This document shows, piece by piece, positions 1 to 46,962 of a stretch of DNA of 46,962 bases (positions are counted from its first letter, which is position 1; every line of letters begins with the position of its first letter). The position numbers and the translations under genes are program-made. The notes beneath the pieces are model-generated. The model had not been told where the DNA came from and ran no database searches. It saw nothing but the letters and a program-made list of their open reading frames with translations. Source of the DNA: Clostridium sp. (GTDB taxonomy: Bacteria; Bacillota; Clostridia; Clostridiales; Clostridiaceae); the NCBI RefSeq assembly GCF_029267215.1, contig NZ_JARIDH010000082.1:1-46962 (forward strand), read 5' to 3'.

Positions 1-601
1 CTTTAAAATTAAAAGGTATTCTCTTCTTAATATAGAAAAAGCTAGCTATATTATTTAAGAATGTTGACACCACTAATAAAATCATATATTCTTTAAAATT
101 ATTTGCAGTTCTAACAAAAACAAATAATAAAACAACATAAACTGCTCTTATTATTATGGTTTTTATTGTTATAAAATCATAATTTTCTAATCCTTCATTA
201 ACCCATTCTGTATAAAACATATTAGCTAAAAGGTTAAATGTTAATATCATACAAGCAACGTATAGTTCACTTCCTGAATAACTTACTTTTATAAAAGCTA
301 TATATGATAAAGTTGTAACTATATTAGTGATTAAAGTTAATGTAAATAAACTAGTAAATACTTGTGATAATTTTTCCTTATCATCTCTTACTCTACTAAT
401 TTCCCTTAAACCATATTGATAAACTCCAAACCCTGCAAATATGAAGAAATATCCATATATAGTTTGTGAAAAGTTTATAGTACCCATTAAATCAGGCCCT
501 AATACTCTAAGGACATAAGGACCTATGATTATAGGAACTACTACGTTAAAAATATTTAGTAAGAACTTAAATATTATATTCTTTGATATAGACTTACTCA
601 T
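1..601 (-). CDS. Polysaccharide flippase (Wzx-like), C-terminus outside window
   Basis: About 200 N-terminal residues are visible, starting at an ATG read from 601 with GGGGG just upstream. The frame has no stop up to base 1. The protein begins MSKSISKNIIFKFLLN, then alternates hydrophobic helices with short loops. It contains the pattern VVPIIIGPYVLRVLGPDLMG near residues 21-40, which is typical of MATE/PST-superfamily lipid-linked oligosaccharide flippases. Such proteins move undecaprenyl-linked repeat units across the membrane before Wzy polymerisation. The start overlaps the end of the acyltransferase gene by 8 bp, so it is the distal gene visible in the capsule operon. Family assignment is fairly sure; the substrate is unknown. 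Confidence 0.8.
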   Translation of the reverse strand, partial: MSKSISKNIIFKFLLNIFNVVVPIIIGPYVLRVLGPDLMGTINFSQTIYGYFFIFAGFGVYQYGLREISRVRDDKEKLSQVFTSLFTLTLITNIVTTLSYIAFIKVSYSGSELYVACMILTFNLLANMFYTEWVNEGLENYDFITIKTIIIRAVYVVLLFVFVRTANNFKEYMILLVVSTFLNNIASFFYIKKRIPFNFK

Positions 602-1616
602 ATTTCCCCCTAATCCTATTCAAAAACTCAAAAAATTTTTTTCTTAAAAGTTCAATTAAAATTGAACAAATAAATATAAATAAAACAATAGCTATTGTAT
701 AAATTAAAAAATTATTTTTATTAAAATAATTTTTGTAATTAAAACATTTATATATAACATTTCTTACCAAAGGATTATCATGTATTAAATATACACCGAA
801 TGTCAAACTAGAAATTTTATTTATATATGTATTTTTTATTTCTATTTCTTTAAAAAACAAAAATAAAGCAACCGACATTATAAATACAAGTCCAAAATTA
901 TAAGAATACTTTCCATATGCTCTATCCAAAATATATGAAGTAAATATATTAAATAATGCTAGCAAAATTCCTGTAACTATATAAATACTTAATGTTAAAG
1001 TCTTCTTAATTTTTAAATCATAAAAAAATAATCTTATATATGCACCTATGATATATAAAAATATAAAATAATACAAACTATAACCTGATTCGTTGTCAAT
1101 TGGAACCGCTTTAGGTATTGATGGCCACATTACAAATACCAAAAACATAACTATATTTAATATAGTATATTCTCTTAAAGAAAGTACTATAAGTAATTTA
1201 TTTATATAAAATGATAATATATATAATACCAAGAATATACTTACAAACCACCAAGTTTGCATAATTATTGGAAATATAGCTTGCAAAAAATCTTTTAAGG
1301 TTAATGTAGATATTTTAAATAAAAAAAATATTAAAAATATACTAACTGAATAAAAAATTACCTCTACATATATTTTCAAAATTTTATGCAATCTAAAACT
1401 TGATTTTATATTAAAAAATCCAGATATAATTACATAACAATTTACACCAACTATAGATATAGACTCTAATAAATTAACTATAATAAAATTATAATTTCCT
1501 ATGCTTGTCCCGTCTAATGCTCCTCCATGTCCAAGAGTATGTAGGATTACTATCATAATCATACATATAATTCTTAATAATTCAAAATTTGATTTTCTTT
1601 CAATTTTTTTATTCAT
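594..1616 (-). CDS. Membrane acyltransferase, acyltransferase-3 family
   Basis: A 340-residue polytopic protein with about ten hydrophobic helices. It carries the family's N-terminal signature: FELLRIICMIMIVILHTLGHGG near residues 11-32, with the Arg and the His expected at the active site of acyltransferase-3 (OafA/WecH/YiaH-like) enzymes. These O-acetylate or otherwise acylate sugars at the membrane. It overlaps the upstream glycosyltransferase-like gene by 8 bp and the flippase gene by 8 bp, so translation is probably coupled. By position it should decorate the capsule repeat unit. The acyl donor and target sugar cannot be read from the sequence. Confidence 0.8.
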   Translation of the reverse strand: MNKKIERKSNFELLRIICMIMIVILHTLGHGGALDGTSIGNYNFIIVNLLESISIVGVNCYVIISGFFNIKSSFRLHKILKIYVEVIFYSVSIFLIFFLFKISTLTLKDFLQAIFPIIMQTWWFVSIFLVLYILSFYINKLLIVLSLREYTILNIVMFLVFVMWPSIPKAVPIDNESGYSLYYFIFLYIIGAYIRLFFYDLKIKKTLTLSIYIVTGILLALFNIFTSYILDRAYGKYSYNFGLVFIMSVALFLFFKEIEIKNTYINKISSLTFGVYLIHDNPLVRNVIYKCFNYKNYFNKNNFLIYTIAIVLFIFICSILIELLRKKFFEFLNRIRGKYE

Positions 1617-2634
1617 AATCTAAACCTCTATTATTAAAAACAATCTTAAATGTATTAATTATTAACTTATCTGGTCTTAAATAATCTCTATAGTACTTTT
1701 CATTATTTTCTTTCAATTTAGTAGCTAATTTACTGTCTTTTTTTATCAAATCTATTTTTTCAATTAACTCTTCAACATTATTAAATTCTAAATAATTTTT
1801 ATTTTTATCAAAATTACCTGGCACCTCATAATCTAGTGGTTCTGAAATTATAATTTTACCCATAGCAACATATTCAGCAAATTTCCATCCTATAGAATTA
1901 TGTAATCCTTTAGTAGCGATACATATATCATAACCTTTTAGTATATCTAAATATTTTTCTCTTTCTGTAATACTACTATCAAAAATTACACAATCTTTAT
2001 AATTTTCTAATGAATATTCATCTTTATAAGCTCCACCCAGAAATTTATTACCATATTTTTTTTTACAACTTCTTATACAGTTAGCTCTAAATTTATTTAT
2101 ATTAATTCTTTCATTTCTAATCGTTTCATTCTCAACCTCTTCACTATCGGGATTCCAAAATCTAGTTAAAAAACAAATCTTACCATCACAATTAGAATTT
2201 TCACATTCAAAATCTTCTATATAAAATTTATTTTTACCTTTTTTTAACATTTTTTTCAACAAATTTTTTGCATTATATTTAAAACTATGAAAATCCCCAT
2301 ACTTAGAATTAACATCATAGTTAAGTCCTAATGGATATATTTTATCTGAAATATTTTTTTTCATATCACATTTAAAGCTTCTTTTAAAATAAAAGTCTAT
2401 TTCATCCTTGTCAAAATCACACGCAAATACATCTCCGCTATCTTGAGTTTCATAAATAACTCTAATATTATTATTTATTAAAACCTCAATATAGCTTAAT
2501 TGAGAGTCATTAATTATTTCTTTATCAATAGAAATTAATCCTTGTTTCTTTAGTTCAACAAAACCCGCAATTATCTGATTTAAATGAGGAGATTCTACAT
2601 TATGAATAATCATTTTACAATTTAATTTTTCCAT
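1609..2634 (-). CDS. Putative capsule glycosyltransferase, GT-B-like C-terminus
   Basis: A 341-residue soluble protein with no membrane segment. The N-terminal half matches no family I recognise. The C-terminal part (about residues 235-275) reads GYDICIATKGLHNSIGWKFAEYVAMGK followed by EPLDYEVPG, which resembles the donor-binding part of GT-B glycosyltransferases where a conserved Glu follows a Gly/Ser-rich stretch. Cysteines cluster near residues 144-155 (CENSNCDGKIC). It lies 4 bp from the licD-like gene and overlaps the acyltransferase gene. Role in capsule assembly is inferred from context; the sugar is unknown. Confidence 0.55.
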   Translation of the reverse strand: MEKLNCKMIIHNVESPHLNQIIAGFVELKKQGLISIDKEIINDSQLSYIEVLINNNIRVIYETQDSGDVFACDFDKDEIDFYFKRSFKCDMKKNISDKIYPLGLNYDVNSKYGDFHSFKYNAKNLLKKMLKKGKNKFYIEDFECENSNCDGKICFLTRFWNPDSEEVENETIRNERININKFRANCIRSCKKKYGNKFLGGAYKDEYSLENYKDCVIFDSSITEREKYLDILKGYDICIATKGLHNSIGWKFAEYVAMGKIIISEPLDYEVPGNFDKNKNYLEFNNVEELIEKIDLIKKDSKLATKLKENNEKYYRDYLRPDKLIINTFKIVFNNRGLDYE

Positions 2635-2638
2635 ATAA

Positions 2639-3448
2639 CTACTCCCTATTGTTAAATATTTTAATACCTTTATTATGATAAACTCTCATTTTTTCTTCTG
2701 GTAATTCCATATAATTATCACCATAATATTCATTCAAACAGTTTTTCTCATTTCTAGGAGCTAAAACATATATATCTTCAAACTTAATACTTTTTAACGG
2801 AAATATATCATTTATATTAAAAAAATTATTAAATCCAGAAACTTCTATACCATAACAAATAATTTCATTATTAATATCATTAGACTTAGTTGAGATATTT
2901 TTAGCTCTGTTATAAAATTTATAATAATCTTTATCTCTATAAAAAAAAGATAAAATTTTACATACTAATATTTTAATATTGGGCTTTATATTCTTAATAA
3001 AATTATTTTTAAATACTTTATTTGAATTCACACTAATTTCATAAAATTTAGCTAATTTATTTTTTTCTTTCAATACTTTACCTTCTGAATCAAAAAAGTC
3101 ATAAGGAAAAATATCTACAAATAGACCATTTATCCCACTTTCTTCTATAAACTCACTATTTTTATGAACTATTTTACTCCATTGACATATCATACTCTTA
3201 TCAGTATTAAAATTTTTTAAAAACAAATCATTAGGTAGTTCTTCTACACAAACCTTTAAAAATTTATTATAATCGCTTCTAAGCATACCTATATCTATAT
3301 CATCATCCCATGGAATAAATCCACCATGTCTTACAGCTCCCAATAAAGTCCCTGACTCTATCCAATAATTTATATTATTTTTTTTACAAATTTTATCTAT
3401 ATCTCTTAGTATAGTAGTCATTAAAACTTGTGCATCCCTTAAACACAT
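2639..3448 (-). CDS. LicD-family phosphotransferase
   Basis: A 269-residue protein of the LicD/Fukutin nucleotidyltransferase-fold family. The hallmark lies near residues 28-55: YWIESGTLLGAVRHGGFIPW followed by DDDIDIGM, where the acidic cluster binds metal. Family members transfer phosphocholine or other phospho-groups to cell-surface glycans. Here, inside a capsule operon and 4-5 bp from its neighbours, it probably adds a phospho-substituent to the capsular repeat. No choline uptake or CDP-choline gene (licA, licB, licC) is visible in the window, so phosphocholine itself is not established. Confidence 0.85.
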   Translation of the reverse strand: MCLRDAQVLMTTILRDIDKICKKNNINYWIESGTLLGAVRHGGFIPWDDDIDIGMLRSDYNKFLKVCVEELPNDLFLKNFNTDKSMICQWSKIVHKNSEFIEESGINGLFVDIFPYDFFDSEGKVLKEKNKLAKFYEISVNSNKVFKNNFIKNIKPNIKILVCKILSFFYRDKDYYKFYNRAKNISTKSNDINNEIICYGIEVSGFNNFFNINDIFPLKSIKFEDIYVLAPRNEKNCLNEYYGDNYMELPEEKMRVYHNKGIKIFNNRE

Positions 3449-3453
3449 ATTAA

Positions 3454-4533
3454 TTATTCTCCTTTAAAGATTCTATATAAATTATCATGTTTTTTTACAC
3501 ATACATTTATATCATACATAGTAGCTTTCTTTTTAGCAGCTTTGCCTAGCTTTACTATTTCCTCTTTATTTTTTATCAAATATTCTATTTTTTCTCTTAA
3601 AGATTCTTCAATATTATCATTTAACAAAAATCCTTCTTTTCCATTTTCTATAAAATCAGAAATTCCTCCAACATTTGTTGCTATTATACACATACCATTA
3701 GACATAGCCTCAACAATACTTATAGGAGCACCTTCTACTTTAGAACACAAAACAAATATAGAATTTTGGTTCATAATATTTGCTATATCATTTCTATATC
3801 CCAAAAATTTTATTTTTTCATTTAAACATAATTTATTTGTTAAATCCATATTTTTCTTTAAAGTTTCTCCATCACCAACAAAAGTTAATTTAAATTCTTC
3901 TTTTATTTTGCTAACACTTTTAATTAGTATTTCTTGATTCTTAACATCTACAAACCTTCCAACGTGCAATATATTGTTAGGTTTTCTATTTATTATATCA
4001 TCTCCGTTAAATTTAGATGTATCAATTCCATTTTCTATACATATTATATTACTAGTATTAAAGTATTCTTTACTCCTCATTTCTATTGTTTTTGAAATGG
4101 CTATTGCCTTCAGATTAAATTTATTAAACAATACAGAGTTAATATGTTTTTTTATCCCTGGAGAATCAAATTCTGGCATACTATGTATTGTATAAAATCT
4201 ACTATTAACTCTATTTAAAATAATTCCTAACATAACTATATGACTTATAGATGTATGTATATGTATCACATCAGTTTTTATTTTTCTTAATATCTTTATA
4301 ATCTTAAATGATGTTTTAAAAAACTCTTTACCGACTTTGTTGCAAAAAAATATATTTTTTACATATTTTTTCATATTAAAGTACAATTCATTTTCTATTT
4401 TTTCCCCTAATACAATTAAATATATATCATATACATTTTTATCTAATCTTTCTAATATATCTTCTAGTAATTTTTCAGCTCCACCTATTTTCATTTCAGA
4501 AATAACGTAAGTTAATTTTATTTTTTTATTCAT
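3454..4533 (-). CDS. Family 4 glycosyltransferase
   Basis: A 359-residue GT-B enzyme. The N-terminus has YVISEMKIGGAEKLLEDIL, the glycine-rich acceptor-side loop of GT4 proteins. The C-terminal donor site has SKVEGAPISIVEAMSNGMCI with the E-x7-E pair (near residues 268-276), then NVGGISDFIENGKEGFLL. The likely reaction is retaining transfer from a nucleotide sugar to the lipid-linked repeat unit on the cytoplasmic face. It overlaps the Wzy-like gene by 4 bp (ATGA type). It is a paralogue of the GT4 gene at 5917-7038, with the same architecture but clearly different sequence. Confidence 0.88.
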   Translation of the reverse strand: MNKKIKLTYVISEMKIGGAEKLLEDILERLDKNVYDIYLIVLGEKIENELYFNMKKYVKNIFFCNKVGKEFFKTSFKIIKILRKIKTDVIHIHTSISHIVMLGIILNRVNSRFYTIHSMPEFDSPGIKKHINSVLFNKFNLKAIAISKTIEMRSKEYFNTSNIICIENGIDTSKFNGDDIINRKPNNILHVGRFVDVKNQEILIKSVSKIKEEFKLTFVGDGETLKKNMDLTNKLCLNEKIKFLGYRNDIANIMNQNSIFVLCSKVEGAPISIVEAMSNGMCIIATNVGGISDFIENGKEGFLLNDNIEESLREKIEYLIKNKEEIVKLGKAAKKKATMYDINVCVKKHDNLYRIFKGE

Positions 4534-5948
4534 TTTATACTCTCTTTTCCATAATTAAACTTATAAGCTAATGACAATATAAACATAAATAATAGCATTA
4601 CATTGTTCATTTCTAAAAAATTATCAAAAAAGCTTAAAATAGCTAATGATACTATAAATATTATTGAACAATAACTTTCTTTGTAATTTATTTTGTACAC
4701 CATATTTTTATATAAAAATCTTATATTAAATAATATAAATAAACTAAATAACAATAGTCCCAAATACCCAATCTCACCTTTTATAGTAACAATACTATTT
4801 TGAGGGTATGATAAAACTCCACTAAAATTCGATATATTTTCAAAAAAACTTTTAGTAAATGAACTAGCAATATATCTATATTCCTCATTAGTTTTAGGCT
4901 TTAAAAATTTTGCTATCATCAATTTGTCATCTGGTTTATACATTGTATCATATGCCAATAAATTTGCAGTTTTAGATCCATATCTTCCTACACCAACACC
5001 TATTAAATTATTAACTCCATTTATATTATTAAAGGTATATTTATAAGCTCTGAATTTTAAATTCATATTATCATTAGTTATATAATAATTAAGATTATTT
5101 TCATCAACTACATTTTTTAATAAACTAGTTGTTAAAGGTAAAGATACTATAATAAGTGATAATACGAATAAAGTAATTGATATTTTCAGCAATGTCTTTT
5201 TTTCAAAATTCACAAATACATTAATAGTAATAATTATAAATATAAAAATTAATGATATTAACTTTGCTCCTGATAAATATATAATAAATCCATAAACAAT
5301 TAAATTATATACTTTTTTATTAAATGATATAGTACTGTCTTTATAAATTAATATTAAATAAATTAATAGAATTATAGAAATTGTATTAGCATTATCACAA
5401 GTTCCTGTAATACAGTCTGGATAAAAAGTTCCGTTTTTCAACAAAAAAATGCATTGAGCAACAACTGGTATTATCTGTAGCTTACATAAATAATAAAATT
5501 CCTTTAAATTATCTTCTTTATCACTTTTAAAAACAAAATACATATAATATAAAGAAAAAATCATAAAACCATATATTATTAATGGTATGAAAGAAAAATC
5601 ATTTACTAAACTAATAGAATATGATATAAGTGACAAACTAATAAATGTTATATAAAATTTAAAATTAATATCTTTCTTTATTACTAATTTTGATAACATA
5701 GATTTTAATAAAACATAAATTATAACTCCATGTGTTATTAAGTAACTTGGAGCAAATATGGATAATACTAACATTGTATTTAAGCTTTTGTATTTATTTT
5801 CAATTAATATTAATAGCAACATAATTACTGAAGATGTCAACATTGTATTTAAACCAATTAACTTAAAAATTGTAATAAGTACTACATAAACTAAAATTAA
5901 TTTATTATTCTTTATATTAATCACACCTATCTTTAATAATATTCTCAT
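4530..5948 (-). CDS. Wzy-like polysaccharide polymerase
   Basis: A 472-residue protein with about ten to twelve predicted membrane helices and one large loop (about residues 275-400, from VVDENNLNYY to about FSGVLSYPQNSIVTIKGEIG). The loop contains the GVGVGRYG and PQNS...GE pattern seen in O-antigen polymerase/ligase (Wzy/WaaL) proteins. It should join lipid-linked repeat units on the outer face of the membrane. The start is uncertain: the frame overlaps the next upstream gene by 32 bp, and a GTG a few codons in (before INIKNNK) is an alternative. Polymerases diverge fast, so the call rests on topology and operon position. Confidence 0.72.
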   Translation of the reverse strand: MRILLKIGVINIKNNKLILVYVVLITIFKLIGLNTMLTSSVIMLLLILIENKYKSLNTMLVLSIFAPSYLITHGVIIYVLLKSMLSKLVIKKDINFKFYITFISLSLISYSISLVNDFSFIPLIIYGFMIFSLYYMYFVFKSDKEDNLKEFYYLCKLQIIPVVAQCIFLLKNGTFYPDCITGTCDNANTISIILLIYLILIYKDSTISFNKKVYNLIVYGFIIYLSGAKLISLIFIFIIITINVFVNFEKKTLLKISITLFVLSLIIVSLPLTTSLLKNVVDENNLNYYITNDNMNLKFRAYKYTFNNINGVNNLIGVGVGRYGSKTANLLAYDTMYKPDDKLMIAKFLKPKTNEEYRYIASSFTKSFFENISNFSGVLSYPQNSIVTIKGEIGYLGLLLFSLFILFNIRFLYKNMVYKINYKESYCSIIFIVSLAILSFFDNFLEMNNVMLLFMFILSLAYKFNYGKESIK

Positions 5949-7038
5949 ATTGCTTTTTGTATTCTATATAAAATTTATCTATATTCCATTTCAATTCAAA
6001 ATCTATTTTACAATTTCGTTTCAAATTTTCCATTTTTCCCTTATTATTTTCTAAAAAATCTAGTTTTGATACAGCATCATCTATATCATAGTTTTCGTAT
6101 AATACTCCATTAGTATCATTTATTATTTCAGGAATACCTCCAACATTTGATGCTACACAAGGAATACCACAACTAATAGCTTCCAATATAGTTATTGGTA
6201 TCCCTTCCATATTAGATGGCATTATTAGTAAATCACTGCTAAAAAGATATTCTCCTACATTTTCTTTAAATCCTAGCAGTTTAACATTATCAAGTTTATT
6301 TTTTAAAATTTCACATTCCAAATATTCTCTTAATTCACCTTCACCTAGAATTAAAAATTCAATTTTTTTATTTATATATTTAATTTTTTTAATTATTTTA
6401 ACTAAATTATAAATACCTTTAACTTCTGTCAATCTTCCAATAAAAATAACTAAAAATTTATCTCTATCAAATTCATTAATATGAATATTATTAGATTCAT
6501 ATTTTATACCTTTTATTCCATTATGTATTACATATACATTACTTATTTTATTATATAAATATTCTCTTATTGATTCAGAAACAGCAATAACTTTATTATT
6601 TCGTTTAAGCAATTTTATTTCAATTTTATTCATTAAAATATTTTTGATTCCTTTTTTTCTATCAAAATCCGATCTACTATGTACAGTAACAATATTTTTA
6701 TTCTTCAATCCTATATTAGCTAATTGAAATATAAGGTTAGAGAATATTGAATGTAAATGAACTATGTCAAAATCATTATTTTTCAATATTATTCTTAATA
6801 AACAAATATTTTTAAATATTTGTTTACTATCATATAATAACCCTTTAATTACTATATTGTTATTTTCTTTATATTTTAAATTTAAAACTTCAAAAAAGCG
6901 AGTATTTTCCAAAGCTACTATAGTTATATTATTTTCATAATTATCACTAAAACTATCAATTAAATTTTCAACAACTTTTTCTGTACCTCCATATTCTCTT
7001 CCTAAACTTAAATACAATATATTCATCTTAATCTCCAA
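5917..7038 (-). CDS. Family 4 glycosyltransferase
   Basis: A 373-residue GT-B protein. Near the N-terminus is YLSLGREYGGTEKVVENLID. The C-terminal half has FIGRLTEVKGIYNLVK and the donor-site E-x7-E motif in SNMEGIPITILEAISCGIPC, then NVGGIPEII. It is directly abutted by the WecG-like gene (stop and start adjacent), placing it third or fourth in repeat-unit assembly. The start annotated here begins MEIKMNILYLSLG; the second Met (four codons in) may be the real start. The sugar specificity is not readable. Confidence 0.88.
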   Translation of the reverse strand: MEIKMNILYLSLGREYGGTEKVVENLIDSFSDNYENNITIVALENTRFFEVLNLKYKENNNIVIKGLLYDSKQIFKNICLLRIILKNNDFDIVHLHSIFSNLIFQLANIGLKNKNIVTVHSRSDFDRKKGIKNILMNKIEIKLLKRNNKVIAVSESIREYLYNKISNVYVIHNGIKGIKYESNNIHINEFDRDKFLVIFIGRLTEVKGIYNLVKIIKKIKYINKKIEFLILGEGELREYLECEILKNKLDNVKLLGFKENVGEYLFSSDLLIMPSNMEGIPITILEAISCGIPCVASNVGGIPEIINDTNGVLYENYDIDDAVSKLDFLENNKGKMENLKRNCKIDFELKWNIDKFYIEYKKQYENIIKDRCD

Positions 7039-7773
7039 TTAATATTTTCTAATAATTGATAATATCTTCAAATCATCAACTATATATCTTTTAAACATTC
7101 TTTTCGGTTCTTTACATAATCTATAAAACCATTCTAATCCACAATTTTGCATCCATCTTGGTGCTCTATTTATATTCCCTGCTTCAAAATCTATACTAGC
7201 TCCTATAGCTAGTGAAATTGGAACATTCAATTCATTCTTATACTTATATAAAAACTTTTCTTGTTTAGGTGCACCAAGCCCAACTGCTAGTATATCTGGT
7301 TTTACTTTGTTAATCATTTTTATTATTTCTTTTATCTCATCATCTTTTTTCTCAAAACCATAGCTTGGAGAATATGTTCCTACTATATTAAGACCCTCAT
7401 ATTTTCTTTTTAAATTATCTGCAGCTTTAGCAGCAACTCCTTCAGCAGCCCCTAATAAGAACATACTATATCCCTTATTTGCCGCTCTTTCACAAAATTT
7501 TGGAAAAAAATCTGATCCAGATATTTTTTCTTTTATTGGATTACCCTTAATTTTTGATATCCATATTAAAGGCATTCCATCAGTTAAAATTAAATCTGCA
7601 TTTTTATATACATCTTGAAATTCCTTATCACTTTCTAATTTAACTATATGGTCAACATTAGGAGTAACAACATAGCTTGGTTTCTTATTTAAAATTAATT
7701 CTTCAGCCCTATTTATTGCTTCATCCATAGTTAAATTATCGACTTCTGTATTAAGAAAATTCATTCTACTCAT
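7039..7773 (-). CDS. WecG/TagA/CpsF-family glycosyltransferase (GT26)
   Basis: A 244-residue protein, close to the usual length of the family. It shows VTPNVDHIVKL (about 37-47), ILTDGMPLIWISKI (about 62-75), SDFFPKFCERAANKGYSMFLLG and GLGAPKQEKFLYKYK (about 165-180), all conserved in GT26 enzymes. Family members add ManNAc or another hexosamine/hexose to an undecaprenyl-diphosphate-linked sugar, normally as the second sugar. That fits its place next to the initiating transferase and GDP-mannose pyrophosphorylase. The enzyme is peripheral to the membrane. Whether it uses UDP-ManNAc is unknown, since no mnaA is visible here. Confidence 0.88.
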   Translation of the reverse strand: MSRMNFLNTEVDNLTMDEAINRAEELILNKKPSYVVTPNVDHIVKLESDKEFQDVYKNADLILTDGMPLIWISKIKGNPIKEKISGSDFFPKFCERAANKGYSMFLLGAAEGVAAKAADNLKRKYEGLNIVGTYSPSYGFEKKDDEIKEIIKMINKVKPDILAVGLGAPKQEKFLYKYKNELNVPISLAIGASIDFEAGNINRAPRWMQNCGLEWFYRLCKEPKRMFKRYIVDDLKILSIIRKY

Positions 7774-7799
7774 ATTATCAACACTTTCATCATTAATTT

Positions 7800-8846
7800 T
7801 TATAACACTTCCCTATAGTCTCTAAGATTATCCATATAATCCTTCTTAACTATAAAAATAGTATCTTCTGTTTCAACAGTCATAATATCTTCTATTCCAA
7901 TCATAACTACTCTTTTTTCCTTATTAATAGCCATATTAGATTTTGATTCTATAACTCTAACATTTTCATCTATAATATTATTATTAATATCTTTTTCTCT
8001 ATATCTTTCTACAGATCTCCAAGTTCCAATGTCATCCCATCCAATATCACTTGGAATAACTCTTATCTCATCTGCATTTTCTAAAACTGCATAATCAACT
8101 GAAATAGAGTCTGTCTTTTTATAATTATTATTTATAAGTTCTTGAAGTTTTTCTTCATTCACTTCTTCTATTTCTTTTAAGGCTTCATAAGTATTTGGAA
8201 TATGTTCTTTTATTCTGTTTATTATGTTATCAACAGTCCACAGGAACATTCCCCCATTCCAAAGGTATGAACCATCCTCTAAATATTCTTCCGCTTTTTC
8301 TTTATTAGGTTTCTCAACAAATTTTTCAACCTTAATAACTTCACTATTATTTACTAAACTCTTATTTTCAGTAAACTTAATATATCCATATCCAGTTTCA
8401 GCCCTATTAGGAGTCATGCCTAAGGTAAGAATAGCTTCTTTATTTTCTTTTAAATACTCTTCTCCATCTAAAAGTATCTCTCTAAATCGATTTTCATTGT
8501 TTATTAAATGATCTGAAGGTAAGACAACCATAGTAGCATCTTCATAATATCTTTTAATAACTAAAGCTGATAAAGCTATACAAGGTGCAGTATTTCTTCC
8601 TTCTGGTTCAACAATTATATTTCTAAGTGGTAATTCTGGTAATTGTTCTTTTACTAAATCAACATATTTTTCACCAGTACACACAAATATTCTTTCTATA
8701 GGAATAATAGGTTTAACTCTATCTATAGTCATTTGTATCATAGTTTTTTCGCCTATTAATCTTAAGAATTGTTTTGGTTTTTCTTCAGTTGATAAAGGCC
8801 AAAATCTTGTTCCTTTTCCCCCTGCCATTATTAATGCACATAACAT
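7800..8846 (-). CDS. manC: Mannose-1-phosphate guanylyltransferase
   Basis: A 348-residue enzyme making GDP-mannose from mannose 1-phosphate and GTP. The nucleotide-binding signature MAGGKGTRFWPLSTEEKPKQ lies at residues 8-27. FVEKPN (about 183-188), WNGGMFLWTVDNI and SVDYAVLE follow, as expected for this family. It lacks the C-terminal phosphomannose isomerase domain of the roughly 470-residue bifunctional forms, so it is the short type. Its presence predicts mannose, or a sugar made from GDP-mannose, in the capsule; no gmd, fcl or phosphomannomutase gene is in the window. Confidence 0.93.
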   Translation of the reverse strand: MLCALIMAGGKGTRFWPLSTEEKPKQFLRLIGEKTMIQMTIDRVKPIIPIERIFVCTGEKYVDLVKEQLPELPLRNIIVEPEGRNTAPCIALSALVIKRYYEDATMVVLPSDHLINNENRFREILLDGEEYLKENKEAILTLGMTPNRAETGYGYIKFTENKSLVNNSEVIKVEKFVEKPNKEKAEEYLEDGSYLWNGGMFLWTVDNIINRIKEHIPNTYEALKEIEEVNEEKLQELINNNYKKTDSISVDYAVLENADEIRVIPSDIGWDDIGTWRSVERYREKDINNNIIDENVRVIESKSNMAINKEKRVVMIGIEDIMTVETEDTIFIVKKDYMDNLRDYREVL

Positions 8847-8862
8847 TTATACTATCTCCCCT

Positions 8863-9525
8863 TTAGCTTGCACTTTTATCTCCAAAAAGCACAAAAAATG
8901 TTTTAATTATTAATTTTATATCAACTAATGTGTTTCTTTCTTCCACGTATTTAAGATCAAGCTTCATCCATTCTTGAAATCCTATATCATTTCTCCCCAT
9001 AACCTGCCAATAACATGTTAATCCAGGTTTTACTTCAAGTCTTTCCATCATCCATGGTTCAAATTGAGCCACTTCCTTAGGAAGACTTGGTCTAGGTCCA
9101 ACTAAACTCATTTCCCCTTTTAGAACATTTATAAGTTGAGGAAGCTCATCTATGCTTGTCTTTCTTATAAACCTTCCAATCTTAGTTATCCTTGGATCAT
9201 GCTTCATTTTAAACATTGGCCCGCTCATTTCATTCTGAGCCATTAATTTTTCTTTTAACTCTTCTGCATTACTAACCATAGATCTAAATTTATACATATA
9301 AAATTCCTTGCCATTTTGTCCAACTCTTTTTTGAGAAAAAAAAACTTTTCCCTTTGGATCTTCAACCTTAATTAAAATTGTTATTATTAAAATTAATGGA
9401 CTTAAAACTATTAATCCAAATATTGATGCAACCAAATCTATAGTTCGTTTACAAATTAAGTAGCTTTTTTTCCCTTCATTCGTTTTTTTTTCTTCTTTTT
9501 GAATCTTTTCCAGAGATTCATACAT
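8863..9525 (-). CDS. Undecaprenyl-phosphate sugar-1-phosphate transferase (capsule initiation)
   Basis: A 220-residue bacterial sugar transferase of the polyprenol phosphoglycosyltransferase (monotopic, WcaJ/PglC-like) family. One hydrophobic reentrant segment near residues 27-50 precedes the catalytic region: KVFFSQKRVGQNGKEFYMYKFRSM, with later DELPQLINVLKGEMSLVGPRP and KPGLTCYWQVMGRND. The Asp-Glu of IDELPQ is the catalytic dyad of the family. It is the short form, without the extra N-terminal helices of WbaP. It attaches the first sugar phosphate to undecaprenyl phosphate. Which sugar starts the repeat cannot be decided from sequence alone. Confidence 0.92.
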   Translation of the reverse strand: MYESLEKIQKEEKKTNEGKKSYLICKRTIDLVASIFGLIVLSPLILIITILIKVEDPKGKVFFSQKRVGQNGKEFYMYKFRSMVSNAEELKEKLMAQNEMSGPMFKMKHDPRITKIGRFIRKTSIDELPQLINVLKGEMSLVGPRPSLPKEVAQFEPWMMERLEVKPGLTCYWQVMGRNDIGFQEWMKLDLKYVEERNTLVDIKLIIKTFFVLFGDKSAS

Positions 9526-9728
9526 ATTAAGCTTACCCCCTAACCAAATTAACTTTTAATTCTACCTAACCACGTTTTATCATAATTGTAATTTTAAATA
9601 TTTGTTTACATAACTTTATATAAAAACACTATAACCCCACCAATAATAACCTTAATTTATGTTTTTTTCCATAACAAAACCCAACTTACCCACCCATTCA
9701 TAGGGTGGAAAGCTGTTATTAAAATTTA

Positions 9729-10382
9729 TTAATCTTTTTTATAGTAGTGATAATATCCACTTCTTCTTTGTTCTTCTCCATTAAATACAATTCCAATTAT
9801 GTTTGCATTAACGGCCTTTAAGTTTTTAGAAGCTTCTATTACTCCCTCTTTTTTTGCATATCCATATTTAACAACTAATATTGTTCCATCTACCTTTGTT
9901 GAAAGTATTTTAGGATCTGCCACAGCGTTTACTGGAGGGGCATCTAGTATTATGTAATCATACTTATCTTCTAATTGATTTAAAAGATGTTCCATAGCCT
10001 TTGAAGCTACCATTTCTGCTGGATTTGGAGGAATTGTTCCAGAAGGCATAACATGAAGTCCTGATTCATGTTTATAAACTACCTTATTAAATTCAACCTT
10101 TCCAATTAAAAATTCTGATAAACCAACTGAATTACTTATTCCAAATTCCTTATGAACAACTGGTTTTCTTAAGTCACAGTCAATTATTATTACTTTTTTT
10201 CCATCCTTAGCAAATGATATTGCTAGATTAGCTGCCGTTGTTGATTTACCTTCTCCTGGTTCTGAACTAGTAACAACAATAGATTTTACAGGTTTATCAA
10301 AGGATGAATACTGTATATTAGTTCTTAATGTTCTATAACTTTCAGCAGCAACTGACATTGGATTACTTTCTAATATTAACAT
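9729..10382 (-). CDS. Capsular tyrosine kinase (BY-kinase, CpsD/CapB type)
   Basis: A 217-residue cytoplasmic ATPase. Walker A is at residues 43-48 (GEGKST within SSEPGEGKSTTAANLA), the Walker A' region is IIIDCDLRKP (D68, D70), and Walker B is YDYIILDAPP. The C-terminus GYYHYYKKD is the tyrosine cluster that is autophosphorylated in this family. In Firmicutes the kinase works with a separate membrane activator, here the Wzz-like gene 14 bp upstream, to control chain length and export. No CpsB/Wzb-type tyrosine phosphatase is visible in the operon. Confidence 0.95.
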   Translation of the reverse strand: MLILESNPMSVAAESYRTLRTNIQYSSFDKPVKSIVVTSSEPGEGKSTTAANLAISFAKDGKKVIIIDCDLRKPVVHKEFGISNSVGLSEFLIGKVEFNKVVYKHESGLHVMPSGTIPPNPAEMVASKAMEHLLNQLEDKYDYIILDAPPVNAVADPKILSTKVDGTILVVKYGYAKKEGVIEASKNLKAVNANIIGIVFNGEEQRRSGYYHYYKKD

Positions 10383-10396
10383 TTAATTCTTCCTCC

Positions 10397-11083
10397 TTAT
10401 TCCGTATAATCGGGTATTGTTCCTATTATAGGTAAATCTAAAGCTTTTTCTAATTCTTCTCTTGATTTAAATGTATTGTCTAAATATTCAAGTAGTAAAA
10501 CTACTCCAACTCCAACCATTAATCCTAAAATAAAAGCAATAAGTATGTTAAGCTTCTTATTAGGACTTTCAGGGTATTCTGGAAGCTGAGGCGCTTGAAT
10601 TATTTGAACATTACCATTTGGTATAAGTTTTTTAGATTCAGAAATAAATTCATATGTAATTGCCTTAGTCAAAGTTAAAGCATCCTTAGGACTTCCACAC
10701 TTATATTTAATATCTAAAATCTGTGTATCAGCACTAGGTGTAACTGTAAGATTTCCTAATATTTTTTTAATTTCTTTATCATTATAATTTAAATTTGCAT
10801 TTTTAGTTGCCTTAGTTACTAAGTCTGAAGTTTTAAGAATTTCAGAATAAGTTTTCATAAGTTTTTGGTACATCATAACATCATTATTGTCATAATTAGT
10901 ACTTCCTTGTGTTTCTTGCTTACCAATGAAAAGTTTAGTTGTAGCTTCATACTGTGGCTTTATAACAAAAAAACTTAATATTGCTGATATTAATGTAGCC
11001 CCAATTGTTATTAAAGCTATTAACTTCCATCTTTTCTTTAATGCATAAGCAATCTCTTGTAAGCTTATAGTATTTTCTTCCAT
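10397..11083 (-). CDS. Wzz/CpsC-type chain-length regulator and kinase activator
   Basis: A 228-residue protein with two membrane helices (near residues 18-40 and 175-198) flanking an extracellular domain. The C-terminal cytoplasmic tail (SREELEKALDLPIIGTIPDYTE) normally docks on the BY-kinase. The N-terminus has ISLQEIAYALKKRWK, typical of Wzz. I place the start at the ATG read from 11083 (MEENTISL), because GGGAGGA lies six bases upstream; the GTG four codons earlier lies before that ribosome site. It is the first gene of the capsule operon and is preceded by a long AT-rich leader. Confidence 0.93.
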   Translation of the reverse strand: MEENTISLQEIAYALKKRWKLIALITIGATLISAILSFFVIKPQYEATTKLFIGKQETQGSTNYDNNDVMMYQKLMKTYSEILKTSDLVTKATKNANLNYNDKEIKKILGNLTVTPSADTQILDIKYKCGSPKDALTLTKAITYEFISESKKLIPNGNVQIIQAPQLPEYPESPNKKLNILIAFILGLMVGVGVVLLLEYLDNTFKSREELEKALDLPIIGTIPDYTE

Positions 11084-11505
11084 GAATCCTCCCACTTTAT
11101 TTCTTGTTTAGTTTTTATCTTATTTTTAAATTTATCTCACTAATCTATAATATACCATTTTTAAATTTTAATAAATAGTATTTCTAATTATTGTAAATTG
11201 TTTTATTTTTACTTTTTTTGTTTTTAAAAAAACTTTAAAATATATTTAAATTAATCTTTTTCTTAAAAAAATAATTATTTTTTCCAATAAAAAAATACTA
11301 AATTTATAATTCTAAAAAAATAACCTTTTTTATAAAAATAAATCCTAATATATCAAAAATTTAATATATTATTTCTTAATTATTCATTTTTTATTTTTAA
11401 AAAACTTTTATCATATGACTTTTTTCAACATATATTTTAATCAATATAATTATTAACTTTCTGTTAACTTTTTTTTATTTTTCAAATAATATTCTAAAAC
11501 TAAAT
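11084..11505 (-). promoter_or_regulatory. AT-rich region upstream of the capsule operon
   Basis: About 420 bp without an ORF, nearly all A and T, between marR and the first capsule gene. It should hold the capsule promoter. On the minus strand a TATATTATAG stretch (about 11150-11159) and TTTACA (about 11192-11197) are weak candidate promoter elements; neither forms a convincing spaced pair. I see no riboswitch-like structure or clear terminator for marR. Confidence 0.35.
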
Positions 11506-12006
11506 TTATCTTACATTTATCATAACCTCTGATAATACCTCTCCAAAAATATACAATTTTTCTTTATCAATTCCTGAAATAGCTAATTCTACAATTTCTC
11601 TATTTATTTTTTCAAAAGATTCCATTTGTATTTTAGCTTTCTCTGTTAATGTTACTAAGTATGATCTTCTATCATTCTCATTAGGAAGCTTATCTAAGTA
11701 TCCTTTGTATATAAGTCTATTTATTATTCCAGATATGGTTGGCTTGTCCATATCAAGTCTGGAAGCAATTAATACTGGTGTAAGTTCATCATTTTTTTCT
11801 AAATTCAAATGAAGTTCAACATCTTTTAAAAGAATAAATTGAGCTACTGTTATTCCCTCTTTCTCTAGTTCTTTATTCATTCTATTTTTAATCAATTTTG
11901 AGCACAAATTAATAGCATAAGTCAAATCATCCTTATTATAGTCATCTTTAGCCACTCTTTTCATAATATCTAATATTTTTTCTGCCCTCTGCTCTTTGTT
12001 TTTCAT
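11506..12006 (-). CDS. MarR-family transcriptional regulator
   Basis: A 166-residue winged-helix protein, normal for MarR. The start chosen is the ATG from 12006 (MKNKEQRAEK), with GGAGG five bases upstream; the longer frame from 12096 has no ribosome site. The DNA-binding part includes LTPVLIASRLDMDKPTISGIINRLIYKGYLDKLPNENDRRSYLVTLTEK (about residues 75-125), with the wing motif DRRS. The effector is unknown. It lies between the capsule operon and the FUSC exporter, and could control either, or an unlinked target; MarR genes next to exporters often regulate them. Confidence 0.88.
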   Translation of the reverse strand: MKNKEQRAEKILDIMKRVAKDDYNKDDLTYAINLCSKLIKNRMNKELEKEGITVAQFILLKDVELHLNLEKNDELTPVLIASRLDMDKPTISGIINRLIYKGYLDKLPNENDRRSYLVTLTEKAKIQMESFEKINREIVELAISGIDKEKLYIFGEVLSEVMINVR

Positions 12007-12206
12007 AATTTCCTCCAAAAAACTGAATATATAACTCTTAACACTACTAAAATTCTCATATTTTAGCATTAAAATCAATGTATATAAAGTTAACATTTTA
12101 TTATTTAACTTTGAATCTCTTAATAGTTTTTTTTATTAGGCTCTCTTTTAAACTATTATATAAGTTAAATAAATCCTTTAAGAAAGCCACTAAAACTACT
12201 TTTACC

Positions 12207-12350
12207 TCTCTCTTTTAAACTAGTGTATATATTAAGTAGTTCTTATTGATATCAAAGTTTATCTTAATAAATCTTTATATATTTATATCTAGTGTATCTA
12301 AATAGGTCTTATGTGATAACTAAAATCAAGACTTTCTAAAAACAGAGTTA
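12207..12350. repeat. Family B MITE-like element (degenerate copy)
   Basis: The left end (CTCTCTTTTAAACTAGTGTA, from 12207) and the inverted right end (reverse complement of 12316-12348: CTCTGTTTTTAGAAAGTC then TTGATTTTAGTTATC) resemble the terminal inverted repeat shared with the elements at 24649-24818, 43934-44029 and 44347-44405. A further direct half-copy (CTCTCTTTTAAACTATTATA) starts near 12142. It is non-coding. The pairing is imperfect, and assignment to the family is by eye. Confidence 0.5.
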
Positions 12351-12379
12351 TTAATTAAAAATACTTTCAAAAGAAAAAA

Positions 12380-12620
12380 GGCCTATATCAAAATAACTTT
12401 TTATAAAACTTACAAATAATATGAAGAGAATATCTAGATGAGCTTTAGAATTTAAATTATTACGTAGAAAATATCACGTTAAAAAGCTTAGATTGTTCGA
12501 AGCGTAGCAAGTTTCTAAGCTTTAGTGATATTTTCGTAGTAATGATTATAAATTCTTAGCGAAATCTAGTAATTCTAGGAATATATTTGTAAGTTTTATT
12601 ATTATATTCTGATGCAGCCC
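12380..12620. repeat. Family A palindromic element, about 240 bp
   Basis: Almost the whole stretch folds back on itself. ATAAAACTTACAAATA at 12403 is repeated exactly in inverse orientation, ending at 12599. The arms continue inward through AAAATATCAC...AAAGCTTAG to a centre near 12498-12512. Outer ends GGCCTATATCAAAATA (12380) and the complement GGGCTGCATCAGAATA (to 12620) also match imperfectly. A short 84-bp relative lies at 30700-30783. No ORF is inside. It behaves like a non-autonomous mobile element or a structured intergenic repeat. Confidence 0.7.
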
Positions 12621-12657
12621 TCTTTAATATATCTAAATTTAATTTTATAAATTTAGT

Positions 12658-13707
12658 CTAAAATTCATTTGTAACCTTATCTATTTCTCTATTTTTCTCT
12701 TTTTTAATTTCTTCTAACATCTCATTTTCTTTCTCTAATTTATACCAACCATATATAACTTTATTTACTATTAAGGCTATTACTATTCCTAAAGATATAA
12801 AAATTATTCTCATAGGCACTGAAACTCCTGGTTGGAATAAAATCATTGCAGCTCCTAAAGAACTCATAGTTGTAAATATCATTTTTATTTTATATTCATT
12901 AATAAAAGTGTATATATAACTTAAAATAAGTAAAACTATATTACTAAAATGTTTTGGAATAATATATCCAAACAACACTAAAAATATCCCTGCTCCTATT
13001 AAAGTTCCAAAAAATCTTTCTTTACTTTTTGTTTTAGAATCCTCAAAATGTGGCTGAGTTATTGACATAGCTGAAATACTTATCCACATTGATTTTTGAG
13101 CACCAATTAAACTTCCAAGTAGCATAGCAAGTGAAACTGATATTGCCATTCTTAAAGAAAAGTTAAATTGAAGAGAGTTCTTGTCCATAGTTTTTATCAT
13201 TTCACTTATATTAATATGTTCTGAATCATCTTTTTTTCTATGACTGAAATAATAAACTGCAGATATTAATATTCCTCCAACAAGCAATGCCATAAGTCTT
13301 TTTGGAAATTCACTCCAAGAAACAGGATTTCCTTCTATAAATACATAACAAAGCATAAAAGGTAAATATGCCTTTGTTTCCATAGTGTTAGTAACTAAAT
13401 ATGAAACTATGAAAATACCTATAAAATTTATCACTAATACTAGAAATATGTTCATTGAAGATATTTGAGTTAAAAATCCCATGAAAACGAAAGATAATAT
13501 TGTAGTTATAATGGCTTCATTTAATTTTAAACTTAAATGAACATTTGCAAACATTAGCATTGCAGTTATAACACAAACCCCTATAAGAGTGTTAGAACTT
13601 CCAAATACTTTTCCATATAAAGAGACAAATAAAATTATTCCAACTATCAATATTAAGTTATTTACAAGAATTTTAGGTTTTAAATTCTTTTTTATACTTT
13701 CTATCAT
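12658..13707 (-). CDS. FUSC-family (aromatic acid exporter-like) membrane protein
   Basis: A 349-residue protein with about ten helices in two sets separated by a hydrophilic stretch (about residues 155-180), then a charged C-terminal tail (ENEMLEEIKKEKNREID). The second half has RMAISVSLAMLLGSLIGAQKSMWISISAMSITQPHFEDSKTKSKERFFGTLIGAGIF, which matches the conserved FUSC/ArAE core, where a Trp and an R-x2-G-T pattern recur. Family members export aromatic acids or related compounds. GGGGAAA precedes the ATG. The nearby MarR gene on the same strand is a plausible regulator; the 650-bp gap argues for its own promoter. Confidence 0.8.
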   Translation of the reverse strand: MIESIKKNLKPKILVNNLILIVGIILFVSLYGKVFGSSNTLIGVCVITAMLMFANVHLSLKLNEAIITTILSFVFMGFLTQISSMNIFLVLVINFIGIFIVSYLVTNTMETKAYLPFMLCYVFIEGNPVSWSEFPKRLMALLVGGILISAVYYFSHRKKDDSEHINISEMIKTMDKNSLQFNFSLRMAISVSLAMLLGSLIGAQKSMWISISAMSITQPHFEDSKTKSKERFFGTLIGAGIFLVLFGYIIPKHFSNIVLLILSYIYTFINEYKIKMIFTTMSSLGAAMILFQPGVSVPMRIIFISLGIVIALIVNKVIYGWYKLEKENEMLEEIKKEKNREIDKVTNEF

Positions 13708-13789
13708 CCCATATTTCCCCTTTAGTTATTTATTCTGTTGAGCATTATACCATATTTATTAAAGTTAGTGAATTAAAGTTAAAACAAAA

Positions 13790-13829
13790 ATTAGAGTTTA
13801 AAGATTTTTTACAATCTTTAAACTCTAAT
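13790..13829 (-). terminator. Intrinsic terminator after the sensor kinase gene
   Basis: A perfect 17-bp stem (ATTAGAGTTTAAAGATT at 13790-13806 with its complement at 13813-13829) and a 6-nt loop. It is followed on the minus strand by TTTTTGTTTT. It begins about 30 bp past the kinase stop and should end the two-component operon before the FUSC gene. Confidence 0.9.
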
Positions 13830-13857
13830 CAATTAACTCTTAATAAAAATCTTAAAT

Positions 13858-16119
13858 TTAAATTAGATTTTCTTTATAATCCACTTTAAAGTTTATTATG
13901 GCTTTGAATAAATCTCCATCCACTTCTACTTTAAACATTCCTCCTTGAATTTCAACAAAACTCTTAACTATGGCAAGACCTAATCCTGATCCTTCTGTGT
14001 TACGTGATTTATCTCCTCTTACAAATCTATCTGAAATCTCCTCTGAGTTAAAGGTAATCTCATTTTCTGATATGTTCTTTATTATAATTTCAACATCACT
14101 TTCACTTTCATTAATATCCACATATACTCTTGAATTTTTCATGGCATATTTAACTACGTTTATAATTAGATTTTCAAATATTCTATAAGTTCTTTGATTA
14201 TCTAGCTTTAGCACCACCTTTTTATCTGGTAGGTTTAGTCTAAAATCTAATCCTGCCTCACTTATCTTGTCATCTAATTCTACTATAACCTGTCTCAAAA
14301 GATATGAAATATCAATATCCATTAAGTTTAAACTTATATTTCCACTTGTAGCCTTACTCACTTCAAATAAATCTTCTATTAAGAATTTTAATCTTTGAGA
14401 TTTTTTATCTAAAGTTTCTAAATAAGCTTTTCTTTTTTCTTCATCTTTTTCATTTTTTAATAAATCAACATAAGCTATTATGGAAGTTAGTGGAGTTTTT
14501 AAATCATGAGAAACATTTGATATAAGCTCTGTCTTCATTTTTTGGCTTTTAACCTCTTCATCAACAGCCTTTTTAAATCCATTTTTAATATGATTTAGTT
14601 CTTCATTTAAAGGATTAAAAAGTCCCATATCTTCTTTCTCTTCATTTTTAGTTAATTCTAGTTTTCCATGAGCTATTTCTCTAGTTTTATCTAAAATTTT
14701 GTTATAATCACTTTTTAACTTATTAAAATACTTTCTTCCAAAATGAAATAATATTATTGAATAAACAACTGCTCCTATTATTCCAACAAACCACATTGAG
14801 CAAAGTATTGAAACAATTATGAAATTAATTCCTACTAATATTAAAAGAAGTTTATCACTCTTTTTATTTAAATCTATTTTCTTAATGTATTTAATACACT
14901 TTTTAATTCCATCTAATATAAAATTCTTTAATTTATAAATAATACAATGATTTTTCAAAAAGTTTTTAAATCCAGAATTAAATATATATTTAACATAAAC
15001 AACCTCATATAATAAATCACCTAAAACAAAAATCCAGTAAGCAAAATTTAATAAATAGGTAGCTTGATCTAAAAATGGCATGCTAGTTGTTTTAAATATT
15101 TCTCTTAATCTCCCTTCAAGAGTTGAAACTATTAAAAAGTTCCCACATTCAGCAATTATGGCTATTAAAATGCTTAATAAAACAAAATTAATTTCTAATG
15201 GTATTTTTTTAAATGTTTTAAATCCCAATATATTTTTTGAATATCTAAATGGAATTATAACTGCAAGTATTAAGGCTAAACAAACTGCTATCATAATAAA
15301 TATTAAACTAGCATCATTAACCTCATAATACCATTGGTTAATTTCACTTGCATAAAGGGAATCTTTATATTTTAATTCCTTTGGAACTGCATAAACATAG
15401 GTCATATTTTTTATTGGTTTAAGCTCATAATCATTAAACACCCTTCCATCATAGGAATATCTATATGAATAATTACTTAAATTCTTTCTAACATTAAAAC
15501 CATTTTCTCCATAAGCATCCTCTATAGTAATTTTTCCTCTATCATCAAACTTTATAACAACACAAAATCTAAAATAATCATTTAAATCTTTTTTCTCTAT
15601 TTTTTCTCCTTTAGCCAAGGCTTCAAGCATCCACTCCTGCTCTTTATTGCTATTAAATACTGTTTTTCCAGATGAATTTATGGCATATACCTCTAAGTTT
15701 TCTAAATAATTTAAGCTTTCAATTCTTTCTTTAATATAATTATTTAAATTACTTTCATCCTCTTTAACCCGTTCTTCATAATCTTTAGCTTCTTTATGGT
15801 TCTTATTATCCTCTAATGAAAAAAATTCATTTACTAAATTTATGCTCTTTCCTTCACTATTAGCTTCTTTTTCAATGGTATCAAAGTATATTCCATAGTT
15901 AGTTGAATATATCCTCTCCTTTAAATTATTGTTATTAAAAACACTATAATTTTTTTTCATATTTTCTTTAGCAATATTCTCTATTAAGCCATAATTATAT
16001 ATCAATCCTATTGAGTATATAATTAATAATATTAATACTATAAAAGTAACACCCCAATTAACCTTATAAGTTTCATCTTCTTTTTTATTTTTATTGACTT
16101 TCCATTTTATAGCCAACAC
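13858..16119 (-). CDS. Membrane sensor histidine kinase
   Basis: A 753-residue kinase, much longer than most partners of OmpR-type regulators. One helix (about residues 22-45) and an extracellular domain of about 220 residues come first. Around six further helices follow (about 268-290, 308-335, 350-380, 424-460), then a linker, the H-box SNVSHDLKTPLTSI with H538, and the ATPase with N-box ENLIINVVKYAM and G-box GSGLGLAIVKSF. The catalytic half resembles VanS-type kinases. It overlaps the response regulator gene by 29 bp, so the pair is translationally coupled. The signal is unknown. Confidence 0.92.
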   Translation of the reverse strand: MLAIKWKVNKNKKEDETYKVNWGVTFIVLILLIIYSIGLIYNYGLIENIAKENMKKNYSVFNNNNLKERIYSTNYGIYFDTIEKEANSEGKSINLVNEFFSLEDNKNHKEAKDYEERVKEDESNLNNYIKERIESLNYLENLEVYAINSSGKTVFNSNKEQEWMLEALAKGEKIEKKDLNDYFRFCVVIKFDDRGKITIEDAYGENGFNVRKNLSNYSYRYSYDGRVFNDYELKPIKNMTYVYAVPKELKYKDSLYASEINQWYYEVNDASLIFIMIAVCLALILAVIIPFRYSKNILGFKTFKKIPLEINFVLLSILIAIIAECGNFLIVSTLEGRLREIFKTTSMPFLDQATYLLNFAYWIFVLGDLLYEVVYVKYIFNSGFKNFLKNHCIIYKLKNFILDGIKKCIKYIKKIDLNKKSDKLLLILVGINFIIVSILCSMWFVGIIGAVVYSIILFHFGRKYFNKLKSDYNKILDKTREIAHGKLELTKNEEKEDMGLFNPLNEELNHIKNGFKKAVDEEVKSQKMKTELISNVSHDLKTPLTSIIAYVDLLKNEKDEEKRKAYLETLDKKSQRLKFLIEDLFEVSKATSGNISLNLMDIDISYLLRQVIVELDDKISEAGLDFRLNLPDKKVVLKLDNQRTYRIFENLIINVVKYAMKNSRVYVDINESESDVEIIIKNISENEITFNSEEISDRFVRGDKSRNTEGSGLGLAIVKSFVEIQGGMFKVEVDGDLFKAIINFKVDYKENLI

Positions 16120-16795
16120 CCCACACCACCTTTAAATATTTTGGATTCTTTGGATTTATCTCTATTTTTTCTCTTATATTTCTAACATGGACCATGACAG
16201 TATCTGTGTTTACTGCATTTTCATTCCACACTCTTTCATAAATTTCTTCAGCTGAAAAAACTCTTCCAGGACTTTTCATTAATAATTGAAGTATCTTAAA
16301 TTCTATAGGGGTTGTTTTTATTATTTCCCCATCTAAGGTTACTTCTTTTCTATCTAAATTTAATTCTAATCCACCTATTGTATATGAATTAGTTTCAATT
16401 AAATCTTTTTTAACTACATTTAAGTATTTTGAATATCTTCTAATTTGAGAGTTTACTCTTGCTAAAAGTTCTAAAGCATTAAAAGGTTTTGTTACATAAT
16501 CATCAGCACCTATGTTTAATCCTAAAATTTTATCCATATCCTCTGATTTTGCAGAAAGCATTATTATAGGGAATTCATGATTTTCTCTTGCTTTCATAAC
16601 CATTGTAACTCCATCCATCTTAGGCATCATTATATCTACAATAGCTAAGTGAATTTCCTCTCTATAAATAATATCTAACCCCTCTAATCCATTACTTCCT
16701 TTAAAAACATTGTATCCTTGGTTTTTTAAATATATAGCTATAGCATCTGCTATTTCCTTTTCATCCTCAACAACTAAAATATTAAACTTATTCAT
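16091..16795 (-). CDS. OmpR/PhoB-family response regulator (VanR-like)
   Basis: A 234-residue regulator. The receiver domain (residues 1-120) has the acidic pocket E10/D11, phosphoacceptor D54 (AIVDIMMPKMDG), S81 and K103 (VTKPF). The C-terminal winged helix (about 140-230) has TPIEFKILQLLMKSPGRVFSAEEIYERVW and ends in VWGVGYKME. It is the partner of the kinase that follows it, with overlapping reading frames. TTTTCTTTC-rich sequence upstream of the ATG gives AAAGGGAG as the ribosome site on the minus strand. Target genes are not evident nearby. Confidence 0.95.
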   Translation of the reverse strand: MNKFNILVVEDEKEIADAIAIYLKNQGYNVFKGSNGLEGLDIIYREEIHLAIVDIMMPKMDGVTMVMKARENHEFPIIMLSAKSEDMDKILGLNIGADDYVTKPFNALELLARVNSQIRRYSKYLNVVKKDLIETNSYTIGGLELNLDRKEVTLDGEIIKTTPIEFKILQLLMKSPGRVFSAEEIYERVWNENAVNTDTVMVHVRNIREKIEINPKNPKYLKVVWGVGYKMESQ

Positions 16796-17034
16796 TTTTA
16801 TTACTCCCTTTCTTTTCTACAATCATAATTAAACTTAATATTTTAAACTCATATTAAAATTCAATTCTCTTTTAAATATCCACACTAATTTTTACCATTA
16901 AATTCAATTACAATCATATCATAGAAAGCTTTTCTATTGTCAAAAACAAGCTCTATCTTTAACTCTTTCCTTATACTCTTTAAACTTTGTTAATAATTCT
17001 TTATCCCCCTTTCCAAAATTTCATTTTAAAAATT

Positions 17035-17070
17035 GCTCTGTTTTAAGAGAGTGTTGATTTTAGCTATCCC
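17035..17070 (+). repeat. Family B terminal repeat, solo end
   Basis: The first eleven bases of the copy at 24649 (GCTCTGTTTTA) recur here exactly, followed after four mismatches by the shared GTGTTGATTTTA. No inverted second end is recognisable within 350 bp, so this may be a remnant of an element. Confidence 0.55.
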
Positions 17071-17265
17071 TTCAGACCTACTTAATTTCGCGGAGATTTA
17101 AAAATAAATTATATGTTAAAACTTCTTTTATTTTACGTCATAAATCCATTGCTCTATTTTCTAAAACTTAAACTACTTCACTACCTCCTATATTCTCTCT
17201 TTAAAACTTTCTTTATAATTCCTTTCCTTTATTTGCTATATATTAATAATAAAGATAAAAAATAA

Positions 17266-17308
17266 AGAAACCCCTTAGATAAATCTAAAGATTTTCTAAA
17301 GAGTTTCT
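17266..17308 (-). terminator. Intrinsic terminator after GH123 gene
   Basis: On the minus strand AGAAACTCTTTAGA pairs with TCTAAGGGGTTTCT (14 bp with two G-T pairs) around a 15-nt loop and is followed by TTTATTTTTTAT. It sits about 95 bp past the stop at 17403. Confidence 0.8.
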
Positions 17309-17402
17309 AAAATAATTTTTAGTTTTCATAACTTTTTATATTTGTATTTTTTAAATCTATACTGTTACTTAAAAACTATTCCTTATTGATTTCAAAATAA
17401 TA

Positions 17403-18998
17403 TTACATATTTATAATAGTTTTTGTTAACTTTTCAAGAGATTTTTTTGCCTTATTTATTTCAAAACTAAAGTCTACCCCATCATTAGGTGAATATCCTC
17501 TTTTTAATTCCTCTAATATTTCATCAACTTTATTTTCATATTCCTTATGATTTTTTCTTATATATCTTATTTTTTCATTATCCTGAATTCCTTCAAAAAG
17601 TCTTTCAAATCTTAAAGAACTTCTTTCTGGATAAACTAAGAAACAATCACCAGATTCCCAAGTTACATGGTCTGTTGTTTCTAAAGGATTCTCCACCCAA
17701 GAATCATACGCCCATCTTAAAAATCCATCAACTTTGCATTTTTCTGCATACCATGCAAGCCATACCCCTTCAGCAGGTTTAGATTTTGTAAATACATTTG
17801 GATATAAACCAGTACACACATAGTAAGTACTTACCTTACCCTTTTCTTTCCTCTCTTTAAATATCTTTTTGAAGTTTTCATTAACCTCATTAATAGACAT
17901 AGATATTTCATCAATTTTATCTACTATTTCTCCTACATTCCCATAATTCATAGCACCTGAAATCTTAAATCCTGTTCCATCTAACAATTCAAAAACAGCC
18001 TTCATTGTTTCAACTGGTCTTTCATCCATGGCAATATAAGTTTTTTCTTTCCAGCCCTTTTCTTCTAGGTGAGATTTAAATGAAACTATAAACTGTCTAA
18101 AGTTTTCCTTCCACTCTTCTCCCCCTATTTTTACATCCTTAATTATATATTCTCCTTGAATCTCATCAAAATACTTAAACTTTTCATTCCAAGAAACCAT
18201 TGTATAAGCATTTATTTGCTTGTCAATTCCAATATCCATACAAAATTCAACCCATTTATCAAAAATAGAATAATCAAATTCAAAGCTTCCATCTTCTTTT
18301 TTTATCCACTTAACCATGGATTCATAGGGATCATAAGTCTGACTTTTCCATGGATCATGTACTATGGTTGTTGTTATTACCTTTTGACCTGCATTTTTAA
18401 GTCTTTCCATATGAGGCTTTAGATAATTAAAATGTTCCTCACTCCATAACTCCACATTAAAATATCTAGCAACTGAATATGGATTCTGCCACAAATCTAA
18501 GTGGAATGTCCACTCTTCAACAGAAGGCAAAGTTATATCTAAAACCTCTAAATTTATACTCAAACTTTCCTTTACTTCTTCCCCTTGTATAATTTTTATT
18601 TTCCCTTTATAAATTCCCTTTTCACAATTTTCAGGAACTTTTATTGAAAACCAAAAACTCTTAAACTTTTCATCTTTAAAAGAAAAACTCTCTGCTTTTT
18701 CTAAGATGTCTGGAATCATTTCACCTTCTGCTCTTACAGGCTTAATCAGGCTAAACTCTATATTTTCTGCCTTTATTTTTTCTCCACTTTCATTACTTAA
18801 GTCAGTAATTTTTAAAGTGAATTCATCATTTTCCTCTAAAATACCCTCTTCCCTTAAAACTATGAATTCACCTGTTATCTTCTCATTTTTCCAAGCAGTT
18901 TCTTTAAATACCCTCTCTTTAACTTTCCCCTTAAAATTTTCATAATCACTACTTAAATAATGATTATCCTTACTCATAAACCCTAAAATCATACCCAT
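17403..18998 (-). CDS. Family 123 glycoside hydrolase (beta-N-acetylgalactosaminidase-like)
   Basis: A 531-residue enzyme without a signal peptide, so probably cytoplasmic. An N-terminal beta-sandwich (about 1-155) precedes a TIM-barrel domain formerly named DUF4091. The adjacent acid pair D325-E326 (YIAMDERPVETM) matches the Asp-Glu pair used by GH123 for substrate-assisted catalysis. The C-terminal signature is WAYDSWVENPLETTD, then GDCFLVYPERSSLRFERLFEGI. GH123 enzymes release terminal beta-GalNAc, for example from glycosphingolipid glycans, and C. perfringens has a characterised member. GGGGAGAA lies five bases before the ATG. It is monocistronic with its own terminator, so substrate uptake must come from elsewhere. 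Confidence 0.85.
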   Translation of the reverse strand: MGMILGFMSKDNHYLSSDYENFKGKVKERVFKETAWKNEKITGEFIVLREEGILEENDEFTLKITDLSNESGEKIKAENIEFSLIKPVRAEGEMIPDILEKAESFSFKDEKFKSFWFSIKVPENCEKGIYKGKIKIIQGEEVKESLSINLEVLDITLPSVEEWTFHLDLWQNPYSVARYFNVELWSEEHFNYLKPHMERLKNAGQKVITTTIVHDPWKSQTYDPYESMVKWIKKEDGSFEFDYSIFDKWVEFCMDIGIDKQINAYTMVSWNEKFKYFDEIQGEYIIKDVKIGGEEWKENFRQFIVSFKSHLEEKGWKEKTYIAMDERPVETMKAVFELLDGTGFKISGAMNYGNVGEIVDKIDEISMSINEVNENFKKIFKERKEKGKVSTYYVCTGLYPNVFTKSKPAEGVWLAWYAEKCKVDGFLRWAYDSWVENPLETTDHVTWESGDCFLVYPERSSLRFERLFEGIQDNEKIRYIRKNHKEYENKVDEILEELKRGYSPNDGVDFSFEINKAKKSLEKLTKTIINM

Positions 18999-19302
18999 AA
19001 ATTCTCCCCTATCTAAATTTAAAATATAAACTTTAAAGAATAACCTATCTTATTCATGATTAAACATTTATTTCATAAGAGCCAATAAATTCTTTTTTAA
19101 AAACATTTAAGATAATTTTACCAAAAATACATTTTAAAGGAAACAAGCAAAATAATTATAAGTTTAAAAATTTTCTATTCCAAATTATAATTTCACTTAT
19201 ATAAGAAATATATATTAATATTTCATATTATATAAATTTTCAGCTCTTCATATAATACTTACAAAATGAAAAATTATCTAAAGTTTGTTCAAAATTTAAA
19301 TA
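18999..19302. other. Gene-free AT-rich stretch upstream of GH123
   Basis: About 300 bp with no supported ORF or hairpin. It should contain the GH123 promoter, since the flanking VOC gene ends at 19303. I looked for a cre-like site and a -35/-10 pair and found neither with confidence. Confidence 0.4.
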
Positions 19303-19686
19303 TTAAATTTCATAAAGCTCTATTGGAAGGTCATCTGGGTCAAAAAAGAAAGTAAATTTACGATTTGTAAACTCATCAATTCTTATAGGCTCAACCTTTA
19401 TTCCTCTTTTCTTTAACTCATTAACTTCCTTTTCTATGTCTAAAACCTCAAAAGCTAAATGTCTAAGTCCACAAGCCTCTGGATAACTTGGTCTTTTAGG
19501 AGAATTTTTAAAAGAAAATAATTCTACTTGTGAATCTCCAATCTTTAAATCAAGTTTGTAAGAATCTCTTTCCTCCCTATAAACCTCTCTTATAACTTCA
19601 AGTCCAAGTATATCAACATAAAATTCCTTTGATTTTTCATAATTTGAAGCAATTATTGCTACATGATGTATTTTTTTCAAATTCAT
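19303..19686 (-). CDS. VOC-family (glyoxalase-like) metalloenzyme
   Basis: A 127-residue protein. The start is at the ATG read from 19686 (MNLKKIHHVAIIAS), with AAGGAG seven bases upstream; the longer frame from 19731 adds 15 residues without a ribosome site. It shows the four VOC metal-ligand positions: His in IHHVAI, Glu in QVELFSF, His in GLRHLAFEV and Glu in PIELYEI. It matches the short YaeR/SMU1112c type of lactoylglutathione-lyase-like proteins. True glyoxalase I activity is unproven, since clostridia generally lack glutathione; the thiol co-substrate is open. Confidence 0.82.
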   Translation of the reverse strand: MNLKKIHHVAIIASNYEKSKEFYVDILGLEVIREVYREERDSYKLDLKIGDSQVELFSFKNSPKRPSYPEACGLRHLAFEVLDIEKEVNELKKRGIKVEPIRIDEFTNRKFTFFFDPDDLPIELYEI

Positions 19687-19831
19687 ATCTTTTCTCCTTA
19701 TACTATAAAAAATATAAAAATTACATAACAAAATAATATCGGATTTTAAGTTATATCAATACATATCAATGCTACTCTTAACTTATTTAAAAAAACCTAA
19801 TCTAGCCCATAGCTAAATCAAAATTAAAAAA

Positions 19832-19858
19832 GGAGATGCACTAAAAAATTGCATCTCC
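19832..19858 (-). terminator. Intrinsic terminator after the alcohol dehydrogenase gene
   Basis: A 9-bp stem (GGAGATGCA/TGCATCTCC) with a 9-nt loop, followed on the minus strand by TTTTTTAATTTT. It begins 48 bp past the stop at 19906. Confidence 0.9.
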
Positions 19859-19905
19859 CTCATATATTATTGTGAATTTATGAAAAATTCAAGTGGTGAC
19901 TTAAA

Positions 19906-21054
19906 TTACATAGCTGCTTTAAATATAGCTATTATTTCTTCTAAATTAGCTTGTTTAGGATTTGTTAATCCACAAGCATCTTTTAAGGCATTATTTGATA
20001 AAGTTTCAAAATCACTTTCTTTTACTCCTAAAATATTAAGCCCTTCTGGAATTCCAACAGTTTGTGATAATGATTTAATCATATCTATACAAAGGTCAGC
20101 CCCTTGTTCATCTGTTAATCCTTCTATATTTCCACCCATTATTTTAGCTATTTTAGCTAATCTCTTTGAACTTACAGCCTTGTTATATTCTTGAACATGA
20201 GGTAATAATATTGCATTACATACTCCATGAGGTAAGTTGTAGAATCCACCTAATTGGTGAGCCATAGCATGTACATATCCTAAGCTAGCGTTATTAAAGG
20301 CCATTCCTGCTAAATATTCAGCATAAGCCATCATATCTCTTGCTTCTACATCTTCTCCATTTTCAACAGCTTTTACTAAATAATGGCTTATAAGCTCTAT
20401 AGCCTTCTCTGCACAAGCATCAGTTATTGGTGTAGCTATTGTTGAAACATAAGCTTCCACAGCATGTGTTAAAGCATCCATTCCTGTGGCTGCTGTTAAT
20501 GATCTTGGCATTGCAAGCATTAACATTGGATCATTTACGGCAATAATTGGTGTTAAATGTTTGTCAACTAAAGCCATTTTTATATGTCTTTCTTCATCAG
20601 TGATGATTGCAAATAAAGTCATTTCACTACCAGTACCTGCAGTTGTATTAATGCCTACCATTGGTAATTGAGGTTTCTCAGATTTATCTACTCCCTCATA
20701 ATCCTTTATTTCTCCACCATTAGTTGCAAGTAAAGCTATTCCCTTAGCACAGTCATGAGCTGATCCTCCACCTAATGATATTACAAAATCACATTTATTT
20801 TCTTTTAAAACCTTTAATCCATCATTAACATTTTTAACTGTTGGATTTGGTTTTGTTTCATCATATATTGCAAAATCAATATTTTTGCTTTCTAAAACAT
20901 CAGTTACCTTTTTAACTATTCCTATTTGACCTAAAACCTTATCTGTTACTATCAAAGCTTTTTTAAATCCTAACTCTGCTACTTGATTTCCAGCATCCTC
21001 TAAACAGTTTGCTCCCATTAAACTTATAGCTGGCATAAAAAATTTGTAACTCAT
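19906..21054 (-). CDS. Iron-containing alcohol dehydrogenase
   Basis: A 382-residue group III alcohol dehydrogenase of the DhaT/FucO/butanol dehydrogenase type. The NAD-binding loop is [15 protein letters not shown] (about 94-108). Iron ligands are in [14 protein letters not shown] (Asp, His), [20 protein letters not shown] (two His). TAGTGSEMT is also conserved. The start is at the ATG from 21054 (MSYKFF), with AGGAGG seven bases upstream; the longer frame from 21081 is unlikely. It interconverts aldehydes and alcohols with NAD(P)H, probably in fermentation. A Rex-like operator (21135-21152) lies in the promoter region shared with the divergent araC-like gene. Substrate may be 1,3-propanediol, butanol or ethanol. 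Confidence 0.93.
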
Positions 21055-21134
21055 ATTTATTCCTCCTAAGTATATACCCATACATTAAATTTTTAATATT
21101 CAATTTCCATTTGTTACACTTTTATTTTATGACT

Positions 21135-21152
21135 ATGTTAAAAATTTAACTA
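21135..21152. promoter_or_regulatory. Rex-like operator upstream of the alcohol dehydrogenase
   Basis: The sequence ATGTTAAAAATTTAACTA matches the clostridial Rex consensus TTGTTAANNNNTTAACAA at 12 of the 14 fixed positions and has a perfect GTTAAA/TTTAAC inverted pair. Rex is the NADH-sensing repressor of fermentative alcohol dehydrogenases, so the location 81 bp upstream of the start makes functional sense. Seen by eye only. Confidence 0.55.
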
Positions 21153-21174
21153 ATTCATTTTTTTTAAAAATAGC

Positions 21175-21222
21175 CAATTTTTAATTTTCAAAAATTGACA
21201 ACATTATAATAGCTTATATATT
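21175..21222 (+). promoter_or_regulatory. Promoter of the araC-like gene with an overlapping inverted repeat
   Basis: TTGACA at 21195-21200 and TATATT at 21217-21222 are 16 bp apart, a near-consensus vegetative promoter. An inverted repeat (CAATTTTT at 21175-21182, AAAAATTG at 21190-21197) overlaps the -35 box and could be an operator for the AraC protein acting on itself or on the divergent dehydrogenase gene. Confidence 0.55.
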
Positions 21223-21243
21223 ATTGATTATGAGGTGAAAAAC

Positions 21244-22089
21244 ATGGACAAATTTCATAGACAACTTGAGTTATCAAATGGTATAGAAACAGAGTATTTA
21301 AGAGTTCTATACTACACCTTTGATAAAAATTATAAGGATACATATAAATCCTATGAATATAAAAGATTATGCACAATAATTGATGGCGAAAAAAATGTGA
21401 AAATAAATAATGGAGAAAGTTTTACTTATGATTCTTCTAAGTATATGCTACTTCCTCCAAATTCAAGTATTGAAATGAAAATAGAAAAGCCAACCAAAGC
21501 TCTTGTTTTAGAATTAAATGATGAGTTAATAAATAATGTTTCTGAAAAACTAAGTTATGATTTAGATATAGATTTAACAAATACTAATTTAGATATGCCT
21601 TTTTTTAGTAATAGTAATGAACTTATGGATTCAACACTAAAAAAAATTGTTGAAACCTCAACAAATTCTACTAATCATAAGGAATTTCTTCTTGATTTAT
21701 ATGCTCAAGAGATAACCTATAGTCTTCTTAATACTAAGGGTGCTCAAGATATATTAGCTAGTGAATTTAATAACCCAATAAAGCGTTCAATTCAATTAAT
21801 GAAATCAAACCTAAAAAATAATATAACAGTTTCAGAAATTGCTTTTGATTTAAATATGTCTCTTCCTAACTTCTCATCAAAATTTAAGAAGGTTATTGGA
21901 ATAACACCTAATGATTATCTTAAAAACTTAAAATTAGATGAGGCTAAAAAACTTCTTAAAACAGAATCAGTTACTGAAGTGGCTTATGAATTAGGATATG
22001 AAAATATATCACACTTCATAAACTTATTTAAAAAGAAGTTTGGACTAACCCCTAAACAATATTCACTAAATTATTCTAACTGTGAGTAA
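21244..22089 (+). CDS. AraC-family transcriptional regulator
   Basis: A 281-residue protein. The N-terminal half is a cupin-like sensor (YKRLCTIIDGEKNVKINNGE to LLPPNSSIEMKIEKP). The C-terminal 100 residues hold two helix-turn-helix units: ISEIAFDLNMSLPNFSSKFKKVIG-type (in fact VSEIAFDLN...) and VTEVAYELGYENISHFINLFKKKFGLTPKQY. The ATG at 21244 is preferred over the GTG at 21235, because that GTG is part of the ribosome site GAGGTG. It is transcribed away from the alcohol dehydrogenase gene from a shared 189-bp region and is the obvious candidate to regulate it, perhaps together with Rex. Confidence 0.9.
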   Translation: MDKFHRQLELSNGIETEYLRVLYYTFDKNYKDTYKSYEYKRLCTIIDGEKNVKINNGESFTYDSSKYMLLPPNSSIEMKIEKPTKALVLELNDELINNVSEKLSYDLDIDLTNTNLDMPFFSNSNELMDSTLKKIVETSTNSTNHKEFLLDLYAQEITYSLLNTKGAQDILASEFNNPIKRSIQLMKSNLKNNITVSEIAFDLNMSLPNFSSKFKKVIGITPNDYLKNLKLDEAKKLLKTESVTEVAYELGYENISHFINLFKKKFGLTPKQYSLNYSNCE

Positions 22090-22141
22090 TAGGACTTTAA
22101 ATAAAATCTAAAATAAACACTTACTTAAGCAATATTCAATA

Positions 22142-22180
22142 AAAAGTTGTATAATGAGCAAAACTCGTCATACAACTTTT
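22142..22180 (+). terminator. Intrinsic terminator after the araC-like gene
   Basis: AAAAGTTGTAT (22142-22152) pairs with ATACAACTTTT (22170-22180); an inner TGAG/CTCG segment extends the stem. It lies 52 bp past the stop, ends in TTTT and could work in both directions. Confidence 0.8.
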
Positions 22181-22273
22181 AAATATATTATAAAGTTTTA
22201 TCATATATTAATCTAAAGCTTTATTATTTCTATATAATCAAAAAATATATACAAGAACAAAAATTAAAATAAT

Positions 22274-22332
22274 AGGCTTATAGCCTCGGGCATAAAGCCA
22301 CGAGGTTTTACGCCCTCATTCTATAAATATAA
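22274..22332 (-). repeat. Family C 3'-end element, copy 1, with terminator-like hairpins
   Basis: The 41 nt at 22292-22332 are identical at 38 positions to 38803-38843. On the minus strand GGGCGTAAAACC pairs with GGCTTTATGCCC (12 bp including one mismatch and one wobble) around TCGT. A second hairpin AGGCTATAAGCCT is followed by ATTATTTT and looks like the true terminator of the ABC transporter operon. The repeat begins one base after the permease stop codon. Confidence 0.75.
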
Positions 22333-22333
22333 A

Positions 22334-23014
22334 CTAAAACTCTTTAACTAAAAATTTTCTTAATGATAACTTATACATTACGAATGTAATTACTAAGGTT
22401 GCTATTAATAATAATCCTGTAAACCATATTACTGCCAAATTTATATCCATTTTTATATATGATCCATAGTTTTCAAAAAACTTTCTGCCTAATGAAAATG
22501 CTAATATTATTACGAAAAATGGAATAGTTCTTACATAATTAACATAGCTACTTTCTGGATATGCTAAATCAACCCCTAGTGAAATAACTCCATAAATCTG
22601 CGCCACTAAAAAACATAAAATCATTATACTTATTGAAATATACAGCTTAGTACCTAATATTATTGAACTTACTCCAATCAACAATAAATTAACTATTAAA
22701 AACATACCATAAATAAGTGAAGGTTCTAAAAATCTACTAATAACTATTTGTTTAGGATTAATAGGAAGAGATCTTAACAATTTGTTTGTTCCTGCCCCCT
22801 TGTTTGTATTTTTTGCAATAATCCAATTTACACATCCCATAGAAGCTATTAAAAGATAAAATCCTAATATAATATTACCAACTTCTCCTAGTTCTCCAAC
22901 TTCTCCTGTTTTAAAAGCAATAAAAAATGGACCATATATTAATATCCCCCCTACTGATAAAAATATTAATACAGACTTAATACTTCTAATATCTCTTAAA
23001 ATTAGGGTCTTCAT
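22334..23014 (-). CDS. ABC-2 type transporter permease
   Basis: A 226-residue integral membrane protein with six predicted helices. The start is at the ATG from 23014 (MKTLILRDIRSIKS), with AGGAGG nine bases upstream; the frame from 23038 would overlap the preceding gene. It contains NTNKGAGTNKLLRSLPINPKQIVISRFLEP, the cytoplasmic loop pattern (LRSLPI...I..SR) common to ABC-2 exporter permeases of the YtrC/BcrB kind. It is the last gene of the three-gene ABC cassette and pairs with the adjacent permease and ATPase. Substrate unknown. Confidence 0.82.
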   Translation of the reverse strand: MKTLILRDIRSIKSVLIFLSVGGILIYGPFFIAFKTGEVGELGEVGNIILGFYLLIASMGCVNWIIAKNTNKGAGTNKLLRSLPINPKQIVISRFLEPSLIYGMFLIVNLLLIGVSSIILGTKLYISISIMILCFLVAQIYGVISLGVDLAYPESSYVNYVRTIPFFVIILAFSLGRKFFENYGSYIKMDINLAVIWFTGLLLIATLVITFVMYKLSLRKFLVKEF

Positions 23015-23015
23015 C

Positions 23016-23642
23016 CTATCTCTCCTCCTTTTTACCATAGATAATCAATGATATTATGAATGATATGATGAAAATTAGGATTCCAAATATAAAGCCATAT
23101 AAGCTTGTGTACTTTTGAAATAAAAACCCCAATTTCATATTTTGTATTCCTGTGAAAAATCCTACAATTCCAATCATTGCCATAATGCTAAATATAATAT
23201 TAACAAATCTAAAATATTTATAATTTATAGCTATATATATTGGCTGAGTTACTGCCATGTATAACAATTGAACAGTTATTGTTGATAATACAATACCAGA
23301 AGTTATACTCATATTCTGTCCTGTATTCTTTTCAATTACAAAACTTAATAAAATTAAAGTAATATTTACTATAAATACATAAATTAAATTAGTTATATAT
23401 TTAGCACCTACATAATCAATTGGTTTTACAGGAAGTGATTTTATTCCTTTTGTGAATCCATTTCTCTTTTCATACTCAATTGGAATTATCATAAGATAAA
23501 AAACTACAAATATTCCTGCTGGATATAAAAATTCAACCCCATAAATAGCACCATAAGATATGCCTAGGAAAACAAAAACTAAAATCAAAGTTTTTAAGAA
23601 TTTCTTTTGTATAAAAAAATCTAATTCTATTAAATTTTTCAT
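23016..23642 (-). CDS. ABC-2 type transporter permease
   Basis: A 208-residue protein with six helices, resembling the next gene in layout: PIEYEKRNGFTKGIKSLPVKPIDYVGAKYITN parallels the LRSLPI loop of its partner. The two permeases probably form a heterodimer with the ATPase encoded 1 bp upstream. The gene starts MKNLIELDFFIQKKFLK. Exporters of this type, next to a YtrA-type regulator, often respond to cell-wall-active compounds, but nothing here fixes the substrate. Confidence 0.82.
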   Translation of the reverse strand: MKNLIELDFFIQKKFLKTLILVFVFLGISYGAIYGVEFLYPAGIFVVFYLMIIPIEYEKRNGFTKGIKSLPVKPIDYVGAKYITNLIYVFIVNITLILLSFVIEKNTGQNMSITSGIVLSTITVQLLYMAVTQPIYIAINYKYFRFVNIIFSIMAMIGIVGFFTGIQNMKLGFLFQKYTSLYGFIFGILIFIISFIISLIIYGKKEER

Positions 23643-23643
23643 A

Positions 23644-24516
23644 CTAATTCACACCTCTCTTTGAATAATAAACAACAATGTCATCTAAAGTAGCCTTTTC
23701 AAAAACAACCTTATCTCCACATATATTTCTTATTTTACTGATATCCCTTGTTAAAGCATCAAAATTATATCTACTCTTTCTGACTCCAATTAGCTCATTC
23801 TCTAGCTCTTTGCTTAAGTCATCTAAACCACCCTTAACAACCATATATTTTTCTAATAATAAGTCCTTTTCCATAGAGAATTGAACCTTTCCCTTATTTA
23901 AAAAAGTTATATAATCTGCTAATTTTTCAAGATCTGTTGTTATATGAGTTGAGTATAAAACTGATACTTCTCCATTTGCTATTATTTCAAATAAAATATC
24001 AAGCATTTCACTTCTGAATACTGGGTCTAATCCTGATGTTGGTTCATCTAGTATTAAAAGCTCTGCATTATGAGAAAGTGCTATTGCTAAGGAGAATCTC
24101 ATTTTTTGTCCCTTAGATAACTCTTTAACCTTCTTCTTTTCACTTAATTCAAATCTCTCTAAATAATATTTAAACTTTTCCTCATCCCACTTTGAATAAA
24201 ATGAAGAAACTACTTTTTTATTTTCTTTTATTGTGAAATCTTCAAAAGCACAACAGTCATCATAAACAAATCCAATTCTATCTTTTATCTCAATTTCATT
24301 TTCTTTTAAACTTTCTCCAAATACCTTTATTTCTCCACTATCTAAATGTACTAAACTCATTATGGCTTTTATTGTAGTTGTCTTACCTGCACCATTTGGC
24401 CCAATAAGTCCCATTACAAATCCTTTTGGTATGTTAAAACTAACATTCTTTAAAGAAAACTCTTTATACTCTTTATTTATATTTTTTACTTCCAATGTAT
24501 TTTCATAGTTTTTCAT
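23644..24516 (-). CDS. ABC transporter ATP-binding protein
   Basis: A 290-residue ATPase. Walker A is GPNGAGKTTT, the signature is LSKGQKMRFSLAIA, Walker B is LLILDEPTSGLD and the switch His is in YSTHIT. The C-terminal 80 residues (from TFLNKGKVQF) are an accessory domain as in BcrA/YtrB. The start is at the ATG from 24516 (MKNYENTLEV), with AAGGAG ten bases upstream; the frame from 24543 begins before that site. It drives the two downstream permeases and lies downstream of the GntR-type regulator across a family B element. Confidence 0.92.
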   Translation of the reverse strand: MKNYENTLEVKNINKEYKEFSLKNVSFNIPKGFVMGLIGPNGAGKTTTIKAIMSLVHLDSGEIKVFGESLKENEIEIKDRIGFVYDDCCAFEDFTIKENKKVVSSFYSKWDEEKFKYYLERFELSEKKKVKELSKGQKMRFSLAIALSHNAELLILDEPTSGLDPVFRSEMLDILFEIIANGEVSVLYSTHITTDLEKLADYITFLNKGKVQFSMEKDLLLEKYMVVKGGLDDLSKELENELIGVRKSRYNFDALTRDISKIRNICGDKVVFEKATLDDIVVYYSKRGVN

Positions 24517-24648
24517 GTAAATAGCGCTCCTTCTTATAACCATAAAATATTATTATCATAAGTTATTGAAAATCCTATCTTAGTAAATATTCTTTTTTAA
24601 TTAATACCTCTTAATTTTAATTGTCTAATAAATAATTTTTTCTTTATA

Positions 24649-24818
24649 GCTCTGTTTTAAACTAGTGTTGATTTTAAATAAAGTTATAAATACAATCTTA
24701 ATAAGCTGTATAAACCTCCATTAAATAAAACTTAAAATTTCTAGTTAAGCTTAATATTCACCTAAAACATAAGCTTAGTTTTAAATAAAACCAACACATA
24801 TTTTCAAAACAAAGTCAT
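24649..24818. repeat. Family B MITE-like element, best-preserved copy
   Basis: The left end at 24649-24683 (GCTCTGTTTTAAACTAGTG then TTGATTTTAAATAAA) and the complement of the right end at 24782-24818 (GACTTTGTTTTGAAAATA then TGTGTTGGTTTTATTT) form an imperfect terminal inverted repeat of about 35 bp. The interior of about 100 bp is non-coding. It fills the gap between the regulator and the ABC ATPase and ends 5 bp after the GntR stop codon. Confidence 0.65.
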
Positions 24819-24822
24819 AAAA

Positions 24823-25194
24823 CTAAATATCTTTCAATGTTTCTAGAATCTTAACTAATTCTTCAAAGTCAAGTCCAATACTATTAGCAATATCTAATGC
24901 ATCACTAAGCTTCTCCTCAATTTCTCTTAACTTTTCTTCAATTAAAAGTTCTTTGTTTTGTTCTGCTACATATGATCCTTTACCAGGTAATGTGTATATA
25001 AATCCATCCCTCTCAAGTTCTTCATAAGCTCTCTTAGTTGTAATTACACTTACTCTAAGTTCTGATGCTAAACTTCTTATAGATGGTAAGGAGGCATTTT
25101 CTTTTAACTCTCCTGATAAAATATCATTTTTTATAGCCTTAGCTATCTGTTCATATATGGGTAACCCTGAAGTGTTTGAAACTACTATATTCAA
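24823..25194 (-). CDS. YtrA-type GntR transcriptional regulator
   Basis: A 123-residue regulator with an N-terminal GntR winged helix (GLPIYEQIAKAIKNDILSGE, then LPSIRSLASELRVSVITTKRAYEELERDGFIYTLPGKGSYV). A short C-terminal helical tail replaces a ligand domain, which defines the YtrA subfamily. I place the start at the TTG read from 25194 (NIVVSNTSG follows), since GGGGTG lies just upstream; the longer frame would run through the operator palindrome. It heads the ABC exporter cluster and probably represses itself and the transporter through the site at 25214-25250. Confidence 0.88.
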   Translation of the reverse strand: MNIVVSNTSGLPIYEQIAKAIKNDILSGELKENASLPSIRSLASELRVSVITTKRAYEELERDGFIYTLPGKGSYVAEQNKELLIEEKLREIEEKLSDALDIANSIGLDFEELVKILETLKDI

Positions 25195-25213
25195 AAATTC
25201 ACCCCTTCTCTCT

Positions 25214-25250
25214 GTATATACTGTATATATTTTATATATACAGTATATAC
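25214..25250. promoter_or_regulatory. 37-bp perfect palindrome, operator candidate for the GntR regulator
   Basis: GTATATACTGTATATAT (25214-25230), TTT, and its exact reverse complement (25234-25250). Each arm is itself a tandem pair of GTATATA half-sites, so the palindrome offers four half-sites, enough for two dimers. It lies 20 bp upstream of the regulator start. Confidence 0.75.
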
Positions 25251-25340
25251 ACACTTACCATATAGCGTCAATATATTTTCTAAATATTTTTTATAATTCT
25301 ATTTTCTTCTAATTTAGATCATTAAAAATTTGCATAAAAA

Positions 25341-25367
25341 AAAGAGATACATACTTTGTATCTCTTT
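25341..25367 (-). terminator. Intrinsic terminator after the BFD-like gene
   Basis: AAAGAGATACA pairs with TGTATCTCTTT around a 5-nt loop, followed on the minus strand by TTTTTTTATG. It begins 28 bp past the stop at 25395. Confidence 0.88.
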
Positions 25368-25394
25368 GCTATAGACTATGTAATTAATTATAAA

Positions 25395-25568
25395 TTATTT
25401 ATTTTCTTCTATTAACTCTTCAATTTTGCACTTACATCTAGCTCCGCAGCAAGCACCTTTTCCTGCTCCAGTTTTTTCTCCAACAGCCTCAAATGAAAGA
25501 GCTCCTTCTTTGATAGCCTCTACTATTTTCTCTTCTGAAACACCTTTACATAAACAAACATTTGACAT
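25395..25568 (-). CDS. BFD-like [2Fe-2S]-binding small protein
   Basis: A 57-residue protein. It starts MSNVCLCKGVSEEKIVEAIK, continues through TGAGKGACCGARCKCKIEEL and ends IEENK. The C-x-C near the N-terminus and the closely spaced cysteines near residues 40-48 are the pattern of bacterioferritin-associated ferredoxin (BFD-like, Fer2_BFD) domains, which also occur inside NirB and NifU-related proteins. GAGGAGAG precedes the ATG. A terminator follows it and a gene for a sirohaem-type reductase lies 167 bp upstream on the same strand, so an electron-transfer partnership is a reasonable guess. Confidence 0.8.
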   Translation of the reverse strand: MSNVCLCKGVSEEKIVEAIKEGALSFEAVGEKTGAGKGACCGARCKCKIEELIEENK

Positions 25569-25735
25569 AATTAAACTCTCCTCTCACTAACTATATGTTT
25601 AAAGCAATTTTTATTTTTAATTAATAATAATTATTCTTTATTGTGAGATAATAATATCAAAATTTTATATTTATTGCACATTTTATTCTTCTTCATTTCC
25701 GACTATTTTAGTCGAATATAAATATATTTTCTCTT

Positions 25736-26479
25736 TTATTCTATTGTTTTCGCTTTAAAGCTATCAATTCCAATTCTATCTATAAAATCACCAAGTTTTT
25801 CTCCAGCTTCAGCCTCTTTTTTATAAACTTCTACTACTTTATCAACTATTCTTAAAGCTTCTTTTTCATCAACATCCTTAATAAGAATATCAGCCATTCT
25901 AGGATTATAACCTGCAGATCCTCCTACAGAAATTAAAAATCCTGTTTTATCTGCAATAACTCCAATATCTTTAGCATAAACACTTCCGCATGCATTTCTA
26001 CAGCCAGCAACCCCAATTTTAGTTCTACATGGCATATCCATATGTTTATACTTCTTTAATATTTTCATTCCAGTTCCTATAGTATTAAATTTAGATCTCT
26101 TACAAAAACCAGCTGGACAAATCTCCACATTCTTAATTGAATTTTGCTTCATAACAGCAGGTTCCATCCCAAGTTCTTCCCAAATCTTTGGCAAATCTTC
26201 TCCCTGTAAATTTGTAATCAAAATTCTTTGTCCTGAAGTTATCTTAATTACTCCACCATATTTCTTAGCAACTTTAGATATCTTCTCTAAATTCTCAGGA
26301 CTAATAAATCCACCTGGAATATGTGGTGTAATTCCAAATGTTCTTTTGCCATTTCTTATCTTTTGTAAATTTCCATGATGAGTTCCACTAACCATCTTTG
26401 GAATCTCAATTCCTATCTTATCCATATCAACACTATAGCAAGCTAAATTTATAATAAAATTACTAATATTAAATCCCAA
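25736..26479 (-). CDS. Nitrite/sulfite reductase-domain protein (sirohaem and 4Fe-4S type)
   Basis: A 247-residue frame holding one ferredoxin-like half-domain (about 40-110) and the sirohaem/4Fe-4S domain. Cysteines occur as CPAGFC and GCRNACG; HIPGGFISPENLEKI and TSGQRILI are conserved in short NirB-like or coenzyme-F420-free sulfite-reductase-type proteins. The first cysteine pair is spaced C-x4-C rather than the usual C-x5-C. The start is unsure: the TTG at 26479 has no good ribosome site, and the ATG 18 codons in (MDKIGIEIPK) is also poor. A CRP/FNR-type site precedes the gene. It may reduce nitrite or sulfite, or bind sirohaem without catalysis. Confidence 0.78.
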   Translation of the reverse strand: MGFNISNFIINLACYSVDMDKIGIEIPKMVSGTHHGNLQKIRNGKRTFGITPHIPGGFISPENLEKISKVAKKYGGVIKITSGQRILITNLQGEDLPKIWEELGMEPAVMKQNSIKNVEICPAGFCKRSKFNTIGTGMKILKKYKHMDMPCRTKIGVAGCRNACGSVYAKDIGVIADKTGFLISVGGSAGYNPRMADILIKDVDEKEALRIVDKVVEVYKKEAEAGEKLGDFIDRIGIDSFKAKTIE

Positions 26480-26555
26480 TATATTTATAAAAAAAGCTTA
26501 ACTACTAGACACCTCACTTTCTAATCAATAATTTTTTTATATATCCTATAACATT

Positions 26556-26596
26556 ATTATATCTTATATAAAAAATTTTAACGTAACCTTAGTTAC
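26556..26596 (-). promoter_or_regulatory. Promoter with a CRP/FNR-type (HcpR-like) site
   Basis: On the minus strand the inverted repeat GTAAC-N4-GTTAC (26583-26596) is centred about 31 bp upstream of the centre of a TATAAT box (26556-26561). That puts the site near -41, the usual place for a class II CRP/FNR activator. The motif agrees with the one I recall for HcpR in clostridia. A wider inverted pair AGACACC/GGTGTCT (about 26506-26512 and 26613-26619) brackets the region. Confidence 0.55.
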
Positions 26597-26627
26597 AAAT
26601 TTAATTATTATAGGTGTCTATAGTATT

Positions 26628-27134
26628 TTAATACTTAATACAGTCATTATTTAAATGCCATTTTTCTTTACATATATCTTCCTTTTCCTCAAAACATATT
26701 GTTGGCTCTTCGCACTTTTTAATTCCTTCAATGCATATTGTAATTATTGTATTAATAAATATATGTTCTAAACCACAATTATCAAAATCACAATAAGAAA
26801 CATGTCCCTCTACATTTTCTATCTTACTTCCACATTTTATTTTAATTTTTTCAAAGAAAGGAACCACAAACTTTTTACTTAAAACTTTTCCACAAGTACA
26901 TAAATTTGAAGCTTCATAAAAAACTTTCAATATTTTAATACCCTTAACTATAAGATAGTATTCAGAGCATATTTCTATAACTTTAGTCTCAATGATTTCA
27001 ACACAACAACTTACTTCTAATATATAATCTACTTTAAAACAATTATTTGCTAAACAAACCTCATCAATATATTTAAAGTCCTTTACCTTATTAAAATTAA
27101 AACATTTATAAGATTTATTACACTTGTTCTTCAT
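26628..27134 (-). CDS. Cysteine-rich SPOCS-like (DUF3794-like) protein
   Basis: A 168-residue protein with about 20 cysteines. The core (about residues 30-140: YILEVSCCVEIIETKVIEICSEYYLIVKGIKIL) parallels the beta-rich SPOCS domain of the two proteins encoded opposite, where the pattern is KVI followed by GRKLIVEG. In known proteins this domain occurs in spore-coat assembly factors. The protein has no signal peptide, fitting deposition from the mother cell. The SD-like AGGAGA is 26 bases before the ATG, with a small palindrome (27145-27159) in between. It is divergent from the collagen-like gene. The SPOCS assignment is weaker than for its neighbours. Confidence 0.62.
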   Translation of the reverse strand: MKNKCNKSYKCFNFNKVKDFKYIDEVCLANNCFKVDYILEVSCCVEIIETKVIEICSEYYLIVKGIKILKVFYEASNLCTCGKVLSKKFVVPFFEKIKIKCGSKIENVEGHVSYCDFDNCGLEHIFINTIITICIEGIKKCEEPTICFEEKEDICKEKWHLNNDCIKY

Positions 27135-27144
27135 ATAAAATTAC

Positions 27145-27159
27145 TTTACCAAAGGTAAA
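27145..27159. promoter_or_regulatory. TTTACC-AAA-GGTAAA palindrome between Shine-Dalgarno and start
   Basis: A 6-bp inverted repeat with a 3-nt centre lies between AGGAGA (27161-27166 complement) and the ATG at 27134. As RNA it could loop out and bring the distant ribosome site closer to the start; as DNA it could be a protein-binding site. Confidence 0.4.
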
Positions 27160-27318
27160 TTCTCCTTTCACACTCAATCTATAAAATAATATTTTATATT
27201 CACTATATTTTATTCAAAAGCAATATGTGTTGTTACTTTAAATATAAATGTTGTTTTTTATAATTTCATGGAACAACTTGTCTTTTATTGCATATTTATA
27301 GAATGAGAGGTGATAAAA

Positions 27319-28746
27319 ATGAGTATGTATCCAATTTACTATAATCCAGAATCAAATAGTAAAAATTTATCAGATGATTATTTACAACACTCATCTCATA
27401 TTAATTATGTAATTCCTCAATCACCAAACGATATTTCCTATAATGGAATAAATGGTCAAAATGGAGTAAATGGCCCTGCTGGTGCTCCAGGTCAAAACGG
27501 CCAAAATGGAATGAATGGTCCTGCTGGTGCTCCAGGTCAGAACGGTCAAAATGGAATAAACGGTCCTGCTGGTGCTCCAGGTCAGAACGGTCAAAATGGT
27601 TGCCAAGGCCCTCAGGGTCCTCAAGGTTGTCCTGGCCCTCAAGGTCCTCAGGGTTGCCAAGGTCCTCCTGGTCAAAATGGATTTCCTGGATGTCCCGGTC
27701 CTCAAGGTCCTCAAGGCCCTCCAGGTCCTCAAGGTTGCCAAGGTCCTCCTGGTCCTAAAGGTGATAACGGACAAATTTTACCTATATACTATCCTATAAT
27801 GAATTATGGAATGAATAATTGTTGCTGTAATTCTTGTTGTTGTGGATGCAAAGGCATACCAGGTCCTCCTGGTAAAGACGGTAAAGATGGTATAAATGGT
27901 TCTGATGGTAAAGACGGTAAAGATGGTACTGATGGCAAAGATGGCAAAGATGGTAAAGATGGTAAGGATGGATGTTGTTGCTTAAAATGTAACCATATTT
28001 GTAACAGTAGTTTTGAATTCCCACTAAATAGCAACTGTATTTGGAATATTGAAGGTGTTAAAAGAACTGATGAAAAAACTATTAATTCCTTAGCATCGTC
28101 AATAACCTTAGAAGGTTTAGGAACTCAAGTCAATGTAGATACAGGGAATTTTTGGAACGTTTCTCATAGCGGAGAATTTTCTGCTTATCTACAGCCCCAA
28201 CCTAATGTAGATAGAAGTGAATTTTCTCCTAGCTATCTAATACAAGTTGTTGATATAGATCCTGAATGTTCCTATTCACTAAATTTCTGGGGAGCAAAAT
28301 TTGATTATAATCATTATATAACTGGTGATGATATAAACACTAGAGATAGAGCAGCATATAATTTAATTACTGGTGCATATATTTTTTGGGGTGACTTTGT
28401 AAATATCTCAAATCCTATAACCCAATTCATAGAAAATCCAGCAAATTGGCCAATAACCGAAAAAATTTGTAACTATTCAGAAGCAGATCCTGTTGCTTCT
28501 ATATATATTCCTATAGGAGGAGCAGAACAAGTAGAAATATCTGGCGAAAGCCCTACACTTAAGTTACAAAATTATGATTTTGAATCATATACTCTAATTC
28601 CTAATTGTGATGGAAGTTCTATTTGTAATACTACTAGCAATATTCCTTCTGGAACAAATAAAGCTACAATCGTATTTGTAGCAGAATCTTATAATACAAG
28701 TAGACCTGGTGGTATATGGCTAATAGATGATGTTATATTATCTTAA
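27319..28746 (+). CDS. Collagen-like protein, probable spore-surface (BclA-like) filament protein
   Basis: A 475-residue protein in five parts: a non-collagenous N-terminus (about 1-45); a first Gly-X-Y block (about 46-153) with three 15-residue repeats ([15 protein letters not shown] type) and then GPQ/GPP triplets; a cysteine-rich hinge ([14 protein letters not shown], about 168-181); a second block of GKDG repeats (about 181-218) ending in CCC; and a beta-rich C-terminal domain of about 250 residues ending [13 protein letters not shown]. There is no signal peptide. Exosporium proteins BclA of Bacillus and C. difficile share the collagen-stalk-and-head design. The ATG at 27319 is preferred, as GAGAGGTGA is its ribosome site. 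SPOCS genes follow. Confidence 0.85.
27472..27606 (+). repeat. Three 45-bp tandem repeats within the collagen-like gene
   Basis: Units begin at 27472, 27517 and 27562 and each encodes a 15-residue unit of the [13 protein letters not shown] type. Copies 2 and 3 are nearly identical, differing mainly in the last codons. This points to recent expansion by slippage or recombination, so copy number may vary between strains. Confidence 0.9.
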
Positions 28747-28826
28747 TGAATTCAAATTTTAAAATATATATATATTTATTTTATTGCAAATGATACCTTA
28801 AACTAAATCTTAGGAGGATTATAAGA

Positions 28827-30077
28827 ATGGATAAACTAAACTGCTTATGTGGTTATGATAAAAATAAAAATCTTGATTGTAAATTAAAACCTTGTTCATG
28901 TGATAAAATATGTAAAAAAGATTGTTCTAAAGATAAATGTAAAGGCTGTAAATGCAATGGTGATTGTATAAAATATGAAGATGATTGTAATATTTGTGTT
29001 GATGAAGATAGCATATTCTTTTCAACTAATTGCGAACATCCAGATTGCTTTATTTTAGGTGATAATTGGCAAGAAGAAGTATTCGTCGGTACCGTTGTAG
29101 TTCCATGTGAAAAACCATCCATAGAACAAATAGATTCAATAAATGCTGATGTTCAAATAATAAGTAAAAAAGTTATACTAACTCCTTTTTTGAAAGATGC
29201 TACTGGATTACAAAATACTAATATAGAAGGTAAAATTACTACTGGTAGAAAGCTTATAGTAGAAGGTTTAATCTGCTTAAGTATTTCTTATGTGTCATTA
29301 AATATTGACCAAAGTGTTCACAGTTTCCACGGCCAAATACCATTCTCTTCTTTCATAGTTTTACCTGAAAATACAGATTTGGACCAAAACTTCTTAGTTG
29401 ATTCTTGTATAGAAAAAATTTGTGTCAATAAAGTTTGTGAAAGAAGTATAGATTTAACAGCCGCTATAATGATTAAAGCAACAAAAAGTGTTAATCTTTG
29501 TGCTGAATCTTTTTATAAAAATTATGGGGTTGATTGTACTTGTGACACTTCAAATTGTTCAGAACATGGATGTGGTATTGAACCTCTAATAATAAAAGGG
29601 GTTGCAACAGAGGATGAATTAACTAAAGTCTTAGTACCTGGAAAAAACCCAAGACTATGGACTGAAATTTCAGTTCCTGAATTATTAACAATTCCTTGCT
29701 TTAAACCTGATGTGAAGAAACTTCTAAGTGTAACATCTAGTGCTAAAATAGTATGCCAAAATGTTATAAAAACTCCTATTCCTCCACAGAATAATGAAGG
29801 ATTTAATTTAACTGGATTAAAACTTTTAGTTCATTTAATATTAAGACAAAGAATAACTTATGTGTCAACTGAAAACTGTAATTCTGTTCATTCTGCCCAC
29901 TATGATATACCAATCTCAGCTTATATAATTCTCCCAGATAACGACAACTTTGATATAGGTTCTAAATTCAAAATAGATGCTTATATAGAAGATTTATTTG
30001 CTTGCGCTATTAATGAAAGACAAGTATTTAAAAATACAACATTATTTATCAAAGCTGAATCTTTGGTATGTGATTAA
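28827..30077 (+). CDS. Double SPOCS-domain protein with cysteine-rich N-terminus
   Basis: A 416-residue protein. The first 65 residues carry about 17 cysteines in short spacings (CLCGYD, CSCDKICKKDC, CKGCKC). Two homologous beta-rich domains follow, near 85-235 and 255-415. Each has a TVVVPCEKPSIEQI-like lead, a KVILTP / NVIKTP strand, a G(R)KLIVEGLI-type strand, a YVS...VHS strand pair, and FIVLPENTDLD / IILPDNDNFD. These match the SPOCS (DUF3794) domain of clostridial spore proteins. AGGAGG precedes the ATG. It is co-oriented with the collagen-like gene 80 bp upstream and may anchor or cross-link it on the spore. Confidence 0.78.
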   Translation: MDKLNCLCGYDKNKNLDCKLKPCSCDKICKKDCSKDKCKGCKCNGDCIKYEDDCNICVDEDSIFFSTNCEHPDCFILGDNWQEEVFVGTVVVPCEKPSIEQIDSINADVQIISKKVILTPFLKDATGLQNTNIEGKITTGRKLIVEGLICLSISYVSLNIDQSVHSFHGQIPFSSFIVLPENTDLDQNFLVDSCIEKICVNKVCERSIDLTAAIMIKATKSVNLCAESFYKNYGVDCTCDTSNCSEHGCGIEPLIIKGVATEDELTKVLVPGKNPRLWTEISVPELLTIPCFKPDVKKLLSVTSSAKIVCQNVIKTPIPPQNNEGFNLTGLKLLVHLILRQRITYVSTENCNSVHSAHYDIPISAYIILPDNDNFDIGSKFKIDAYIEDLFACAINERQVFKNTTLFIKAESLVCD

Positions 30078-30094
30078 TAAGGAGGATTTGTATT

Positions 30095-30655
30095 ATGTAT
30101 TGCACATGTAATAAAGGTCATAATTACCAAGTAGTTGGATTATGTGATGTAGCTGATTTAGATGTATCAGGTAAAAAAAATTGGGCTCAAGTAATAATAC
30201 CTGAAGTATTATATATACCAGATTGTTATCCAGATATTGAAAATATCGAAAAAATTTATATAACTGTTGAAATTACAAAATCAATGGTTATAGAAACTCC
30301 TAGTTCAATTAAAGATGCCAATGGAGATTCTTTGATTGATGGTATGAATAATGAAGGCGCTATAGCAACTGGTAGAAAATTAATAGTTAGTGGAAAGTTA
30401 TGTCAAACAATAGTTTATACAGCTGATGTTTGCGTTCAATCTCTTCATTCAGTAAACTTTGAATATCCATTCTGTGAATATATAGTTTTACCTGAAGATG
30501 TTGATTTAGATCAAAATTTCTGTGTTGAAGCTTGTGTTGAAGATGTTTATGCTAAAGTTTTAACTCCAAAAACAATATTTAAAAGTGTAACTTTATTCTT
30601 ACTTGCAGAAAAGCTAGTTCCATCATGTCTACCTTTAAGTAGTTCAGATAATTAG
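30095..30655 (+). CDS. Single SPOCS-domain protein
   Basis: A 186-residue protein with MYCTCNKGH at its start and one SPOCS domain (about residues 33-175). The domain has WAQVIIPEVLYIPDCYPDIE, SMVIETPSS, ATGRKLIVSGKLCQTIVYTA, SLHSVNFEYPFCEYIVLPEDVDLDQNF and KTIFKSVTLFLLAEKL, closely matching the first domain of the preceding gene. AAGGAGG lies 9 bases before the ATG and the gap to the previous stop is 17 bp, so the two are one transcript. It probably arose by duplication of a domain of its neighbour. Inferred role: spore coat or exosporium structure. Confidence 0.8.
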   Translation: MYCTCNKGHNYQVVGLCDVADLDVSGKKNWAQVIIPEVLYIPDCYPDIENIEKIYITVEITKSMVIETPSSIKDANGDSLIDGMNNEGAIATGRKLIVSGKLCQTIVYTADVCVQSLHSVNFEYPFCEYIVLPEDVDLDQNFCVEACVEDVYAKVLTPKTIFKSVTLFLLAEKLVPSCLPLSSSDN

Positions 30656-30699
30656 TACTAGCTATAACTAATTTTTTTAAAATAATAATATATTATAAA

Positions 30700-30783
30700 A
30701 GGCTATATTAAGATTTTTCATAAAACTTATAAATATTAAAAGTATATTTATAAGTTTTACTATTTAAAATCATAATATAGCCT
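30700..30783. repeat. Family A palindromic element, short copy, possibly acting as terminator
   Basis: AGGCTATATTA (30700-30710) is inverted at 30773-30783, and AAAACTTATAAATAT is inverted at 30742-30756. The same two blocks, in the same order and spacing, form the ends of the 240-bp element at 12380-12620. It lies 45 bp past the SPOCS stop and its RNA would fold into one long hairpin. Confidence 0.7.
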
Positions 30784-30911
30784 AATTAATTTAAAGCTAT
30801 AATTTATAATTTTCAACTTAATTCTATTATAATTCCAACTCTACCCATCTTTGCACTCTTTAGTTCTACAATTTCACCTTATAATTTTTTAGTTAATCTC
30901 TATCATTTGTT

Positions 30912-30993
30912 ATAAGAATAGATAAAAATATTTTTATCTATTCTTATGTAACTTAGTCACTTAAGTATTTTATAAAATCAAATATACTTAAGT
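30912..30993. promoter_or_regulatory. Three successive palindromes upstream of the ferredoxin gene
   Basis: First, a perfect 36-bp palindrome at 30912-30947 (ATAAGAATAGATAAAAAT and its complement with no loop). Second, GTAAC-TTA-GTCAC at 30948-30960. Third, ACTTAAGTAT at 30959-30968 inverted at 30984-30993. They lie 33 to 115 bp before the ferredoxin start, where promoter and operators are expected. The first could also be a terminator for the preceding operon. Confidence 0.55.
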
Positions 30994-31025
30994 AATAAAC
31001 TTAGTTATTAATAAGGAGGATTTAA

Positions 31026-31247
31026 ATGGATAAAAAATCAACAAAACTTATTGTTAAAAAAAAAGCCTTTGTAGATATATCTCTTTGTGTAGCATGTGGA
31101 TCTTGCACTAAAGTCTGCCCAATAAATGCAATTACTATAAATAAAGGGATTCATGCAAATGTTGATTTAAATAAATGTATAGGTTGCTCTAAATGTGCTA
31201 AAGAATGTCCTGCTTCTATAATAGAAATAGTAGATCTTATGGGATAG
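31026..31247 (+). CDS. Ferredoxin with two [4Fe-4S] clusters
   Basis: A 73-residue protein with the two classic motifs: CVACGSCTKVCP (about residues 19-30) and CIGCSKCAKECP (about 49-60). Each is C-x2-C-x2-C-x3-C-P, giving two [4Fe-4S] clusters. A basic N-terminal extension (MDKKSTKLIVKKKAF) precedes them. AAGGAGG lies seven bases before the ATG. The next gene, 58 bp on, codes for a membrane protein with Fe-S-type cysteine motifs, so the two may form an electron-transfer pair. The redox partner is not known. Confidence 0.9.
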   Translation: MDKKSTKLIVKKKAFVDISLCVACGSCTKVCPINAITINKGIHANVDLNKCIGCSKCAKECPASIIEIVDLMG

Positions 31248-31305
31248 CTAAAATCAATAATAACTTAAAACATAATAAAAACTTTAAATTATGGAGGATT
31301 TATAT

Positions 31306-31875
31306 ATGAAAAAGAAACTTTTTAGAGAATATCTTTGGATATTTTCTAGTTTATATTTAATACTTGGATTATTTAATATACTTTTTGCTTGGCTTGGACT
31401 TATATGTTTTATTGTTCCTCTTCTTATCTCCTTATTAGGAGGAGGTAAAAAATATTGTAATGAGTTTTGTGGTAGAGGACAACTATTAGATTTATTAGGA
31501 AAAAAACTTAAACTATCTAGGAAAAAAACTATGCCTAGATTTTTTGTAAGCAAATATTTTAGATATGGATTTTTAACCTTCTTTTTATTTATGTTTTTTA
31601 ATATGCTTATCTCAACTTACCTTGTTTTTAAAGGTACAAACTCCTTAAAAGAAGTTATTACACTGCTTTGGACATTTAAACTTTCTTGGAAATTAAATGG
31701 CTTAACTAATGTATCCCCTTGGATAACTCAGTTTGCCTTTGGTTTCTATAGTTTAATGTTGACTTCAACCCTATTAGGAATAATAACTTCAATTCTATAT
31801 AAGCCTCGTTCTTGGTGTATTTATTGTCCAATGGGAACAATGACTCAAGGAATATGCAAATTAAAAAACAAATAA
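31306..31875 (+). CDS. Polytopic membrane protein with NapH/NosR-like Fe-S cysteine motifs
   Basis: A 189-residue protein with about four membrane helices (near 10-45, 85-110 and 140-165). It has two cysteine pairs on the same side: KKYCNEFCGRG (after the first helices) and SWCIYCPMGTMTQGICKL (C-terminus). CxxCP-type motifs next to helices recall the NapH/NosR/CcoG group of membrane electron carriers. The start is at the ATG at 31306 (MKKKLF); the earlier ATG at 31291 is part of the ribosome site GGAGG. It is co-transcribed with the ferredoxin. Its cluster content and role are uncertain. Confidence 0.75.
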   Translation: MKKKLFREYLWIFSSLYLILGLFNILFAWLGLICFIVPLLISLLGGGKKYCNEFCGRGQLLDLLGKKLKLSRKKTMPRFFVSKYFRYGFLTFFLFMFFNMLISTYLVFKGTNSLKEVITLLWTFKLSWKLNGLTNVSPWITQFAFGFYSLMLTSTLLGIITSILYKPRSWCIYCPMGTMTQGICKLKNK

Positions 31876-31888
31876 AATAAAAAAATTA

Positions 31889-31923
31889 AAGAGTATGAGT
31901 TAGTATTAAAACCTCATACTCTT
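31889..31923. terminator. Bidirectional intrinsic terminator
   Basis: AAGAGTATGAG pairs with CTCATACTCTT around a 13-nt loop, flanked by A-rich and T-rich tracts. It lies between the converging Fe-S membrane protein and CNNM genes and can serve both. Confidence 0.88.
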
Positions 31924-31956
31924 CTTTATTACTTATTGAATACTATTACTTATTTT

Positions 31957-33297
31957 TTAATTGTTTAATATAATCTCAGGTTTAAAAGAACTAGTTTGAT
32001 TTTTTAAACAAATCCTAAGTTTCTCTATTCTCTTCTTATTTGTTTTACAAACTTGAAATGAAAGATCTTGATATTCAATCATTTCATTTTCTTTTTGTGG
32101 TATATTACCTATAAGATTAACCACAAAACCACCAATTGTTTCAATGTCTTTACTTTCAAGATTTAAATTTAAACTATCATTTAACTTGTCCAAAGGTAAT
32201 AAACCATCAACTACATAGGTATTATTATCTATTTTATCTATGAAGCTTTCTGAGTCATCATATTCATCTAATATATCGCCCATAACTTCCTCAATTAAAT
32301 CTTCTATAGTAGCAATTCCTGAAAAACCACCATACTCATCTATTACAACAGCCATATGTTGTTTACTATCTTGAAGTTCTTTAAATAAATCATCAATAAC
32401 TTTATTTTCAAGAACAAAATAAGCAGGTCTTATTAATTGATCCAATTTGATATTTTCCACTCCAACCTTAACAACAGCTTCAAAGAAATCTTTTAAATAA
32501 AGTACTCCTACTATGTTATCCTTATTATCAGAATAAACAGGAATTCTTGAAAACTGCTCACTTATAAGATTCTTAGCTATAACATCATTTGGAGTTGAAG
32601 ATTTTATTGCAAAAACTTCCCCTCTAGGTGTCATAACTTCTTTTACTGATTTGTGGTCAAATTCAAATATACCATCTAACATATCTTTTTCTGTCTTATC
32701 AATTACACCAATTTCTTGTCCAATATTTATCATGGACATTATTTCATCCTTTGACACAGTTTCTTCTTGATGCTTATTATTTAATCCTAAAATTTTAATA
32801 AATAAATTTGTAGAAGCTGATAAAAGTTTTACAAAGGGTGTTGATATTTTAGATACAAAAGATATTGGTCTTATAGCCATTAAAGCTATTTCTTCTGGCT
32901 TCTGTAATGCAATTCTCTTTGGAAGTAACTCTCCAAATACTAAAGTTACATAAGACAAAAGCATAGTTATAAGTATAACTGATATTTCACTACCATAAGG
33001 AATGTTTAGCTTATGCATGAATTGTGCTAGGTTTTCTGAAATGCTAGTGGCTGCTGATGCACTGGCAAAAAATCCTGCAAATGTTATTCCAATTTGAATA
33101 GTAGATAAAAAGTTACTTGGTGATTTTAACACCTTTCTTAATAAAAGGGCTTTCTTATTCCCTTTCTCTGCAAGTACCTTTATCTTTGATTTATTCACAG
33201 ATACCATTGCCATCTCTGCAGCTGCAAAAAATGCATTAATTAAGATAAGAACTAATATTAGAATAATTTTAGGTAAAATACTGGGACTCGGGTCCAT
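31957..33297 (-). CDS. CNNM/CorC-type (hemolysin-related) transporter family protein
   Basis: A 446-residue protein with three parts. The N-terminal DUF21/CNNM membrane domain (about 1-190) has NAFFAAAEMAMVSVNKSKIKVLAEKGNKKA and FGELLPKRIALQKPEEIA. A pair of CBS domains (about 205-335) has VKEVMTPRGEVFAI and HMAVVIDEYGGFSGIATIEDLIEEVMGDI. The C-terminal CorC_HlyC domain covers about 350-430. Family members take part in Mg2+ or Co2+ homeostasis; the hemolysin name is historical. AGGAGG precedes the ATG. It is monocistronic and shares a bidirectional terminator with the converging gene. Confidence 0.92.
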   Translation of the reverse strand: MDPSPSILPKIILILVLILINAFFAAAEMAMVSVNKSKIKVLAEKGNKKALLLRKVLKSPSNFLSTIQIGITFAGFFASASAATSISENLAQFMHKLNIPYGSEISVILITMLLSYVTLVFGELLPKRIALQKPEEIALMAIRPISFVSKISTPFVKLLSASTNLFIKILGLNNKHQEETVSKDEIMSMINIGQEIGVIDKTEKDMLDGIFEFDHKSVKEVMTPRGEVFAIKSSTPNDVIAKNLISEQFSRIPVYSDNKDNIVGVLYLKDFFEAVVKVGVENIKLDQLIRPAYFVLENKVIDDLFKELQDSKQHMAVVIDEYGGFSGIATIEDLIEEVMGDILDEYDDSESFIDKIDNNTYVVDGLLPLDKLNDSLNLNLESKDIETIGGFVVNLIGNIPQKENEMIEYQDLSFQVCKTNKKRIEKLRICLKNQTSSFKPEIILNN

Positions 33298-33555
33298 CCT
33301 ATAATTCCTCCTCTAAAATAAATAATTTTTAAACCATAATAACATATCAATGTGTTTTATTCAATTATATAATATGTACAATTTAAGCCAAATTATGCCA
33401 AATACATAATTTAAATCTCAAATTATATTACTTATATATATTTGAAATATACTTATATAATATTTAACTTATGAAAGCTAGTGTACATATAATATATTGT
33501 AAAGTTTCTCCTTTTTAAGTTTTTATAATAAATAATATGAATAAGGTGATTTATT

Positions 33556-33705
33556 GTGAAAGAAAATTTAAAACTTTTAAAATTCATCTTAGTAACAACC
33601 TTACTCTTATATAATACAAGCAAAGATGTAGTTTCAAATGCAATGAAATATTCAAAAACTAAACTTAAATCTAAGATTTCTAAAATAAATAATCATAAAA
33701 TTTAA
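33556..33705 (+). CDS. Small hypothetical protein
   Basis: A 49-residue frame starting at GTG with AAGGTG seven bases upstream. The protein begins KENLKLLKFILVTTLLLYNTS after the start, a likely membrane-associated helix, and has a very basic tail (KYSKTKLKSKISK). It lies in a 574-bp gap upstream of the ytxH gene and on the same strand. I recognise no family. Reality rests on the ribosome site and helix-plus-basic-tail composition; it could be chance. Confidence 0.4.
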   Translation: MKENLKLLKFILVTTLLLYNTSKDVVSNAMKYSKTKLKSKISKINNHKI

Positions 33706-33803
33706 ACTAATGTAAATCTTTATTTTAAATAATTTTCTAAAATTAACCTTTGATTATAAAATACTAAGTAAAAACTCATATCTATGTTAAATGATAATTA
33801 TTA

Positions 33804-33831
33804 TTGATTTTTTTATACTGTATAGTATAAT
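33804..33831 (+). promoter_or_regulatory. Promoter of the ytxH/DUF948 operon
   Basis: TTGATT (33804-33809), 16 bp, TATAAT (33826-33831). The spacer contains TATACTGTATA, an 11-mer also present in the 37-bp palindrome of the GntR regulator, and ATACT/AGTAT arms. The -10 box is 41 bp before the start. Confidence 0.6.
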
Positions 33832-33871
33832 TTAATTATATAGAAGGTTAATAACTTAGGAGGTATGGAAT

Positions 33872-34291
33872 ATGAGTTTATCAAGATTAATTGAAGAAAA
33901 AAGAAAAGCTAAAGCAAGAGTAGAAAGAAATAAAAAAGCTAAAGTTGCAGTAACTGGTGCTGCTGTTGGTACATTAGCAGGAGTTTTAGGTGGATTATTA
34001 TTCGCTCCTAAATCTGGAAAAGAAACTAGAAATGATTTAAAAGAAGGATCAAAAAAAGCCATACAAACTTTAAATGATAAAACTGTAGATTTAAAAGGAA
34101 ATTTAAATACACAAGTTTCAAAAGGAAAAGAAAATATTTGTGAAGCTAAAAGTAAAATAAAAGAATACTTAGCTAGCAAAAAAGGACAAAAAACTGAAGA
34201 AGCTGTAGAAGAAAATTTAATAGAAACTCCAGTTGAAGCTAGTGAAGAAGTTGCTGCTGAAACTGAAGAAATTAGAGAAAATAACCAATAA
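33872..34291 (+). CDS. YtxH-domain protein
   Basis: A 139-residue protein with a basic N-terminus (LIEEKRKAKARVERNKKAK). One hydrophobic Gly-rich helix follows (VTGAAVGTLAGVLGGLLFAP, about 27-48), then KSGKETRNDLKEGSKKAIQTLNDK, the signature of YtxH proteins. The tail is helical and acidic. YtxH proteins are small stress-associated membrane proteins of unknown biochemical role. AGGAGG lies eight bases before the ATG. The DUF948-like gene begins 3 bp after its stop, a pairing that recurs in Firmicutes. Confidence 0.88.
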   Translation: MSLSRLIEEKRKAKARVERNKKAKVAVTGAAVGTLAGVLGGLLFAPKSGKETRNDLKEGSKKAIQTLNDKTVDLKGNLNTQVSKGKENICEAKSKIKEYLASKKGQKTEEAVEENLIETPVEASEEVAAETEEIRENNQ

Positions 34292-34294
34292 CTA

Positions 34295-34630
34295 ATGTAT
34301 ATAGACTTAAATGTAATATACTTAATATTAGCAATCTTGGGATGTGTTGCAGTAGTTTATTTAATCCTTACTTTAAATAAGATTCTAAAATTATTAACTA
34401 ATGTTAATAGTATTTTAGATCAAAATAAGGACAACCTAAGTAGAACAATTGCAGACTTACCTAGCATAGCTAATAATGTAAATGATGCTTGTCAAAACAT
34501 TAAAGATATATCTGAAGTTGCAACAGAAACTACAGCTGACTTAATAGTTGCTAAGGAAAATATTGAAACTAATGTTGAAACTGTTAGAGAAATAGCTAAA
34601 ATAATTAGCCAGGTTTTCTTAAAAAGATAA
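34295..34630 (+). CDS. DUF948-family membrane-anchored coiled-coil protein
   Basis: A 111-residue protein with one N-terminal membrane helix (VIYLILAILGCVAVVYLIL, about 7-25) and then a long amphipathic helix with heptad-like spacing (NVNSILDQNKDNLSRTIADLPSIANNVND onward). This matches the short DUF948 proteins found beside ytxH. There is no strong ribosome site, so translation probably depends on coupling to ytxH, whose stop is 3 bp upstream. Function unknown; envelope stress is inferred from the neighbour only. Confidence 0.8.
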   Translation: MYIDLNVIYLILAILGCVAVVYLILTLNKILKLLTNVNSILDQNKDNLSRTIADLPSIANNVNDACQNIKDISEVATETTADLIVAKENIETNVETVREIAKIISQVFLKR

Positions 34631-34665
34631 AAAAACTCATTCCTATATTTTAGGAATGAGTTTTT
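34631..34665 (+). terminator. Intrinsic terminator after DUF948 gene
   Basis: A 15-bp perfect stem (AAAAACTCATTCCTA with its complement at 34651-34665), a 5-nt loop and a T run within the right arm. The symmetrical A and T tracts would let it also end the converging gene at 34710. Confidence 0.92.
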
Positions 34666-34699
34666 AAATTACATATTAATTTTATTTTAGCTTATTATT

Positions 34700-34717
34700 T
34701 GGCTCTGTTTTAAACTA
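34700..34717. repeat. Family B end fragment
   Basis: TGGCTCTGTTTTAAACTA matches the first 17 bases of the family B terminal repeat. It overlaps the stop codon and last codons of the GNAT-like gene, so the element end may supply that gene's stop. Confidence 0.45.
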
Positions 34718-35189
34718 ATCCTAATTCTAATCCATCACTTGAGTTTTTTTTTGCTTCTTCTAACTCTTTTTTAATTTCTCCACCTAACTCACTAACAATT
34801 TGATACGCCTTAGAAACAAGTAGATTTTCTAATCCTTTATCATTATACTTAGAATTTATAGCTAAGTATCTTATTTCTTCTATATTATTTTCATTACTAT
34901 TTTTAGGCATAAGAATAAAAGTTCCTATTCTTTCACCTACTTCGTTTTCAAGAAATATACATCTTTTCTTAATTTCATTCTTCAACAATCTACTCTCTTT
35001 AAAAATAACTCTAATAGCTTGTTGATATTCTTTAAAAGAACCTGATTTATACTGAATATATGCCCAGTTATTTTCATCTCCCTCTCTAAAATTAGTAAAT
35101 CTATACCCATGAGGTAAGGAGCTACTATAACCTTTTTCTAATTTACTTTTAATTTTCACTAATTTTTCACTATTTTCTTTATTATCCAC
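34710..35189 (-). CDS. GNAT-like acetyltransferase
   Basis: A 159-residue protein resembling small GNAT enzymes. LPHGYRFTNFREGDENNWAYIQYKSGSF (about 25-52) is the usual lead-in, GERIGTFILMPKN the central strand, and IEEIRYLAINSKYNDKGLENLLVSKAYQIVSELG (about 103-136) motif A, where the usual R/Q-x2-G-x-G/A acetyl-CoA loop is replaced by NDKGLE. The C-terminus (GLELGLV) coincides with a repeat fragment and may be altered. The substrate is unknown. The gene is monocistronic, converging on the DUF948 gene. Confidence 0.65.
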   Translation of the reverse strand: MDNKENSEKLVKIKSKLEKGYSSSLPHGYRFTNFREGDENNWAYIQYKSGSFKEYQQAIRVIFKESRLLKNEIKKRCIFLENEVGERIGTFILMPKNSNENNIEEIRYLAINSKYNDKGLENLLVSKAYQIVSELGGEIKKELEEAKKNSSDGLELGLV

Positions 35190-35684
35190 ATTGACTCACC
35201 TACAATTTAAACTATATTTAAAATATTATTTATTTGTAAATTTAATAAAAAAAATTTACCATTTAAATTTTATTATAGAATTTTTTCTCTATTATTTCCA
35301 ATGATAAATACTAATTTTAAAGCTTTGAATACATATTATATGTACATTTATTCTAATTTATACACTAATTCAAAAGCACTCTTAACTTATATATTTCATA
35401 GTTTAGGTTTAAGGTCTAAAATTAAATATTTTAATATAAATATACACTAAATATGCTTTTAAACTCAATATTCTATATATTTTAAATAAATAAAAAGTAC
35501 TATATTCCATATTAAATATAGTACTTTTCTTCTCTATTTATACATTTATTTTGAACTTTAAAATTTCCTAAATCACATCTTATTTATTTATGTTTTTAAA
35601 TTTCATCACCTTTTTAAGCTATATTTTATAAGGTCATTGATATTTGTTTTACACTAAATTCATATTATTTAAAAGTATGCAATA
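35190..35684. other. 495-bp gene-free stretch
   Basis: No supported ORF. It contains the terminator at 35493-35528 and otherwise plain AT-rich sequence. The GNAT-like gene's promoter should lie at the left end, but no convincing pair was seen. Confidence 0.5.
35493..35528 (-). terminator. Intrinsic terminator
   Basis: A perfect 14-bp stem (AAAAGTACTATATT and its complement at 35515-35528) with an 8-nt loop and flanking A/T tracts. It lies 157 bp past the stop of the metallophosphoesterase-like gene, the only minus-strand gene ending nearby. Confidence 0.8.
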
Positions 35685-36527
35685 TTACCGTAAAGTTATA
35701 AGAGTTATTTCAGGTCTATAAAATAATCTAGCTCTTAAAAATTTATTTCCTAGACCTCTACTTAAAATCATAGATGAATCTCTTTTTATAAAAATCCCCT
35801 TCTTATTATCATTTAAATTATTAAAAATATATTTGTTAATCCTCCTATTATATCCTGAAAAAGTAATATCACTTCCCCATTTAACATAAGAGTCAAAATT
35901 TAAAACCTCATTAGTCAACACTATATTAAATTCACTTTTATTGGGAAGTCCTATTTTATTCTCTATATTTTCCTTTAAAAAATTTATTTTCCCATCTTTT
36001 TTATCAAATTTATAATCCTTTATCTCATCACTTCTTATGAAAATACCATAAATATTTATTTTATCTTCTCTTTTAATAAGTGCTACTTTTCCATCATTAA
36101 TAAGTATTACTCCATTTTTACTTAATTCTTTTAAATAAAGCAAATACTCCTTAGTTTTTTTTTCTTCATTAACTATACTTTCTTCAACTAAATAATAAAT
36201 AGGATAAAATCTTCTTAAGTTTTTACAAAGTTCTAAAAAAGTCCATCCCCTATCTAAATTAGATTTTAACATATTTCCTGTGGTTACAATAATATCTGGC
36301 TTTAATTCATGTATTTTATTTAAAAGTTTACTATTTGCTTCCCCAAAATTTTTTCCATACAAATTATTTAAATGAAGAATTTTAAATCCCTTAAAATAAT
36401 GAGGTGTTTTTTTAGTAAATAAATCAAACTCTCTTATTTCTATACTGTTATTTTCATATATTAAATACCCTAAAGTAACAGTACCTAAGACTGATGTAAT
36501 CTTAACTAAATCTGAAATATCATCCAT
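35685..36527 (-). CDS. Metallophosphoesterase-fold protein lacking metal ligands (probable pseudoenzyme)
   Basis: A 280-residue protein that follows the YkuE/YaeI phosphoesterase layout from KGFKILHLNNLYGKNFGEANSKLL (about 47-70) to SSMILSRGLGNKFLRARLFYRPEITLITL at its end. Yet every metal-binding motif is changed: the usual SDLH is NNLY, GD in PDIIVTTGNML is GN, GNHE is VEES (YYLVEESI), the usual H of the SH strand is N in VLTNEV, and GHTHGG is GYNRRI. Thus it probably keeps the fold but not two-metal catalysis. The reading frame is intact and long, which argues for selection. It is divergent from signal peptidase I. Confidence 0.75.
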   Translation of the reverse strand: MDDISDLVKITSVLGTVTLGYLIYENNSIEIREFDLFTKKTPHYFKGFKILHLNNLYGKNFGEANSKLLNKIHELKPDIIVTTGNMLKSNLDRGWTFLELCKNLRRFYPIYYLVEESIVNEEKKTKEYLLYLKELSKNGVILINDGKVALIKREDKINIYGIFIRSDEIKDYKFDKKDGKINFLKENIENKIGLPNKSEFNIVLTNEVLNFDSYVKWGSDITFSGYNRRINKYIFNNLNDNKKGIFIKRDSSMILSRGLGNKFLRARLFYRPEITLITLR

Positions 36528-36640
36528 AAGAATCCTCTAAAAAATTTCTTTATATATTTATATTAGATATTTTTAATATAATCACTTTTAAAAATTTCCA
36601 TTTTATGGTAATATGTTTTCTAAGATAGGGGGATATGTTT

Positions 36641-37183
36641 ATGAAGTCAATAGTAAAGAAAAAGAAATCTACTTTTAATTTTAAAATTTATAATAATAAA
36701 AAAAGAAAATTTCTTTTTTTTATTGCATTTTTTATTCTTTTATACTTTGTTAATAACTATTTATTTTTCAAAGCATATGTGCCAACTGGATCAATGAAAC
36801 CAACCATAGTTGAAGAAGACGTTCTTTTAGTAAGTAAGATCTTTTCTCATGTAAGGAGAGGAGATATTTTTGTTTTTTCTCATGAGTCCTCTAAAGAATT
36901 GTTAATAAAAAGAGTTATTGGACTTCCTGGAGAAACAATAACCCTAAAGAATGGAAATATTTATATAAATGGAAAACTTTTAAATGAACCTTACGTAAAA
37001 AATAATGAAATTTTAGATAGAACATTTAATGTTCCTGAAGATCATTATTTATTTTTTGGAGATAATAGAATTTCCTCTTTTGACGCAAGAAAATGGGATA
37101 ATCCCTATGTTCATAAAAAAAATTTAGATGGAAAAGCTTTTTTCACCCTTTCTTCTTGTAAAAGATTTGGGTTTTTAAGTTAA
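36641..37183 (+). CDS. lepB: Signal peptidase I
   Basis: A 180-residue type I signal peptidase with one N-terminal membrane helix (about 24-44). The catalytic Ser51 is in YVPTGSMKPTI and Lys90 in LLIKRVIGLPGE. Box E is FFGDNRISSFDARKW (the usual GDN-x-x-S-x-D-S-R pattern with S-to-A before Arg). The ATG at 36641 is preferred over 36635, since GGGGG lies eight bases before it. It is a stand-alone gene, facing away from the phosphoesterase-like gene and converging on a membrane protein gene. It cleaves secretory signal peptides on the outer membrane face. Confidence 0.93.
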   Translation: MKSIVKKKKSTFNFKIYNNKKRKFLFFIAFFILLYFVNNYLFFKAYVPTGSMKPTIVEEDVLLVSKIFSHVRRGDIFVFSHESSKELLIKRVIGLPGETITLKNGNIYINGKLLNEPYVKNNEILDRTFNVPEDHYLFFGDNRISSFDARKWDNPYVHKKNLDGKAFFTLSSCKRFGFLS

Positions 37184-37208
37184 AATAAAATTACTTGTAT
37201 TTTATTTT
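37182..37208. terminator. AT-only hairpin between converging genes
   Basis: AAAATAAAAT pairs with ATTTTATTTT around a 7-nt loop. It spans the 18-bp gap and both stop codons of lepB and the converging gene, and is followed by T tracts on both strands. The stem has no G-C pairs, so strength is doubtful. Confidence 0.4.
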
Positions 37209-37729
37209 TCTTTCATAAATACAGCAGTCATGCAAATATTGTAAATTAACATGACAATCATTAATGATGTAGCCACTGATAAAATTATTTTCATTCCATA
37301 TATATATTTTGAATTCTTTTTTAAATTATTTTCTACACTACTTTTTATTTGATCCATATATTTATCAACTTCTACACTTTCATTCTTTGAAAGTGTTGAA
37401 TCTAAACTTTTACCATGTTGTGCTAAAACAAAACTTTTAACATTTAAAATAGTATCATTTATATTATACCCATTAGTATTTGACAATATATCTAAAGTCA
37501 TCATCTCTTCTGGTGTTAACTTCTTATATGTAAAATAAACTTTAGGTATTCCTACTTTATTTTTTACTTTTTTATAATCTCTATATGTTTTTCCTCTTTT
37601 AATAACTTTAGAATTTATATCCAAATTAGCATTAGAATAATAAAGGTCGTAAACCTTAAATGTTATTGGTACTAATAAAATAAGCACTAAAATCACTTTT
37701 GTTAACCCTTTAATTTTTTTACCAAACAT
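37202..37729 (-). CDS. Hypothetical bitopic membrane protein
   Basis: A 175-residue protein that I do not recognise. A short basic N-terminus (MFGKKIKGLTK) leads into a helix (about 12-27). A hydrophilic central region follows (about 28-145, with many Lys, Asn and Ser), then a second helix (about 148-168) and MKEK. Both ends would be cytoplasmic and the middle extracellular. GTGAGGCG precedes the ATG. An intrinsic-terminator-like hairpin lies only 38 bp upstream of the start, so expression may be attenuated. It converges on lepB. Confidence 0.7.
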   Translation of the reverse strand: MFGKKIKGLTKVILVLILLVPITFKVYDLYYSNANLDINSKVIKRGKTYRDYKKVKNKVGIPKVYFTYKKLTPEEMMTLDILSNTNGYNINDTILNVKSFVLAQHGKSLDSTLSKNESVEVDKYMDQIKSSVENNLKKNSKYIYGMKIILSVATSLMIVMLIYNICMTAVFMKEK

Positions 37730-37766
37730 AATTACGCCTCACTTATTTTTTAAAATATAATAAAAA

Positions 37767-37796
37767 GTCCTATAAGCTAAGGGATACTTATAGGAC
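37767..37796 (-). terminator. Terminator-like hairpin in the leader of the hypothetical membrane protein gene
   Basis: GTCCTATAAG pairs with CTTATAGGAC (10 bp) around a 10-nt loop, followed on the minus strand by TTTTTATTATATTTT. It lies 38 bp before the start at 37729 and about 340 bp after the lipoprotein gene's stop. It could be a late terminator of that gene or an attenuator of the next. Confidence 0.75.
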
Positions 37797-38134
37797 AAAT
37801 GCATATATATATGAAATATAGGGAAATTAGGTTTATGCTTTAACCTGTTAATATTATATTAACATAATATTAACTAAATTACAAGTATCTTTTCAAAAAA
37901 TAAACATTTTTTGATTCTCTTTCCTTTAATTATATATAGCTACTATAGAAATTTTGATTTAATCTATTTTGCTAAATATTAAAGAATTTTCTTACCTCAA
38001 AGGAGTAAATAGTGAGTAGTTCACTAATTCAACCCTTTATAGAAGTTAATACTTATTAGTTAATAAAATTGATTTTAAAACTTTATATAACACCACTTAT
38101 AAAATTTCTTAACTTACTAATTAATATAACTTTT
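37797..38134. other. Gene-free stretch between lipoprotein gene and leader hairpin
   Basis: About 340 bp, AT-rich. A short inverted repeat TAGTGA-GTAGT-TCACTA occurs at 38010-38026. No ORF longer than 15 codons has a ribosome site. It should hold the promoter of the gene at 37202-37729. Confidence 0.4.
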
Positions 38135-38710
38135 TTAAAACTTATACCTATTTTCATAAAATACATCTGATGATTCCTTATAAACCCCTATGACTAATAC
38201 ATCTTTAAACTCTCTAAGATTCATAGCTTCTTGTGATTCCATATCTAAGTTTTCCACCTCTTCAAAAAGATATGCTATGATATATGATTCTTTATCATTA
38301 AATATTACAGTATCAATAATTACAGGGTATTTAACAATATTCTCTCCAACTAAAATATCAACTGATCTAAATGCATCAGAAAGAACTCTAGTGTTTTCCC
38401 CTCTATCTCTCACCATATCAATAAACCAACTTTCATATTCCTCTATGGTTTTCTTTGGAGCTTGAAACTTTTTAAGTGTTAAATCATTTTTATAATATGT
38501 TCTTAAATCATTTTTATTAACCTTTTTTTTGTTTTCTCTAAACTGCTTATATGTATCTTTAGATTGTATTTTTATATCTCTTTTTTCATTTTCTTCAACT
38601 TCTATTTCATTATCTATAATATTTATAACAATATCTTTCCCTTCACTTCCACAAGATATAAATAAAAAAAGGGAAAATAAACTGAGTAGAATTATGCTTA
38701 TTTTTTTCAT
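38135..38710 (-). CDS. Putative lipoprotein of unknown function
   Basis: A 191-residue protein. The N-terminus (MKKISIILLSLFSLFLFISCGSEGKD) is a lipoprotein signal with a lipobox ending in Cys (about residue 20). The mature part is charged and soluble: IEVEENEKRDIKIQSKDTYKQFRENKKKV, then a C-terminal domain with YPVIIDTVIFNDKESYIIAYLFEEV and DVLVIGVYKESSDVFYENRYKF. I recognise no family. The start at 38710 is favoured because GAGGTGA lies five bases upstream; the GTG three codons earlier lies within that site. It should be anchored on the outer face of the membrane. Confidence 0.72.
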   Translation of the reverse strand: MKKISIILLSLFSLFLFISCGSEGKDIVINIIDNEIEVEENEKRDIKIQSKDTYKQFRENKKKVNKNDLRTYYKNDLTLKKFQAPKKTIEEYESWFIDMVRDRGENTRVLSDAFRSVDILVGENIVKYPVIIDTVIFNDKESYIIAYLFEEVENLDMESQEAMNLREFKDVLVIGVYKESSDVFYENRYKF

Positions 38711-38802
38711 AAACTTCACCTCAGTATATTTTTCCCTTTAAAAGAAATTTTTATTCTATTTTAAATATCTCATAAAATAAGTTTAATTGGACTACCTAAA
38801 GT

Positions 38803-38843
38803 ATAAAGCCATTAGGTTTTACGCCCTCAATCTATAAATATAA
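38803..38843 (-). repeat. Family C 3'-end element, copy 2
   Basis: Identical to 22292-22332 at 38 of 41 positions, with the changes in the loop and one flanking base. It begins 4 bp after the stop of the GH125 gene on the minus strand. The hairpin GTAAAACC/GGCTTTAT is kept, but the second, terminator-like hairpin of copy 1 is absent. Confidence 0.8.
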
Positions 38844-38847
38844 TTTA

Positions 38848-40131
38848 TTATTTTTTCTCTATAACTTTCTCATATATGAAATGTGAGAATAATGAGTTTG
38901 ACCATGCAAACCAATCTCTTGTGAATTTAGTTGGATCATCAACATGGAATCCTTCATGCATATATCCTGTCCCAGCATGAGTTTCCTTTAATAATTTAAC
39001 CAAGTTATCTATTTCTTCTTTATTATTAGTAGTTAATCCTTGCATACTCAATGCAATATGCCAAATATATTTGTCTGGAGTATGTGGACTTCCAATTCCC
39101 TTAGCAGCTTTTCCTTCAAAGAAGAATCTATTGTTTTCACTTAAAATGAATCTTCTAGTATTTTGATATACTTCATCATCAATTCCTCTATATTCTAAAT
39201 AAGGAATTGATAAAAGACTTGGCACATTAGCATCATCCATGAAGTTATAATTTCCAAAACCATCAGTTTCATATGCATAAACTTCTCCAAAGCCTTCTTT
39301 ATAAACTTTTCCATGCTTTTCTATAGCATCCTCTATTTCAACTCTTAAGCTGTCTGCTTTTTCTTTTAATTCTTCATCTTTAAATACTTCTTCTGCAATC
39401 TCAGCCATATATCTTAAGGCAACAACAGCAAACATATTGGCAGGAATTAAATATCCATACTCACAAGCATCATCACTTGGTCTAAATCCTGACCATGTCA
39501 TACCTGTGTAAGTTACTGGAGTTCCTAGTCCTTCATTACTTAAAGTATCAGTTACAGAACAATTTAATCTTTGGAAGCTATAATCTGATTTTTCTCTGTG
39601 ATATTGCTCAACTATCCAAAGATCTATTATCATATTTAAGGCCTTTTTAATATCCTTATTAAAGAAAGTTTCATCTTTAGTTTCTTTCCAATATTTATAC
39701 ATTAATCTTACTGGATAACAAAGAGAATCTATTTCATATTTTCTCTCCCAAACCCATGGACTATCCTTAGTTATATCATTATCCCATTTTTGTCCATTTG
39801 GCTCCTTATTAAAAGCATTTGCATATGGATCTATAAAAATACACTTAACCTGTCTATTTATTAATCCAACAAAAATTTCTTTTAATTCTGGATTTTCATT
39901 TACAAATGGTAAATAATGCTCAATTTGAGATGTAGAATCTCTAAGCCACATAGCTGGAATATCTCCTGTTATTACAAAGGCATCCCCATTAGAAATTTGA
40001 ACAGTTGTATCCATTGTATTTATAAAACAGTTATAAAATAATTCTTGTAACTCTTTGTCATCTATTTTAGTTGATAAATCTTTACCGATTTTTCTTACTA
40101 ATCCTTTTAATTCATCAGTTGATAAACTCAT
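38848..40131 (-). CDS. Family 125 exo-alpha-1,6-mannosidase
   Basis: A 427-residue cytoplasmic (alpha/alpha)6-barrel enzyme with no signal peptide. The substrate-site motifs are [20 protein letters not shown] (about 56-75), [18 protein letters not shown] with the catalytic acid D220, and [29 protein letters not shown] with the base E393. These positions agree with the numbering I recall for the C. perfringens GH125 enzyme, which removes alpha-1,6-linked mannose with inversion and probably acts on N-glycan fragments taken into the cell. GGGGGGAAAG precedes the ATG. No transporter or other mannosidase is adjacent. Confidence 0.95.
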
Positions 40132-40365
40132 TTACTTTCCCCCCACAAGTTTAAATAATTATTTTGAATGATTTACTTTTAAAAAACATTTGAATTAACA
40201 AAAACTTTCAAGATGTTTTTATAAAAAGGAAATCTTAAATAAAGTTTTTAGTAACTTAAGATACATTGTATACCATTTCATAAATGTAATAAATATACTT
40301 TATTAAACTTGTTTAAGTTTCTAAAATTTATCACCTAAATCTAGAAAGTAGCCAAATATTAATAG

Positions 40366-40403
40366 AAAAAAGAGTTTTGAAATAAAATTCAAAACTCTTT
40401 TTT
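40366..40403 (-). terminator. Intrinsic terminator after trmB
   Basis: A perfect 16-bp stem (AAAAAAGAGTTTTGAA and its complement at 40388-40403) with a 6-nt loop; the T run is part of the stem on the minus strand. It lies 5 bp past the stop at 40409. Confidence 0.92.
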
Positions 40404-40408
40404 GTAAA

Positions 40409-41074
40409 TTAAGCATTTAATTTTTTAGCTATTAAAAACTTTATTTTTATTCCTTGCTTTGAGAACATTTCTTCATGCTCTGTTACAACATTATGCTCAT
40501 ATCCACTATTATGTAAATCATAAGTTATATATGTAACTTCAAAATTACACTCTTTAAAATATTCCAATGACTCTTCAAATAATTCATCATCATCAGTTTT
40601 AAAGTGTATTTCTCCATTATCTACTAAGAAATTTCTATAGTTTGTTAATTGTCTTGTGTGAGTTAATCTTCTCTTCTTGTGTCTATCCTTTGGCCATGGA
40701 TTACAGAAGTTTATGTAAATTCTCTCTATTTTATCATTACTATCTAAAATATTATCTATTAAAGCTATTTCTTGAGGCATTATTTTAACATTTTCTATTG
40801 GCATATTTTTTTCTCCATAAGCCTTTTCAATATTTCTCTTAGCTAAAACTATAACCTCATCCTTTATATCTATAGCCATGTAATTTATATCCGGATTTTC
40901 TGAACCTTTAACTGCAACAAAATTTCCCTTACCACATCCAAGCTCCAAATATATTGGATTCTCTGTATTCTTAAAAGTATTTTTCCAATTTCCTTTATTC
41001 TCTTTTGGGTTAGCTACGAAAAAGTCACAAGCCTCTAATTCAGGTCTTGCCCAAGGTTTTCTTCTCATTCTCAT
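40409..41074 (-). CDS. trmB: tRNA (guanine-46-N7)-methyltransferase
   Basis: A 221-residue class I methyltransferase. The SAM-binding loop is [13 protein letters not shown] (about 42-54) and the acidic strand end is [10 protein letters not shown]. The TrmB signature is [23 protein letters not shown] (about 121-143), followed by [13 protein letters not shown]. It starts [14 protein letters not shown], the conserved N-terminal basic stretch, with GGAGTGG seven bases before the ATG. It forms m7G46 in the tRNA variable loop and is a housekeeping gene. It is monocistronic, with terminators on both sides. Confidence 0.95.
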
Positions 41075-41171
41075 TTTTAATCCACTCCATTGTTTAGTTT
41101 CAGAATTATTATACAGATTTATAGTAAGTATGTAAACCTTAGTATTTATCTAAATTTATTAACACATTACC

Positions 41172-41220
41172 AAATTTTTAATTCAATTATACCCTTAATG
41201 CACAATTGAATTAAAAATTT
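41172..41220 (-). terminator. Intrinsic terminator after the helicase gene
   Basis: A perfect 17-bp AT-rich stem (AAATTTTTAATTCAATT and its complement at 41204-41220), with the T tract inside the right arm on the minus strand. It lies 36 bp past the stop at 41257. Confidence 0.8.
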
Positions 41221-41256
41221 TAGAAATCAATGTTTATAATATTAAGGATATTTTAA

Positions 41257-43872
41257 CTAATTCAATTGAACTATATTTTCTTCTGGAAGATAGCTTATAA
41301 AGTCACTACAATCATTTCTTCTTCCAAATTTACTTTCATGAGTATATGTTATAACAAGCCTCTTTTTAGCCCTTGTTATTGCAACATAAAAGACTCTTTT
41401 TTCCTCATCTAAATTTCCACTTTTTATTGCCATATAAGAAGGGAATGTATTATTTTGAATTCCTGCTAAAAACACAGTATCAAACTCTAACCCCTTAGCC
41501 TGATGAACTGTTATTATTGGAATTCTTGGTTTTTTAGTTCTATTTATTATTAAAGATTCAAGCTCTCCATTTGAAAGGCCTGTAATTCTTATAATATCTA
41601 AAAGTGAATCTCTATTACCCTTTGTTTTATCATCTAAATCTCTTAACAAGGCATACAAATCTCTTAATCTATTTAATTTTTCAACATTCGCTTCCCCTGA
41701 ATACATACTTTTTATATTAAACTCATTCATTATATATGCAACAAGTTCATAAGGACGTTTATTTTCAGCTTCTTCAAAAAGCTGATTTAACTTTTCTGAT
41801 ATTTTAGTAAATTGTTTTAAATGTTTTTCCATTAATGAAATTCTCTCCATGGATGTTTTAATTACTTTCTCATTTAAAGCACGTACTAAAAGTTCTCCTG
41901 TTGCAATAATATCATCCATGGCATCATGGCTTGGCTTATGCTTTGTTTCATATACCCTACTTAAATTTTCAAGTTTATAATTTTTTTCTCCTGGATAAAA
42001 TCTTCTATAAATATCTAAGGTGTCATAAAAAGCTTTAAACTTAGGTTTTCCAAGGCCTGCCCTATTTAGTTCACTACATAATATGTTTATATCATACTGA
42101 ACATTGTGACCAACAATTATGGAGTCCTTTGAATATTCCACAAACTCCTTTAATACCTTTTCCTTATCTTCTCCCTCATTAGCTAGTCTTTCATCAGAAA
42201 AACCATGAACATACTCTGAATCTCCAACTGGCTTATTATTTTTTAGAAGTTTTTCAAATCTATCTACTATTTCACCCTGATTATTTATTTTTATGGCAGC
42301 AATCTGAATAATTTCATCTTCTGTTACATCTACCCCTGTACTTTCCACATCAAAAACAATTATATTTTCTTTATGAAACTCATTTATTAAAAGAGCATAC
42401 TTTTCTCCATACTCTCTTACAATAGGATCTATGAAATCTGCTAAGCTAATTCCTATTTTTTTATAAACATTTGAATCTATATGAGTTAAGGTAGTCATTC
42501 CAATTCCTGTCGGAAGCCTATTAACTATTCTTTTTAAACTTAGTGAATCATATCTGTTAGCTATTAATTTTAGGAAAGCTAATATATCTTTAATTTCTTG
42601 TCTTCTAAAAAATTTAAACTGATCAACAAGTATAAACTCAAAATCCGCTCCCTCATAAGAAGCAATTGCATAAAGTTCTTCACTTAAAGAAATATTGTAT
42701 TTATTATCTCTAGTTAATACACAAATTTTACTTATGTCTTCCCCCTTTTTAGCCAATTGATTTACTCCATTAAATATAAATCTAGCCTCTTCTCTAGGTG
42801 ACCTTGTTCCTTTTACAATAATTTTTTCCCCTTCTTTTTCAGATTCTGCTGTGATTCCATCCTTATAAAGCTGTGAAACCTTATCTGAAAAGGCATTATT
42901 TAAAAAGTTTAATGAGGAACTGGTTAAATTCTTAGTGGCTCTATAATTTTTTGAAAAAACAATTTCTACTGGATTGTATTTTTCTTTAAATCTTTTAAAT
43001 ATTATCTCAGGATTTGACCCCCTCCAAGTATAAATGGTTTGAAAGAAATCTCCACAGATTAAAACATTATTTCCTTCAAAAAGCTTTTCTACTATTGAAT
43101 ATTCCACAAGACTTGTGTCTTGTACCTCATCAATATTTATATACTTAAATCTCTTTCTTAAAGAATCTACAACATTCTCATCTTTAAACAATTCTTTAGT
43201 TTGTATGATTAAATCATTAAAATCCAAAGCATGGTCATCTCTTAACAGTTTTTCATATAAACCCACTAACTCATGTCCATGAATTTTTATATAATCCTTT
43301 AATCTATAATTTAAAACTCCTTTCTCACTACAAGCTTGATTTACCTTTTCCTGATTAAATTTAAATAAGTCATCTATTACTTCTTTATAATCTACAGAAG
43401 AACTTTTCCCTTGAAGCTCTCTTCTAACTTTTTCAACCTTTATGAAATCAATAACTCTTTGAATCAAAGATGGGCCAGCCATTAAATTACTAGAAGCATA
43501 AAAATAATTTAGCTTACCTATAATCTCCTTACAATCTTCCTCATCATAAATAGTAAAGTCAGAAAATATATCAGTATTTCTCTTTGCATAGGTTTTTATT
43601 ATATCAAAACAAAAGCTATGAAAAGTTCTTACTACAACCTCCCTAGCTTCTCCCCCTATTACTTTTAAAACTCTATCACTCATTTCTTTACAAGCCTTAT
43701 TAGTAAAGGTAATACATAAAATCTCTGATGGCTTACATTTTTTATTCTTAATTATTGATGCTACTCTCTCAGATAAGGTATTAGTTTTCCCAGTACCTGC
43801 TGATGCTACTAAAAGTACATTTTCCCTTTTCTCATTAACTACTTTTTGTTGCTCTTTATTTAAAAATGACAT
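41257..43872 (-). CDS. UvrD/PcrA-type helicase with an inserted DEDDh exonuclease domain
   Basis: An 871-residue superfamily 1A helicase. Walker A is ASAGTGKT (23-30), motif II is IDEVQDTS (D248, E249), motif III is GDFFQTIYTWRGSNP, motif IV is SKNYRAT, motif V is TVHQAKGLEFD (788-798) and motif VI is VFYVAITRAKKRL (R834). Between motifs IV and V, residues 503-665 form a complete DnaQ-like 3'-5' exonuclease: D508 and E510 (VFDVESTG), D594 (NVQYDI), H649 and D654 (SHDAMDD). One chain could thus unwind and trim DNA ends. It is monocistronic; the repair pathway is unknown. Confidence 0.93.
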   Translation of the reverse strand: MSFLNKEQQKVVNEKRENVLLVASAGTGKTNTLSERVASIIKNKKCKPSEILCITFTNKACKEMSDRVLKVIGGEAREVVVRTFHSFCFDIIKTYAKRNTDIFSDFTIYDEEDCKEIIGKLNYFYASSNLMAGPSLIQRVIDFIKVEKVRRELQGKSSSVDYKEVIDDLFKFNQEKVNQACSEKGVLNYRLKDYIKIHGHELVGLYEKLLRDDHALDFNDLIIQTKELFKDENVVDSLRKRFKYINIDEVQDTSLVEYSIVEKLFEGNNVLICGDFFQTIYTWRGSNPEIIFKRFKEKYNPVEIVFSKNYRATKNLTSSSLNFLNNAFSDKVSQLYKDGITAESEKEGEKIIVKGTRSPREEARFIFNGVNQLAKKGEDISKICVLTRDNKYNISLSEELYAIASYEGADFEFILVDQFKFFRRQEIKDILAFLKLIANRYDSLSLKRIVNRLPTGIGMTTLTHIDSNVYKKIGISLADFIDPIVREYGEKYALLINEFHKENIIVFDVESTGVDVTEDEIIQIAAIKINNQGEIVDRFEKLLKNNKPVGDSEYVHGFSDERLANEGEDKEKVLKEFVEYSKDSIIVGHNVQYDINILCSELNRAGLGKPKFKAFYDTLDIYRRFYPGEKNYKLENLSRVYETKHKPSHDAMDDIIATGELLVRALNEKVIKTSMERISLMEKHLKQFTKISEKLNQLFEEAENKRPYELVAYIMNEFNIKSMYSGEANVEKLNRLRDLYALLRDLDDKTKGNRDSLLDIIRITGLSNGELESLIINRTKKPRIPIITVHQAKGLEFDTVFLAGIQNNTFPSYMAIKSGNLDEEKRVFYVAITRAKKRLVITYTHESKFGRRNDCSDFISYLPEENIVQLN

Positions 43873-43933
43873 AAACTATCACCCATTCTAAATTAAATCT
43901 AATACATAAAAAAATTATGCTTTTTAAAATATA

Positions 43934-44029
43934 ATCTACTTTAAACTAGTATTAATTTTAGCTATTCTTTGAAACCCAATTACTTAGAATTTTTCAATTT
44001 AAAATCAATACTCTATTAAAACAAAATCT
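43934..44029. repeat. Family B MITE-like element, short copy
   Basis: The left end (TCTACTTTAAACTAGTA then TTAATTTTAGCTATT) and the complement of the right end (AAGATTTTGTTTTAATAG then AGTATTGATTTTAAATTG) form an inverted pair of about 30 bp. The core between them is only about 35 bp. It lies upstream of the helicase gene start. Confidence 0.6.
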
Positions 44030-44260
44030 TAAAATAAAAAGCCACTATTATTATAACATTATAATAATATATTAGAGATTCAGTTAAAATTTATTTATGA
44101 CTTAAAATTTAAATTATTATAAAATTACAATAATCTATAAACCTACAAAATCGTTATATATTAATATTAGCTCTAAAATTCAATTTATATATTATAAATT
44201 TTATGTAAAAGTAAAAATTACTTTCATATTGACTAAAATAAAAATACTTTATCAAAATAA

Positions 44261-44305
44261 AAGTGGTATAAAGCATTTTTAATTATTATATACTCTATAC
44301 CACTT
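44261..44305 (-). terminator. Intrinsic terminator after the MFS transporter gene
   Basis: AAGTGGTATA pairs with TATACCACTT (10 bp) around a 25-nt AT-rich loop, followed on the minus strand by TTTATTTTGAT. It lies 112 bp past the stop at 44417. Confidence 0.7.
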
Positions 44306-44346
44306 ACTATTTCTATCATCATATTTTAAATTCTATTTTAATTTTT

Positions 44347-44405
44347 ATCTCTACTTTAAACTGTACATACCTCTATATAAAATTAATACTGGCTTAAAAA
44401 CTTCT
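44347..44405. repeat. Family B MITE-like element, minimal copy
   Basis: The left end TCTCTACTTTAAACTGTAC and the complement of the right end (GAAGTTTTTAAGCCAGT then ATTAATTTTA) are degenerate versions of the family B ends, only about 59 bp apart end to end. It sits just after the MFS stop, before the terminator. Confidence 0.4.
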
Positions 44406-44416
44406 AATAAACTATC

Positions 44417-45694
44417 CTAGGCTATTTCTGTTTTTATTTCCTTTGAATCCTTTGCTTTTCTTTTAGTATAAACTAATTTATAAAGAACCAATCCACAAGC
44501 AAGTCCAATTAAACAAAGAACTATCATTGATATAAATATAAGATTATATCCTGTTATTCCTGGATGAGCATCTAAAAGTCCTCCATAATAAGAATTTATA
44601 AACATATCTGGTACATATCCTATAAATGATACTATACCAGCTGCAATACCTGTATATTCTCTTGGTACATTAACTTCATCTAATGGAGCAAAGAATACCC
44701 CTTTCATTCCAAGTAAAACAATTGATAAAACTAACATATTAATTAGTACAATAACTATAAATGAAGTGTTTCCTGGAATAAAAACATAAACTGCTGTAAA
44801 TATTATTGATAATACAAAGCCAATTATCATAAATTTAATTGTTGAATGCATTTTATCTGCAATAACCCCTGCTATAGGAGGTGCAAATGCCATGATTACG
44901 TAACTTCTTATTATTCCTATGAATGCTGCAACTGAAACTGACATTTTGAATACTTCTGTAACATATGGTGTTAAGAATGAAAGTCCTGAAAATGCTGCAT
45001 ATGTTGTGAATACTAATGATGCAACTAACCAAACTTCTGGCATTTTTACAACTTTTTTAATACCATTCATAATATCATTTCTTGTTTGTTTATCTTTAGC
45101 TTGTTCTTCTTTTGAATCATCTAATAAAAAGTAAGCTGCAATACCAATCACAATGACTGTTACTGAGTAGAATATTATTATTGATCTAATTCCTAATAAT
45201 CCTTCTCCAAGTTTTGCAAGCATTCCTAATGCTATGAAAGATACTATAGTAGAAGCAACCCCTCTTCCACCTTCTAATACACCAAATAATTTTCCTTGTT
45301 CTGAACTATCGCCAAGCATTCTAACAGCCTTAACCATTGTTGGCCAAAAAGTAAATACTGTTGTAATTGCCCAAGCTCCATTTATTATTAAACATACTGT
45401 ATATGATGGTATTGTTGCATACCAAAAACCTAAAAGACCTGTTGCTATTAGTGAAAATGGCACTAATATTTTATATGAAAATTTATCTGCTATAACTCCA
45501 CCTGGTATATATAATAAGAAGTTAACTATACCATACATACTTGTTAAAAATCCCATTTGAAAGTTAGTTAAATGAAAAGCATTTTGCATTGGTATATAAA
45601 AAACTTCTCTTAAATATGGTAATCTATAAATTACACCACCACCGGCACACAAAACTAAAAGAGTAATCCATTTCTTAGCCTTACTATTCTTCAT
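44417..45694 (-). CDS. MFS transporter
   Basis: A 425-residue major-facilitator protein with twelve predicted helices. The loop 2-3 motif is IPGGVIADKFSYKILVPFSLI (about 63-83) and a hydrophilic central loop contains DDSKEEQAKDKQTRNDIMNGIKK (about 192-214). The second half repeats the fold, with PPIAGVIADKMHSTIKFMI. It is on the same strand as the glycerophosphodiesterase gene, which ends 257 bp upstream; that spacing allows a shared transcript or a separate promoter. Organophosphate or sugar uptake is a guess from the neighbour; the sequence does not fix the substrate. Confidence 0.88.
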   Translation of the reverse strand: MKNSKAKKWITLLVLCAGGGVIYRLPYLREVFYIPMQNAFHLTNFQMGFLTSMYGIVNFLLYIPGGVIADKFSYKILVPFSLIATGLLGFWYATIPSYTVCLIINGAWAITTVFTFWPTMVKAVRMLGDSSEQGKLFGVLEGGRGVASTIVSFIALGMLAKLGEGLLGIRSIIIFYSVTVIVIGIAAYFLLDDSKEEQAKDKQTRNDIMNGIKKVVKMPEVWLVASLVFTTYAAFSGLSFLTPYVTEVFKMSVSVAAFIGIIRSYVIMAFAPPIAGVIADKMHSTIKFMIIGFVLSIIFTAVYVFIPGNTSFIVIVLINMLVLSIVLLGMKGVFFAPLDEVNVPREYTGIAAGIVSFIGYVPDMFINSYYGGLLDAHPGITGYNLIFISMIVLCLIGLACGLVLYKLVYTKRKAKDSKEIKTEIA

Positions 45695-45951
45695 CTCTTT
45701 TCAACCCCTCTTTATTTATAAAACAAATTTAATTATTAAGTTCTATATTAAATATAAGTAACTTTCTAGTTATATGTAGAAATCAATACTATTTTAAAAT
45801 AAAACCAATTATTAAAATGTTTTATTTTTTGACCATTAACCATTTATGTTTAAATATAAAATAAAAATTTATAAAGTCTTTTAAAATATAAGTAACTTAT
45901 AAAAATTATAAAATTCTCTAAACGAATGCTAAAACTAAATGTTATTTTTTT

Positions 45952-46689
45952 CTATTTGCATCTATTTTCTAACACTTTTTTAAATACATCACAGTAATTT
46001 GTTATTACCATATCAACATTTAAATCAATCATTTTTTCCATATCTTTAACTTCATTTACTGTATATACATTCACTTCTTGGAAATCTTCATGTGCTTTTT
46101 TTACAATTTCCTCTGTAACACTATTAAATTCTGGATGAAGAGCATTTGCTCCAACTACTTTACAATAATTATGTGGTTCAAATATACAATCCCAATAAAG
46201 TATTCCTGTTCTAATATTTCTATTAATTCTTATACATTTTCTTATTGAATAATGATCAAAAGATGATATTATTACTCTATCTTCAAATCCATAATTTTTT
46301 ATTTCATTATAAACCTTTTCTTCAAGTCCCTCATAATGAATAATACTATTTTTAAGTTCTATATTTATAAGCTTGTCATTATCCTTCATAAGATCAAAAA
46401 ATTCTTTTAAAGTAGGTATTCTTTCTCCTTTAAACTCTTCTGAAAACTTAATACCAGCATCTAACTTTGAAAGTTCTTCATATGAAAAATCTTTTACAAA
46501 TCCAGATCCATTAGTTGTTCTATCCACTTCTTCATCATGTATTACAACTGGTATACCATCCTTTGTAAGATGAACATCCATCTCTATACCATCGCATCCG
46601 GCTTCAACAGCTTTTTTAAAAGCTATTATTGTATTTTCAGGATACAATCCACTTAATCCTCTGTGGGCAATATTTAATGTTCTTTTCAT
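45952..46689 (-). CDS. Glycerophosphodiester phosphodiesterase
   Basis: A 245-residue cytoplasmic GDPD-family TIM barrel. The catalytic HRG...E and D-H pattern is visible: NIAHRGLSGLYPENTIIAF (about 5-23), then GIEMDVHLTKDGIPVVIHDEEVDRTTNGSG (E and D metal ligands, general-acid His), and IELKNSI. It hydrolyses glycerophosphodiesters to glycerol 3-phosphate and an alcohol. The start at 46689 (MKRTLNIAHRG) has AAGGAGA six bases upstream; the frame extended to 46773 runs into the leader hairpin and is rejected. A cre-like site and promoter precede it. Confidence 0.93.
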   Translation of the reverse strand: MKRTLNIAHRGLSGLYPENTIIAFKKAVEAGCDGIEMDVHLTKDGIPVVIHDEEVDRTTNGSGFVKDFSYEELSKLDAGIKFSEEFKGERIPTLKEFFDLMKDNDKLINIELKNSIIHYEGLEEKVYNEIKNYGFEDRVIISSFDHYSIRKCIRINRNIRTGILYWDCIFEPHNYCKVVGANALHPEFNSVTEEIVKKAHEDFQEVNVYTVNEVKDMEKMIDLNVDMVITNYCDVFKKVLENRCK

Positions 46690-46765
46690 AATTATTCTCC
46701 TTCCATCTTCTACTAAATTGTTTTTAAAACTATTTATTTGAAATTTAATAGCTTCCTTAAATAAA

Positions 46766-46795
46766 AAGCCCAACTTTAAAAATTAAGTTGAACTT
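46766..46795 (-). terminator. Terminator-like hairpin in the glycerophosphodiesterase leader
   Basis: On the minus strand AAGTTCAACTT pairs with AAGTTGGGCTT (11 bp with two G-T pairs) around an 8-nt loop, followed by TTTTATTT. It lies about 75 bp upstream of the start codon and downstream of the promoter at 46854-46859, so it could attenuate the gene. Confidence 0.6.
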
Positions 46796-46853
46796 CTCTC
46801 TAAATCTCCTTGTCTAACTTATATGTCTAATCATTATTTACTTTATATTTAAT

Positions 46854-46880
46854 ATTATATCATTTATGAAAACATTTTCT
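46854..46880 (-). promoter_or_regulatory. Promoter with overlapping cre-like (CcpA) site
   Basis: TATAAT (46854-46859, minus strand) has a weak -35 (TAAGAA) 17 bp upstream. TGAAAACATTTTCT (46867-46880) matches the catabolite-responsive element consensus TGWAARCGYTWNCW at 13 of 14 positions, the exception being A for the central G. Placed between the promoter boxes, it should repress when CcpA binds. Confidence 0.6.
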
Positions 46881-46962
46881 TAAACTTAAGATATCAATTT
46901 ATTAAAAAAATAAGTTTATGTTTTATTTATTATTAAACGTTTCAAAAATCTATATTTAATTG

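Follow-up and report, generated by a model that had tools for sequence, protein, structure and literature searches.

A probable spore-surface locus of Clostridium with a collagen-like stalk protein and predicted SPOCS proteins

Clostridial exosporium genes for collagen-like and cysteine-rich proteins are reported to be co-located, as for CsxA and BclA (PMC7333573). Clostridial spores are described as lacking the Bacillus anchor ExsF/BxpB, and how their collagen-like filaments are held is stated in these accounts to be unknown (PMC7333573, PMC4942563); a "CsxA-like" domain has been proposed to anchor an appendage in the lattice (PMC11952670). In Clostridium taeniosporum, the appendage region is given as CRD1, HYPO1-3, CRD2, P29a, GP85, P29b and CL2, and it is P29a, P29b and GP85, not the SPOCS-type neighbours, that are reported as the main proteins of the appendage (PMC5749712). 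The SPOCS domain takes its name from SpoVID, CotE and SipL, and the SpoVID domain is reported to bind CotE and SafA during assembly of the coat (PMC10867305); a phyletic link has also been reported (PMC10659427). The preliminary description of the locus analyzed here had regarded its combination of collagen-like and SPOCS genes as undescribed, but the co-location of collagen-like and cysteine-rich exosporium genes and the proposal of a lattice anchor are already in print (PMC7333573, PMC11952670); the pairing of a stalk with SPOCS proteins is itself supported.

The window is the whole stretch of 46,962 nucleotides of the Clostridium sp. contig NZ_JARIDH010000082.1. All four open reading frames (ORFs) of the locus were found at the coordinates below, in the order of a divergent cysteine-rich SPOCS gene, the stalk-head gene and then the co-oriented SPOCS genes.

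26628..27134, minus strand: short, cysteine-rich (type-B) predicted SPOCS protein of 168 aa with 17 Cys, transcribed away from the stalk gene (held-out profile)
27206..27234, minus strand: weak sigma-K-like promoter candidate for 26628-27134, AACA N16 AATAAAATA, 1 mismatch
27319..28746, plus strand: collagen-like stalk protein with a globular C-terminal head, 475 aa (ORF, Pfam, Gly-X-Y count)
27445..27777, plus strand: first Gly-X-Y stalk, 37 triplets (aa 43-153)
27820..27849, plus strand: cysteine cluster between the two stalk segments, 10 residues (aa 168-177)
27844..27978, plus strand: second Gly-X-Y stalk, 15 triplets (aa 176-220)
27973..28002, plus strand: cysteine cluster at the stalk-head junction, 10 residues (aa 219-228)
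27985..28743, plus strand: head of about 250 aa at the C-terminus, mostly beta according to a weak model
28827..30077, plus strand: double-SPOCS protein of 416 aa with 30 Cys, its N-terminal arm rich in cysteine (two PF12673 matches)
30095..30655, plus strand: single-SPOCS protein, 186 aa, 10 Cys (PF12673, model)

The four locus proteins have the highest cysteine contents (10.1, 7.2, 5.4 and 4.6%, against a median of 1.0%) among the 43 non-overlapping window ORFs of at least 80 aa, a limit that leaves a 73-aa ferredoxin-type ORF (31026-31247) unranked. An RNA feature found no support, with no Rfam match at gathering scores and no tRNA.

That the two co-oriented proteins carry clear SPOCS domains, as first described, is borne out by three PF12673 domains above the curated cut-off: 28827-30077 contains two of them (E 6.4e-16) and 30095-30655 the third (E 1.1e-8). 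The N-terminal arm of the double-SPOCS protein holds 15 Cys within its first 75 aa. The divergent protein, 26628-27134, had no Pfam or NCBIfam match at E <= 1; against a held-out type-B SPOCS profile, built from six relatives with this protein and its found relative excluded, it scored 44.9 bits (E 2.2e-14), and no shuffle of its sequence among 500 exceeded 1.7 bits. A homologue was found in another genus (E 5.1e-8), and the type-B and type-A SPOCS profiles align with an hhalign probability of 99.9%. On these profile comparisons 26628-27134 is the third SPOCS protein of the locus, for four predicted SPOCS domains in all, in agreement with the three SPOCS-type proteins of the preliminary description. 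The single-SPOCS protein is modeled as all-beta, with six long strands (pLDDT 89.4, pTM 0.81). A solved relative is not supported for the SPOCS proteins or for the head: the double-SPOCS protein had no sequence match to a solved structure at E <= 1, the SPOCS profile had one match only, an implausible one at E 0.067, and none was found for the head.

Of 146 genomes in the window's family, 136 have a SPOCS domain, in most cases by way of SipL-like genes. One alternative is that the locus proteins, which share this domain with SipL and SpoVID, are internal linkers of that kind, docking on the SpoIVA basement and recruiting the collagen protein with no outer scaffold of their own. The binding of CotE and SafA by SpoVID and the phyletic link cited above speak for this reading. 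The window proteins differ from SipL and SpoVID, however, in being cysteine-rich and clustered with a collagen gene, and Pfam gave no LysM match in them; moreover, a three-SPOCS SipL-like gene is already present elsewhere in the genome, and the tandem small SPOCS genes that recur beside giant or collagen proteins in other loci suit subunits better than a single linker. We regard such a linker role as unlikely.

The collagen ORF is listed from a GTG at 27310; the ATG at 27319, which is preceded by GAGAGG, is the likelier start on sequence. The Gly-X-Y protein with a globular C-terminal head holds up, with 52 triplets in its two runs, where the longest run in 2,000 shuffles was 8, and a Pfam Collagen match at E 4.4e-26; both of its cysteine clusters contain CCC. 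It shares a Gly-X-Y stalk and C-terminal head with BclA of the Bacillus cereus group, but BclA has a BclA-C (C1q-like) head and an exosporium leader, and neither was matched in the locus proteins at E <= 1 in Pfam and NCBIfam. No library family matched the head. Kinship to BclA is accordingly not supported. The head receives no fold name because its model is poor (pLDDT 57, pTM 0.70, from an alignment of three sequences). The Gly-X-Y part has a weak NCBIfam similarity, far under the cut-offs, to the Scl and Lcl adhesins, as would suit a vegetative cell-surface adhesin that lies beside SPOCS genes by chance. Against this stand the lack of any Pfam anchor domain in the collagen protein, an N-terminus in which no signal peptide is evident by eye, and the recurrent head-SPOCS pairing described next; we consider an adhesin very improbable.

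The layout recurs, with two or three co-oriented SPOCS genes, in Clostridium tarantellae (L061) and in the Clostridiales metagenome-assembled genome Tobar18m-G8 (L086). In C. tarantellae an Asn/Ser-rich stalk takes the place of collagen, the head and SPOCS genes being kept, and the L086 collagen protein has the same head as the window protein (best-domain E 1.5e-24). The head is rare, having been found in two of 58 relatives (the window's own genome and C. tarantellae) and in one of 391 genomes of the class, the window's own. SPOCS genes adjoin all three heads found, a pairing that is partly due to selection, the L086 head having come from loci chosen by SPOCS. The search for collagen/SPOCS co-occurrence proposed at the outset drew on 29 loci gathered with two short peptide patterns, and is not an unbiased survey. 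Outside the window's genome, 7 of 27 such SPOCS loci have a collagen gene no more than about 11 kb away, where 0.18 would be expected assuming 22 kb per genome; these cases are not all independent, since the query was seeded from the L071 genome, and L070 is homologous to L071, and the case of L072 presumes that contig C1 is the locus contig, the collagen gene then lying 106 bases past the fetched stretch. Of the 28 locus genomes searched, 16 gave no collagen match. The census, over the genomes of 28 of the 29 loci (L076 excluded) and the window's own, counted 29 collagen genes over the cut-off in 12 genomes, 8 of them near SPOCS loci; genes were tallied by hand as distinct frames above the cut-off, excluding sub-cut-off rows as well as frames on the opposite strand within a single collagen gene of genome G554.

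The closest known context of the window's SPOCS proteins is the ribbon-appendage region of C. taeniosporum. A cluster of C. weizhouense matches that region, as published, in order and nearly in lengths; its counterparts of HYPO2, HYPO3 and CRD2 have SPOCS domains akin to the window's, and in both C. weizhouense and C. mediterraneense the relatives of the window's SPOCS proteins lie in clusters that match the published region. Matched through C. weizhouense, the C. taeniosporum region, like the window, sets collagen-like proteins beside small SPOCS proteins, and the window locus has related small SPOCS genes (HYPO2/3 type) and a collagen gene in another order. In sister loci, a Pfam scan of five giant proteins found DUF11 repeats and, at the C-terminus, a SPOCS domain in every one. 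The locus might make a discrete appendage, a ribbon or fiber, instead of an all-over exosporium nap, a reading that overlaps our preferred one, in which the form is left open; the C. taeniosporum context and the resemblance of the DUF11-SPOCS giants to appendage proteins point this way. The C. taeniosporum region, however, has DUF11 proteins (P29, CRD), whereas Pfam found none among the eight window proteins scanned (25736 to 33297), and the window locus has a double-SPOCS protein where appendage clusters have DUF11-SPOCS. Nor did any collagen protein of the appendage-type clusters match the head, and a discrete appendage seems to us doubtful.

The C. sporogenes CsxA/BclA cluster resembles the window in placing a cysteine-rich candidate basal-layer gene beside collagen-like genes, as those reports present it (PMC7333573, PMC4942563). 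That the SPOCS proteins are CsxA itself is not supported: SPOCS compared with CsxA-like candidates gave an hhalign probability of 0.36%, the candidates being picked by zapA-U32 gene context only, not by name, and their alignment being shallow (Neff 1.7). Nor does the locus lie between zapA and the U32 peptidase, zapA of this genome being on another contig (C46; the window is C15). A DUF7852 protein that adjoins the CsxA-like genes is no more than faintly related to SPOCS, if at all (hhalign 10.8%). With F-ENA-3/F-Anchor-3 of Clostridium aceticum, as proposed (PMC11952670), the locus shares the idea that a lattice-type domain plugs a fiber into the exosporium, but F-ENA has DUF4183, for which Pfam gave no match in the scanned window proteins.

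Sigma-K-like sites do not discriminate the locus genes from others. Of 29 upstream regions in the window, 5 come within 1 mismatch, and the locus accounts for two of these. Perfect matches lie upstream of the type-B gene in C. tarantellae and of the collagen gene in L086; 4 of 9 upstream regions reach 1 mismatch in each of these stretches, and one of two perfect sites in C. tarantellae belongs to an unrelated gene. The preliminary description had held that occurrence in non-sporulating relatives would speak against a spore-surface locus, and nominally such occurrence was found.

The initial assignment to the spore surface is upheld by the SPOCS proteins, by a genome that encodes SpoIVA and a SipL-like protein, by the repeated layout and by the relatives inside clusters of C. 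taeniosporum type: the four genes probably make a spore-surface structure, in which the SPOCS proteins may form the base of the collagen-like stalk. We infer, as the preliminary description did, a basal layer made of these proteins to which the stalk is tied. The model to which we incline, on balance, is a disulfide-linked scaffold of SPOCS beta-proteins that carries head-capped stalks. Assembly would take place in the mother cell at a late stage of sporulation; the double-domain, single-domain and short, very cysteine-rich SPOCS proteins would be beta-rich subunits that associate and are linked by disulfides into a scaffold, either an exosporium-basal-layer-like sheet or an appendage base. 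The collagen-like protein would trimerize, the two CCC-containing clusters locking the trimer, and would be attached via its N-terminal side, with the head outward as the spore's contact point. It counts against this model that the collagen protein has no SPOCS domain, which leaves its attachment unexplained. So do the C. tarantellae locus, in which head and SPOCS genes stand with no collagen stalk, the locus genomes that gave no collagen match, and the main appendage proteins reported for C. taeniosporum, which are not of SPOCS type. Several small SPOCS proteins of other loci have only 0-3 Cys, and the median Cys content of 97 proteins shorter than 260 aa is 3.0%; linking by disulfides therefore cannot hold for such proteins in general.

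A broader and more tentative proposal, which we think possible but not the likelier outcome, is that SPOCS is a general building and docking module of the Firmicutes spore surface and not mainly a coat-morphogen domain. Small paired SPOCS proteins would polymerize into a sheet or fiber base, into which cargo would plug, either giant DUF11-repeat proteins via their terminal SPOCS domain or head-capped collagen or low-complexity stalks; the window would then be a minimal collagen-stalk version, with head and base conserved and the stalk interchangeable. Collagen and an Asn/Ser-rich stalk under the same head offer a natural test of the stalk's purpose. If the SPOCS proteins do form a scaffold, a domain so far described in coat morphogenesis would become a surface candidate as well, and a testable role would open up for genes in the ribbon cluster of C. 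taeniosporum that so far have no explanation.

All four open reading frames of the presumed spore-surface locus are present where the preliminary description had placed them:

26628..27134, minus strand: short cysteine-rich (type-B) SPOCS protein
27319..28746, plus strand: collagen-like stalk protein, with a 10-residue segment between its two Gly-X-Y runs and a second 10-residue segment ahead of its head
28827..30077, plus strand: double-SPOCS protein
30095..30655, plus strand: single-SPOCS protein

The collagen frame as listed begins at GTG 27310, and ATG 27319, preceded by GAGAGG, is the more probable start. The 475-aa stalk protein contains two Gly-X-Y runs, one of 37 triplets and one of 15, compared with a longest run of 8 in 2,000 shuffles. 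Its head has no Pfam match at E ≤ 1 and no PDB match, NCBIfam gives nothing beyond a sub-threshold hint of NTTRR-F1, and modelling it gave a low-confidence result (pLDDT 57). Pfam places two SPOCS domains (PF12673) in the first and one in the second of the two genes after the collagen gene. The divergent 168-aa protein was undetected by Pfam and NCBIfam; a type-B profile of six relatives, from which this protein and its previously found relative were held out, matches it at E 2.2e-14 (44.9 bits; top score among 500 shuffles, 1.7 bits), so that the earlier claim of three SPOCS-type proteins holds. Type-B and type-A SPOCS profiles align with each other at 99.9%. The locus proteins are the four highest in cysteine among the 43 window ORFs of at least 80 aa, a limit under which a nearby 73-aa ferredoxin-type ORF falls. 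The model of the 186-aa SPOCS protein (69 aligned sequences) has six long strands (pLDDT 89.4, pTM 0.81), and among solved structures there is no credible sequence match for the SPOCS proteins. The locus is flanked by a short nitrite/sulfite-reductase-type protein (25736-26479) on one side and two 4Fe-4S proteins (31026-31875) on the other. Elsewhere, 8863-9525 encodes an exopolysaccharide-type sugar-phosphate transferase (TIGR03025, 0.15 bits below cut-off), and the long minus-strand gene run around it is perhaps a polysaccharide cluster.

The locus is real and recurring. Clostridium tarantellae, which shares a genus with C. mediterraneense and the window's genome, has the same gene order: a divergent SPOCS gene (201 aa, 28 Cys), a head protein, a double-SPOCS and a single-SPOCS gene. 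Its head is 34-35% identical to that of the window, and beneath this common head the window has collagen (27445-27978) where C. tarantellae has an Asn/Ser-rich stalk (L047:1946-3265) with zero runs of six or more Gly-X-Y triplets. In the MAG Tobar18m-G8 (L086), divergent SPOCS genes of 154 and 181 aa lie opposite the gene for a 436-aa collagen protein that contains 60 triplets and bears a window-type head (best-domain E 1.5e-24); three further SPOCS genes come after it. The three stalk proteins begin with MSMY, MSYY and MSGY. The head was found in 2 of 58 relatives and, among the 391 genomes examined from the class, in one, the window's own; SPOCS genes adjoin every head found (3/3), a pairing that is partly due to selection because L086 came from loci picked for SPOCS.

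A scan of the genome collection with two short peptide patterns yielded 29 named loci, including Clostridium, Sporomusa, Acetivibrio, Halanaerobacter, Thermosyntropha and some Bacillaceae, many with tandem small SPOCS genes, often next to very large proteins. The first-listed SPOCS domain is at the C-terminal end in 16 of 26 SPOCS proteins of at least 380 aa, and in all eight complete proteins among the nine exceeding 1,000 aa, the ninth (L079) being cut inside its SPOCS domain by the locus end. DUF11 repeats occur in all five of these nine that were scanned with Pfam. Giants of 1,800 to 2,700 aa, each with one C-terminal SPOCS domain, adjoin small SPOCS genes at L065:8304-13730, L068:10602-17354, L072:3263-10408 and L079:11786-19883; the first three carry DUF11 repeats, and the last, cut by the locus end, lay outside that scan. 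Two Sporomusa proteins (L063:11122-13029 and L088:11117-12664) carry a SPOCS domain at the N-terminus and contain 64 and 55 cysteines, respectively. In Halobacillus, Pontibacillus, Anoxybacillus and Oceanobacillus (L080-L085), two to four SPOCS genes are adjacent; a collagen search of these six genomes gave no match. With the window's genome left out, 7 of 27 collagen genes have a SPOCS locus no more than about 11 kb away, compared with 0.18 expected at 22 kb per genome (the seven are not all independent, as the L071 genome seeded the query and L070 is its homologue), and 5 of 11 collagen-bearing genomes have such a gene. Among the 28 locus genomes searched for collagen, 16 lack any match and one further genome has a match below cut-off only; collagen is therefore one cargo among several.

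The C. taeniosporum appendage region, as published (PMC5749712), reads CRD1 (564), HYPO1, HYPO2 (158), HYPO3 (160), CRD2 (413), P29a (269), GP85, P29b (269) and CL2. The C. weizhouense cluster (L070, 5442-14713) has the same order and nearly the same lengths: 556, 161, 166 (158 if an internal Met serves as start), 160, 413, 269, collagen, 268 and collagen. The HYPO1-to-P29b stretch recurs in C. mediterraneense (L049:10219-16050) as 166, 158, 160, 421, 269, collagen 351 and 266; a glycosyltransferase-like gene follows it, and neither CRD1 nor CL2 was seen adjoining it. The C. weizhouense counterparts of HYPO2 and CRD2 carry SPOCS above the Pfam cut-off, and that of HYPO3 below it (E 8e-4; in-house profile, E 2e-43); that of CRD1 matches only the in-house SPOCS profile (E 3e-27), with no Pfam SPOCS at E ≤ 0.001. 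Both species might also form ribbon-type appendages. Among titles and abstracts of the open-access literature, with subscription papers mostly outside the search, none was found tying SPOCS to the C. taeniosporum cluster.

Earlier papers (PMC7333573, PMC4942563) describe collagen-like genes co-located with cysteine-rich exosporium genes, as well as the self-assembly of CsxA. A profile of CsxA-like candidates, picked by zapA-U32 context and shallow in alignment, showed no relation to SPOCS (0.36%). In the MAG L062, inspection of the sequences by eye identified, some way after a SPOCS pair, a relative of an ORF that adjoins CsxA-like genes.

The window's own genome encodes a three-SPOCS SipL-like protein and SpoIVA, the latter above cut-off in seven of eight genomes examined; the match is weak in the L062 MAG (1.0 Mb). 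Perfect sigma-K-type sites lie upstream of the type-B gene of the C. tarantellae locus (L061), which has another at an unrelated gene, and of the L086 collagen gene. Sites with at most one mismatch occur in 4 of 9 regions in L061, 4 of 9 in L086 and 5 of 29 in the window, two of these five within the locus. These promoter matches leave undecided whether this is a spore locus.

The general arrangement, with a collagen stalk set on a cysteine-rich base, is of a known kind. What is new as far as we searched, which is not proof of novelty, is the proposed base of SPOCS proteins, the rare head, the exchange of stalks beneath it and the connection with the ribbon-appendage cluster. Judging from the genes and their neighborhoods, the locus most likely belongs to the spore surface, where SPOCS proteins would assemble into a scaffold bearing head-capped stalks.
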